DNA from: Turritopsis dohrnii
Taxonomy: Eukaryota; Cnidaria; Hydrozoa; Anthoathecata; Oceaniidae
DNA length: 64,000 nt
Assembly (NCBI GenBank): GCA_027922465.2
Contig: BQMF02000044.1
Span: 1,178,001 to 1,242,000, forward strand
Reading direction: 5' to 3'
Part shown: positions 1-64,000 of the stretch, one piece after another
Position numbering within the stretch: the first letter of the stretch is position 1
How the letters are laid out: each line of letters starts with the position of its first letter
The notes under the pieces: model-generated
The model's input: only the letters and a program-made list of their open reading frames with translations
Database searches by the model: none
Told to the model about the DNA's origin: nothing
Program-made: the position numbers and the translations under genes

Positions 1-3000
1 ACAAATAGCAACATGGCTCAGAATATATATTCATACGCAGAGGAGAAGTAACTTTAATGTAAAAAAACGCAATATATAACTCACAACCGTTTACCCAGAC
101 ATACAAAACCAAACATTGAATAATATTACAAAAATGATACCTTCCAACTTTTTCTTTTATTCAAAAGTTACTACTGGACTGCAACCATTAATGAATTTTT
201 GAAATGATATATTTAGTTCTTCCCAAAACCATCAACATCATGATTAAAACCATGAGTTTCATTTCTTTGTGCTTTTTTTATTATTGCCTAAAAGAATAAT
301 ATTTCAATTGTAATACCGAAAATAAAAAAAAACAAAACAAAAAACAAAAAAAAAAGGAAATTCAAGTACGCATTTATCCTAAAAACAATAACTAAGAACA
401 AAAATTTACACAGAAGATAAAAAGTCACAAATAAAATCATACAGCCAAAGTTATATACCTAGGCATAGTACGTAAACGATTACCATAACACAAAATATGC
501 ATAAACGCGATAAAATATAAACTTAAGAAAAATACAGCCAACAACGCTTATTTTTTGTAGGATAGTTTCATTGCACAGTCATTTAAATTACATAATCCAT
601 TCTTCTCTTAAGTAACCCTCTCAACATTATAACCCATCATGTGCTTCATTTCTACTTAACAGATGAAAACATTCAAAAAACATATACAAAAAACCTAATC
701 ATGCTATGACGAAATCTAAAGAAAAACAAAACAAAGTAAAAGAAACTTTGAAAATATATTAACCTTAAAAATAATAATTAAAAACACAAACGTAATGACA
801 GAATTAGTATAGCTGAAAAATTTTTAACATATGAAAACATTCGTGGAGCCATTTTTTATTTCCAGTTCAAAGCTCCTCCTCTGCGCTGGAAAATTCAAAA
901 CACAACAGTAAACATCTTTTATCCTTTATTTATCCACTAATACTAACTGTGTTTTAACTAAATAGATACTATTTTAACTTTACCTTTCAATACCAATTCA
1001 CATCATCATGATAGTAAACAACAATATTGATCATGTTCTGTAGCCATTATCAAACACTTCTAAACTCTTTTACTTTCTATATTTCATACCTGTAAACAAA
1101 TTAATAACACTCGATTAACTTTCCAGCATACTTTCCTATTGTAAACATACACTTTCTATTTGTTTTCTACTGCAATTTCACTACCATTTTTATACAGTGA
1201 AAGACATAAAAATGCTTTCTTCGTAACTTCATAACTGTGGAGCCATTTTGAAATAAATAAAATAAGGAACAGTTCGTTACCAAAACAAATCAGTAACTGC
1301 TCGTGTAGGACCTGCATCTTTATGATCTGATCGTTTTAACTCTGTTTTTATTCTCTTTTAACGCTGTATTTATTAAATCCGTTTGACTCATGTACTTACG
1401 TATATTACTTTATATCTTTTCCAAACAATTTTCCACCGAAAAAAAGTAAAACCATTTTCACCAATGTAAATAAACATCATCCTTTCTTCAACTTCATCTA
1501 CACTACTTCTGTACTGCTGCACTCCCATAACTATTTGATAACTATAAAAAGAAATTCGTAAAATCAGCACGACTTTCTTCCACTCGTTCTTCGTTTGGTT
1601 TTCATCTGAAAAAACCTATTATATAAAAAAAAAACATCTGTTCAAAAACTCACCTACGCATGTGTGCTACCTGCAAACTAATCACTTACACACTTGAACA
1701 CTGCCTGTTCGTTTATTAATCCTTCGATCTTTCTGTAGCTTATCTTTTATAAACTTCACTGCACTTCTTCTGTATATCTAAATATGATTATTCATTGTAA
1801 AAAATAACTAACTCACTTGCTACCCGTGTTGTTTTATTAATAACAGTAAAAGTTTAGCAATAAACACGATAATAAAACGTTTTATAATAATAACAATTCC
1901 TTCGTGCATACAAACCTGTGTTTCTTCGTCAGTTCTTTCGTCGATTTGCTGCCTAAAACAATCAAATTTAAATTAAAATATTCGTATGCAAAAAAATTTA
2001 AAACCGCTCATTTGCGAAAGTTTATCTCGCGAAATTTGGCGACCAGTCCAATTTGCGAAAGTTTTTCTGATTAAAGTTTATTCTTGTCAGTCTTGTAAGT
2101 TTTGCCGAATTCGCGAAATCCTTCATTTACTTGTTTGAAAATTCGCGAAATTTAATTCTCGCGAAATACGAATATTTTCAACAGGATTTAAAACTCAGGA
2201 AAATTTATTCCCTTCGGGTATTTAGCAAAAAGTAAGTTTAGAATCGGCCTATTATGGCAGTGTGATGGTCTGTTCTAATCATTGAGTTACTTGTTTGGTA
2301 ATTTAACTTCAGCAAAACGGCTTAGTAATCAGAAAACATGAAAAATTCCGTTACAAGTTAATCGCAATAATTATATTGTTCTTTATGATAGGTTTCTTAT
2401 TAAGCCACAACGAGTTTGATATACATTCTGTTACTGATGTTATATTAGGCTTTCTGGGCGTTCAACAAATGTTGGATTATTGAAAAAAAAACATGCTTGA
2501 TTTTGAAAAATCAACAGAATTAGTTAAACAACAGAATTGGTTAAATAATTAAATAACATAACGTGTCTTTCTTACAGAAACAAAACTTTTCTACTTTGCT
2601 ATCAAGGATAAACCAAAAGTAAACACAAGTATCAGGTAAAAATACAATCAAAATTTGGAAGGCAAATTCGAAGTCCAGTAGACATGATCAAAGTAAAGTA
2701 GAGTTCATTTAACAGAAAGAAAATCTTCAGTTAAAAACAAAAGAGAAATGAAAGGCATAGTCAATTTTAAAAATATCATGGAAAATGTTTTTGTATGATA
2801 GTACTACAATGATATACTAACAAAACACAAATAAAAAGTATCAATTAAATACCAACTAGATAAATGTTATTGAAATAATAAGAGAGTCATTTTCAGTTGC
2901 ATAAAGAGAATGTCTTTTTAGGCATAAAAGTTATAAACTACTTATCCTTTTGTCAACTTTCTCGATTAACAATCAAACAACCACAAAGATCTAGGCAGAA

Positions 3001-3250
3001 AAGGTCCACAATTAACCATTGTTTCTACTAAAATAACAAAGACCAAAACAAAAATGAGTAAACACAAGAAATATAACAAAGATCGGTCATATTAGGATTC
3101 CCCAAAGGCCTAATGCCAAACAGGGTGTTGCTAAACACATACAAAAAAAGAAATATTACAGTAAATGTTGAAAGGTAAAGTGAGATAGTATACTATGATT
3201 AATATATACAAAAGTCAATTGTCATGAACAGACCAAACTTCAAGGTTCCC
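1..3250. other. AT-rich gene-poor stretch
   Basis: I see no supportable gene here. Short open frames occur on both strands, but none has a recognisable domain, a convincing splice structure or a conserved copy elsewhere in the window. The stretch is rich in A and T runs (for example around 325-355). The only structure I can define is a small inverted-repeat element near 1975-2178, listed separately. The 3' end of the HECT gene lies at the right edge, so some of this may be its downstream region. Confidence 0.6.
1975..2178. mobile_element. MITE-like element with CGCGAAAT motifs
   Basis: The ends are an inverted repeat, AAAATATTCGTAT at 1975-1987 and ATACGAATATTTT at 2166-2178. Between them the motif GCGAAA recurs at least five times in both orientations (TTTGCGAAAG, CTCGCGAAAT, ATTCGCGAAAT). 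No open frame and no clear target-site duplication is visible. This fits a short non-autonomous inverted-repeat element; the family is not identified. Confidence 0.5.
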
Positions 3251-3256
3251 AATATA

Positions 3257-4080
3257 CTACATGTTCAAGTTATCGGACAATTGAGTGAAAGATTGATATT
3301 GTCGAGGTAGAGTTAAAATTTTGAAGCATGTCTTTGACATTGGTCTCAGATGGTGGGGTGACTGGTCTACGAACTGCAACTTGATTATACTGTTTGGTGC
3401 TGTCATGGAGCTTCCAGTTGTAAATCGAATCAGCTTGATTAATTCTTGTTTTGAGCATGTCCGTATGTATCGATGAAACCATGTTACAACTTTTGATTCT
3501 TGTTTAGTGGTTTCAAGGACAGACAGATTATTAATAATCTTTTCAGGTTCAGGTGATGTGCACATAAAAATAGCTGAGAAATGATTATTTGATAATCTTT
3601 TCCAAAAGTTTCCCATTCCTTCCACTAGCCTTTGCATAGAAAAACAGGGGCCTTTGATTAAAGCAGCCTTCCCAGCTTTTACAGCTAAATGATTAATGTT
3701 CTCCTTCGAGGGTACAGAAAATATGGAATAATCACTGAAAATATCCATAATGGCTTGTGATGTGCACTGTCCATCACTTTTGAATCTGGTTATCATATCA
3801 CACTCTTTCAATGGGAGGAAGTTCATGAAACTGTTAAAAATTGTTTCATCACTTTCAGAATTGAAGATATAGTAGGCTAATGAACAAATACAAATTTGAA
3901 CTGGAAATATTGCATATGTAATGTATGCATGTGTTATGATTTTGCCAATCGTTTCAAGCTCTTCTTCCTCAAATAGGGCAGATGGGATTTTCTCATACGA
4001 ACCATCCATTTTTTCATACAGCAGTTCATAAAAGCCAGAGTATGCATCTTTAGAGACGCCATCACCAACACCATTTTCCC
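3257..4080 (-). CDS. HECT-like E3 ubiquitin ligase domain protein (C-terminal exon)
   Basis: This minus-strand exon encodes about 275 residues ending in a HECT-like C-lobe. Near the C-terminus are LIKLIRFTTGSS, then TCFKILTLP, then Q(F/S)xQLSDNL and the stop. In HECT ligases the TCF cysteine carries the ubiquitin thioester and the domain sits at the extreme C-terminus, as here. The conserved glycine-rich loop is only partly kept, and the protein resembles the short, divergent HECT proteins expanded in many marine invertebrates. The exon probably starts at the acceptor TTTGAAG/GGG at 4081-4082; the open frame before it (to 4126) looks like a T-rich intron end. An upstream stretch at about 4255-4350 on the same strand (reading ADEHLTVEEKTDEIEE) ends in a donor-like GTAAAT, but its phase does not fit this exon, so I leave the 5' part open. 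Activity cannot be judged. Confidence 0.7.
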
Positions 4081-4366
4081 CTTCAAAGGAAAAAAACATC
4101 ATTACAATCACACACAAACACATCAAGAGTAAAAAAAAAACACAGAAAGAATCAAAAAGGATAAAACAGAGATTTGATTATTTGATTTTATCCAAAATAA
4201 AAAAAAAACAAATAAGCCACACGTGAAAATAAACTTTCAAAACATGAAATTTACCTCCTCAATTTCATCAGTTTTTTCTTCCACCGTCAGATGCTCGTCA
4301 GCCACGTTTTTTTTAACAAACACCCGCGCACGTGGCGACCGTGTAACACGCACACGTAAATAATAC

Positions 4367-4568
4367 TACTAACATTCCTGAGGAACGATACTAACATTCC
4401 TGAGGAACACGATAATAACATTCCTGAGGAACGTTAGTAACATTCCTGAGGAACGATAGCAACGTTCTTGAGGAACGATAGTAACATTCCTGAGGTACGA
4501 TAGCAGCGTTCCTGAGGAACGTTAGTAACATTCCTGAGGAACGTTAAAAATTCCTGAGGAATGATAGT
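4367..4568. repeat. Palindromic 20-24-bp minisatellite (ATTCCTGAGGAAC)
   Basis: About nine imperfect units, each built around the palindrome TTCCTGAGGAA followed by GATAGTAAC or GTTAGTAAC. Two isolated units follow at about 4657-4685. It lies a few hundred bases upstream of the HECT exon. Spacing and spacers are too similar to each other for a CRISPR array. Confidence 0.85.
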
Positions 4569-4569
4569 T

Positions 4570-6820
4570 AAGAAGGATAATAAACTTATTTAGGTACAGT
4601 TGCAGTAGCAACGTCTTAAAATTTGTAAAAAAAATAGGTCCTTGAACCACTTTAACGTTCCTGATGAATGTTACTAACATTCCTGAAGATTATTACGTTC
4701 TATATTTAAATTGGAAATGTTGATAAAAATGAAGTGTGACTAGAGTGTCACATACAGGCCACCGTACTCATGTCTGTATAGCAGCTCTTTTATAAAAGAT
4801 TGAACTCCACTGAACCTAACTAGACTGAACTAGAAAAATTACTGCAAACACGCGGCTGCAAGTTATGTCAGAAGATATAAACAAATAATATAATAGGGTT
4901 AAACTAAAGTCTCATGTAATAAATTTGTTGTTATACAGATAAACTAGGAAATATTAGGAAACTAGCTTGCTGTTAACGATAATGAACTATTATATGAAGA
5001 GATGAAGGTTGTATTTTGCAGATGTCAGCTAAGATAAAATAATCAGGAAAGTGGTCTGAGAACGAACAGCTGTTTAATATTGCAATAGCGATCAAACGAA
5101 GTAAACAAATGATTGGCTCGCTCGTAAAGATTACGACAAAGAAAACTGCACACACACACATTTTTTCTCGACCTTATGATAGTTCATTACCTTAACGCTC
5201 TTTTTGAAACATTTTCATGTACCAACGCGAGAAAACAAAACAACAAACAAAAACAGTTCTTTCTATATAAAAAACTTTCGATGATCGGCTTACACCACAC
5301 CACCACAAAACATCACCTAAATGTGGAAGAAAATCTCTCCCTTTAAAACGATCAATTAGAAGGCATTGCATAAAAAAAACAATAGAACGAGGTTGTAAAA
5401 CATAGTGAGATACTTTATGTGACGCATCTGTGACGTCACATCAATTCAACGATGTTACAAAGTTGGTCACGTGACGAAAGAGAAATGTAATTAACTTTTC
5501 TTTTTTTTTTATTTTCACCGTAAATTCTTGTCTCCAAAAATATTATTGGTTATTCTTACAAGAAGTTATCAAGTAGTGTATGTGCTGTGTACAATATAAA
5601 CCATATTCTAAATAACTAGACAGTTGGCAACAATAATTAAAAAAAGGATAAAATCTTCGTTCCCATTACTAAGCAACAGGATTGGTTAAGTACTCTAGCA
5701 GTAGCTTTATCAAAATAATAATTTCGGCATTTAATGCTAAAGCTTTTTATCGAGTTGATTTTCTTTCTTGTCTTCTTCTCAAGGTAGATATTTCGTGATT
5801 TCTCATTTTCATTTTTCTTAATATAATCGTATTCGCAGGATTTTGTAATCAAAACTTCACGCCACAGTTTTTAATAAAATGATTAAAAAGAGTTCGATGT
5901 CACTTTTGGTTACAATGATAGAAGTCAATAGAAGTTTGAATTTTAACGATAACGATACAACAGCCTTTGTTTACAAGTTTCGAATTGTTATGCGAAGGCG
6001 GGCATTATGTGTGTGCTTGGTACATATTCACATATGGAACAGTTTCGTATGGCCAGGAAGTATACATGCGTATGCTGTGAACAAAGCTTAAATTATCCCA
6101 AAACATACAAAACCGTCATTGCTGTCTAAGATAACAATAGAAACAAAATACCCAATATTGCACTTCGCAATGGGCTTAATTGACAAATTTCGCCCTTCTC
6201 TTAGACTAAGCAAGTTGAAAGACATACACCGTTGCCAACATATACAATCCGAAATTTTATTGCTGTAGTCTGCGTAACAAGTGCATTCTTGTATAAAGAG
6301 TTTTTTCTACCCACGCTTTTGTGATCAAGTTTTTCCCAATCGTTGTGAAAAGAATCCAAAGTAAACTGAATATCTGAAGTCTTTCCTCTTTCAGGGGCTA
6401 ATACAGAATGATTTTTACATCGATAACCGCTTTTGGGCGTAAAAATCGGCGCCCCAAAAAACAGCATAACAACAAAACTGCATTAACTTATCAATGTTAT
6501 TGTTATTTCAGAAAATCCACCACCGAAAAATTATTTTGCCTTTGCCATTAGCAACATGACGCGCTAACATGACATTAAAATAAATCTATGAAATGCATGG
6601 ATTAAAGGAAATGATAATAAGAGACCACAACATTCTCCAGTACGTTAATAGTAAATACCATCTAATAATATTCTATCAAACTACTCATTTCTTAAGTTTT
6701 GAAATAATTAATTTTAATAAGTGCCTAATCGGCTATTAAAGTCATCTTGCCACTTATCTAATTCGGCAAGGAGTTTGCGCTGTCAATAAGTCAAATAAGT
6801 GGCCATTTACGGAAGATTCC
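4570..6820. other. Intergenic stretch, no supportable gene
   Basis: Several open frames of 60-88 codons occur (for example minus strand 6467-6201), but I recognise no domain, splice structure or repeated copy for them. A CA run lies at 5148-5160. A dispersed repeat with GACGTCAC and GGTCACGTGACG motifs sits at about 5345-5505 and is listed separately. Confidence 0.5.
5345..5505 (+). repeat. Dispersed repeat with TGACGTCAC / GGTCACGTGACGAAAG
   Basis: The same order of motifs (AACGAGGTTGTA, TGAGATA, GACGTCAC, TTGGTCACGTGACGAAAG, AGAAATG) is present at about 21856-21996 and in part at 34565-34640. A relative in the other orientation is at about 50145-50190. The palindromes TGACGTCA and TCACGTGA are CRE-like and E-box-like, but repetition in several places argues for a short transposable element rather than a single enhancer. 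Confidence 0.6.
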
Positions 6821-6822
6821 TC

Positions 6823-7156
6823 ATGACGATGGCGGCCCAAGAAGAGGATGCTTATGAAAGCTTTGATTCTGGCGAAATGTCCACTTTTTAAAGAAAAAAC
6901 GACACAAGATGAGGTCGGATTATCTTACGAAGAACATACAGAGATTTTACTTATTGTATGAGAAGCTATGACACGAACCATCATGAGCCAGATGGCTTTT
7001 AACAGGGAAGGTGATGATTGTATTGAATACTATATCATCAACCGTCAAGTGAGCACGACAGAAAGATGTGTTGTACAAGAGAACGCCTACGATGGAGAAA
7101 TTCATTATGCACTCACCACGGATTTGGACAAACATTCAGACATTCATTGTTATTAG
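6823..7156 (+). pseudogene. Broken copy 1 of the ~90-aa orphan gene family
   Basis: The core of the family is clear: TTQDEVGLSYEEH, then after a frame change REGDDCIEYYIINRQVS, TERCVVQENAYDGEIHYAL. The usual start ATG (6877) is followed after three codons by TAA, because one or two bases are out of register in the run of T. A second shift follows EEH, so no single frame covers the gene. Two further ATGs (6823, 6829) lie in frame with the first part and give a longer N-terminus beginning MTMAAQEE, whose GGCCCAAGAAGA also occurs in the copy at 8287. An AATAAA lies about 95 bases after the stop, near 7253. Read as a pseudogene with at least two frame disruptions. Confidence 0.8.
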
Positions 7157-7497
7157 AGTTTATTCGATATGGACACATCCTCGTTGTTGTTTTTCATTTG
7201 ACTTTATATTTATGCATCTACAGCAACTGTAAAACTGTAAATCTGACAAAAAGAATAAATTGATTTCGATTATGAAGTGAAGACGTGAGCGTCAGATAAC
7301 CCACTTTTTGAATGATAACACAACAAGTGATATTTCAAAATGAGAAATATAGAAGCCATTGTTTGTATATAAAAACAAAGAAATATATTCATACATCTAT
7401 ATCAATATCAAAATTCATGAACAACGATGACGAGAGTGCTCAATATTGGTGAATAGAGCTACGTAATATGATATGATATGATATACGTAATATCATA

Positions 7498-7884
7498 CAC
7501 TCTTTTTTTTTATAAGAACAATTTTATAAGAACAATGAGGCTCAAAATGGCCAAAAAATAAGAACAATTTAAGAACAGCTCTGAGGCTCAAAATTTTTCT
7601 GAAATGTTTTTTTTTTTTCTTTTTTCTCCTTCTTGTAGAAAAATGTAACAGAAGATATTCTAGTTTTACAGTTTAAAATTAAAAGAATAAAAACTAGGTT
7701 CAAAAAGATCTTTTGTTTGGGAGCAAAAAACTTTGAGTAGCTTTAAAATAGTCTTTCTCAAAAAAAAATTTTCCCAACAAAAATAAGAACAACATAAGAA
7801 CAATTTGAGGCTGAAAGTGGAAAAAATATAAGAACAGTTGAGCCTTAACTCAAATTTCATGGTTCTTATAAAAAAAAAAGAGTG
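7498..7884. mobile_element. 387-bp TA-flanked MITE, T-run termini
   Basis: The ends are inverted repeats: left CACTC, a T run, then ATAAGAAC; right GTTCTTAT, an A run, then GAGTG. TA sits on each side (7496-7497 and 7885-7886). Inside, phrases such as TAAGAACAAT and GAGGCTCAAAATGG recur in both orientations. The plan and the internal CTCAAAATGGCCAAAAAA phrase are shared with the element at 23168-23695, so the two are related families. A TA target is typical of Tc1/mariner-type elements. No transposase is present. Confidence 0.8.
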
Positions 7885-8286
7885 TATTCATACATCTATA
7901 ATTTTATCATACATTTATATTTTACACCTTCAGGCAGTATGCATGGAAGAATTTATTAATAGAAAACACATAAAACTATTAAACTGTTTCTTGTTTAGGT
8001 AAATGCCGCTTTTCATGTTAAGGCGTTTATTAGAGGAAGTACGGCAATCAGTTATAATAACTCATGTTTACACAAAGAAAGATATCTGTTTTGGATAATT
8101 GATAATTGATAGTATAAAGTCAGAAAAATGTACAAAATAAAAAGAGACAGTGAAAGAATTTAAAAACTTTGCCGAGAACAGAAGCTCTCCTGAATTATCA
8201 ACAAAATACATCTGTGTTCAGATGAGTGGAAGAGCTGTGTTGTTTTATACAGAGTTATATCATTTGCAGAAAAATTCTTCTTAGTA

Positions 8287-8457
8287 TGGTGGCCCAAGAA
8301 GACGAAGTCGGATTATCTTACGAAGATCACAGAGAAAGATTTGTTTATTGTATCAGAAGTTATGAAATTCCAAGTACCATCATGAGACAGATGGTTTCTG
8401 ACAGGGAAGGTGATGCTGGTATTAAATATTATATCATATTATATCATATGTTTGGTC

Positions 8458-8489
<32 letters not shown>

Positions 8490-8497
8490 GATAAATA
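8287..8497 (+). pseudogene. Truncated copy 2 of the ~90-aa orphan gene family
   Basis: Reads MVAQEDEVGLSYEDHRERF, YCIRSYEIPSTIMRQ, REGDAGIKYYII and then leaves the family. Comparison with the intact copy at 22551 shows that the second half of the gene and the start of its 3' flank are deleted, joining TATATCAT to ATGTTTGGTCACT. A run of seven CTTA/TTAC units follows and extends the frame with LLTYLLTYLL residues. The N-terminus also seems to have lost the MSxSFKET segment, with GCCCAAGAAGA joined to the GACGAAGTCGG of the core. It begins duplicated block A. It is probably not functional. Confidence 0.8.
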
Positions 8498-11249
8498 ATT
8501 CTGTTAAAATTCTGCGAAATTATACGTAGTCTTTTTTATTCAACGTTCGATCACCAAAGTTCATCCAGTAATTGATCGATGATCAAAATCTCCTTTAGGT
8601 GGTATCATGCTTAATCGATTGTCAGAGCGTTTTGGGGTGATATGACACCGATCGCCTACTTTTCACTGAAAGAGAAAACGTGTATGACTAGCCAAAATAC
8701 ATATAAATGATGAAACTAAATGAAGCGTGCCAGAACACGTATTAACTACTAGTAAACGAAATTCTGAAAGAAATCATTCAAAGCATGCTACATGGCCACT
8801 TTCTTCTCTTAATCATCAAAAATCATGAAGTTTAGCTCCCGATGGCAACTAGCAATAACAACAACAACAACAACAAAATTCCGAATACCGGTCCTTTCGG
8901 GTTGATTAATATAAGACCAGAATTACATGACTTGCTTTCAGTAAAAGGTACAATCACCTTTTTCTTGAAATAAGAAAAAGGTGCATCTGCATTGAACACG
9001 AAATCCGCATTACAACAAGACGATTTCTTATACATTCCTTGTCAATACCCTGTCATAGAGAATGAACATATTTTTTGGCTCGTTGTCAGCCGAAAATAGC
9101 GCTTTTCCGCTAAAATACGTAGTTGGTCCACAGTTCTGTAAATTTTTTTATTCATACTTTCGTTGCTTTATTACACACAATTAAAAATATGCTTAATCTG
9201 ATCCAATCCCACCAGACTCGATGATTGGGCCAATAAGCAGGTATTTATGGAGAAATTCCGAGCAGGTATATAAAAAACATCGGTTGAGGACGAGCATAAC
9301 TAGGAAAAATAAAAATCTAAGGAGCGCAAGTTATGAAGCAAGAATAACAACGGAAGTATAGGAAAAATTCACATGTCTTAAAAAAAACACTCGTGCGTTA
9401 CAAAACGAAATCAAAAATAAAAATCCAACAAAATTCCGATACTTTTGATTAATCCAGAAAAATTGGAAATCCAAGATTAATTTACATGAACTCTATCAAT
9501 ATGAAGATTTCTGAATCAGATTATCATAACAACAAGTCGGATCAAAGTTTCAGTTCACCCTATTATAAAAATCATTTGTTTTTTTAATATGTATAAGAAA
9601 AAACACTTACTAAAAATCTTAAGTCCATCGGCCGTAATCTTCTCATCACTTTGAAGAGACGCCTGATTGCGCCTGAACCGAAGATGTATATTCAACGGAA
9701 CAAAACCATGCAAAGACGATTTGAAATACGAACAATGCATTACTTGATACAAAATCATATAGATTTGTCATAATTCATAACAGCAAAACCATTAGTATAG
9801 TACCGTCACAATTTTGAGTTTTTTAGGTACTCATTGAGGGCTTCCTTACCTAAATCATAATATAATATAAGCAATGGAGACCAACACTCTTTACGCAACA
9901 GTATTTGTTAAACCATCTTCAAAAGCTTTTTTAAGAAGGATGTTTCAACGTGGGTGAGTGATTATCAGATAACAGTCACTGCATCACCACAATCATGATA
10001 AGCTTTCAGGAATTGTTTTAAACATTCTCCATCATGTTCTTTGAAGTGAAATGAGTTACCAAATACCTATATTGTAACGAAGGAAGTTGGTATTTGGAGC
10101 AACACTTACCAAGATCTTTTCCAAAACCGGACTGTTTAAATCCACTGAACGGCTCCGCCAAGTCGGCTTTCTTGTATGTGTTAATAAAGCATCAACAGCA
10201 TCAAACAGTGTGACAACTAATTTTTCATTCACATAAACAACAAGATTCGCAAAAATGCGACTATATATTTCCCCAAAGTTGCGTAATTTTTGCCAATTAT
10301 TGTGTACATTGATAACCATGAGAAAAATGTTTGATGAAACAATTACAGTATAAAAAGTGAGAGGTTACTATATGGACACTTAGCTAAAAGTTATATGAGT
10401 AGTAGTAGTACTATTAGTAGTATAGTATTTATTCTTCATTCAAACAGATACATACAATAAAAGTATAATTCCCAAACAAATAAAACGAGAAAAATCATGT
10501 ACACATCTGAAAAAATGAAAGGAGACACACCTTATAGTCAATGACTAATCAGAGAGGTGGCCACCTAAAATACAAGTTAAGTGCAAAACTGTATCACTAC
10601 TTTGAACAAGTAAAAATTTAATTTGTAACAAATCAGTAATTACTGAAAATAATGCTTTTGTAAAGATTAATAAGTTTAGATTTTGAAAGAGTGGTGAGGT
10701 CGGATCCTGGATAAAGCATCTGAAGCTCATTCCACTGAACTACAGACTGGTAAATAGAGTTTATGCCATATTTGGAGGTATTACATTGTGGTCTAACCTA
10801 AATGCGACTAATATTTCCAATTAAACAACTGCATATATCATCAATGTGTAAAAGAATTTCATCATAACAAATGTATATATGATCTTTATTGTTGCAGAAG
10901 CTTTGCATCCGTAAACAATGTAAAACAGAACACTTGTTTTTTGTAACAACATTATATTATCAAATTTGTATACAGGTGGTTTCACTGTACAAAAGAAAAA
11001 AAATGTTAAACCTAGTTTTAATAGCTACAGTGGAATTGTAAATAAAATGTAAATAAAATTCTCAATAATGAAACTTCTCAATATTCTGTTTATTATTATG
11101 CATAAACATTTTCAATAGCTATAGTATAATACTTTGGGGTAAACATCATAAGCAAATAACTAATAATTATAAGCAATCCAATTTTTACTAACACAAATAT
11201 TACGTAGCATTTCAAATTATTTTCAAAAAAGAAATGGGCTTAAAATGAC

Positions 11250-11465
11250 AATTTATAAAAGCAAATTCAAGTATCAGAATAAATATCTCTGTTCAAAAAA
11301 ATGTGTTCACACTCATTGTTTATTATGTGATAAAAATTACCTTCGTAAATCCAAAATGGAAAAGAACAACAGATTTTCGTAGTGAAAATACACATCCATA
11401 ACCAAACCACTACATAGCTGAAAACAGAAGTTTGCGTTCTGACTTGATTCAATTTACAGACTGTC
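11250..11465. repeat. Dispersed repeat, second copy at 52470-52670
   Basis: Both copies share in order TCAGAATAAA, TCTGTTCAAAAAA, TTGATAAAAAT-type spacing, GTAAATCC, ACAACAGATTT, CCATAACCAAA, CTGAAA and AGAAGTTT, with frequent substitutions. No open frame is conserved. It is therefore an old interspersed repeat. Confidence 0.7.
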
Positions 11466-11728
11466 TATCATGTTGGATTGTGTTTTGATTTACGTTTGTT
11501 GTTCGTAAGAAAAATTGTCAGTTATATATATATTATATATATATTACATTTTGAAAATTAAAATATGATATACTATATGATAACTATGTTTCTGTTGTTG
11601 GATTAAACAACTATCCAAGTATACTCCACCAGATTCTTTCAAGTTATTATGTGTCTCAATCCTCTGTGTATTAAAATATTATACGTAACTGGTTTTCTGA
11701 ACTTATATATACGACATCACATATTTAC

Positions 11729-11966
11729 GGTCAGTGCAAGATTCCATATCGTAAAACCAGATCTAAGAGTAAGTTTATCTAACAATTTCAGACCATCAAA
11801 TCTTTATGGTTAAAACCTTGTTACATTTGTTTGGGATGACGAGTATTTGGTCACGTGATGACTCGTTCTTCCAAACACTTTTAAGAGACTTTTCACCGAG
11901 AAGTTTGAATTGTTAGATAAACATACTCTCAGATCTGGTTTTACGGTATGGAATCTTTCACTGACC
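11729..11966. mobile_element. 238-bp MITE with 9-bp TSD
   Basis: Long terminal inverted repeats begin GGTCAGTG and end CACTGACC, continuing inward for about 55 bases with few mismatches (for example GTAAAACCAGATCT against AGATCTGGTTTTAC). CATATTTAC is duplicated exactly on both sides (11720-11728 and 11967-11975). A 9-bp TSD suggests a Mutator-type mobiliser. No coding capacity. Confidence 0.85.
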
Positions 11967-12489
11967 CATATTTACTTGCTGTTTTTAATTAACGTAACTG
12001 GTTGAACTGGTGGTTGATCTCCACGTGAAAAGGGTTTCCTTCTTTATTATGCTGTACATCACCGCGCTTTCAGTTCAGTTGGGCTACATTACATCAGGAT
12101 CATACTAAATAAATGTTCAGCCTGGTTATTGAGAATGAACCTTTGCACTGGAATCACAGCTTCAATGGTTTGTTGTTCCAAGCGTTTAATTACCAATATC
12201 ATCATCATAACACATTGTTATCAACACAAAAACAAAACATATCAATGTTTCTTTTTTTTGTCTGTTTTTTACACGTTCATTCAAAAGTTTTTAAAACTTT
12301 TTAAGAAATAAAACGATTCATTTCCATCACTTAATGTTTCATTTATTGAATCATTAAAGCTAGCAAAAAACATCTTCAAAATCCCATCTGCACTGCACTG
12401 ACACTGACTGAGAAGATGGCGTACTACTTTACTGAAGACTAGCCTCTAATCTTATCTACCTTAGCTAGGCCAGAGTTCAATACTGAACT

Positions 12490-12585
12490 GCGGCTATAAA
12501 AGTGAACGAAAAGAAGGAGGAGGAGAAGGAGGAGAAGGAAATGCCGGTTTTAACATATATTTCGCGCTACGGGGAAATATATAAC
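12490..12585 (+). promoter_or_regulatory. Conserved TATA box and hairpin module
   Basis: GGCTATAAAAGTGAACG is followed about 45 bases later by GGAAATGCCGGTTTTAACA and then ATATATTTC, a short GC-rich loop and GGAAATATAT, which can pair. The same module lies in reverse orientation at about 52113-52205. An ATG in the module opens a frame that starts MPVLTYIS, YGEIY in both copies and then diverges. It could be a transcribed non-coding element, a short gene or a transposon end; the sequence does not decide this. Confidence 0.45.
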
Positions 12586-13044
12586 AACAACAAGATACGC
12601 CTGATGCAAGTCAGTATTGTGGATCGTTTGCTATTCACAACACACCATTAACTTTAACAAAACAAAACATGTCGATAAAAGAAATTCACTAACATTTGCT
12701 AAGGTTTTAATGCCAAAAATCCTTTTCTTGAAAACTGCATGACATTCAAGATATCGCAGCAAAAATAAACTGATTTTCCCATTCACACGGTAACGCCCAC
12801 TAAATAACTTCATAGCCATTATTAATAAATCTAGTGATGATCACCACGTGATCATATGACTCTTCCAAATTTCAAAATTGTTGGAATAATCACTGCGAAG
12901 GAGTACATTTATATAGAAATGTACACACTATTTCAATAAAAATGCTCTTCCGCGCAGTTTCCACTTATAGTTTAAGATTCCACTTAAAGTTGTTTGTGAT
13001 ATTTTGCTTACCTTTATCATCAACATGTTTGCATGAAAAAATTG

Positions 13045-13640
13045 CGGCTAATCCGATTTAAAGAAACCAAGGTGATTCCCTTGCGTATTTAACAAAGCTG
13101 ATCATTATTATAGCCATTATTAAGAAACATTATCGCCATAAGGATAAAGATCTATATAAGGAATCTATATAGGAACTATTTAAGGAATCTATATAGGAAC
13201 ACAATTTAAAACACGATTCAGAGGGATATCCCTCTGAATCGTGTTTTACAAGCATTCAGAGATATTCTCTGAAGCATTTGAAAAAAACTTTTTAATAGAT
13301 TCGAAACTAATCTCCTCCACACAGACTATGTTTGTAACCGCCTCTGGAACAGTGATTAATTAGGTTATCAAGTGTCATTTGATAGGCGGAATATGTTCTT
13401 TCATGGATAGTTGTACCATCCATTTGCAAAAAATTTTCCTTAGGATAACCGCCCAAGAGGAAGGAGGCTTTGTACGAAAAAACAGATACCATTGGAGAGT
13501 TAACTAATCAGAAACTAATGTTTAGCATAATTAGCATAATTAGTTAATCTACGGTATAAATACTACGAGTAGCCTACTAGTAGCCATTTACAGATGCCAA
13601 CCTGAGAAAAAGGAAGGTTGTAAAAGGTTTGATTGTGACA
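13045..13640. other. Spacer upstream of orphan gene copy 3
   Basis: No gene is supported. An inverted repeat is visible at 13207-13246 (ACACGATTCAGAGGGATATC against its complement), and AGGAATCTATAT recurs three times near 13160-13195. A TATAAATA lies at 13555. Confidence 0.5.
13555..13562 (+). promoter_or_regulatory. Possible TATA box of orphan gene copy 3
   Basis: TATAAATA lies 88 bases before the ATG at 13643. Comparable TATA-like strings precede the copy at 48758 (TATAAAAG, 72 bases) and the deleted copy at 19277 (TATATAAA, 49 bases). Confidence 0.4.
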
Positions 13641-13642
13641 AA

Positions 13643-13927
13643 ATGTCTACTTCCTTCAAAGAAACGACACAAGATGAAGTCGGATTATGTTATGAAGATC
13701 AAAGAGAGAAATTTGCTTATTGTATCAGAAGCTTTGACATTCCACGAAACATGATGAGACAGATAGTTTTTGACAGGGAAGGTGATGGCGGCATTGAATA
13801 CTATATCGTCAACCGTCAAGTCAGCTTAACAGAAAGATGTGTTATACGAGAGAACAGATACGATGGTGAAGTTCATTATGCACTTACCTCAAATTTGGTA
13901 ACCGAAAAACGGAGAAACTTTCCATGA
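13643..13927 (+). CDS. ~90-aa orphan family protein, copy 3 (intact)
   Basis: A single-exon frame of 94 codons. The N-terminal part MSTSFKETTQDEVGL is followed by a Y-ED-RE-F-YCIRS core, an IPR--MRQIVFDREGDGGI segment and a C-terminal half rich in alternating hydrophobic residues (EYYIVNRQVS, TERCVIREN, YDGEVHYAL). I recognise no known domain. There is no signal peptide or membrane segment, so the product is probably cytosolic or nuclear. Two cysteines (in YCIRS and ERCV) are kept in the other intact copies. The start is chosen because MSxxFKET is shared by copies at 22551 and 48758 and by the 19277 remnant. It lies in an insertion that splits the block A ALDH1L relic. Differences between copies fall both in and outside third positions, while the core REGDGGIEYYIVNR is unchanged, which suggests selection. 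Confidence 0.75.
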   Translation: MSTSFKETTQDEVGLCYEDQREKFAYCIRSFDIPRNMMRQIVFDREGDGGIEYYIVNRQVSLTERCVIRENRYDGEVHYALTSNLVTEKRRNFP

Positions 13928-13929
13928 AC

Positions 13930-14658
13930 TATCAACATAAAACTGTCAAATATTTGCACTATGCATATACACTAATAATCATTCAACTCATACATTATTG
14001 CATATCTTTAGTTTATGTGTACAAAATTAAGTAGACGTTTTAATGGCAGTCAAATATCACTGCACTAAATCTGACTGGACTCGGTTGTTGCATTTATAAT
14101 TACAAAATTATCTATTCTCATACATCAAACTTAAACTTTTCACACGAGTATGGACATTTCTTTTGATGTCAGGTTTGGTCTCTGTTATTTTAATTTACTT
14201 TCTATGTAATTTTAAATGTTTAATTATTTAATTGATAGTTTTATTCAAGTAAAAATGTATTTTATCGTAAAAACCCGCAAATTATGGAAAATTATTCATA
14301 AGTTTTCTCTATTCTACGTTTGATCGACAGGGTTTGTCAAAATCCTTTTTATGCGGTGCGATGCTTGATCGATTACCTTACGGTGTTGAGACAATTTCAT
14401 GTGCATGATCTTCATAATGCAATCCTCAGCTTTCCATAAAATAGTTCATTATCTTCAAATGGAAAATGTAAAGAATATTTGTTTAATCTGGTTACTTTCG
14501 ATTAACATGTAACATCCAACTTGTAAGTAAGTAAGTTGGCACTCTGATTCATATCAATTAGCAGTTGCCATGGTTGAGAGAAATACGGAGATTAAAATAA
14601 AATGACAAATCTATAAAATATAGCCACATGTATTAGCCATGTATTAGCCACATGTATA
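13930..14658. other. 3' flank of orphan gene copy 3
   Basis: No gene is supported. The stretch near 14530-14610 (AAGTTGGCA, CAATTAGCAGTTGCCATGG, GAGATTAAAAT, GACAAATCTATA) recurs at 19287-19370, where it directly follows a start codon of the same gene family. A short ATGTATTAGCCAC-type minisatellite ends the stretch. Confidence 0.6.
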
Positions 14659-16701
14659 TGTTAGTGTTTTTTACACTTTGGCTAAAAACGTGAAAATTTG
14701 GAAACTTTTTTGAATCTAAATTTTAGACAGCAAGTTAGGATTTTTTTCAAAATCTATTGGCTGTATTAGGAAGAGAAAAGATTGAAGATTCCATCCCTTT
14801 TTAAATGAGCTCTACAACTTTTTCCAGCTAAAAGTAATGACTCTTCAAACTTTGGAGCAGTTAATCATAAATTTATTCCATCAGACAGATGGAAGAAATC
14901 TTCCATCATTAATAACCTTTGGAGTTTTTAAGCTTTTGGGCTAAAATTTTGCAGGCGAAATCCCGTCGGCGTTCTCTACCGATGAAAGGAAGAATTATTC
15001 CATTTGGAGCTATTCTGGAAGAGTTATTCCATTTTTTCGGTTGAAAAATCTCCAGCTTTAATCCAAATTTAGTTCGGTTTTTCTTGATGAATTGATTTCA
15101 AGAAAACAATCGTTCAATCTCAAACACCCCTAGTTTTTGATTTTGAACGTTTTGTTGAAAATGGAGCATGTTAGGATTCCACATTTCATTTTTCGCACAG
15201 CCTCTTTTCTCGACACTAATATTTAATGAGTTAAATTAAAAACGTTACATTCTTGACTTATCTTTTTCTAAAGGATACTTAATCGATCCCTGATCTAGAA
15301 AAAAGCATGCTTTATCATTAGAGTTAAAAATAAATCGACTTGGAGCTCTCTGGAATGAGATATTCCAAATTTACAAGAAATTATGTGTATTACGAATGGA
15401 ATCATTCATCCAAAATGACTCACTATTTTCGAATGTGTATTACGAATGGAATCATTCATCCAAAATGACTCACTATTTTCGAATGATTTCATCAAATCCT
15501 CTAGAAAGGAAGGTTAAATAATTACTTGATAAAGCGCTACATGTAATAGAGAGCTTATTAAGAACGATATATTCCATTTAGTTCTTACGCAAAAAAAAGT
15601 TAAAAATACTTCAACGTAAAGTGCCTTTCTGCCCAACTCCCGTTATTTCTCTTGTCACAGGCTCTAAATTTCAGTCAAAAGTGCTCCTTTTTGATGAAAT
15701 CAATGATACCTATGTTGAAATCAATGAGAACATGATGCTCGATGCAACCATGTACAATGCCCTTATTCGGAAGGCACTTTCATAATAAGTTGATAAAAAC
15801 ATTTAGTTTATATTTTTCACTATTCGGTGTTTAAATTTGTTAGGATTTAACCTCGTTATTTTTCTTAGCATTATTAGAACTAGGAAAACCTAAGAAAATG
15901 GAATATTTCATCCTTCTAGACTCTTGAAATACCTTATCTGGAATGAGAAAGCATCTCTTGAAGGTTAGAACTAAAAAAACTGAGCTTATTTGCTGAAAGT
16001 AGTCGGAAAAAAGTCGTAAGAAGCTACTTTGGTTTACGGTTTATAGTTTTATATTTCCTTGGAATATTAATTCTTATTAGCTCTTTTTAATAATGTCATT
16101 AACGTTCAAGATTACTATTTGTTACAATTACCTTTATATGTTTATGATTTCATGCACCAATATTCTTTGTTCTATAATTAATCTAGTTGAATATATTTTG
16201 CTTTCACAGTGCAAGTTAAAAATGGAATTTAAAATACTCATTGACTCGATAAAAGTTGGGGTTTCATTATTAACACTTTCTAGGGTAATTTTATACAACC
16301 TTCACATATTTTCGATGCTATAGAATGTAAAAACATTTGACTAAAAACCTTAAAACCTTGCCTTTAGCTTTAGCTAAATTTTATGATGGAATACGCAATA
16401 AAAAAGTGCTCCTCGCATATGTTTTTCAAAATTCAGGGATAAAGGTATGAGAAAATCTTATTTAGAACCTTAGAATTTGAATGTATCAATTTCAAACAAG
16501 AAAAACACAAATTCTGATATTTTGAAATATCTAATCCTTTTTTACTCGGGGAAAAAGTTTCAGCGCATTTGAAGTATAATTAGCAACTTTTTGGAAGTTT
16601 TCATCCTCAAACACTCAATAATCGTGATTTGAGACTGAAAAAACCATTTTTGAAGAAAATTTGCTCTCACGTTTTTGGCCAAAGTGTAAAAAACACTAAC
16701 A
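14659..16701. mobile_element. 2.0-kb TIR element in an ACATGTATT minisatellite
   Basis: The terminal inverted repeats read TGTTAGTGTTTTTTACAC and continue with TTTGGC(T/C)AAAAACGTGA; the right end is its complement, with TA on both sides. The flanks on each side are ACATGTATTA-type repeats, so the target was a minisatellite. The interior has many TGGAAT and ATTCCA motifs, an exact 50-bp tandem duplication (15385-15484) and no recognisable transposase. The longest frame (16093-16323) is hydrophobic and unrecognised. Read as non-autonomous. Confidence 0.8.
15385..15484. repeat. Exact 50-bp tandem duplication
   Basis: The unit starting TGTGTATTACGAATGG and ending ACTATTTTCGAA occurs twice head to tail with no visible difference, which indicates a recent slippage or a repair duplication inside the TIR element. 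Confidence 0.85.
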
Positions 16702-16707
16702 TATAGC

Positions 16708-16746
16708 TACATGTATTACATGTATTACATGTATTACATGTATTAG
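16708..16746 (+). repeat. 10-bp minisatellite TACATGTATT, about four units
   Basis: TACATGTATT is repeated about four times directly right of the TIR element at 14659-16701. Related CACATGTATTAGC units lie directly left of it (14622-14656). Together they represent one pre-existing array split by the insertion. Confidence 0.8.
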
Positions 16747-16919
16747 AAATATTTCTCATTACATGTCCGATAAAATATTGCGAATTTTGTATCACAATAA
16801 AGAGCTTTTCATGCTCTATCCATTAATATAAAATGTTTGCCAAAATATTTGTTCTTCGAAAAGATATTGAAGGAAAACTCAACGATTTTGATCATTAAAT
16901 TCTTAAAAGTCAATTAACT

Positions 16920-16960
16920 CATCCGCGAACAATTATCTGAAGTGGATATTGGATAGCGGA
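16920..16960. repeat. Degraded end of the AGGCGAATATCC MITE family
   Basis: TCCGCGAACAATTATC and GAAGTGGATATTGG match the right-end pattern of the intact MITE at 50613-50773 (TCCGCGGATGATTATCC, GAAGTGGATATTCG). Only one end is recognisable here. Confidence 0.55.
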
Positions 16961-17264
16961 TTTTGCTTACTTTGCTTACATGTTTCCCTTCATGAACCAA
17001 TTTAGCGCCTTGTTTGACGCCAATCTGGACGTATTATGGCAGACTTTCAAAATGCGCCCTGCAAAAGGAGCATTCGCATTGAAATCAACTACGTATATGT
17101 TTTATTTTCCATAGAATAACGTTCGAAGTTCGATTGAAACGCCATGTTTTGAATTCATTAGTTTATCAGACTCGCTTGGATCTGTTCCATTGCTTAAAAC
17201 TCCCGTGGAAAGGTCCAGTGGGTCGCCAATCTTCAGTTATTTTACGTCCGCTATCTAAAAATAA

Positions 17265-18960
17265 CAAGAGGCCATGTGGCCTGAAGGTCAGCGCTTTCAG
17301 CAAAGTTGAAAAATGTTGGGGTGCAAAACAAAATCAAAAACATTTTTGCTCTAGGAAGGTCAAAATAGCAATTTCTGAGTGATAACTAGTGACAGCGATT
17401 AATGGACAGTATACTTCACAAAATTTCATGCAAACTTTGATTCTCTTAATCATAAAGAGTTCAAAAACAAACTTCTCTCTGCACAGATGAATTCCAAACA
17501 GGAATGACTGTATATTAAAAATAAGTGACAATATTAAAAAATACTGACAAAACAAATGAGGTTCAATTTTTTCGCAAATGCATTTGTTTCAATGTCGATT
17601 TCTTTCCTTATTGACACGTCAGCTTTTTGGTATGATTTTGTGATGTTGTCATGTAATAGTTTTTTGTAATCATCGCTTTTCATTTTGTAGATGTTGTTGT
17701 ATTTATCGGCAAATACAAACATACTCTTTGATGATTTAATCCTGCTTACATTGACATTCAGATTCAGTAAGAATCTGTTGGGGTGTTCACGGAACTTTAT
17801 GTCTCTAACCATTTCGTACAAAACCCACAATTAGTTCATGTTGTGGTGGTGTAACACATGCTTTGAAACCAAATGTTTCTTTGGCGTCGTCATTGTTGTC
17901 AACATCATCTCGTTCTGTTTTTCGCAAAGATATGCTTTCCATCTGGTTCGTTTATTAAAGCTTAGACAATACAAATACAAATATATATGTTTTCGTCTTT
18001 CTTCATTGAAAATAAAAATAAAAGGAAACAGCTGCCGATTATTTAAGATTAAGAACATAAAATTGCTATCCATCCATGCAGAGACACAGTAAAAACTAAT
18101 AGACGACACAAAAACTAAACAACAAAATTAGAAAAATAATGATAAATAATAAGACTATATAAGTGAAGAGGATAAATGATTCCATAGGGAATTTGTTCGA
18201 ATGAAAAGACAACATGTAAATATGGTGGGGGTGTGTGTGCTTTGATTGATAAATGCATTGCAATAAACACAGAATATCATTAAGTCAATTTTCAGTAGGG
18301 CACAATGCACCTTCACAGGTAATTAAATGCTTTACTTCCAAAATGTGTATTTGGGTGGTGACCAGTAGTTCAAACAGGGTATAAATTGTCTAAATTGATA
18401 GATAAATTGATGGATATCACTGTTGTATAAACAGATACAAAATAACAAATGGTAGCATATATGATAGGGTATGCAATGTATAACATAATACATCATAGAG
18501 ACCCTTCTTGCTTGTGGAGGTAGCAGAGCTCTCACATCTCGATAAAGGTCTGTGACCAGTTCAGTATAATAACACAAAACACCAAATCAGCGATAGCTAC
18601 CAAGAAAAATCAGAAGTATACAATCACAGGATCATTTATAATACTAAGATCATTCATAACAAAGAATTCGTTTGCTTCGGATATTATTGAAAACACAAAC
18701 TCCACTAACTAAGCAATTTCACGTGAATCTTCTGAAGGCCGTGAAGGCCCGCACTCACCTTAATAAAATAGTTGTAGTTAACAATTAATAAACACTTCTT
18801 AATTAAGCCACTATCAACATATAGCCTCTATTCCAGCCTTAAAACTAAGGGTTGTGTTTTTAGTGGTATCAGCCTACAACTGGGGACAAAAATTTATGGA
18901 CGGACAGATGGACGGACGAACACGAATGCTAATGAAAGATCAGCTGCTCCCGCGCTGACC
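17265..18960 (-). mobile_element. Helentron-like element, minus orientation
   Basis: Read on the minus strand, the element begins GGTCAGCGCGGGAGCAGC and TGATCTTTCATT and ends GCGCTGACCTTCAGGCC, then a GGCC-NNNN-GGCC type hairpin, then TCTTG. The same two termini bound the elements at 24163-31688 and 25207-29776. The features are a 5' end without long TIR, a GCGCTGACC/GGTCAGCGC subterminal inverted repeat, a 3' hairpin and insertion between identical single bases with no longer TSD. They match what is known of Helentron/HINE-type rolling-circle elements. It carries a reverse transcriptase fragment (17534-17830) and no Rep or helicase that I can see. Confidence 0.65.
17534..17830 (-). pseudogene. 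Reverse transcriptase N-terminal fragment (LINE or Penelope-type)
   Basis: The minus-strand frame includes VNVSRIKSSKSMFVFADK, then MKSDDYKKLLHDNITKSY, KADVSIRKEID and AKKLNL. I recognise this pattern (a FVFADKT-like phrase, then YKKLLHDNITKTYKK) as the segment upstream of the catalytic fingers in reverse transcriptases of invertebrate retroelements. The catalytic YxDD part is absent. It lies in the same orientation inside the Helentron-like element and may be captured. Assignment is from memory of the family pattern and is moderate. Confidence 0.5.
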
Positions 18961-19227
18961 AATTATGGGAAGAGATGATAATAATTATTCAGTAAACCTT
19001 GTGTTAATCATTTAGAAGTTCATTTTAGAAATTCTTGATTAAATAAACGAGCAGACAATGTTCTCCAGTTTAAGACCTACAAAATCATCTTTATTCCATA
19101 AATGATATTTCCGTTAGATCATGTTTATTGTCTTAATAGCTGATCATGTTTATCATGTTTCCATTAGATCATGTTTATTGCGCGCATGCTCGTGCATAAC
19201 TTATACTGCCTCCTGTCTGCTCAAAAC

Positions 19228-19370
19228 TATATAAATGGAAAAAAAGGAAGGTTGTAAAAGGCTTGATCATAGTAAAATGTCTACGTTAAGTTGGCATTCT
19301 GACTCATGTCAATTAGCAGTTGCCATGGTTGAGAGAAGTACGGAGATTAAAATGAAATGACAAATCTATA
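19228..19370 (+). pseudogene. Orphan gene locus with its coding region deleted
   Basis: The 5' flank of the family is intact: TATATAAA at 19228, then AAAAAGGAAGGTTGTAAAAG and TTGATCATAGTAAAATGTCTAC, which match 13600-13650 including the start codon ATGTCTAC. The sequence then jumps directly to GTTAAGTTGGCA and CAATTAGCAGTTGCCATGG, which in the intact locus lie about 880 bases further on (14530-14610). So the whole coding sequence and part of the 3' flank have been removed between the third codon and the downstream flank. Confidence 0.75.
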
Positions 19371-19558
19371 TATGAATTAGAAATCAGCGCTTCAAAGTTT
19401 GATTCAAAACACAATAGCCAAAATGGGTAGATTTAATCACAATTCAGATCTGAAGTGAGTTTCATTTTAAACAAATATCTTGCACATGAACTTAGTATTT
19501 TGCCTATCACGTCGGAACAAAATTAAAGCAGTTAAGTTTTGAATACTACCGTGTAAGA

Positions 19559-19660
19559 ACAACACGAAAAGTTGGAAGATGATGATGATGTTGATGACGA
19601 TGAACAAAATCGAAAACTGACTTTCGCTTATCTCGTGAAAGTAGAGAAGGTTTTAGTTAT
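19559..19660 (+). other. Short acidic conserved frame, partner at 35715-35620
   Basis: The frame reads QHEKLEDDDD, then DEQNRKLTFAYLVKV. The minus-strand sequence at 35715-35620 reads MKRQHEKLEDEDDDDD, then EEQNRKLTFAYLVKL. Several differences between the two are synonymous (CGA/CGG, ACT/ACA, GCT/GCC), which suggests past coding selection. The start codon of this copy is GTG-TAA and so appears lost. A donor-like GTAGAG follows LVK. Product unknown. Confidence 0.45.
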
Positions 19661-19849
19661 GACTTTAGTTACTACATAGGTAGCCAAAATAAACTTCATT
19701 TGAATTTAAGGTATTACGTAGATACTACAAGTAATTGGTGATATTAAATTTCACATTAAAAACTCCCCATTAGAAATCAAACTCCCCATTAAAACTCCCC
19801 ATTAAAAATCACATGCCATTATAACTGTTATGACGGTCAGGAAGCGAAC

Positions 19850-20590
19850 AAGAAATAAAAGATTCAGCTCATTTGCACTCGTCATCATGATGTCTTTGCA
19901 TGTTACTATGTTCCTTTTTGTCGTGTCACGAGATCATCTCAAGCAAAGAATTGATGACCTAACAACTGTCAGCGATATCTTGTGTCTTAACCATTGCATA
20001 ACTGTGGACTTCGTAGGTTCTCGTTCTCGTTTTCTCGGCAATTTTTTCTGCTAGGTTTTTTTATTGCTTCTTTCTTCTTTCCGAGAGATGAAAAGACGAG
20101 TGGCGTGAGGGAGCCATGCTCAACTTCAATAACCCGGTTGTTATACGATCTTTTCTTCTATTTTTCATTTGAATTGAAAACTGCTTTCAGATCCTTTTTC
20201 ACGTGGCTTTGGGCGAATGGGTGGAAAACCCTTGTATTAAAAATTGCTTTCTGGCCACGTAGTCAAAATCCAATAGCTACTACGTCTAATCGGACCACTT
20301 CATCAGAGTTGGCTGATCTCTCAAACTGTTCACCATTCAGAGGCAGTAGATTAGGTTCTACCACTACGTCCTTGCAAATCTCTTCGATAGCTGTCGCGAA
20401 AGCATCTCTTAAGTCATCGTGTCTTGCATGAAGGAATCCTCCTGTCTTACATGAAAGTACATGGTCTACTGAAAATGCCTATTCACATTCACATACAGTA
20501 GAAGTATTCTGGCTTCCATCTGTATCTCAAGGTGATAGCTTCATGAATTTTCTTTATGTTGAGAGAAACATCCTCGTAGACTGACGGCAT
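19850..20590 (-). pseudogene. C-terminal fragment of a retroelement polyprotein
   Basis: Read on the minus strand with one stop and frame changes: ITLRYRWKPE, FSVDHVLSCKTGGFLH, ARHDDLRDAFATAIEEICKD, VEPNLLPLNGE, RLDVVAIGFW, KKRSYNNRVIEVEHGSLTPL, VFSS and then WLRHKISLTVVRSSILCLR. This order (a CxxC-like phrase with HxxxC, then RHDxLRD, then RLDIxAxGFW and EVExGSFTPLVF) is a pattern I associate with the domain after reverse transcriptase in a retroelement group common in marine invertebrates, probably a PD-(D/E)xK nuclease. The reverse transcriptase part is missing, so it is a truncated, decayed copy. Confidence 0.65.
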
Positions 20591-20631
20591 GACGGACAGT
20601 CAGCTTGGAGCACCTTTCAGAAATGTCATTA

Positions 20632-21060
20632 CCGTATTTCCTCTAATAAACGCCGCGGCGTTTATTACAAATTCAAGTTTTTGGATGCGGCGTTTAATAG
20701 AGGGAGGCGTTCTTTAGAGGGCGGCGTTTATTACAAAATGAAAAATTGGACCGAAGCAAACTTAAATAATAATGCTTTCTTATTATAAAAGTTACAAAAG
20801 GTTGTGTGAAAATGTTTTACACAAAAGATATGTTTACGAAAATGTCCAAGAAGAGCAATGTTCTCTTGTATGACATGAAAACTTTTTTATAATTCTTGTT
20901 TGACCTGTTTTCTAATAAACACCGATTTTCAAGATGCGGCGTTTAATAGAGGGAGGCGTTTATTAGAGGGCGGCGTTTACGACAAACGTTCGGCTATAAG
21001 TGCGGCGTTTAATAGAGGGCGGCGTTTATCAGAGGGCGGCGTTTATTAAAGGAAATACGG
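20632..21060. mobile_element. 429-bp TA-flanked MITE, CCGTATTTCC...AAACGCCGC
   Basis: Inverted ends CCGTATTTCC and GGAAATACGG are each followed inward by TAATAAACGCCGC-type sequence, and TA flanks both sides (20630-20631, 21061-21062). GCGGCGTTTAATAGAGGG and variants are repeated many times inside, making it GC-richer than its surroundings. A degraded end of the same family is at about 8022-8043. No coding capacity. Confidence 0.85.
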
Positions 21061-21061
21061 T

Positions 21062-22345
21062 AACACTTTTTTATCATCAGAAAACCCCAAACATTCATAA
21101 TTTAAGAAAACCTTCGGGTTTTCACTTCAAGTCTTTCAGAGAATCATGCATCACCACTTATTTCTTATGTGGAAAACTTTTTATCACTACGCTTATGTGG
21201 ATATAAAAAAAGTCATAGCGTTCAAACAGCGTTCATACTTACATAGTTATTAACCTCAAGTTTTAATATTCGACTTCACTTCGAGTTTTTGAACTTTATT
21301 GTTCTTTTTGAACTTTATTGTTCTAGTGTTACAAAGCATTATCTTAAAATAACTATGTTTAGTCTTCTTCCAAATCAAATCAAATCTCCACCAACAAATT
21401 AAACCAATTTTGGCCTAAAATTTTGAAAATCATCCGGTTCTAATGAAGCTTTCCATGTGGAACAATTTCATAGAGAAATATATTTCTTAGTTAGCAACTT
21501 GAATTGATATCGAAAATTAAATCTGTCAAGTTACTAACTTGAATTTTGACATCATAATCCATAGCACATCTTTAAAACTTGATTTTGTAACTCAGGTTTT
21601 CCAGGTCTCAAAGAAAATGGCGTATTTCTATGATATATCGCATTCATATCTCGAAATATCTTTTGAATCGATGTCAGACGAATTATAAAAATTTTCAAAA
21701 ACATTCGAAAGTGTTATGATAATGTTTTTATGTCACCATTTCATTTTTCTACAGTTCATTCACATTTTATACGTCATTTGATTTTCAAATTTTCTAAATA
21801 ATGTACAAAGCATTTTTTTAACAACCTAGCGCCCAATTTTTCAAATATCAAAACTTGAATTATAAGGCATGCCATAAAGAAACCAATTTAACGAGGTTGT
21901 ACAACTTACTGAGATATTTTATAAAGACTTGACGTCACTTCAGTTCAACAGATACTGCAAGCTTGGTCACGTGACGAAAGAGAAATGCTATTAGCTTCTT
22001 CTACGAGTGCGTTTACATGAGAGCCGTAGTGAACTCAAACCGGTTTGAGATTTTAAGCTGTTTGAAATCGCCATTCTGTTTACATGACAAATTTCGATAC
22101 GGTCTTGGCGAGTTTTGTCGGGTAAAAATCGAAACAATAGATTTACTAGTTTCTAGCTCTCTATACGAGTGCGTTTTTACACGAGAGCTATACTGAACAC
22201 ACACCGGTTTGAGATTTCAATACAGGTAGAAATATTTTCTATGCACGATGGAATAAATTTAGCACATTCTATACTTTTATTTCGTATGTGTCAGCAAAAT
22301 TTGCTTGAATTTATTTGAATAGAGAAGGAAACTCGGTAAGTAGAG
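21062..22345. other. Intergenic stretch with dispersed and direct repeats
   Basis: No gene is supported. It includes a second copy of the TGACGTCAC/GGTCACGTGACG repeat (about 21856-21996) and a direct repeat of about 45 bases (ACGAGTGCGTTTACATGAG to ACCGGTTTGAGATTT) at about 22004-22055 and 22163-22219. Confidence 0.5.
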
Positions 22346-22357
22346 TTACGAAAGAAG

Positions 22358-22557
22358 AATAGGCTGATGTCCGAAAGAAGAATAGGTTGATGTCCGGAAG
22401 AAGAATAGGTTGATGTCCGAAAGAAGAATAGGTTGATGTCCGAAAGAAGAATAGGCTGATGTCCGAAAGAAGAATAGGTTGATGTCCGAAAGAAGAATAG
22501 GAAGGTGTTCGAAAGAAGAATAGGTTGATGTCCGAAAGAAGAATAGGTTGATGTCTT
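22358..22557. repeat. 23-bp minisatellite fused to orphan gene copy 4 start
   Basis: Nine units start at 22358, 22381, 22404, 22427, 22450, 22473, 22496, 22519 and 22542; the consensus is AATAGGTTGATGTCCGAAAG plus AAG. The ninth unit runs directly into the ATG of the gene (22551), since GGTTGATGTC is shared by the repeat unit and the gene start. Each regular unit contains an ATG that opens a seven-codon frame (MSERRIG, then stop). Because 23 is not a multiple of three, the minus strand is open for a long stretch in two frames; this is a by-product, not a gene. Confidence 0.9.
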
Positions 22558-22829
22558 TCAAAGAAACAATTCAAGATGAAGTCGGATTATCTTACGAAGA
22601 TCAAAGAGAGAGATTTGCATATTGTATGAGATGTTATGTCATTCCACGAACGATCATGAGACAGATAGTTTTTGACAGGGAAGGTGATGGTGGTATTGAA
22701 TACTATATCGTCAACCGTCAAGTGAGCACGAAAGAAAGATGTGTTGTACAAGAAAACGCCTACGATGGAGCGATTCATTATGCACTCACCTCAGATTTCA
22801 AAACCAAAAAAAGAGTGAGAGAAAACTGA
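22551..22829 (+). CDS. ~90-aa orphan family protein, copy 4 (intact)
   Basis: A single-exon frame of 92 codons starting MSFKETIQDEVGLSYED; the TTG in front is not needed. The core FDREGDGGIEYYIVNRQVS is identical to copy 3, followed by KERCVVQENAYDG, IHYALTSD and a basic tail (KTKKRVREN). No domain is recognised. The 5' flank seen at other loci (TATA box and GGAAGGTTGTAAAAG) is replaced by the 23-bp minisatellite, so a promoter is not evident and nine short upstream ATG frames would precede the gene in any transcript reading through. It begins duplicated block B and its 3' flank matches that of the truncated copy 2. Coding integrity argues for function, the lost promoter argues against it. 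Confidence 0.65.
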   Translation: MSFKETIQDEVGLSYEDQRERFAYCMRCYVIPRTIMRQIVFDREGDGGIEYYIVNRQVSTKERCVVQENAYDGAIHYALTSDFKTKKRVREN

Positions 22830-23167
22830 CTAAAACAATGTCTATTCTCATTTCATACATCAAACTTTCAAATTATGGATAGATCTTTAGATGCCATGTT
22901 TGGTCACTGTAATTTTTATTTACTTTCTATGTAATTTTAATTGATAGTTTTACTTAAATAATGCTGTATATCATCGTGGAATACCAAAACGATTGCGAAA
23001 TTATACGTAGGTATTCTTATTTAACGTTCGATCACCAAGGTTCATCCAGTAATTGATCGATGATCAAAATCTCCTTTAGGTGGTATCATATGCTTAATCG
23101 ATTGTCAGAGCATTTTGGGGTGATATGACACCGATCGCCTGCTTTTCACTGAAAGAGAAAACGTGTA

Positions 23168-23695
23168 CACATTTTTTTTTTATAAGCAACCTCGATTTTG
23201 GGCTCAGGGCTGGAGTTGCTAAGCATTTTTAAGAATCCAGGGCTGAAGTTGCTTGTAAGGTTGCTTAAAAATTTTTCAAGCAATAAATCGAAGAAAAATA
23301 CATTTGAGCTATTTTACGCAATTTAATTTTTCTTCATTACATGACACATACACTTCTTCATTATTCTCTAAAGGTATTTTATCAAACATTAGATTCTTCA
23401 TATTATTATGACTACTTCTATCAAAGAGTAAGAAAAATGCTTACAATGCACAAATTGACTCATTCTACCCATCTATCACTGGTAATTTTAGTCTGTCTTG
23501 ATGGACAAAAAGAAATTTTATAAAGGTTTACAAGGCTCCTTTTAAACTTATGTGAATTTTTTTTTGGATTCTGTAGATTAAAAGAAGCTGTTATGAAGAT
23601 TTCAGGGCTTAGGGTTGCTAAGCAAGTTGCTTATTTTTTTGGCCATTTTGAGGGCTGAGCCCTTAGCAACTCGGTTGCTTATAAAAAAAAATGTG
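23168..23695. mobile_element. 528-bp TA-flanked MITE with paralogous empty site
   Basis: Inverted ends are CACA, a T run, ATAAGCAACC and the complement, flanked by TA (23166-23167, 23696-23697). Block A has the uninterrupted sequence ACGTGTATGACTA at about 8679, so the TA duplication is confirmed by an empty site. Internally TTGCTAAGCA and GGGCTGAGCCCTTAGCAAC repeats form further inverted pairs. Related in plan to 7498-7884. The 60-codon frame at 23341 is not recognised. Confidence 0.9.
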
Positions 23696-25908
23696 TATGA
23701 CTAACCAAAATACATATAAATCACGAAACTAAATGACGCGTGCCAGAACACATAAGCTACTAGTAATCGAAATTCTGAAAGAAAACATTCAAAGCATCCT
23801 ACATGGCCACTTTCTTCTCTTAATCATCAAAAATCATGAAGTTTAGCTCCCGATGGCAACTAGAAATAACAACAACAACAACAACAAAATTCCGAATACC
23901 GGTCCTTTCGGGTTGATTAATATAAGACCAGAATTACATGACTTGCTTTCAGTAAAAGGTACAATCACCTTTTCTTTAAAAAAGAAAAATCGACATCTGC
24001 ATTGAACACGAAATCCGCATTAGGACAAGACGATTTCTTATACATTCCTCGTCAATACCCTGTCAAGACATAGAGAATGAACATATTTTTTGGCTCGTTA
24101 TCAGCCGAAAACAGTGCTTTTCCGCTAAAACATGTAGTTGATCTACAGTTACGTAAATTTTTGGTCAGCGCCGCAAGGTAGCTGATCTTTCATTTCCCCG
24201 TGTCTGTCAGTCCGTCCGTGTGTGTGTGTGTGTGTTATGTTGCAGTTCTTCACGCCCAAGTTATACGCCCGTAGTTACTAATTTAAAATTTTTCAGTTCA
24301 AAATCAGAAAGTTTAAAGCACAACATTGATTTTTGGAAAATATATCACTTGTGTGTGACGAAGTAAATATATTACAATACAAAAAAAGTTCTTTTCATTC
24401 GAATGAATAAGTAAATTATTTGTTTTAATGCGCCCTCCCTTCCCACCCTTTATTTTAACGTAGTGCATTTTGGGAGCAAAACTTATCAAGAAGAACCAAG
24501 AAGTACATTATGGTTCCTCAGTCGAATTAGGTTTTACAGATGCAAATATAAACAACAATATAAACTTATATTGAAGTGTATTGAATCAAGACATTAGCAA
24601 CCACGCTTCCTAATTGGATGGGATAAAAAGTTAAGAAGAAAAAGTCAGGCAAGTTGCAATATAGATTATTTATCTCTCATGTTACTCAAGTTATATGAAT
24701 TCTTTTTCTCCAAAACGTTATGTATATTTAAAGATAAGATGTTAGCTTACATACCTTAAGGGAAAACTAGGTGATTCTTACTGAATTATTTATTTTATTG
24801 TGTTCTTGTGCTGTTAAACACTATTTCGAATGAACAAAAAGTTACCAAGATTTTTATGGCACAAATGTTAAATATTTTGGAAGTTAAATTAGAGAAATTG
24901 TTATATAATTAACAGTAGCAATAAGGCACATCAGCTCATAAGAAGACAAAGATGAAGAAAATATTAACACAAACAAAAACAAATATAACCTTATTCGTAC
25001 TTATAAATGCTGGAGAATTTCTTTCAGTAATTGCGGGATTTATTTTTGTAATTTAGCCATGAACCCGCAAAAATTTACCCTGCAATTAAAGCTTTTTCTC
25101 ATCATAAAGAGGAAGTAAATTGTACTGCGAACCACAGAAATAATGGATCCCGAAACAAGAAGACATAATATTTAACTTTTCAATCTATCTCTATTACTAT
25201 ATTATTGGTCAGCGCCGCAAGGTAGCTGATCTTTCATTTCCCCGTGTCTGTCAGTCCGTGTGTGTGTGTGTAATGTTGCAGTTCTATACGCCCCAGTTAT
25301 CCGCCCGTAGTTACTAATTTCAAATTTTCTTAGTTCAAAATCCGAAAGTTTAAAGCACAACATTGATTTTTGGAAAATATATCACTTGTGTGTGACGAAT
25401 AAATATATTACAATACAAAAAGAGTTCTTTTCATTCGAATGAATAAGTAAATTATTTGTTGAATGCGCCCTCCCTCCACCCTTTATTTTAACGTAGTGCA
25501 TTTTGGGAGCGAAACGCTGATCAAACTTATCAACAAGAACCAAAATGTATACATTTATGGTTCCTCTAACAGTCGAATTAGTTTTACAGATGCAAATATA
25601 TAACAACAGTATAAACTTATACTGAAGTGTATTGAATCAAGACATTAGCAACCACGTATCCTAATTGGATGGGATAAAAATTTAGGAGGAAGAAAAAGTC
25701 AGGCAAGTTGCAAATTAATAGATTACCCTATATCTCTCTTGTCACTCGAATTATGTTTTCTCTTTCTTCTAAACATTATGTATTAAAGATAACATGTTAG
25801 CTTACATACCTTAAGGGAATACTAGGTGATTTTTACTGAGTTATTTATTTTATTGTGGTCTTGTATATACTAGCTACACTTCAATTTTGTAGCTTGAAAT
25901 TTTGAATG

Positions 25909-28186
25909 TTGTTGAAAGTTTCCATACTGCAAAACCAGATCAGAAAATACGGGTTTGAAATTGAAAAGTAATGTTACTTTTTATGATAATTATCCAAGAA
26001 TCATATATTGTAAGAAATCCTGTTACTACGTACGGTTGTTTCTCCACAAAAATTTCTTGATATTTCAAGAAAAACACCGAATTCCCTCGTCAATTTTGGT
26101 CAAATCATACATGAGATGAAACTTTTCTTGGTAAATAAAGTTTCTTTTAAAAAAAGTGCAGTTTCTTATAAAAATAACCGAAGTTTGTTTTTTAAAAAAT
26201 ATAGTCATTTAGGGGAAAAATGCCGCAGGTGATGTTTCAGGGGAAAAAAGCCGCACTTGATTTTATTTGTTTTTTGTAATGAAATACATGAAAAACTAAT
26301 TAGATATGCTTTATCATCTATTTAACAACTATTTTTTTCAATTAATATTTAAAATATTTGCTCCGATTTTTCATATTTCATACTTCAAAATTCACCATCA
26401 AATTGTTTGCAATATCAACTTCATATAGAGTCGACTTCCTTTTGCCACTACAACCGCGTGGTACGGTAAATCAATAGAAGCCGTGCTTCACGTAGCTATC
26501 AACACCATCTTGAAATCATCCAATAAATAATATTGCATCATAATCGTTATGCCGTATTACTGAAATTCATGCGGCTTTTTTCCCCTCTCAAAAATTAGAC
26601 TATGGGGGAAAAAAGCCGCAAAGTTTTCTCACGTTAAATATCCCCTTGGGAGATTGATTCCCAAGAAAGAACATTCGAATGAGAAGACGTTCCCACAGTT
26701 GCTGATACAAAGGAAAGAAAAAAGACAATTATAATCAGAATACAAGATGTTTTGCTTACGAAGAATTTCTGTGGTGTGGAAACGGGCCTCTATGGTGTGG
26801 AAACCGGCCTTTATGTAGTTTTACAAGATATTTTACCTACAAAGTATTTATATGGTGTGGAAAACGGCCTTTATCGTTCTCATGTATATACCGTAGTTTT
26901 CGAAAATTAATATAAATAAAGATGGCGTCTTAGAAAAGACGTAAAAAACATTGCGCGGTTTTTTTTCCCTTTACTGCGGATTTTTTCCCCGATCTTCAGG
27001 ATAAAAAACCCGCACAATCATTCTTACTTTTCTACAAAATAGATGCATGAATATGTTAAAAAGATATACCAGTGTTTTGTTGTAACATATGTCTTTCACA
27101 TTAACATGGTTAAAATTGTTTAACTATAAACATAATGCAAATCAATAAAAAGTTTTAAAAAATGCGGCTTTTTTCCCCCAATCGACTATATCTATTATTT
27201 ATGAATTACTGTCTCGGTAAGAGTAAGGCATAATAGAACATTGGTATAGTGCGTTTTCGTTTATATATACCTAATGATTTTTCGAGAGGTAAATGTTCGA
27301 ACTCATCAAGTCAATTTTGTTTTTACTAGAAAATTAGGACGGCGACTACAAAAGAGTCATAGACAAGGATATTTTGATAACAAACTGATCAATTATTTAT
27401 ATTGATATTTGGTCCTTGGATGGTCAGATTTCGATTTCCACCTGATACCTATTTAATTAGGTCCTAGTTGTCATGTGACACGGTTGACGACACATGTCAT
27501 AGTTTTGGACATACTGAAAAATAAAAAAAAAATGAAAGTGCAAAAAATCTTTACCATCCAAAGAGTATCAAAAATAGATCAAATCAAACAAAGTAAAAAA
27601 TTAGAACCCATATCTGAAGTTGCTTACTTCTCTGAAGTCATCCATGACCTCAGTTGAAAGTAGAAAGTGAGGAACAATTGTTTTTATTCCGAAGAGAATT
27701 TTCTGATATGTATGAGCGGTTAAAACAGAAAAATTTAATTTTGTTTGAAAAATAAAATTTTGTTTGCTGTCTTTCATCGCCATCATCTTGGAAGGATTTT
27801 TGCGTATAAATTTTCTGAGTTGAAACTCTAATTATAAGTCTTAAGTATCCTAGGACTTCTTCCTTTTTACTGTCATTCACACCGTAATGCTTTGCAATAT
27901 TTTGTGTGGGTTCGATTCCCCTCCTGATCCGCTAACTTTGCACTGCAATTGGAAAAGTATATTATATAGTTTGAATGATAGTTAAAATACATACACTGTA
28001 AGAAATTGGGGTTTCAGATATTCTGCCCTTTTCTTTAAACCGTCTGGAAAGATAACTGATGCACATGAATTGTATAGCCAATTTAATGACGTAATTGCAT
28101 AAAATTATGGATCATATAAATAAATTATATAAACAAAAATTTCCCATTTCTGTATGATCTGGTTTTGCGGTATAAACTTCCAACAA
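25909..28186. mobile_element. 2.3-kb TIR element inside the inner Helentron-like copy
   Basis: Ends TTGTTGAAAGTTT and AAACTTCCAACAA are continued inward by GCAAAACCAGATCA and its complement. The uninterrupted sequence in the outer copy (CGAATGAACAAAAAG, about 24827-24842) marks the insertion point. The motif AAAACCAGATC is also in the terminal repeat of the 11729-11966 MITE, so the two may use related transposases. No transposase is recognised. Short frames at 27475-27880 are not supported as genes. It contains the foldback at 26199-27191 and three direct repeats of TATGGTGTGGAAA, CGGCCTTTAT (26768-26875). Confidence 0.7.
26199..27191. mobile_element. Foldback element with GGGGAAAAAAGCCGC motifs
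   Basis: Ends ATATAGTCATTTAGGGG and its near complement CCCCCAATCGACTATAT. The string GGGGAAAAAAGCCGC or a close variant occurs about three times in the left half, and its complement about four times in the right half, so each strand can fold back on itself. The plan, a TIR joined to repeated GGGG-A-run motifs, parallels the TA-flanked element at 37021-42306. No coding capacity. Confidence 0.7.
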
Positions 28187-31100
28187 CTGAACAAAAAGTT
28201 ACCAAAAGACCTTAATGGCACAAATGTAAAATATTTTAGAAGTTAGTTAGAGAAATTGTTATATAATTACAGTAGCAATCACACATCAGCTCATAAGAAG
28301 ACAAAGATGAAGAAAATATTAAAAAAACACAAACAAAAACAATTATACAATATACCTTATTCATACTCTTATAAATGCTGGAGAATTTCTTGCAGTAATT
28401 GCTGTATTTGTTTTTGTAATTTTGAGTTGCATAAGTTTGTCCCGCAAATCTATTTGAATTTTCATGAACTGAATTTTACCTTTTTCGGAATGAAAAGTTT
28501 ATTTTACTGAGTTTTGTTGACCAATATTAACTAACCTGCAGTGTCTGATCATAGCGGTGGCCCAACTGTCTGAGGCAATCATAAATTGGTTCGGGCCACC
28601 AAAATTTTTGAAAACCAGTGTCGTGGTGGCCCGACTGGACAGGCAGAAAAAGTATAAGTATAAATTGGAAATATGATTTTTGAGCTTTATATATAATGTT
28701 TGTCTTTGCAATTTCAGCTCATTTTTCTATTTTCTATCAGCGCATTTCTAAGCGTTTCCAAATGAAATTGTATAGTGTTATTGAATTTCGGGCAGTTAAA
28801 ATTTCCTTCTGGTCACAAAAAAAAAAACAACCAATGATGTCAATGGCCTGGCATAAAACCCAGATAAAATCTTAATATAAGACACTGACCTGCCACCATT
28901 AAATTGAGAAATTCAGTAACTATTTTCCCTTCAGGCATAACATTAGACTTAAAATTATGATTCTGTAATTGAAGTTTCTGAATTTTGTTAAATGGAATAA
29001 ATTAGAATTAATTGGTGCATTGTGCAGTTACACATAACCTTTTACACTTTCATTTTTAGTAATCAGCAACTGCTTGGCATTGGATCTTCACGTATCAACA
29101 AGAACCAAAATGTATGTATACATTTATGGTTCCTCTAACAGTTGACACTTGGTAGAAACGAAAGTTCACTAGCGTGATTAACCGAACACATAGTTTCTGT
29201 AAGAACGTAAAGCTGGAAGCTGGAACTAATAAAACTGAAATTTGAAGCTTAAATAAAACCGAATAAAGTAACGAAGTTGTTGTAATTGTAATGCCCATAT
29301 GATTTCTGTTGATGCGTATTGTATTGCCGTATGTAGTTGCTGTCATAGAAACTTTTTAACTAATGAGGAAAAAGATTGTTGTGGAAATGCAAAGTTTTCT
29401 TTTATAACGTTTGCCTTGAGATTTAGTTAAAGCGACTTCTATTAGAAAAAATACTCATTTAGTACGTTATTCGGCTCATTAGATAGAACTTTGCGTTTTT
29501 GGTCTCGATGAGACATATGTAGATAGGATGTTAAGTCAGAGGTAGTAATCTGTACGCAATGTCTGGACCCCTTTTTATCACGGGAGGTTTTTAATATATC
29601 TGTTTTGGGCGAATGGACTTACATTTTCAATTAGCATGTTCACCAACCGAATACGGGCGTACCCAGATACTAATCAAACTATTTTGGAATGCTGGTCATT
29701 TCGTTTGTAAAGTCATTATGATCTTTAGATTTTTGAGCATACAGTTCGCGCTGACCTTAAGGCCTAAGGCCTCTTGTTACTATACATTCAGAACTATACA
29801 TTTTTTTCTTTGGTTCAGGTAAAAATGAAAAGGGATTCTTAAGATTGTATTATAGATATAAGAATATTTTTGATATTCTAGATATAATGAAAATGATGAT
29901 GAGTAAAGGATAAAAGGAAATTTATTTTTTCACGTCTTTGAGTTCCATAAGTTTGTCCCGCAAATTCCGAATTATTTTGAGGCTCAATTCGCAAAAATTT
30001 GTCACATAATTAACTCTCCCGCAAACAATTTATACGAAAAAGGTAACATATTTTACTTTCCTATTTAAATCAGGATGAACATTAATATTGATATTTTCAT
30101 TATCTGTATGGAAACAATCACCAACGAAATTACCATCCCTTGGTGCAAATTCCCTCCCCATCTAGGAGTGTCTCTCAGCAAGACAGGTTACTTTTTTTTA
30201 TTCATCCTTGTGGAATTTTGTGGGATCATTGAAAACTTTCATGCCACAAGCTGGAATTGTTTGTATACTTATTGCTGCCTCTGCCCAAAATCTTGCAACT
30301 GTGTGTAGTGAACTTGCTACCAGAGAGAGAGAGATACTTTAAGTGTCTTGTTGGTAAATTTGATTAACTCATTCAGGCAGCGATATGCCTGATAACCAAC
30401 GATGACCAGAAATTTTCCCAATTCTGAATGCGAAAAGATTCCGATCAATGAGCTACATCCATACTCATTGGCAGAAATGTCTTTTAGTTTGATTGACGGT
30501 ATGAGTCATGCAATCAGTTAACGACAGTTGGGTTTGATTTGTGTTCGGAATTAGGAAAATTGACAAATATCAAAAGCACTTTTAGTTGTTGTCATTTTCT
30601 ACATTTTTGTGCCATTATGAAAAATATTTCAAAGAAAAATTTATATGAATTTCCATGAATTGAATCCATTGAAGCCATGAATTTTACCTTTTTCGGAATG
30701 CTAAATGTATTTTACTGAGTTTTGTTGACCAATATTGACTCACCTGCAGTGTCTGATCTTATTGACCTGATTGGACAGGCGAAAAAAGTATTTAAATTGT
30801 AAATATGATTTAAGAATTTCCATTACAAGAGATTTGAGTTTTATAATGCAATTTCAGATCTTTTTTTTCTATTTTGTAAGCACTTCTAAGCTTAATGAAA
30901 TTGTAGAGTGTTATTGAATATTGGGCCATTAAAGTTTCCTTCGAGTCACCAAAAATTTTAAAAGCAATGATGTCAATGGCCCGGCATGACACCTAGGTAA
31001 AATCTTACAATTAGACACTGACCTGCCACCATGAAATTGAGAAATTCAGTAGTAACTATTTTCCCTTCAGGTATAATATTAGAGTTAAAATTATGATCCT

Positions 31101-32360
31101 GTAATTGAAGTTTCTATAAGATCTGAATTTTGTGAAATGGAATAAATTACAATTAATTGGTGCGTTGGCAGTTATACATAACTTTTACACTTTTATTTTT
31201 AGTAATCAGCAACTGCTTGGCATTGGATCTTCATGTAACCTCATCTGAGGACCACTTAGTTGGTAGAAACGAAAGTTCACCTGCGTGTTTAACCAAACAC
31301 GCTATCCTGTAAGAACGTAAAGCTGCAAGGTCTAACTTGTAAAACTGAAATTTGAAGCTTAAATAAAACCGAATAAAGTATCAAAGTTGCTGTAGTTTTT
31401 CCTGCCCATATGATTTCTGTTCATGCGTATCGTATTACTGTATGTAGTTTATATGCTGTCACAAAAATCTGTCGACTAATAAGGAAAAGGATTTAATTGC
31501 TATGGAAACACAAAGTTTTCTTTTATAACGTTTACCTTGAGATTTAGTTAAGGCGACTTCCGTTAGAAAAAATAACAGGTACTATTCCAACTATTTTAGA
31601 ATGCTAGTCATTTCTTTTGTAAAGTGCTCATGATCTTTAGATTTTTGAGCAGACAGTTCGCGCTGACCTTAAGGCCCAGGGCCTCTTGTTTTTATTCATA
31701 CTTGCGTTGCTTTGTTACGCAAAATTGAAAATATGCTTAAATCCCACCATACTCGGTGATTGGGCCAATAAGAAGGTATTTTCAAGAGAAATTCCGAGCA
31801 GCTATATAAAAAACATCGGTTGAGGACGAGCTATTGCTATGTTAGATAAAAACAATAAGGACCCGACATTATGAAGTAAGAATAACAACAGAAGTATTGG
31901 AAAAAGTCACGTGTCTTTATTCAAAATACAGCGGTAGATATAAACACTCGTGCATTACAAGACGAAATCCAAAAAAAATTCTAAATCCAACAAAAAATCC
32001 GATATTATCGGTTAATCCAGAAAAAGAGGACGTCAAACGTTAATTGACATGAACTCCATTAAGATGAAGATTTCCGAATCGGGTCATCATAACAAAGAAT
32101 CGGATCAAAATTTCGGTTCACCCTATTATAGTTAAAAATTTCTTTTGTTCTTTTAATATGTACAAGAAAAAAACAATTACTAAAAATCTAAAGTCCATCG
32201 GCCGAAATCTTCTCATCAGTTTGAAGAGGCGGCTAATAACGGCTGGACCGAAGATGGATATTCAACGGAACAAAACCATGCAAAGATGATGTGAAATACA
32301 AACAATGCATTACTTGATAGAAAATTACAAAGATTTATCATAAGTGATATTAAGAGTTAG

Positions 32361-34350
32361 TTAGTACTCCACCGTCACAACTTTGGTTTTCAGGTACTCG
32401 TTGAGGGCTTCCTTACCTAAAAAATAACACAGTAAAGTATCGATGGAGAAGAGTATCTTCAGAAAACATCAACCAGTCTTTACAAAACATTATTTGTTGA
32501 ACCATCCGCAGAAGCTGTTTGAAAGTAAATGAGTCATTATCAGATAGCAGTCACTATACTACCACAATCATGATAAGCTTTCATAAATTGTTTTAAACAT
32601 TCCCCACCACGTTCTTTGAAGTGAAATGAGTTGCCAAATAACTATATCGTAACGAAGGAAGTTGGTATTTGGAGCAGCAATTACCGAGATCTTTTCCAAA
32701 ATCAGACTGTTTAAATCCACCGAACGGCGCCGCCACGTCGGTTTTGTTATATGTGTTCACAAAGCATGTGCCGGCATCAAGACCGTCAGCTACACGCATC
32801 GCCTTTACGACAAAAGAAAAGAAAATTGATGAAAATAGTGTGACTACCAATTGTTTATTTAACTAAACAACAACTACAACTACACCAACAACAACAACAA
32901 CAACAACACAAGTGTACCTTGCTGATATCATTGGTAAATACGCCTGATGCCAGTCCGTATTCTGTATCGTTGGTGCTTCGCAATACACCATCAACGTCAC
33001 TGCAAATAACAAAACAAAACATGTCGCTAAAAGATATTCGCAGAAAAACAAAGCCTTTCCATCTGACATTGTAGCGTTATCGAACATTTTCTTGAAAAAA
33101 GCGCACTTCAAGACATCGCAACAAAAATAAACTGATTATTTCGTGCACACGGTTACACCCCACTAAATAACGCCATATACCCATTATTAAATCTTGAGAT
33201 GATCATCACTGGACCAAATGACTCTTCCGTAGCAATGAACATACCATCCTTTACATCCGTGAAAATAGCAGGTTCCAAATACAAACCTAACATAAGGAAA
33301 TCCATGGTCAAACGACGATTAAGTTTATTTCGTCAGATTTGCTGGCCATAAAGAAATGAAGTTGAAAATGAATAGACTAAACTTTGTCTGTAACATTATG
33401 CCTACCTTTATCACCAACTTGTTTCCCGCCATAAACCAATTTAGCGCCTTCTTTTACGCCAGTCTCGATGTACTGAAGCAGACTTTCAAAATGCGCCCTG
33501 CGAAAGGAGCATTGGAAGTAAGTACTTATATATCCTATTTTCCGTACAATAACATTCGAAGTTCTATTCAAACGACGTGTTTTGAACTAATTAGTATATG
33601 AGCCTCGTTTTAAAGTGTGTTATTGTTTAAAACATTCCATATGCTACCTGTGATTCTGAGGTCCATGTGATGTAGACAGATCGAGAGGATGGCCAATCTT
33701 CAGTTGTTTCACTTCTGCAATCTATAAGCAGTCGTGTGTAAAGAGGTTATTTATTTAATGATGATACCGGATCATTTTTGGATTACTATTCAACGTCGTT
33801 AAACGGTGACGAACATTAAAGATACAGTACAGTTATTGGTATAAGAACGATATCATTCAGTAAATCCTGTGCTAATCATTTCGGAATTACTTTTCAAAAA
33901 ACATCCTTATTAAATTGACACAGGTGGACATTTCACGTCAGACCAAAAACGTTGTTGCACGGACGTTGAAAATTGAAGGATGTTGATTCGAAGCGGATAC
34001 GTACAGCTCTTTCCACGAATTCGTCATGTATGGAATCTTCAACGAAAATCCGGCCTAAATTTAACAATAAGTTCAATTAGTGAGTATTGAAAATCAGCCT
34101 TCATATAGCTACTCATATTTTCAGGAAAGCAATCTTTTAAGAGAAAAAGTATAAAGATATCTTTTCGAATGATATGACTTCGAGGCTACCACCTATGACA
34201 ATTGTCAGTTGTCATTAGCAACATGAAATTGAAAGGAATCTTTGAAATATATGGATTAAAAGAAATTACAGATTTAATAAAATACAATCTATTAACCTCA
34301 CCTGCTGCGATGCAGTTTTCTCCCTTGTTGAACAAACACGCCAACACGCC
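32361..34350 (-). CDS. ALDH1L1: ALDH1L-like aldehyde dehydrogenase domain, C-terminal 208 residues, eight exons
   Basis: Minus-strand exons, all with GT-AG borders and matching phases: 34350-34302, 34054-34001, 33714-33648, 33497-33406, 33286-33181, 32999-32918, 32802-32685, 32416-32361. The joined frame is open and shows [17 protein letters not shown] (the Cys is the catalytic nucleophile of this family), DHG-like [56 protein letters not shown] and the C-terminus [17 protein letters not shown]. These phrases and the VTxEY end fit the aldehyde dehydrogenase module of 10-formyltetrahydrofolate dehydrogenase (ALDH1L1 or ALDH1L2), which oxidises 10-formyl-THF to THF and CO2 with NADP. The hydrolase, carrier and cofactor-binding parts (about 700 residues) are not upstream; the homology ends near 34350. 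So this is a duplicated 3' fragment, perhaps unexpressed despite open exons. L1 versus L2 is not decided. Confidence 0.8.
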
Positions 34351-34404
34351 CTGCGGAAATAACAAAGAGAGATTGTGAATGTAAGAAACGGTTCCTTCTT
34401 TATA

Positions 34405-34432
34405 AGACACGCCAAAACGCCCTGCAGAAATA
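34405..34432 (-). repeat. Duplicated acceptor and exon start of ALDH1L fragment
   Basis: GTTATTTCTGCAG/GGCGTTTTGGCGTGTC on the minus strand repeats the acceptor and first 16 bases of the exon at 34350 (GTTATTTCCGCAG/GGCGTGTTGGCGTGTT). The copy ends before the active-site codons. It marks the upstream edge of the recognisable gene. Confidence 0.75.
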
Positions 34433-35077
34433 ACACATAAATTTGATAGAGAATGTCAATTTTATCAATTTTAGCATGATTTTAGCCCAGTTCCCCATTA
34501 CTCAAACGATGGGATGACACGACGAAACAGATAGAACATATAACATACACAACATATTGTAAAGACATGACGTCACATCATTTCAGCAGATGTTACAAAC
34601 TTGGTCACGTAACGAAGAAGAAACGTCATTAGTTTTTTCTCAAGGGAGATATTTAGCCGGTGATACACGAGTCGATTAATTGCTTTCGACAAATCGCCTA
34701 GTGTATCACTGAAAAATTGCCAAAAAAAGTTGCTTTTTTCGAGTTGCATTCGACAAAAAAAAATTCCAACATGTTGGAAATTTGGCAATTAATTGCTTTG
34801 TTTTTGTGCAGCAAATGCGAAAAATTAGATTTTGAAGGAAAATGAGAATGTCACGAATATAGTGAATATAGTATTCAAGTGAGAAGAAAAATAAAAACAT
34901 GGCAAGTAAAACTGAATTTACTGAATCTTTTATCAACGAATGGTACAAAGAAGAGGGTTTATGGAAAGTTAAATCGGAAATATATATAAAAACCATAATG
35001 AGAAATCAAAAGCAATCAAAAGCCTTGCTCATCCTCAAAAAGTTATAATAGTGCCAGCCTCGCTTTCAAGGCGAAAT

Positions 35078-35278
35078 TCAATCGTAAACACCAAATTTAA
35101 CACGTTTTTTCCATGTTTTGCGTTTTCGTTTCTGATTTCTTTTATCGAGGCTACATTTCAAGATAATCATAGCAGCAGCTGTGATTTCAATCTCATCCTC
35201 GCTGTCTGAAGACGTTGTTGAAAGGAAAAATTGCTTACGTGTATCACCTTTCATATAGCAACTTTTTAATATACGCAC
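35078..35278 (-). pseudogene. Remnant of HARBI1-type nuclease N-terminus
   Basis: The frame contains SSDSEDEIEITAAAMIILK, then KRNQKRKRKTWKKRVKFGVYD. HARBI1-like proteins begin with a short acidic/hydrophobic stretch followed by a basic KRRxxWV-P---RR---G-Y(D/H) phrase, which this resembles. Nothing of the DDE nuclease follows, so it is only a remnant within a short Harbinger-derived element. Confidence 0.5.
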
Positions 35279-35325
35279 TACGAGTTCGACAAAAAGTCGA
35301 AAGCAATTAAGGATACGGTATACGT

Positions 35326-37018
35326 TACATACATCAAAAAAATCAAAAAAAATTTTTTTTTCAGTAATCTAATCTAAAAAAGTCTAAATTTTCCAGTGGC
35401 AAAGTTGGTTTTATGATTTTTTTTACAGGAAAGTGGTTTATTTCCAAATAAAAGTTCTCATTCATTAATCGTGATTTTCTTCGTTTGATCTTTTATACAT
35501 TTTATGTAAACATGAATTACGTAAAACTAAATACTCATTTTGAGTTTTTTTACAAACACACTTATGTTTGAATGAACATTATTGCCCCCGCAGCGAGCGT
35601 AAGCGAGCGAGGAGGCATAGTAGTTTCACGAGATAGGCGAATGTCAGTTTCCGATTTTGTTCTTCATCGTCATCATCATCTTCATCCTCCAACTTTTCGT
35701 GTTGACGTTTCATGGTGGTATACATTTATTAGCTGACTTTGCTATTTTCTCGTTTCAAAGCATGGTACTGTAAGTGGGAGACAAAATGTTTTTTCGTATC
35801 TCTTTCCTAATTTATTATCATATTATACTATGTTATTTAGGAAGTTAGACATTTTTCATATTACTTTTGTGTTGGTTTAGTGAAGTGAACAATAAGGATT
35901 TTGAAGCACAGCTTGAAATCTGAAATTTTGCCAACCATACATTTTATTTTTGTATATGTTTTAGCTCTAAATATTTCATTCAATAAACTTTGTTCAACGT
36001 ACTGGCGGATCTTGCCTTAAAAAAGATTATAATTGGATTTCTGTGTATGCAAGAAAGCTATATTACAAATTGTCGTTCTTCGTGTTTTTCTATTTTAACT
36101 GTCCTCCTCGCCAAACCTAATCATACTAGTGTGTGATCATGATCAGCAAAAGCTTTTTACATTTTCTTGTTGTTTTTTTTATAAACATTGGCTACTTTTT
36201 GTTTTGAATCAAAGTTTAAAACGCAGATTTCTAATGGATTTTTTGCTTTGATTTTTTTTTAAAAAGTTTGTTTTTTTTCTTTTGGCTCTTACAGAATTTC
36301 TTTAACAAATCTTGTTTTGATTATAAAAAATGTATCCATAGTTTCAGATCACACATTTCTTTTGTTTGTAGCAAATACTTTCTGATATTACTTGTTAAGC
36401 CTTTATTACACTTTTCGAAAGGTATATTAGCATCAATAAAGTGACTTAGGTCTATAAGTGATAACAAAAAGTAACAAAGGTATGTGCAGATTTTCATCTG
36501 TTTAAGTTTAGATCTAGCAAATTCCAAGTTGGTTTTGAAATACTGCCACCGCTACACTATGCCACATGGTTACACTACTCATTAAAATATTTGTTGTATT
36601 GTAACACTTTTTAACCATTGTTTCATATGAACAATTAATTGTTCTTTTAATTGGAAAAGTTATCCTAAAGAAAGGTTAACTCAATTCCACTGTAAGTGAA
36701 AAACCGTGAAGACCATCCGTCAAGGAGTTTTCAAATCTGATCTCCCATTTCGAAATGATCATGCTCACAATTCTTCTTGTTTTTATTGTGTTTAGTTTAT
36801 ACAATGTTATCAAAAGTTTAAATGTATATATTTGTTACTGTGCAAAGATTTGCAAAAACATTCATCTGAATTTTTCTGAGTTTTCGGACAAAAATTTGTT
36901 TTTGTTTCCGTTGTATAGCTTGCAATGTATAGCTTGCTGTGTGTACACATTGGAATGCTTGAGCGCGGGGGCATTTTTAGCTAAAGCTACATGCTAGTAA
37001 TTAAAATACTTTTAATAA
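35326..37018. other. Interior of the TTAA element, left part
   Basis: No complete gene is supported. Long T runs are common (35340-35370, 36170-36275). A GC-rich inverted motif GAGCGTAAGCGAGC lies at about 35594-35610, unlike its AT-rich surroundings. The open frames at 36321-36527 and 36755-36997 have no recognisable domain and no repeated copy. Confidence 0.5.
35583..35715 (-). other. Short acidic conserved frame with an ATG
   Basis: Minus-strand frame starting MKRQHEKLEDEDDDDD, then EEQNRKLTFAYLVKL and continuing through an unusual GC-rich leucine/arginine stretch (LLARLRSLRG) to a stop. The first 31 residues are shared with the frame at 19559-19660, with synonymous differences. It could be a first coding exon of the TTAA element's lost gene. 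The GC-rich end is not conserved. Confidence 0.4.
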
Positions 37019-37062
37019 TACCTTATCGGGGAAAAAAAAGTCGGGGGTAAGTGACTAATTTT

Positions 37063-37308
37063 TGTTAAAGTTATTTTGCACAGAGAACTTTTCCAATTCT
37101 AACATAGAACTTCTTCAAGTAAAAACTTACATCATGTACAGACTCGTTAAAAACAAGAACGTAAAAAACAAAGATCTATAGAAAAAACTAAACAATGCAA
37201 CACGCTACATACATAAAAAGAAACCAACGCATTGTCGAAATAGAAATAGACATACGTCATACGAGTCACATATTCAGTATAGAAACAATCTTTTGTCTAT
37301 TATCAACA
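37063..37308 (-). repeat. Copia 3' LTR
   Basis: The 246-bp repeat lies downstream of the gag-pol frame. TG...CA ends. Same sequence as 41355-41600. Confidence 0.95.
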
Positions 37309-37340
37309 CTCCCACTTGACGAGTATGGCGAGTCTGACAG

Positions 37341-40300
37341 TCATTTCACACCCAACATGATTCGAAGTTTATCAAATTTCGCTTTGGGTAAGCTTTTCGT
37401 TAAGATATCAGCAACCATTTCATCTGTGGGGCAATATTCGACTTTAATCACTTTCTCTCCAACAGCTTGTCTAACGTAATGAAATTTAATGTCGATGTGC
37501 TTTGTTCTTGAATTCGATCTTGGATTTTTGCTAAGTCCAATAGCACCTTGATTGTCTTCATACAATGTCGTTGGCGTTGTTTGTTTGAACCCAATGTCGT
37601 TCAATAATTGTCGAAGCCAAGTTGCTTCTTGTGCAGCATGACTGAGAGAAATGTACTCAGCTTCTGTAGAGGACAGTGCAATAACAGATTGACGCTGTGA
37701 TCGCCATGTGATTGGAGACCCTCCAATCTGAAAGACGTACCCAGATGTCGACTTTCTGGATATCTTATCACCTGCCCAATCAGCGTCAGTGTAAGCAGAC
37801 AAATTGACTTTATTTGTTTTTGATGCGACAAACTCTAAACAATAGTTCAATGTCCCTTTTATGTAACGAAACACACGTTTGATTCCTTTCCAGTGTTCTT
37901 GGCTAGGGTTAGACATAAACTGGCTTAATACTCCAACTGCATAAGATAGATCAGGTCGTGTACCGATGGAAGCATAGATGAGTGATCCAATAGCAGCTTG
38001 GTAATCCTTGAGATTGACAGGGTGATCTTCTGTGGGCATTTTTTCGAAAAGCTTCCCAGTCTCCATTGGTGTTGATACTGGCTTACACTCATCCATTCCA
38101 AAACGCTTTAGCACATTTTGTAAATAAGCTGTTTGACTGATTCGAAGAATACCTTCTTTACGATCTCGCTTAATTGACATACCAAGGATGTAATTAATTT
38201 CACCTTGATCAACCATATCAAATTCATTCTCGAGATTCTTCTTTTCCTGGTCGAGAAGTTCAAGATCATCAGATGCTAAAATGACATCATCAACATAAAT
38301 AGCAATAATCATCAAAGAGATTCTGTTATTCTCTTTGACACATTTGTAATAAATACATGGATCAGCATCACTAGCGTTATACCCATTTTCTTTCAAATAG
38401 CGATCGATTTTTAAGTTCCACAAACGAGCAGCTTGTTTCAGACCATAGATACTTTTATGAAGCTTGCAAACTTTGCTCGGATCATCGACAAAACCTTTAG
38501 GTTGTTTCATGTAGATTTCTGCATCTAGATCTCCATTTAAAAATGCAGTTTTGACATCCATTTGATGAACATCAAGATTGAGCTCATTACCAATAGCTAA
38601 GACAGTCCTTATAGAATTATATTTGGCAACAGGAGCGAAAGTATCATCAAAATCAATGCCTTGCTTTTGGGAATATCCTTGAGCAACAAGACGAGCTTTG
38701 TGTCTGTTGATTTGACCATCTGCACCACGTTTCTCTTTGAAAACCCAGCGACTACCAACTACATTTTTTCCTTCAGGAAGATCGACTAGATCCCAGGTGC
38801 GATTTTTGATGAGTGAATCCATCTCATCTTGAACAGCTTTACGCCATTGATCAGCTTTGCTGCAACTCATTGCTTCTTCATAGCTGGAAGGCTCATTATT
38901 ACTAACAGCAATGCTAGCATTTTCAACGAAATCCCACCAATTTCCAGTAAGAACACCGAGACGATGAGTTGCTCTTCTCTTGCGTTGAATACGTTGATTG
39001 ATTACGTTAGGGACTTCTCGTGGAATAGCTTGGTCAGGAGCAGCTTGGTGATCAGGTACAGGTTGATCTTCAGGTGCATGGTCAGCAATCTCATCAACAT
39101 TTGAATCAAAGTAAAACTCACAAAGTTCCTCGATAATGTCTCGTTTGGTGAAGTCTCCCACTTTCGGAAATTCCTCTTCAAAAAACAGAACATCATTACT
39201 TCGAATCATTTTTCTTGATTCAGGATTAAATAACTTGTACCCTTTGCTATCACTAGGGTAACCAACGAAGATGCATGAAATAGAACGTTTATCTAATTTG
39301 TTCTTTTGGTTTTCAGAAGGCACGTGAACCATAGCTTTGCAACCGAAAACTCGTAAGTGGTGTACGGTAGGCTTCCTTTTAAACCAGCATTCGAATGGTG
39401 TTTGATCTTTCAATTTCGACGTTGGACTGCGATTTCGAACGTAAACCGCTGTTGCAACCGCTTCAGCCCAAAACTCCAAGCCTAGGTTAGTTTGATGAAG
39501 CATTGATCTCGCTAAATCGAGGATGGTACGATTCATTCTCTCGGAAACACCATTTTGCTGTGGCGAATAAGGAATCGTAAACTCTCGTTGGATCCCTTTA
39601 TCTTTACAAAACTGATTAAACTCATTTGAAGTGTATTCTCTACCATTGTCGGAGCGGAGTCTCTTAATTTTACGACCTGCAGCATTTTCCATCAAAGCAA
39701 CATACTCTTTGAATTTCGACAGTGTTTCACTTTTAGCCTTCATAGTGTATAGTACGGTATATCTGGAAAAGTCATCGATGAAGGTAACAAAATATTTCGA
39801 TCCTCCCACTGAATCAATACTCATAGGTCCACAGACGTCACTGTGGATCAACTCCAAAGGTTGCTCAGTTTCAGATTCTGACCTTTTTGGAAATGAATTT
39901 CGGTGTTGTTTTCCAACTGCACAGCCTTCACACTTTAGGTCACTCATCTCTTTAGGATCGATCTGCAAACCAGTAACTAATTCTTTGTCATTTAAGGATT
40001 TTAAACTTTCATAACCTAAATGACCATATCGTTGGTGCCATAAATGTAAGGATTGCGGTTTGGTTGCCTTTCCAATGCAACAAGTTTCATTAAAATCCAC
40101 AGTATTGAGTTTATACAATTTGCCATGTTTATGGCCAATAACGTAATCCTTCCCATCGATATTAATACCACATGATTGTCCCTGGAACTCAACAACAGCA
40201 CCCTTCTCCGTAACAGACGGCAGTGAGAAAAGTTTGTTTTGCAATTTCGGCACGTAAAGAACGTCCTTCAAAACAATATCGACTTTTTCATCTTTATTCA

Positions 40301-41270
40301 GCACGGTTAAATGCACTTCCCCTTTTCCATACGAATACAGACAACTATTATCTGCTAATTGAATGCACAATGGTTGATTGAACTTATGAAAGTTTTTAAT
40401 GCTTTTCCTCTCATAAGTCATATGTTGAGATGCTCCAGAATCTATCCACCATTCTTCTCCATTATTCGGATTAGAGGACACGAGAGCGATTTCTGGCGAC
40501 TGATCAGTCTGGTTAGACAAATTTGCTTTTTGTTTGGCATTTTCATCACGCTTTTTCTTGGTACAATCTCGGGCATAATGGTTTTTTCCTTTACAATAAT
40601 GACATATAAACTCTTTCGGTTTTTTCGGATCTTTCGGATTTTTAGTGAAAAGAGCATCCTTAACTCTGTCCTTTGACGCAGGAAATTTCATCTTTTCAGC
40701 TTCATGAATTAAACGGTCACGGACATACTCCCATGTCAAATTATCTTCAGCAATGGTTTCCAATGCAGTTATTAGAAAATTAAATTCTTCAGTAAGACTA
40801 CTTATCAAAATGATGACTAAATCGTGTTCAGCTATAGGATCGCCTATTGCTTCTAAATGTTCCGCAATCGTCTTGACAGAATTGATATGTTCAACCATAT
40901 CACCACCTTTCTGTAACTTTGCTGAATACAACTTTCTTCGCAGCTGTATTTTTCTCGAAAGTGTCTTCTGCTGGAAATGTTTTGCTAAGCTATCCCAAGC
41001 TTCCTTTCCAGTTTCAGCAGAACGTACATAGATTTGGAGATTAGTCGAGATTGATAAACAAACACTAGCAAGAGCAAGATTCTCTCTCTTTTTAAATTTA
41101 CGTTTCTCTTCTTCATCACCAGCTTCGTTTAAAACTTCGGAACCATTCACAATCTCCCAGAGATCTCTTCCGATTAAAAACATTTTCATATTAAACTTCC
41201 ACGTATGGTAGTTCTCAGCTGTAAGTTTCTCAAATTTAAAGTCAAATTCCTTATCAGCAGCCATAGCCAT
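37341..41270 (-). CDS. Copia gag-pol polyprotein, 1309 residues
   Basis: Single frame with all domains in Copia order. The gag part (1-220) is followed by a zinc knuckle CHYCKGKNHYARDC (223-236) and an aspartic protease with IDSGASQHM (about 276-284). The integrase has H409, H416 (or H412), C447, C450 and the catalytic triad D478 (HSDVCGP), D541 (SDNGREY), E577 (SERMNR); D541 and E577 are separated by 35 residues. Reverse transcriptase (about 810-1070) has YVDD at 992-995, and RNase H (about 1160-1300) has TDADWAGD, SSTEAEY and YEDNQGAI. Integrase before reverse transcriptase is diagnostic for Ty1/copia. All catalytic residues are kept and no stop or shift interrupts the frame. There is no visible gag/pol shift or leaky stop, so relative gag dosage would need another mechanism such as splicing. 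The start MAMAADKEF lies 84 bases after the 5' LTR. Confidence 0.95.
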   Translation of the reverse strand: MAMAADKEFDFKFEKLTAENYHTWKFNMKMFLIGRDLWEIVNGSEVLNEAGDEEEKRKFKKRENLALASVCLSISTNLQIYVRSAETGKEAWDSLAKHFQQKTLSRKIQLRRKLYSAKLQKGGDMVEHINSVKTIAEHLEAIGDPIAEHDLVIILISSLTEEFNFLITALETIAEDNLTWEYVRDRLIHEAEKMKFPASKDRVKDALFTKNPKDPKKPKEFICHYCKGKNHYARDCTKKKRDENAKQKANLSNQTDQSPEIALVSSNPNNGEEWWIDSGASQHMTYERKSIKNFHKFNQPLCIQLADNSCLYSYGKGEVHLTVLNKDEKVDIVLKDVLYVPKLQNKLFSLPSVTEKGAVVEFQGQSCGINIDGKDYVIGHKHGKLYKLNTVDFNETCCIGKATKPQSLHLWHQRYGHLGYESLKSLNDKELVTGLQIDPKEMSDLKCEGCAVGKQHRNSFPKRSESETEQPLELIHSDVCGPMSIDSVGGSKYFVTFIDDFSRYTVLYTMKAKSETLSKFKEYVALMENAAGRKIKRLRSDNGREYTSNEFNQFCKDKGIQREFTIPYSPQQNGVSERMNRTILDLARSMLHQTNLGLEFWAEAVATAVYVRNRSPTSKLKDQTPFECWFKRKPTVHHLRVFGCKAMVHVPSENQKNKLDKRSISCIFVGYPSDSKGYKLFNPESRKMIRSNDVLFFEEEFPKVGDFTKRDIIEELCEFYFDSNVDEIADHAPEDQPVPDHQAAPDQAIPREVPNVINQRIQRKRRATHRLGVLTGNWWDFVENASIAVSNNEPSSYEEAMSCSKADQWRKAVQDEMDSLIKNRTWDLVDLPEGKNVVGSRWVFKEKRGADGQINRHKARLVAQGYSQKQGIDFDDTFAPVAKYNSIRTVLAIGNELNLDVHQMDVKTAFLNGDLDAEIYMKQPKGFVDDPSKVCKLHKSIYGLKQAARLWNLKIDRYLKENGYNASDADPCIYYKCVKENNRISLMIIAIYVDDVILASDDLELLDQEKKNLENEFDMVDQGEINYILGMSIKRDRKEGILRISQTAYLQNVLKRFGMDECKPVSTPMETGKLFEKMPTEDHPVNLKDYQAAIGSLIYASIGTRPDLSYAVGVLSQFMSNPSQEHWKGIKRVFRYIKGTLNYCLEFVASKTNKVNLSAYTDADWAGDKISRKSTSGYVFQIGGSPITWRSQRQSVIALSSTEAEYISLSHAAQEATWLRQLLNDIGFKQTTPTTLYEDNQGAIGLSKNPRSNSRTKHIDIKFHYVRQAVGEKVIKVEYCPTDEMVADILTKSLPKAKFDKLRIMLGVK

Positions 41271-41340
41271 AATCAGCGAAAGTAATACTATACTGGATCA
41301 AGATATAACATAAACTTCGTGTTTTAAAACATGCGGTTGT

Positions 41341-41354
41341 CTGGGCCCATAACC
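41341..41354 (-). other. Copia primer-binding site, half-tRNA type
   Basis: Minus-strand GGTTATGGGCCCAG directly abuts the 5' LTR. It is complementary to the anticodon arm (CUGGGCCCAUAACC) of initiator methionine tRNA rather than to its 3' acceptor end. This internal half-tRNA priming is known from Drosophila copia. Confidence 0.85.
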
Positions 41355-41600
41355 TGTTAAAGTTATTTTGCACAGAGAACTTTTCCAATTCTAACATAGA
41401 ACTTCTTCAAGTAAAAACTTACATCATGTACAGACTCGTTAAAAACAAGAACGTAAAAAACAAAGATCTATAGAAAAAACTAAACAATGCAACACGCTAC
41501 ATACATAAAAAGAAACCAACGCATTGTCGAAATAGAAATAGACATACGTCATACGAGTCACATATTCAGTATAGAAACAATCTTTTGTCTATTATCAACA
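41355..41600 (-). repeat. Copia 5' LTR
   Basis: The 246-bp repeat lies upstream of the gag-pol frame and would carry the promoter. No difference from 37063-37308 was found by eye. Confidence 0.95.
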
Positions 41601-41781
41601 ATTTTTTGGGCTAGTGACTAAAATTTTCCCCGACCAAATTTTCCCCCGACTTTTCAACACCCGTCCAAAAACTTCACCCGATTTTTCATTTCCCCGTCCA
41701 AAAATTTTCCCCGGTTTTTTTACTCCCGCCCAAAACTTTTCCCCGATTTTTTAGTCCCCGACCGAAACTTTTCCCCGATTT

Positions 41782-42045
41782 TTGATAATCTCAAGTAGAG
41801 TCTATCTATCGATTTTCGACTGGAATTATGACGGTCAAGCAAAGGAAGGGGAATCGAATGAAGTTGAATCAGTCAATGAGGACGATACAGATTTTTCTGT
41901 TACGATTAAGGGAAACAAAATTGATGTCAGTGAAAATAAAATGGATGTCAGTGAAGATATAATTGATGTTTGTGAAAGCAATATGGATGCCAGTGATGAA
42001 AATAATGACGATCAAACCTCAAAAACTGTTATTGTATTAGATTGA
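41782..42045 (+). other. Low-complexity acidic frame in the foldback element
   Basis: The frame has a repeated DVSENKMDVSED, IDVCESNMDASD motif of about nine residues, reflecting a short tandem DNA repeat (GATGTCAGTGAA variants). It ends TVIVLD. No domain is recognised; it may be the degraded end of a transposon gene or chance. Confidence 0.3.
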
Positions 42046-42309
42046 ACTCTTAATTAGTTATTTTGTAATATAATTTTTAGTTCAAATTGAAAGTGTCGAC
42101 AAAAATTGTGTTCGATTTTCTACTTGTATTGCAAATTTTGGTCGGGGAAAAGTGACTTATTTCGAAATTTTAGTCGGGGAAAAGCGACTAATTTCGAAAT
42201 TTTAGTCGGGGAAAAGTGACTAAAATTTCTCGAGGTGACTAAATTTTTCCCCGACCAAAATTTTCCCCGACTAAAATAAATCCCGACTTTTTTTTCCCCG
42301 ATAAGGTAG

Positions 42310-43137
42310 TATACCTGTTAGGTGTTTGGTCTTCATTATGATCATGTTGAAGGTGTGATCTTTTGCAAAACTTTCAAAACGCTTTTTCTCCGTGTTTGTT
42401 TTTTAGCAAAGTTCCTACTACATTTTGGGTCTCTTTTACAAAACTAAAAAAGCTCTGTGGGAGAGACCGCCACCACGTTCAAGCACATAGATTTTTCTAA
42501 AATCGTTTTTTTTTTTTTGTTTTTCCGAAATACTAGTCATTCCCAAGATATAACAATATAAAGTAAAAGTTTGGATGGAAAAAAATTCACTTTTCAGGAA
42601 AAATTAAATAACAGGGAAATGAGGGTTTTAGAAAGAATAATAAAAAAACCGTTTTTACTCACATCTTTTGTGATTCTATCAAGAGTGGAATGAGCACTGG
42701 AAACTGAGTAGTTTTGTAAATGGAGCGGCTTTTGTGAAGACGGGGTGTTAATTTTCCAAGCCTTTTTTCTCTTTACTAATACAAAATTTTCTAGTAACCT
42801 TAACATTATTTGATAGCTTATAAAAAATGCTTTCCAGTGATATATAATATATAGCAAACATTTATTTATTGTTGGAAAAAAAATCGAGTTTGTTATAATT
42901 ACACTCATGACGTATACCGTATCCTTAATCGACTCTTGTATCACAGGCTTTTCGCAACCTTCCACAATCGGCACAATTTTTAAAAAATCTCTGTGAACGA
43001 GTATAAAAAGTAGTGAAATTACGCACACAACACAAACAGAATCAGACTACAACCGCTGACCAACATAATGTTAATAATACTAATACATATGGACGACTGT
43101 AGAGTATCATATAAAATTTCATAGTCATTTTTCGTAA
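42310..43137. other. Right interior of TTAA element and spacer before TIR element
   Basis: No gene is supported. The minus-strand frame 42594-43028 runs across the boundaries of two nested elements (42924, 42949), so it cannot be an original gene. Confidence 0.6.
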
Positions 43138-43510
43138 AGGGATCCCAACATGAAATTCAAAATTTTCAAAATGAACACAAAATCGAAAAATAAATAACAA
43201 ACATTACCATCATAATAACAGTTCGCATTTGATTATGTTCAATACTACAAATTATTTTTATAAAAAACATTCAAAACGTGCGCTATAATCGCCATATTGT
43301 TTTAATAATATAAAGAGTAGGTTCCAGTCTTTTGTCCAGCGGTTTCTATTTATGACGTCAGGTATACCATATGAACTCGCTGATTATGTATTGAATGTAA
43401 TGTTCTTTTTCAAATAAAAAACCTGTGTGATTTCTTATCAAAGTTATCTATGTTATAGAAGTTTCTTTTTCTAAATTTTGAGTTTTTGAAAATAATTTCA
43501 CAAAAATAAA

Positions 43511-44251
43511 ATGTCAATATCTCCATATCAGTTTGAGCCGAAATGTCGAAATGATTCAGTTTCCAGTTGGGAAACATACGACGAAGAAACAGTAAGTGAT
43601 TCTGAACAGACAACAGCAAGACGTTTCTCTTTGGTGTAAATGCTTAAAATGTAAAGCAATGTTGATCAACAAGGAATGTTTATGCTGTACAGAAGTGGAT
43701 GAAATCAAGTACAACAAGTTAGATGAAGGCGAGTACGCTAATACAGTTCATGACAAATCGTACCCACCTCAGTATTTTTAAAATTATATTTAACTCCTTA
43801 TTGTAACCTTTTTAGAAATAAAATGGATAACTGATCACGAGGGATTTGCTCCAACCTGCTTAAACAAATGGGTTTTATGGGCAGCTCTCGTTTCTATGAA
43901 AGACAGGGAAGAATGCCACTTGCCACCTCAAACAGATGTACCTAATAGGTACACTGATTTCTTCCTTTTGTGTTTGTTTCCATAACAGAACAGTTTTGTT
44001 TATGAATTGCTAACATCTTTAGGACGTATCGATATGCTGCCTATAGACAATTTTCATGGTTTATCTACACGAAGCTTGGAAGATATGTACGAAGAGTAAT
44101 CCCTGCTTGTGCAGTCTCCAAGATAAGGGAAACATTCCCAGAACCAGATGGACAGTATGTCAACTTTGAAGGTGATGACGAAGGGGCGGATGCGTTATCA
44201 GAAGTAAAGTCGGCATGGGAATGGATGTGTCATGAACAAGCTGAGGGATAG
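43511..44251 (+). pseudogene. P2X7-type cytosolic zinc-binding domain protein in a transposon
   Basis: Begins MSISPYQFEPKC, continues to SDSEQ, then after a one-base register change reads DVSLWCKCLKCKAM, NKECLCC. An intron with unclear donor ends at the acceptor TTTTTAG (43815). Exon 43816-43948 reads ITDHEGFAPTCLNKWVL. A GT-AG intron (43949-44022) is followed by exon 44023-44251 with YRYAAYRQFSWFIY, RRVIPACAVSKIRETFPEP, GQYVNFEG and the end EQAEG. The W-C-C-C / ECxCC cysteines, HEGF, YRxAYRQF and (V/I)IPxCxVxxIRxxFP phrases are the signature of the intracellular 'ballast' domain of P2X7 receptors, which binds zinc and guanine nucleotide; in invertebrates it often occurs without a channel. 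No membrane segment is seen. The frameshift before WCKC (about 43560-43600) makes this copy probably inactive unless the reading is an assembly error. It ends 61 bases from the convergent transposase gene. Confidence 0.7.
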
Positions 44252-44312
44252 ACTAAAGCACAATTGCCTTTTATGCTAAAAAGAATTAAATAAGTTAAAT
44301 CACAACAATTGT

Positions 44313-47167
44313 TCAGAACCTAGTGTACTTCGCTTTATGTTCAATTATTTCCCTTTTCGTTTCATTCGAGACAGGGGCCATTATTCTCTTCTTTGCAGCT
44401 GGTTTCGTTTTTCCTGACTCTGCTCGTCTGTAAACTAATCGAAAACCTTTTTGTAAATAGTTGTAATTTTTCGGTTCGTATACAGTTCGAACAACTCGTT
44501 TCTTCGTGGCCTTTCTCCATGCAATCTTAAATCGCTGTTCACCAATCCGCTCTTTGTCATTGTTAATAACAGCTTGCTTTCTGTTCACATTGCTGTTGTT
44601 GTCCAAAGCTGCAAGGTATGCCCCGATTTGCATGTGTTCAAACTGAAAATGATATTGTTTTGGCAAATATTTTAGCAAAAGGCTGTTGAAAATTTCTACG
44701 CTGGTCGTGTTGACAACATTGGTTAGATACTTCACGTCGTTTTTTAGGCGTTTGTTAAGGACGATTGACTTAAGTACTTTGTGTGCTTCGGAATCTTCTT
44801 TTAGCCATTGAGTCTCTCGAGCCTCTTCTGCGGAAATCTTATCGTGGGCACACCTCTTGAATGTCACTGCACCTGGCCATTTGTGTTTGTTCACGACGTG
44901 GTATATTATAGATTTTATCTTTTCATAAATTAAGTCCGCATTGTTGTTCGATGTTGTTACGCTCCACCACACATGGTTGATGATAGATGGGATCCATTCC
45001 ACAAGTTCACGAGTACTGTTGTTCTTTTTGGCTCCTTTGTGAAGTTTTTTGGACATCCCCTTGATAACGTGCCATGGGTCGAACTGATGTGAAATTCCTT
45101 TGAAGAATAGTTTAAAAAATAATATAATAGTTTGATACACAACAAGAACAAGAACAAGAATTTGATGTCATGGCGTTGTTTCGACTGGGATCATAATTAC
45201 CTTTAAATCGAGGATCAGTTCGCATAAGCTTTTGTATTTGCACATGTCTGTCTGTTGAAATAGTATTAATTGTGACAGCTTCATCCTTCAAATTCATAAC
45301 TGCTTTAACAAAGCCAGCCTTCTCCATGGCGTTCGAGTTAGCAACTTCTGTCACCGGAATAACAACCGTATCAACAACCTCTCCTGTACTGGCATCCATC
45401 AGAGTGTACGTGCAGTACTTCGCACTGTGCCCCGGGCTGTCACAGCGTCCGTCACCGATCAACACAACAATATCCTTCATTTTCAACATACGCAACATCC
45501 TCTTCCTTTCCTTTCGCCACATTTTTCTGATCACTGGAGCTATGAAATCTCTTCTTATTCGACAAAATGTTGAATCAGTAAAAAACTTTATATTAATTAA
45601 TGAGGCAAAGCGCTCAAACTTTGCAAACGGTATACCGGAGAAAACAATACCAGACGATACAAATAGGTTACCAAGACCTTTTACAGATTCAACTTCCGGC
45701 TGAGAACGCCATTGAACATCGCAGTTGTTAAGACAGTTCAGTTTCAAATGCAGCTGGCTTCCTTCATTCTTTACATCTTCTATAAGTGTCTGGTCAAGAC
45801 CATTACCACATTTCGGGCAGAACTTCAGTAACTTGTAAATCTTGCTTTCGTAAACCATCAGCACTCTATCTTTCATCAGACTTGTTTTAAATGATTCTAC
45901 CTCTTCATACTCATCTGAACTCAGTTCATGTTCATTTGGTACATAATCTGCATCATTTGCCACATCACAAGTGCTAGTGACGCTATCATTTAAAATATCT
46001 ATCACACTCACTTCATTCGCTAACTCTGATTCCTTATTTACACAATAATTTAATTCAATATTTACAAAAGGACTATTTACAATAAATTTATGTTCGTTTC
46101 CTGTTCCACATTCTCGCCTATCTGTGTCAATCTCGTTTTCAATTTCTTGCTCGTCGTCTTCTACCTCCTCCTCTTCTTGTTGTTCTTCGCCTTCTTCTTC
46201 CACATAAAATTCCTGTTCCTGTTCTTCTTCTCCAGATTCATCGATTTCCTCAACCTCAGAAAGATCTTCATCTTCTTCTTTGTCACTCCATTCGCTATCA
46301 TCATGCAACTCATTTTGAGAACTGCTCACAATGGTATTTACATCAACCATGGAGTATCTATTGGAAGTAGAGAATCTAAAATTTGATACAATGATTAAAA
46401 AAATCGCTTGAGTTAAAAAGGTCTGGAATCGAGTACGGAACATGGTGTTGTTTGATCCTTTCTCCTAATGAAGTACACAAATTATATTTTACCTTTGTTT
46501 TGTCGGAGTAGGGAATTGGATCGATAAATTTGATGAATAATGATTTTTTCGACGTGTTTGTTGAGTTTTGTTTCTCATTATCCGTTGCCGAAGGGTAGCA
46601 GTTGAAGTTGTGGCCTCTTTAGTGTACGTGGGGTCAGTTTGTAGTGTCCGAATCAGTTTGTGTAGAAACTTCTGAAGTTGTTAAAATTCCGAAATCAATT
46701 TCAGGTATATCTTCCGATACATCCTCTGTCAACAATTCCTCAAGTAACTATCGAAAAAGAATTTCACTAGTACGTAAATAGATAAGTAAATAAATAAGTA
46801 AATATAAATTTTGTTACCAGGTTACCTGGTTATGATTTTTCTGCTCGTTTCGTTTTACTGAAAGCGATCTAATATTTGGTGTCTTCTTGTGACAAAAAAC
46901 TGTTGGTATAGCATCTTGTTTCAACAACTTCTTTATTCGTGACGACTGAGGCATTAATTTTGCTTTTAAGAGTGACGATTCTTCGAAACAGTCATCTGTA
47001 AAGTGGTCGGAACAAAGAAAGCATGCTTTAGGCAAGTTGTCTCTGCCAATAGCATGAATCCATGCTTCACGTATTCTTTTTCTTCCTTCGCCTGGGAGGC
47101 GATGGAACGATTTGTCCTTGTTTTTATCGGTATGATTGCTACAACCGTATGCTGCACACTGCGGCAT
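44313..47167 (-). pseudogene. THAP-domain DDE-type transposase (Kolobok-like)
   Basis: Exons on the minus strand: 47167 to about 46821, 46747-46493, 46375-45201, 45097-44313. The N-terminal THAP domain has C4, C9, W36, C52, H55 and the AIPTVF box (86-91), so it should bind transposon ends through zinc. Exon 2 (LLEELLTED, STQTDSD, then QTDPTYTKEAT) needs a one-base shift near 46635. Exon 3 starts with a long Glu/Asp run, then CPKCGNGL, a cysteine pair NCLNNC, and IGDGRCDSPGHSAKYCTYTLMD (first Asp) and STDRHVQIQKLM (second Asp). Exon 4 starts GISHQFDPWHVIKGMSKKL and runs to a basic C-terminus ending KYTRF. The GDGRCDSPG, TDRH, HQFDxWH order is one I associate with Kolobok-type transposases; the third acidic residue is not assigned. 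Phases across introns 2 and 3 match. One frameshift suggests a recently disabled copy. Confidence 0.75.
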
Positions 47168-47400
47168 ACTAACTAAACTCCTGTAATGCTTACGCTAAAT
47201 GTGAAATCTTCTCTCTTCACAAACTTGGAAACTGATTTTTTTTTTAAAAAAAAAAAACGTGGATGATACTAGTCTATTATTAATTTCTTTTCATAAATTT
47301 CTATAACTTCTGATTGTAGCTAATTATTTTTCAAAAATGTAAAAAGAGAAAACGTTTAAAGAAGCTTCGATATTTCTTTCGTAATCTTTTTTATGTTTGA

Positions 47401-48117
47401 AGGCCCTGTTAACTATTAACTGTTAACTGTAAACTATTCGCTAAACTATTCCTAAAATAGAAACAGAAAATTATTCTAATAATTTAGTTTATGTTCAAAT
47501 ACACTGATAAACTAATCAATAAACTAATACGATAAATTATAAATAAGTGTAAGGTTCATTCATTCATCATGGAACAAGCAGTTGAAGAAGTTTTAGTTTG
47601 TTCAATTATTGCTTCTTCATGTGTGGTATATAGCGAATCTTTTGAATTCCGGAAAACGAAACAGAAAATGTTGAGTGAAAGATTATTTTAGAGAACGTGA
47701 CCATGGAGCATTTGACTTTTCAAGAATTGAAATTAAACGATCTATATCTATGTTCACCTTTTTTTAAAGTTTCAATAAATTTACCCTTAGCGTTAACAGG
47801 CGCATTTTTCTTCATGTACAATTGTTACTTCATGTACTTATTGTTACGAATTTGTCCTAAACCGTTGCATTTACCTTTGTGCAACACGTGTTCGATTATT
47901 TAAATGTCGGTATTCTTTGAACTTTGCTAAACTATTCGGAATAAAATCAAAATGATTTGATTTTATTCGAAGCTAAATTAAACTATTTTTTTGCTTCTTT
48001 TAATAATTTTTGAATAGTTTACGATACAATACACAATAAATTATTTCGTAAATTATTCTATTTTAAGTAACTTTATGGAATAGTTTAGCGATTAATTTAT
48101 CGTCTAACAGGGCCTTG
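47401..48117. mobile_element. 717-bp TIR element, AGGCCCTGTTA ends
   Basis: AGGCCCTGTTA at the left and TAACAGGGCCT-type sequence at the right are inverted, and AAACTATTC/GAATAGTTT strings are repeated inside in both orientations. I could not define a target duplication with confidence. The frame at 47697-47903 is hydrophobic and unrecognised. It lies within the Kolobok-like element between transposase promoter region and right TIR. Confidence 0.65.
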
Positions 48118-48685
48118 AGAATTTTTCATTATGACTCAAAACAACGGTATACCTGACGTCACGACCACATTTTAATAAAAGGAGATCTGGGATCAACTAT
48201 TAATATTTGTGCCGAAGTGAAGCTCTCGAAGGAGAGCAGAATTAACATGATGATGAAGTTAAAAATACGAATTCTATTTTATCGTTAAATATTCGGTAAA
48301 TGAAAAGGCAAGCATTGGTTTTAGTGATTTGATACTATCAAAATATTTCATTTTCAATTTTCATGTTGGGATCCCTTTAATTAATTGTATTGAGGGGAAT
48401 CTAGATTTTATGTCACAGTTTTTATATACAGCGTTTACACTGGAGCGGATTGTTACGGAATCATGAGTCACGTTTCTAAGAATAGAAACTGTTACGGATT
48501 AGAAGTCCGTCATTGTTACGATAAAAATGAAAATAAATAAATAAATAAATAAAAAATAATAATGAAAAAAAAAATGAAAATAAAAACGAAAAAGTTTCCG
48601 CTACAGTTTTTCCCTCGTTTTCTTTTTCAACTGTTGAAGGATTGAATGAAATGTTTCAACGTCAGGTGCGCATGATTAGTGTGTT

Positions 48686-48693
48686 TATAAAAG
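48686..48693 (+). promoter_or_regulatory. Possible TATA box of orphan gene copy 5
   Basis: TATAAAAG lies 72 bases before the ATG at 48758, in a position comparable to that of copy 3. Confidence 0.4.
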
Positions 48694-48757
48694 TGTTCTA
48701 AACATATTTTATTTCGCGAACTGGCAATGAGAAAAAGTGTACTGGTGTGAAGTGAAG

Positions 48758-49057
48758 ATGTCTGTCTTCACCAAAGAAACGACACAGGACGAAGTCGGAT
48801 TATCTTACAAAGAACATAGAGAGAAATTTGCTTATTGTATCAGAAGCTTTGACATTCCACGAAGTATGATGAAACAGATCGTTTTTAACAGGGAAGGTGA
48901 TGGTGGCATCGAACACTACATCGTCAATCGTGACGTAAATATGACAGAAAGATGCTTTATACGAGAGAACAGATATGAAGGAGTGGTGTATTACGCACTC
49001 CCCACAGATTTGAAAACCAACATGCAAAACATTGAACGATTGTATCTTCTTCTTTAA
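48758..49057 (+). CDS. ~90-aa orphan family protein, copy 5 (intact)
   Basis: A single-exon frame of 99 codons, starting MSVFTKETTQDEVGLSYKE; an in-frame ATG further up (48737) lacks family support. The core YCIRSFDIPRSMMKQIVF, NREGDGGIEHYIVNRDV, TERCFIREN, YEGVVYYALPTDLKT is closest to copy 3. The C-terminal tail (MQNIERLYLLL) differs from all other copies. It is the only intact copy outside the duplicated blocks and lies about 380 bases right of the Kolobok-like element. No domain is recognised. The minus-strand frame over it (49174-48800) is a shadow. Confidence 0.75.
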   Translation: MSVFTKETTQDEVGLSYKEHREKFAYCIRSFDIPRSMMKQIVFNREGDGGIEHYIVNRDVNMTERCFIRENRYEGVVYYALPTDLKTNMQNIERLYLLL

Positions 49058-49261
49058 TTTATTAAAACGTTTGAACAACTTTGTTACGTAAAGGAGAAAC
49101 AGTGTATCAGTTACTTTATCTGCTGTTTTGACGAAACCCATGGTCCTCGCTTTGCGCCACTCAAAGAATACCAACAGAAATAAGAAGGGGGTGGAATATT
49201 GATAAATACATCGAGATCACAACGGTGTATGGAATAACGAATTATAGAACCTAACTAAAAC

Positions 49262-49557
49262 AAGAGGCCATTAGGCCTTAAGGTCAGCGAAAAAAAAAAA
49301 CCACAGAAATAAAAGGCAATTGCAATTTACATGCATAGTATGCATCGTTTCCACTACGAACACGTAAGCTATGTTCATTGGCAACCGTAGCTCTGATGAA
49401 ATGCTGTTGCATCGCAACATCTTCAACAAAGTAAAGAGCTTCTCCAGCGTCTTTCTCTTTGTATGCCTTGGTCGTTTTGTCAAAGGGAAGGATACAACTT
49501 CACCTTTGCACTTAATTTTTCTTCCTCAATCAAAGCTAAAATAGTCGCCATATTCAT
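49262..49557 (-). pseudogene. Unrecognised coding remnant beside a Helentron-like 3' end
   Basis: On the minus strand a frame starts MNMATILALIEEEKLSAK (ATG at 49557-49555), then after a one-base change reads ILPFDKTTKAYKEKDAGEAL, YFVEDVAMQQHFIRAT, VANEHSLRVRSGNDAYYAC. Codon-like composition and about 60 continuous residues suggest a real, broken gene; I do not recognise it. It runs directly into GCTGACCTTAAGGCC, TAATGGCCTCTTG (49290-49262), the 3' end of the Helentron-like family, so it may be a captured host exon. A matching 5' end was not found in the window. Confidence 0.4.
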
Positions 49558-49814
49558 GCTGCACTACGCTCACTACACTCGTAAAGTAACTTATTATCAT
49601 TGAAAACATTTTCTTTGACACTTCAGAAACATGTGCTTCAAATGGTCAGAATCCTTTGATGAAAAGTTTCGTTTCCAAAATAAAGTTAGTTCATGGTTTA
49701 ATTTTAGAAAAATGTGAGTTCAAATTTTTGAGCTGGTTTTGAGGATGTTTCCAGTTGAGTTTCTAGTTCCAATAGTTATTCAAAACTATAACATTAAAAA
49801 ATATAAATAACTAA

Positions 49815-49870
49815 AGCGGGATTTCCACTTTCAACTTTTTCAATTCAATACGCGTAGCGGAAATCCTGCT
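49815..49870. mobile_element. 56-bp MITE remnant with TAA duplication
   Basis: AGCGGGATTTCC and GGAAATCCTGCT are inverted, with TAA on both sides (49812-49814, 49871-49873). A 3-bp TWA target is typical of Harbinger-type MITEs. Confidence 0.6.
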
Positions 49871-49874
49871 TAAA

Positions 49875-50320
49875 CCTATGTTCACTAGAATTGTGATCTC
49901 TTTTTATAGCAGATTTATTAATTATTTATGTCAGCAAATACAAGTTATTGCTTTACTTGTTATTGCTTTACTAGAGTTGTTTACTGAACAAAAAATATAA
50001 AATATAAATAACTTAAAGGAGAATTAACCCCACCAAAATATTTTTGCTAAAATCTTTCCTTTTTCATCTATGAATCAAAATACAATAATGAAAATTTCCA
50101 AAAACTTCTCAATAGCTCTATTTTAAGGTTTTAAAAATGTCACGTGATCTTTCTCGTGACGTCACAACCTCCCAACTGTTAAGCAAAGTTTGAGCGTTAT
50201 TCTTGTATTTACTTTTCTCGAAAAAAACTTTCAATACGATCATTCTGAATTATAAATGCAAAACTCAGAATGTCTCTTCTAGCTCTTTTTTCTCTCTTGC
50301 TTTTTGATATTTTTTCTCTT
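49875..50320. other. Spacer with a direct repeat shared with 51765-51870
   Basis: No gene is supported. TTCACTAGAATTGTGATC, TTTATTAATTATTTAT and TCAGCAAATACAAG recur in the same order at about 51765-51850, so the roughly 1.9 kb between is flanked by direct repeats of about 100 bases. Confidence 0.55.
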
Positions 50321-50326
50321 TTGAAC

Positions 50327-50416
50327 TAGCCAGGAGACCCATCTACTCTTAGCCTGCTTACTCAACGAGCTGCAGACTTCTCGATTTTGAGAGAATGTGG
50401 CTGGGTCTCCTGGCTA
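50327..50416. mobile_element. 90-bp MITE with exact 9-bp TSD
   Basis: TAGCCAGGAGACCCA and its complement TGGGTCTCCTGGCTA bound the element; CTTTTGAAC is duplicated exactly on both sides (50318-50326, 50417-50425). A 9-bp duplication suggests mobilisation by a Mutator-type transposase. Confidence 0.85.
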
Positions 50417-50612
50417 CTTTTGAACAAAAACACAGATATCGACAGACATTTCATGTATGGCTAACTTTTCAGTTTCCCACTGATCTCCGACGATGGTGTT
50501 GTATTGACTTCTCCTGTTTTAACGCAACTACTTTTTAAAAGCTCCGAGATGGAGAAACAGCGCAGATTAAACGAACTTCATCTTTGAAAAGAAATATTCA
50601 GAAGGAACATTA

Positions 50613-50773
50613 AGGCGAATATCCACTTCGGATAATTGTCCGCGGACCGGACCGGATCAGTTCGCTAAACAATAGACCACGTGAAAATATTACGTAATAT
50701 TTGCATGTGGTCTATTGTTTTGCGAACCGATCCGATCGGTCCGCGGATGATTATCCGAAGTGGATATTCGCCT
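50613..50773. mobile_element. 161-bp MITE with TTA duplication
   Basis: Near-perfect arms of about 70 bases (AGGCGAATATCCACTTCGG, TCCGCGGACCGG and complements) are separated by an ACGTAATATT centre. TTA is duplicated (50610-50612, 50774-50776), as in Harbinger-type elements. The whole element is almost a hairpin. Confidence 0.85.
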
Positions 50774-51235
50774 TTATACGCATGTTTACACTACCTGTTT
50801 ATTTTCATGTTTCATGAAATATACATGAGTACTTTTATCGACCTGGTTGTTACTTTATAGTTAACTTTTTCTGGATCGAGAAACTTAAAATACGAAATCT
50901 TTTTCCCTTCTTCTTTGGTTCTGCGTTGCTTATTGTTGCATCCAAAAGCTTGGCAATAAGCCATTGTAGATAACAATTAAATCAAAGAAATCAGACACAC
51001 GCATGAAACAACATGAAGCAACGAAAAAAAGAGTTAACAGTTGGAGTGAATACATGTCTCTGTTTGGCTTTCGAAAAGAGTAGTCAGGTTGTGACGTCAC
51101 ATTTAACCAAACTTGAAAACTTTCAAAACCTTGTAACTTCTTCAATATTCATCCAAACGAGCTCAAATTTTCACAAGATGTTTTATTTAATCAATATTTT
51201 TGATTTTCATTGTTTATTTAAAAAGTGTTTTTTGC

Positions 51236-51740
51236 AGGAAGAAATTTTGGCAGGAAGAAATTTTGGCGGGAAGAAATTTTGGCGGGTTTGGCGGATTGAT
51301 TTGGACCAAATTTCGAAAGTTCTTCAATTTTCACAAAAATTTGCACGGATCACATTTGAAAGGTGCTGATTTCGAATTTAACAATGATTTCGGTCAGATT
51401 TGACTAAAATTGCACAATTGGGGGGAAATTTAGTCCAAATTTCGAAAGTTCTTCAATTTTCGTGAACTTTTGCACAGAGCACAATTGAAAAAAGCTGATT
51501 TCGAAATTGACAATTATTTCGCCAGGTTTTACTAAAATTGGGTAATTTAGGCCAAATCTGGACCAAATTTCGAAAGTTCCTCAATTTTCATAAAACTTTG
51601 CCCGGAACACATTTGAAAGGTGCTGCTTTCGAATTTGACAATGATTTTGATCAGATTGACTAAAATTGCACAATTTGGGTCAAATTTGGTCCAAATTTCG
51701 AAAGTTCTTCAATTTTCATTAAATTGGCGGGTGAGCTAAA
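51236..51740. repeat. Tandem repeats: 16-bp and about 125-bp units
   Basis: Three to four units of GGAAGAAATTTTGGC (51237-51290) lead into about three and a half units of roughly 125 bases that begin TTTGGACCAAATTTCGAAAG and contain TTCTTCAATTTTC, CACATTTGAAAG, GCTG(A/C)TTTCGAA and GACTAAAATTG. Open frames here are repeat by-products. Confidence 0.8.
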
Positions 51741-52112
51741 ATTTCTTCCCTTCAGGTAAGTAAACGTATGTTTACTAGAACTGTGATCTTTACTAGAACT
51801 GTGATTATAGTAGACTTATTAATTATTTATATCAGCAAATGCAAGCTGTTGTTTTACTGGTAATTTTATTCACTGAACCAATTGCAAAAGAAAACTTCTT
51901 ATTTCGTCAGAACTAGGACTTGTTTAGAAAAACAGTGATCAAGTCTTTTAGGTTAGTAAGCATGAAAATATTGTAGAAAATATTTTGGAACTCCTAGAAA
52001 CAAAGCCTTTGCAAAATGCGCTTACCGTATTCTCTCAAACTAGCGCTAGTTAAGTCAACTTGATTTATATGAAAAAGTAAGTTCGAGTTAGTAACTCGAA
52101 GTCAAGATTAGA

Positions 52113-52205
52113 CTTTTTATATATTTCCCCATAGGGCGAAATATATGTTAAAACCGGCATTTTCCTTCTTCATCATCATCTTCTCCGTTCACTTTTATAG
52201 CCAGG
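52113..52205 (-). promoter_or_regulatory. Second copy of the TATA and hairpin module
   Basis: The minus strand reads CTATAAAAGTGAACGGAGAAG, then GGAAAATGCCGGTTTTAACA, then ATATATTTCGCCC and GGGGAAATATATAA. Order and spacing are the same as at 12490-12585, with an acidic/basic AAG- and GAT-rich spacer of similar length. Confidence 0.45.
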
Positions 52206-53188
52206 CATTGGAACTTTGAATAATCCAGGCTAGCTAGCGCGTTTAATCTGATAACGAGGCAGTCCTCTCTCTCTCCTGTTGAAGTTTGGCGTGCAACAGT
52301 GAGATTGGATAGCTGACAGAAATCCAAATCAATCAGAGGACTTAACTTTTTATTGTTAGTCTTCCCAATACTATTATTATTCCTTTAATATTATTATTTT
52401 ATATTTGTGTTCTAGTGTGTTGTTTAAGACACTTGCCACTTGTTAGATTGGTGTTAAAATTTGGACAGAAAAGTTATTTTCGAAATCAGAATAAACATTT
52501 CTGTTCAAAAAATATGTGCACACCCATTATTGATTATTTGATAAAAATGACCATTGTAAATCCCAAATGAAAAAAACAACAGATTTCGGTACTGAAAATA
52601 GACTACACGTCCATAACCAAATCACTAAAAAACTGAAAGTAGAAGTTTCGTGTTCCGGTTTGATTTGATTTAGGCCGATGGAAATTTTATATTAGTTTAC
52701 GTCACCCGCCTGCATCACTTTAAGTGCCCGCGTAAAAAAGTTCATTATTTTACAAGATTTCATTATTTCAATACAAAATGACAATTTAACAAGAATAATA
52801 CATCATCCACTTCATTTGCTTGCCCACCACCCACCACCGTATCCCGGTTCAAAATGTCCAAGTAGTTGCTCTTCCATGTGCGTCTAATGACTTCCCCAGA
52901 GTGTTCCGTATAATAAATGTAGCGAAATTTCGACATTCGATTACGTAATCGAAGTAAACATTAATTTTTGCAGCGTTTTGGAATAATAGAGTTATGGTTT
53001 CGATTTCTATCAGATACATGCTGAAAAGGCCAACTTTGCGGAATACCTAATTTGTTAATAATGCAAAATGGCGTATTTGATGTGTTCTCCCGCTTTTTAT
53101 GGCACTAGAACAAAATTAATGAATAATGAATAATTAAAGCATGCCTTATAACATTTTCAGCAGTTAAGTGACGCTAAACTAAGTAAAA
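52206..53188. other. Spacer before the Helitron
   Basis: No gene is supported. It contains the second copy of the 11250-11465 dispersed repeat (about 52470-52670) and AT-rich DNA. Confidence 0.5.
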
Positions 53189-53189
53189 T

Positions 53190-55306
53190 TTCCATGCTAA
53201 GACAATAAAGGAAAACATGAAAAGTTATTATAGAAGAAATTGTAAGACAATAAAGGAAAATGTGAAAAGCCATTATGAAAATAATTCAGAAAAAGTAACA
53301 CTATCAAAATAATTCAGGGACAATAAAAAGACTTACGAAAGAACACAGAATGAGTGTTAGTCACAAGAGTTTAGATCCTTATTCACGGGTCAAAATATTT
53401 AAAGACTCCATTGTTGAAGGGCCATATTATGTATGTGTGTCATGTAATCGGTGCCTTTACAAAAGATCTGTTAAAATCTATTGTGAAGAAAAGCATACAA
53501 AAAAGGGTTTTGATCCTAAATGTAGTCCGGCAATAACCTTTGATGATTCACTATATATATGTAAAACATGTGATAAGAAATTGTGCAGGAAAGAAATACC
53601 TTGCCAAAGTGTTAGCAATAAACTAGAATTGTTTGATTTGTCAATGCATTTTCAGGATTTGAATAAACTTGAACGCACCGTAATTTCCCAACGAATATTA
53701 TTTGCAAAGGTTCGAATTATGCCAAAGGGTCAATTTCCTAAAATTAAGGGAACTGTTTGTAATATCCCTATTGAAACAGACATTGTTTGTAATACTTTGC
53801 CCACTGAATATTAATGATAGTGGTGTCATTTTTATGAAAGGAAATTATGCTATAATTTTCATGTTATTGCAGAATCAGTTAGGCCTGAATTGGTGCTTTC
53901 CCTTTTACAATGTTTAAAGGCTGCTAATCATCTATACAAAGATGTTGACATACAGGATGTCATTACAGCCAGAGATGATGTTTTTGAAGTAAAATATATC
54001 AATGATGAAGATGATGATGTAAATTTTAATATTATACAAAATAAGTCTGAGGATTATCCCACCATCAATTTTGTTGATGATAAAGATGTTCTATTGATTA
54101 AGTGCAAATGTGAAGTTCATGATTTTGAAGATAATGACCCCTTGGATGAACACCGACTAAACTGTGTAGAAACTACATTGATATCTAAATGCCCACATGT
54201 TGTAGCTGATGATGAAAACATCATAATTGCGCCAGGCCAAGGAAAGGCACCTGTAAATATTTTGAAAGATGAATTTGTTGAAGAACTTGCTTTCCCAGAT
54301 TTATTTCCATCAGGGAAATTTGGTTACACTGCTACTCGAGAAATTAAATTATCTCATACAAAGTATTTTAATCAACGGTTATTGAATTATACTCAAAGAT
54401 TTGCGTCAGATGCAGATTATATATTTTTTGCAAATTTTGTGTCTCAGCAAATTAATCTGCGAAACCAAATGAATGTTGCAATGAGGAAAGTATCAGATCA
54501 CAATGTTACTGCAGGAATGTTTAGTCAAAGTTTTAAAGATACTGTTAAGTCTTTTGTTGTAAATGATGAAGCATATAGCTTTATGAACTCAGTTAAAGGC
54601 TCTCCAGCATATTGGAAAAATATGCTTTCAGATGTTTTAGCCATGGTTAAACAACTAGGATTGCCATCATTTTTCTTAACTTTATCATGTGCTGACTTGC
54701 GGTGGGATGAATTAGTTGTAATCATTTCAAAATTAAATGGTTCTGAAATATCTGCCAGTGAAATCACAGAGATGTCATACTTTGAAAGATGTGAATTGCT
54801 AAATAACAATCCTGTGTTGCTAGCTAGACATTTCCAATTCCGTGTTGAAATTTTTTTTAAAGAGATTGTTATCAAAGGACCAATTGGAAGAGTTTTATAT
54901 TATGCCATCAGGGTTGAATTTCAAACCAGGGGCTCTCCTCATGTACATTGTTTGCTGTGGTGCGAAAATATGCAATGTTTATGTGTTGATACTATAGACG
55001 AATATACTGAATTTGTTGATTCAGTTATTTCAGCAAACATACCGAGTGAACCATCAAAACTAAAAGATCTTGTACAAAGATATCAAGTACACCACCACTC
55101 AAAAACCTGTAAGAAATATAATTATAAGGAATGCCGATTTGGATATGCCCATTTTTTTACACGAAGAACAATAATTGCTAAGCCACTTCCAGAAGATCTG
55201 TCACCTGCTGAAAAAAGTAAAATTCTTTTGAAGCAAAAAGTTATTTTGCAAAAAGTAAAGCAGCATATTGACACTGAATTAAACCCAAAAAAAAGAACAA
55301 GATGCC
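53190..55306 (+). pseudogene. Helitron Rep/helicase gene, 5' part (decayed)
   Basis: It begins with ~18-residue repeats, KTIKENMKSYYRRN and KTIKENVKSHYENN (53190-53290), a pattern typical upstream of Helitron polyproteins, then a stop. From 53350 a frame with CVSCNRCLYKRS, CxxC pairs, ICKTCDKKLCR and LSxxEExxISxRxxFxK-like text is the cysteine-rich domain found N-terminal to Helitron Rep. Two frame changes occur at 53800-53890. From 53890 the frame reads the Helitron-like N domain, FPDLFPSGKFGY, YFNQRLLNYTQRFA, GSPAYWKNMLSDVLAMVKQL, FFLTLSCADLRWDEL and the Rep nuclease motif RGSPHVHCLLW (HUH-type HxH). It continues to KTCKKYN, CRFGY and stops being Helitron at about 55300, where a tandem-repeat array interrupts it. 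The gene resumes at 62698. Confidence 0.85.
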
Positions 55307-58300
55307 CTACCGGGCAGAAGTATTCCTGCGGATGACTGTAAGACTTTCTGGAGCCTTTTCAGAAAGAAATGAGTGTTAGTTCACGCTTTAAAACCATATG
55401 CATAATGCGGAATGATGTTTGCAGTATTTTACATTTTACCTTTTAGCTACGATAACTATTAAACCTTGTTGTTTCATATAAAACTTCAGTCTTGCATCAA
55501 TTTAGAGATTTTCTCAAAAAGATTTCCATTCGAAGTTGCACTCCCTAAAGCATTTTCAAGAAGCAATTAACTAGTTAAAAGATTATCGCGTTAAGAATAA
55601 TCTGTGCTTTAAAAGGTGAATGTTTGTTCACGGTTTAAAACAATATGCATAATGTGGTATGATGTTCTTAGTGTATTACAGTTTATCTTGTAGCTGTGAA
55701 AGAAGTAATATTTGTTATTTCATATAAACTGCACTGTTTTGCATCATTTAGAGATTTTTTCAAAAAGTTTTTTATTCATAGTTATATTCCCTAAAGCATC
55801 TTCAAAAAGTAATGAAGTAATGAAAACTTTGTCACATTAAGTTTTGAAGGGAAAATCTGTGGCGTAAAGAGTAATAACTTCGAATTCATTTAATTACATT
55901 CCCGAGAGCATCATAAAAGTTAAGAGACTTTGAAAAATTTTGCCGGAGATCAAGCTTAAAAAGGAACACCGTCAGTTTAAAAATCCATTACAGAACACTC
56001 TTCCGTGGACGTTTCAAAATACTCCTTTTAAAACTATACAGTATGAAAATCTTTATGTTGTTTGTACCTGAACTTCATAATAAAAACTTTTACTTGGCCT
56101 TGCGAAATAATAAAAATATCTGTGTTTCCTTTTTATCGTCAGCTTGATAGTATACATATTTTAGAATCATACAATATTTTAAATTCGACTAGTCAATTAA
56201 AAAAGTGGTCATCTATTGATTAATAAAATGGGTATAAGCTGATGAGGAAGATGAGCTGTGCTTCAAGATTCCAGAGCTTTATAAAAACAGGATAGCTTAC
56301 CTAGGAACATGAAATAGAGAATTGTATCATATTTAGAAAAAGACTAATAGAAACCTTACGCATTTTTTAAATCGATGTAAGCATACCGTTTTTGTAGTCG
56401 TTCATATCTGATTTGAAGCATCAAAAACGGCTTATTTATCACGAATAACTACTAAGAGTATTAGTTTCACGTAGATTCTCAGTTTGGATCATAAATGTTC
56501 TTGATTCTTTTAAGTTTGACAGCCGTATAACCTCTTCTATATCCATATATTCAACCAAGAAATTTTCTCAGATCTACGCGTGCTTCTTCGCTTCCATTCT
56601 TAAAACAACTACGGAAAACGTAAGAACGTTGCATCAGACTCACGTAAAACAACATTTCTACCTTGGCATCTGCGATTTAGCCATATATCAACTATTCCTT
56701 TCAGTAGAGCTTATATTATACACCTTTAGAGTCTTTTCAAGCAAAGTACTTGCACACAATAAATGTAGTGTGAGTTAAGATATTTAAAGCATAAAAAAAA
56801 TGTAAGTTTGGAACTTAGAAGATCTGACTGACTATTTCCCATCGACAAAAATCGGTCTAGGTTTGGACAGTGAAAAAAAAACAAAACAAGATGCCCTACC
56901 GGGCAGAAGTATTCCTGCGGATGACTGTAAGACTTTCTGGAGCCTTTTCAGAAAGAAATGAGTGTTAGTTCACGCTTTAAAACCATATGCATAATGCGGA
57001 ATGATGTTTGCAGTATTTTACATTTTACCTTTTAACAACGATAATTATTAAACTTTGTTGTTTCATATAAAGCTTCAGTCTTGCATCAATTTAGAGATTT
57101 TTTCAAAAAGATTTCCATTCGAAGTTGCACTCCCTAAAGCATCTTCAAGAAGCAATTAACTAATTAAAAGATTATCGCGTTAAGAATAATCTGTGCTTTA
57201 AAAGGTGAATGTTTGTTCACGGTTTAAAACAATGTGCATAATGTGGTATGATGTTCTTTGTGTTTTACAGTTTATCTTGTAGCTGTGAAAGAAGTAATAT
57301 TTGTTATTTCATATAAACTGCACTGTTTTGCATCATTTAGAGATTTTTTCAAAAAGTTTTTTATTCATAGTTATATTCCCTAAAGCATCTTCAAAAAGTA
57401 ATTAAGTAATGAAAACTTTGTCACATTAAGTTTTGAAGGGAAAATCTGTGGCGTAAAGAGTAATAACTTCGAATTCATTTAATTACATTCCCGAGAGCAT
57501 CAAAAAACTTAAGAGACTTTGAAAATATTTGCCGGAGATCAAGCTTAAAAAGGATTACCGTCAGTTTAAAAATCCATTAGAGAACACTCTTCCGTGGACG
57601 TTTCAAAATACTCCTTTTAAAACTATACAGTATGAAAATCTTTATGTTGTTTGTACCTGAACTTCATAATAAAAACTTTTACTTGGCCTTGCGAAATAAT
57701 AAAAATATCTGTGTTTCCTTTTTATCGTCAGCTTGATAGTATACAAATTTTAGAATCATACAATATTTTAAATTCGACTAGTCAATTAAAAAAGTGGTCA
57801 TCTATTGATTAATAAAATGGGTATACGCTGATGAGGAAGATGAGCTGTGCTTCAAGATTCCAGAGCTTTATAAAAAACAGGATAGCTTACCTAAGAACAT
57901 GAAATAGAGAATTGTATTATATTTAGAAAAAGACTAATAGAAACCTTACGCATTTTTTAAATCGATGTAAGCATACCGTTTTTGTAGTCGTTCATATCTG
58001 ATTTGAAGCATCAAAAACTGCTTATTTATCAAGAATGACTACTAAGAATATTAGTTTCACGTAGATTATCAGTTTGGATCATAAATGTTCTTGATTCTTT
58101 TAAGTTTTACAGCCGTACTACAACCTCTTCTATATCCATATACTCAACAAAGAAACTTTCACAGATCTACGCATGCGTCTTCGCTTCCATTTTTAAAACA
58201 ACTACGGAAAACGTAAGAACGTTGCATAAGACTCACATGAAACAACATTTTTACCTTGGCATCTGCGATTTAGCCATATGTTAATTATTCCTTTCACTAG

Positions 58301-59046
58301 AGCTTATATTTTACACTTTTAGAGTCTTTTCAAGCAAAGTACTTGTATACAATGAATATAGTGTGAGTTTAGACTGTTAAATCATAAAAAGAATGTAAGT
58401 TGGGAACATTAATGATTTGAGTGGCTATTTCCCATCGACAAAAATTGGTCTAGGTTTGGACAGTGAAAAAAAAAACAAAAACAAGATGCCCTACCGGGCA
58501 GAAGTATTCCTGCGGATGACAGGAAGACTTTCTGGAGCCTTTTCAGAAAGAAATGAGTGTTAGTTCACGCTTTAAAACCATATGCATAATGCGGAATGAT
58601 GTTTGCAGTATTTTACATTTTACCTTTTAACAACGATAACAATTAAACTTTGTTGTCTCATATAAAACTTCAGTCTTGCTTCAATTTAGAGATTTTTTAA
58701 AAAAGATTTTAATTCAAAGTTGTATTCCCTAAAGAATCTTCAAGAGGTAATTAAGTAATAAAAAGTTTGTCGCGTCAAGAAAAGTCTGTGCTTTAAAAGG
58801 TGAATGTTTGTTCACGGTTTAAAACAATATGCATAATGTGGTATGATGTTCTTTGTGTTTTACAGTTTATCTTGTAGCTGTGAAAGAAGTAATATTTGTT
58901 ATTTCATATAAACTGCACTGTTTTGCATCATTTAGAGATTTTTTCAAAAAGCTTTTTATTCGTAGTTATATTTTCTAAAGCATCTTCAAAAAGTAATTAA
59001 GTAATGAACTTAATGTGAACTTTGTCACATTAAGTTTTGAAGGGAA

Positions 59047-59480
59047 TATACCATTAAAAACTACACGTTTTTCGACAATTCCATGTTTATATTTGACTAA
59101 CAAGCTTTCGGAGGCGTACCGCTCTCCATGATCACGTCAATAGTGTACAAACAGATTAAATTTTTTTCTAAAATATGTTACATAATGCAATAGAAATTAA
59201 ATTCTAGAATAATTCTAAAGGTAAAGATTGGCTAGTTTTGTTTAAGCTAGGTTTGTCACGGCTAATTAATAGACTCTCCTTGATGGTGAGCTTAAAGTCG
59301 TTAGACTCACGAGACAAAATATCAAAATCGTTAAACGAAGGAGAGACATGACACTGGCGAGAATGCTCTAACACGGCAGAAATCTGATTAGGCTGTAGTG
59401 ATTTCTGTTTGTCAGTTAAATGCGAGATTCCAAGATGCTCACAAATTCGGACTTTAAAATGGCGTTTAGTTTTGCCAAAA
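59047..59480 (-). mobile_element. Penelope-like element, 5'-truncated GIY-YIG end
   Basis: TGAAGGGAA is duplicated on both sides (59038-59046, 59481-59489), and the uninterrupted sequence is present in unit 2 of the tandem array. The minus strand is open through KTKRHFKVRICEHLGIS, NQISAVLEHSRQCHV, FNDFDILSRESNDFKLTIKE, SLLISRDKPSLNKTSQSLPL and a stop. This is the C-terminal segment of the GIY-YIG endonuclease module of Penelope-like elements (CEHLGIS, ExxxFxLxIxESLLIxRxxPxLN). Reverse transcriptase is missing, as expected for a 5'-truncated copy. About 200 bases of 3' untranslated sequence follow. Confidence 0.8.
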
Positions 59481-60048
59481 TGAAGGGAAAATCTGTGGCG
59501 TAAATAGTAATAACTTCGAATTCATTTAATTACATTCCCGAGAGCATCATAAAAGTTAAGAGACTTTGAAAAATTTTGCCGGAGATCAAGCTTAAAAAGG
59601 AACACCGTCAGTTTAAAAATCCATTAGAGAACACTCTTCCGTGGACGTTTCAAAATACTCCTTTTAAAACTATACAGTATGAAAATCTTTATGTTGTTTG
59701 TACCTGAACTTCATAATAAAAACTTTTACTTGGCCTTGCGAAATAATAAAAGTATCTGTGTTTCCTTTTTATAGTCAGCTTGATAGTATACAAATTTTAG
59801 AATCATACAATATTTTAAATTCGACTAGTCAATTAAAAAAGTGGTCATCTATTGATTAACAAAATAGGTATAAGCTGATGAGGAAGATGAGCTGTGCTTC
59901 ATGATTCCAGAGCTTTATAAAAACAGGGTAGCTTATCTAGGAACATGAATTAAAAAATTGTATTATATTTAGAAAGACTAATAGAAACCTTACGCATTAA
60001 ATCGATATAAACATACCCTATTGGTAGTCGTTCATATCTGTTTTGAAG

Positions 60049-62213
60049 GAGGTTCGGAATTCTCGAGTTACAAAACCGAGTTACAAAACCGAGTTACCCA
60101 TTATGACGTCACAAACCGAGTTACTAACTCGGAAATTTTATTTTGTTTTATTTTTTCCGAGTTACTCACTCGGAAATTTTATTTTGTTTTATTTTTTCCG
60201 AGTGACTAACTCGGGAATTTTATTCTTATAAGATATTCTCGAGTTACTAACTCGGAAAATTTTATTTGCTATACGTTTTTAATTTTTAGTTTGCTTTATG
60301 TTTTTCGAGTTAGTGGCTAAGAATTAAATCACAAAATGAAATGAAACACTGCAAGTTCACCAAATGATGTATCCACTGTTGCGTATTAAGAGTTATTTTT
60401 TTAGTTAATTAAAACTTGGAGTAACTCAATAACAGTAATACTTAGCTTTTATTAGCTTTTCGTTAGATTTGATTGATGGTGGAAATGATGTTATCGTTCA
60501 GCTTTTTGGCAATTTTTTTAGTCAAAAAAGGAGCAAACTATAAAGGTGCTTCGACGTTCGTGAAAATGTGCATTTTAGGAAAAATTGACACTAAATTCTA
60601 AAAGTGCTTCGATAGTAGAAACTAAGTTCAAATCAAGGGTGACAATTTCGATGGGGGTCAATTTTTACACTTTGCTCAAAAGTGTGCTCGGGAAGTATAA
60701 ACGAGGATTTTAGTGACCGACTGAAATGTTACCCGACCACGACTATTTAAATATATAGAAATATCTTCATGAAAATTTATATTCAATAATACTGATTGCA
60801 TTTATGTCGTATATTGTGGGTCATGAGATCCGGAAATACTTTTCCTAAACAGCAACACAATTTATTAAATTTACAGTAAGAATCAAAAATGTTTTGCTGG
60901 ACAACATTTAGGCGAAAATTGTCGCCGAAAATTTGTGCAGCGAAATTAGAAGTTTCCCGCCGAAATTTTTGGATTTTATCCCTTTTTTTTTTTGGTGTTT
61001 TAAGCTGTATGAAGGTCGATGAAATACTTCTTTCAGTCGATTTATTCTTTTCAGCAATTAAAATTACTTTTAAACCGAACATCGTGAAGCACTTCTTTTT
61101 TGACTTTAGGACACCGATGGTGGAGTAAGGTCAAATCAAGCGGCGTATTGTTTTTTAATCTAGGAACGAAAGGTCGTTTCACAAGTAGAATATTAAACTC
61201 GATGAAATGCTTAAAATTTGGATATTCCGAAAACAACTTTGCAACTATCTTACTGTTTAATAAAATATGGTAGAATTTTGTTAACTTGCTTTCTTTTGTT
61301 AAACGTTCAGACAAGTCTTCTTGTTTATGTCGCGCAGTCATTCCAGTGTTATAACAATAGCAGTTCGAAATTAAAAACCCGTTCAGATACAAATAGACCA
61401 TGAGAACAATTTGTTATGGAGTGTGCTTTTTAAATGATTGCGTGCACAGAGAAACCATGTAAACTATGCGAAAAACAAGTTTTCAAAATCAAAGTAACAT
61501 TGTTCTTCTTGCTTTATTTCGCCCAAACTATTTTGTGCCACTATTAGATTAGATCTCTATCCACTAATAACTCTTAATACGTTATAGTATATGCATCATT
61601 TGGTGAACTTATAGTGTTATCCTTCCTTGTGGTTTAAGTTCCAGTGCTAAAATACTTTTTATTTATCAATTTTGTGATAACATATAATGTGATGATATAT
61701 CACTTCGGTGATATAGGTCCCCATTTGTAGTTATGCACATACACATAGTCAATACAAGTGCGAATTTGAAGCTGAAGCACTTTGAAAATTAAGTGCACCT
61801 CAGGCACAAATAGCAAATTCGTAACCAGCATAGTCAAATTTTTTTATGGAAAATTTAGGCTCATAATGAATTGTTTGAAAATTTGGTCCGAAATTCTCTT
61901 TTAATTTCACTTTCATTTCAAGTCATTTTGTGATTTAGTTTTTAGACACTAACTCGAAAAACATAAAGCAAACTAAAAATTAAAAACGTATAGCAGATAA
62001 AATTTTCCGAGTTAGTAACTCGGGAATATTTTATAAGAATAAAATTTCCGAGTTAGTAACTCGGAAAAAATAAAACAAAATAAAATTCCCGAGTTAGTAA
62101 CTCGGAAAAAATAAAACAAAATAAAATTCCCGAGTTAGTAACTCGGTTTGTGACGTCATAATGCGTAACTCGGTTTTGTAACTCGGTTTTGTAACTCGGG
62201 AATTCCGAACCTC
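60049..62213. mobile_element. 2.2-kb Mutator-like foldback element with 9-bp TSD
   Basis: GTTTTGAAG is duplicated exactly (60040-60048, 62214-62222), and unit 2 of the array has the corresponding uninterrupted sequence. Terminal inverted repeats exceed 280 bases, begin GAGGTTCGGAATTC and consist largely of the palindrome CCGAGTTACTAACTCGG repeated four or five times, with TGACGTCA. The interior (about 60350-61900) has overlapping frames: minus 61401-61051 (RHKQEDLSERLTKESKL, FSEYPNFKHFIEF) and minus 61082-60783. I recognise neither; no MULE transposase DDE region is evident, so it is probably non-autonomous with captured or unrelated interior. Confidence 0.85.
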
Positions 62214-62697
62214 GTTTTGAAGCATCAAGAACTGCTTATTTATCAAGAATGACTACTAAGAATATTAGTTTCACGTAGATTATCAGTTTGGATCATAAAT
62301 GTTCTTGATTATTTTAAGTTTTACAGCCGTACTACAACCTCTTCTATATCCATATATTCAACAAAGAAACTTTCACAGATCTACGCATGCTTCTTCGCTT
62401 CCATTTTTAAAACAACTACGGAAAACGTAAGAACGTTGCATAAGACTCACATGAAACAACATTTTTACCTTGGCATCTGCGGTTTAGCCATATGTTAATT
62501 ATTCCTTTCACTAGAGCTTATATTTTACACTTTTAGAGTCTTTTCAAGCAAAGTACTTGTATACAATGAATATAGTGTGAGTTTAGACTGTTAAATCATA
62601 AAAAGAATGTAAGTTGGGAACATTAATGATTTGAGTGGCTATTTCCCATCGACAAAAATTGGTCTAGGTTTGGACAGTGAAAAAAAAAAAAAAAAAC

Positions 62698-64000
62698 ACG
62701 AACGGTTTCAAAGTATTCCTTGCTTACGGAGGAATACAAAAAGCCAAATTTTGAGAATGTTTTCTCTATTAGTGAGACTCTTGGTTCCTTAGATATTTCA
62801 TTAGAAGATTATGAAAGTGCCTTGTCTATATTTACCGATCAAAATGACTTTCAAATACATTTGAAGCGAAGCACAGATTCATGATTTGTGAACAACTATT
62901 TTGATGAAGGGTTGCTCTCATGGGAAGCCAATATTGATTTACAACCAGTATTTAATCACTATAAAGCTATTTATTACATCTGTGCATATTTTTCAAAAAG
63001 TGAAAATTCCTGTTCGAATGCAATGAAAGAAGTACTAAAGCAATGCAGTGAAATGGAGTCCCTTAAGTATGATACTATGTGTAAATTAGCAAAAGCGTAT
63101 AGCGATAACAGAGAGTGTTCTGTTTAGGAAGCTGTTTATCAACTAATGCCTGAATTATGGTTGCGAAAAGGTTTCCCACAAGTCTCGTTTATAAATACTA
63201 ATTTGCCAAATGACCGCTTTCGGATGTTTAAAAGTGAAGAGGAACTGAATGAACTTCCTGAAGATAGTCAAGATGTTTTTAAAAGAAATATGCTCGACAG
63301 ATATGTAGATAGGCCAAATAAAAATTTCTCGGGTGGAAAATTCCTAGTTGTTGATTCATTGTGCTTTGCACAATTTTCTGCATATTACCGGCTTGATTGC
63401 AACAAAGACTATTCAGAGATGCAAAATGATAATCAACCAATAATTTTGAGTGATGCAGTTATTGAGGAAAATCATGATCAGACAGCTCTTCCTAAAGTGA
63501 TACCTATAATGTCCTCGAAAGAATGTTTGAAATGTAGAAAGGTTAAAAAGGTCTTGCGTTATTATACACCTAACAAGCATAGATATCCAGAAAAATATGC
63601 ACATCATATTTTAATGTTGTTCTATCCCTTTAGTGATGAAGAAAGTAACCTTAAGTCTAATGATACTTATGTTGATAAACTAGCAGAGCCGGAGGTTCTG
63701 GAGATTGTTAATAGGAATAAACAGCTATTTGAACCAAACTCTGAACTGGTAGATGTTGCATTAAGAACATGTAGGGATGATATGATTCTAAACCAACATT
63801 TTCATGCACAGCAGGAAAATGATGGAGTTGTAGGGCTAGTAAATGACATGTTAGATATTAATGAAGATGAATTGGATAATGACCAACCGGTTCCAAATGA
63901 TTTGCCACCAGCATCATTTCAATCAACAGTTATCTCAGATGATGAATTAAACAAAACTATCCAATCTTTGAATAGAAAGCAACGTGAAATTTTTGATGTG
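62698..64000 (+). pseudogene. Helitron Rep/helicase gene, 3' part (decayed, runs off window)
   Basis: The frame picks up where 55300 broke off: RTVSKYSLLTEEYKKPNF, ISETLGSLDISLEDYESAL, DQNDFQIHLKRST. A TGA (near 62882) then interrupts VNNYFDEGLLSWEANIDL, QPVFNHYKAIYYICAYFSK, CSNAMKEVLKQ. A TAG (63124-63126) replaces what is usually a glutamine in CSVQEAVY. The rest is open to the edge: ELWLRKGFPQVSFINTNLP, SFSGGKFLVVDSL-type text, the CxxC-like ECLKCRKV, RYPEKYAHHILMLFYPF and NRKQREIFDV, which introduces the PIF1-type helicase (Walker A expected just beyond the window). Two stops and the upstream shifts make it a pseudogene. Confidence 0.85.

Follow-up and report, generated by a model that had tools for sequence, protein, structure and literature searches.

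The element and its two genes

The window, by which we mean the whole stretch of 64,000 bp of Turritopsis dohrnii DNA analyzed here, contains between positions 43138 and 48376 a DNA transposon of 5,239 bp bounded by terminal inverted repeats (TIRs) starting AGGGATCCCAACATG. Inside it lie two genes, one coding for KolX, a protein with a P2X7-type domain, and one coding for a transposase in four exons. The features are listed here in the order of their positions.

43134..43137: left target-site duplication (TSD), GTAA (one base off)
43138..43165, plus strand: left TIR, AGGGATCCCAACATG..., agreeing with the right arm at 23 of 28 positions when numbered from the outer A
43511..43728, plus strand: KolX exon 1 (MSISPYQFEP...WCKCLKC...CLCC), frameshifted between about 43592 and 43629 as judged from the sister family S
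43729-43730, plus strand: KolX GC donor (GT in family S and in the C42 copy)
43816..43948, plus strand: KolX exon 2 (IKWITDHEGF...DVPN), with a Trp codon at 43824
44023..44251, plus strand: KolX exon 3 (TYRYAAYRQF...HEQAEG), with the PF20478 match; stop codon at 44249-44251
44313..45097, minus strand: transposase exon 4, with DPWH (C/DxxH motif), the catalytic E region and the C terminus
45201..46375, minus strand: transposase exon 3, with an acidic region and the DDE core, GDGRCDSPGHS and TDRH
46493..46747, minus strand: transposase exon 2 (STQTD... / LQTDPTYTKE...), with one frame change, by comparison with the relatives P0035 and P0039
46826..47167, minus strand: transposase exon 1, THAP DNA-binding domain (PF05485, E 4.6e-17)
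47401..48115: nested 715-bp insertion, AGGCCCTGTTA...TAACAGGGCCT, with a 3-bp TSD (TGA); empty site in the C598 copy (L010)
48349..48376, minus strand: right TIR
48377..48380: right TSD, TTAA

The preliminary description of this locus had seen two convergent genes 61 bp apart, and the positions and strands of the two stop codons bear this out. It had also placed them within TIRs with a TTAA target. The TIR pair stands (arms at 43135-43162 and 48352-48379, 28 nt, 89% complementary, the top of the 70 inverted pairs in the stretch), and so does the TTAA on the right, but the left flank reads GTAA, one base different in this copy, and the right end given there, 48375, was one base short. The 4-bp TSD of TTAA type and the termini AG...CT, that is, 5'-RR and YY-3', are those of the Kolobok superfamily. 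The 715 bp at 47401-48115 were inserted later and are foreign to the original element, because the C598 copy has the empty site; without it the element measures about 4.5 kb.

Spliced by hand into a model of 183 aa, the KolX gene matches the P2X7-type domain of Pfam (PF20478, E 1.3e-11). Its earlier description as a spliced gene of P2X7 type was right in kind, and the first of the proposed junctions turned out to be a lesion. Family S (contig C134) reads from MSISPYQFEP through WCKC in one frame, and therefore the break between 43592 and 43629 is a frameshift and a 29-base first intron at this place is ruled out. Family S also keeps a cysteine (in the motif CIT) that is conserved in the relatives and that is replaced in the window by tryptophan (TGG at 43824).

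Exons 1, 3 and 4 of the transposase are open, exons 3 and 4 forming one open frame, and there is a single frame change in exon 2 (46747-46493, minus strand). Its classification as a THAP/DDE transposase held up. The THAP exon matches PF05485 at 4.6e-17, a THAP domain being a usual feature of Kolobok, and GDGRCDSPGHS, TDRH, DPWH and VEIFN follow each other in this order; with these motifs, placed by eye against relatives, the protein is a DDD/E transposase with the C/DxxH motif of the Kolobok superfamily. The roles of GDGRCDSPGHS, TDRH, DPWH and the following E are presumed here, in part after PMC9587614. The model of the window transposase matches no Pfam DDE family at E 0.1, and two relatives, P0035 and P0129, match the Mutator-like transposase family PF20700 (E 1.3e-8 and 2.2e-7). 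The closest relative of the transposase comes from Hydractinia (55%).

With frameshifts in both genes, a GC donor and a tryptophan in place of a cysteine, the window element is a decayed copy, and for the window itself the finding amounts to one further decayed copy. A Pfam scan of four proteins gave no nuclease family, and in the window neither the Rfam nor the tRNA scan found anything. Elsewhere in the window there is an open frame of 1,318 aa (37341-41297, minus strand) that by eye is like a Ty1/copia gag-pol polyprotein, and two long frames (53299-55335, plus strand) that, also by eye, resemble part of a Helitron-type replicase.

Related copies and the linkage of KolX to the transposase

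In the 436-Mb genome there are five exact matches to the TIR string, two of them in the window and one in each of the contigs C42, C312 and C598. The C42 copy (C42:706530), about 0.8 kb long, is internally deleted and has the left end and a slightly altered right end; between these TIRs, the same as those of the window element, there are remnants of KolX exons 1 and 2. The occurrence in C312 is a left end of 179 bp and the one in C598 a right part with remnants of the THAP exon. Besides, in seven other families KolX was found some hundreds of bases inward from an end of TTAAAGG type; in six of them only that end was seen. Both the C42 insertion and these seven families support that the P2X7-type gene belongs to the transposon and not to the target site, as had been supposed from the window alone. 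The alternative, a P2X7-type host gene beside or around which the transposon landed, could invoke the imperfect left TSD (GTAA versus TTAA) and the lack of a second full-length copy with the exact TIR string among those found; it is ruled out by the C42 copy, and the KolX genes inside the ends of other families and the convergent orientation described below leave it with practically no probability.

The preliminary description had named full-length copies with the same TIRs and no P2X7-type gene as evidence against its proposal. None was found at the four genome sites with these TIRs, the window included. Taken more loosely, with related TIRs allowed, the condition partly applies: there is a multicopy family without detectable KolX, called J here, which limits the idea of KolX as an obligatory factor and not that of KolX as a transposon-borne gene.

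Throughout the genome we found at least 150 matches to PF20478 (150 of 150 scored, out of 402 first-look candidates). A search with the DDE region of the window gave at least 114 matches from the 104 scored of 583 candidates, and these were merged to 99 loci. No fewer than 55 of the 99 transposase loci have a KolX match 3 kb away or less, when about 0.3 (0.27) pairs would be expected if the two were independent; counted from the KolX side, at least 54 of the 150 have a DDE match listed at the same distance. These are minimum values, and the lack of a listed KolX at the other 44 transposase loci should not be read as lack of the gene at each of them. A KolX match and a transposase match on contigs of equal length (6,468) were rejected as a sign of linkage, because chance alone can be expected to produce such agreements. 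The orientation was convergent in 54 of the 55 pairs and divergent in one.

We have also examined the best 30 KolX loci together with 1.5 kb fetched on each side. A DDE match was present in 24 of them (marginal in L016), four had a THAP-only match and two had neither. Locus L023 has no transposase within 1.5 kb and a convergent one 1.6 kb away (C110:654638-655447), and L030 has none near its KolX among the matches listed. Locus L029 was counted as "other" in orientation; a convergent transposase lies at C653:78992-79798, and the label probably also takes in another transposase fragment close by (C653:75495), which belongs to family J.

The two genes have diverged together. Comparing KolX and DDE distances over 10 families gave a Mantel r of 0.837 (p 0.0001; uncorrected distances, 9,999 permutations); a run with 13 rows had given 0.94, and three near-duplicate rows were dropped to arrive at the 10 families. 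As for the left ends, TTAAAGG was found in families A, B, D and F and in one of the two E copies, the other having TTAAAGA. Family C has TTAAAGG just before the shared stretch, and the left end of family S starts TTAAAGGGATCC. Departures from TTAA appear in a B copy (L019) and a D copy (L021), which have other letters at this place. Besides the window element, both ends were seen only for families D and J, with TTAA on both sides in two D copies (L015 and L020) and one J copy (L072).

A family without detectable KolX and a family without a DDE match

Family J accounts for 12 of the 30 transposase loci that were fetched (L042-L045, L053-L056, L061, L063-L065), and its copies are mostly 95-99% identical across long alignments. 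Its copy in contig C711 (L072) runs, between the two TTAA, from AGGGATTCCGAGGTGG to GGCACCTCGGAATCCCT over 3,834 bp; it has a THAP match, and its transposase frame is open for 749 aa. The transposase region of the family is 54-64% identical to that of the window element and the TIRs are related (AGGGATTCCGAGGTGG). The exact right end was found in nine J copies with six distinct flanks, three of the flanks being found twice; the doubled flanks may be haplotypes or segmental copies.

None of the 12 family J loci gave a KolX match at E 1e-3 with 50 queries, and in a laxer search downstream of the transposase stop of L072 the best E was only 0.026. With the same queries, KolX is detected at 2e-45 or better in those S and T loci that were searched. 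The transposase tree puts J into one clade with the window element, S and T (100/100), and there it joins T and two proteins from the databases (95/95). The simplest reading of family J is a single loss of KolX and then spread. KolX is present in 14 of the other 18 fetched transposase loci, two of which are the window element itself. The remaining four (L051, L052, L060 and L067) have no KolX within the fetched stretch; beyond it, KolX matches lie within 3 kb of the transposase for L060 and L052 and at 8 kb for L051, and L067 has none nearby among the matches listed.

Family D (L015, L017, L020 and L021) has a KolX frame, a THAP match and AGGGGAACACAAG ends, and no DDE match was found in its fetched loci. 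The L015 and L020 copies measure about 1.4 kb each. The KolX frame is open in L015 and L021, has one stop in L020 and lacks its 5' part in L017. The L021 copy has a TGAA duplication on both sides and sits in an open frame that by eye is like a retroelement integrase.

Because J has apparently spread without detectable KolX, the gene seems dispensable in cis. Taking family D into account as well, we lean slightly towards a wider interpretation of this, in which the Kolobok families of this one genome would form a pool with KolX either optional or shared in trans, and family J would have lost it once.

The KolX domain, its published relatives and its possible role

A search of the PDB with the single KolX model gave no match; the KolX profile, unlike the single model, does match P2X7, and the fold predicted for the KolX relative P0001 is the P2X7 ballast fold. 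Nanor b is among the KolX matches (P0224). Seven cysteines are invariant or nearly so across 38 KolX relatives. Two KolX pairs at dS of about 0.5 had dN/dS values of 0.10 and 0.24, and in family B the ratio was below 0.4 in 7 of 10 pairs. When close copies were compared within families A, C and D, many pairs gave values from 0.5 to over 1, as would be expected of copies decaying after insertion. Since within-family values are often this high and dS is mostly saturated in the comparisons between families, the case for selection on KolX rests on few pairs. By eye, the loop that follows the CC pair is shorter in the KolX of families E (L012, L013) and H (L022, L030), and in family H there is no cysteine at the CIT position of the others; E and H look like an outlier type of this domain.

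Next to its transposase, the Kol0 lineage of Kolobok codes for KolX, and some of the other lineages code for nothing but a transposase (Kojima and Bao, 2022, PMC9587614). Going by this published description, we assign the window element to the Kol0 kind (Kolobok-1_XT type), with which it shares the TTAA target, the 5'-RR...YY-3' ends, a DDE-type transposase with the C/DxxH signature and a second protein, KolX, of the ballast fold. It differs in that the window copy is degenerate, with its KolX gene broken, and in that its clade includes in this genome a family without detectable KolX. KolobokP, KolobokE, KolobokD and KolobokH also combine a Kolobok transposase with one accessory gene, which in KolobokP is on the opposite strand as it is here, but the accessory genes of these four code for nucleases or a helicase and not for a ballast-fold protein (PMC9587614).

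According to the same authors, KolX resembles residues 476-595 of P2X7 and adopts the ballast fold, Nanor is probably a domesticated KolX, and P2X7 originated when a P2X4-like gene and KolX were fused (PMC9587614). The P2X7 ballast domain and zebrafish Nanor (PMC7016195, PMC9587614) have in common with the KolX described here the domain family, the cysteine clusters and the predicted fold; they are host proteins, whereas KolX here is a stand-alone transposon gene. This zinc-binding domain is the one later joined to the P2X7 receptor in vertebrates. The preliminary description had proposed, as a possibility, a spread of the domain from transposons to P2X7, which agrees with the conclusion of Kojima and Bao and, that origin being already published, is not new. 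The ballast domain is found across Metazoa (Rump et al., 2020, PMC7016195), and "transpos" does not occur in the main text of that article, nor KolX or P2X7 in the available text of a 2018 paper on Xenopus Kolobok (PMC6004289). Among the publications listed by our searches, PMC9587614 was the only one on P2X7 together with Kolobok and, judging by titles, the only one that uses KolX for this protein. The sole part that we did not find in print is the family without detectable KolX, by searches aimed at other subjects and with subscription journals and Repbase Reports outside their scope.

We are highly confident that the window element is a decayed Kolobok of the Kol0 type, and that its KolX gene has long been inherited together with the transposase, can be lost, and most likely codes for an accessory or regulatory factor of transposition. 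The THAP-DDE protein would bind the TIRs and move the element by cut and paste into TTAA sites. As a small zinc-binding protein of predicted P2X7 ballast fold, KolX would assist or regulate this process and could be lost where a related element supplies it or where the transposase manages without. The activity of the transposase and the whole role of KolX are inferred; the direct results are the anatomy of the element with its TTAA ends, the linkage, orientation and joint divergence of the two genes, the fold predicted for a relative of KolX and the sister family in which KolX was not detected. What family J leaves for KolX is an optional role, a supply in trans or a regulatory role.

More specifically, KolX could act in trans on a whole pool of related elements, with the KolX-less J and the DDE-less D as users or partners. 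We consider this possible and rather doubtful: J and D, the latter with its KolX and THAP match, do coexist with KolX-carrying families of TTAAAGG ends, but the TIR sequences of both differ from those of the window element, there is no sign that the KolX of one family meets the transposase of another, and D may simply be an internal deletion. Clearly less probable still is that KolX is passive cargo without function for the transposon. The spread of family J, the dN/dS often near 1 within families A, C and D and the broken KolX of the window copy would all agree with cargo; against it, KolX is linked to the transposase and co-diverges with it in at least 10 divergent families, and the conserved cysteines and the two low dN/dS values at dS of about 0.5 also speak against it. 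An accessory or regulatory factor stays the reading that we prefer.

We know of no agreed function for the P2X7 ballast domain. A genome with at least 150 KolX matches, several families and one sister that has apparently lost the gene makes the role of KolX in the transposon testable by comparison or by an excision assay, and family J, if its loss is true, would offer a natural knock-out in which to study what the ballast fold does. As a minor observation on the same family, a CCCGACGAAATTTTCCCC-like repeat lies beside the window element (about 42133-42277), and one that by eye is of the same kind lies within a family J copy (L072:4059-4226).
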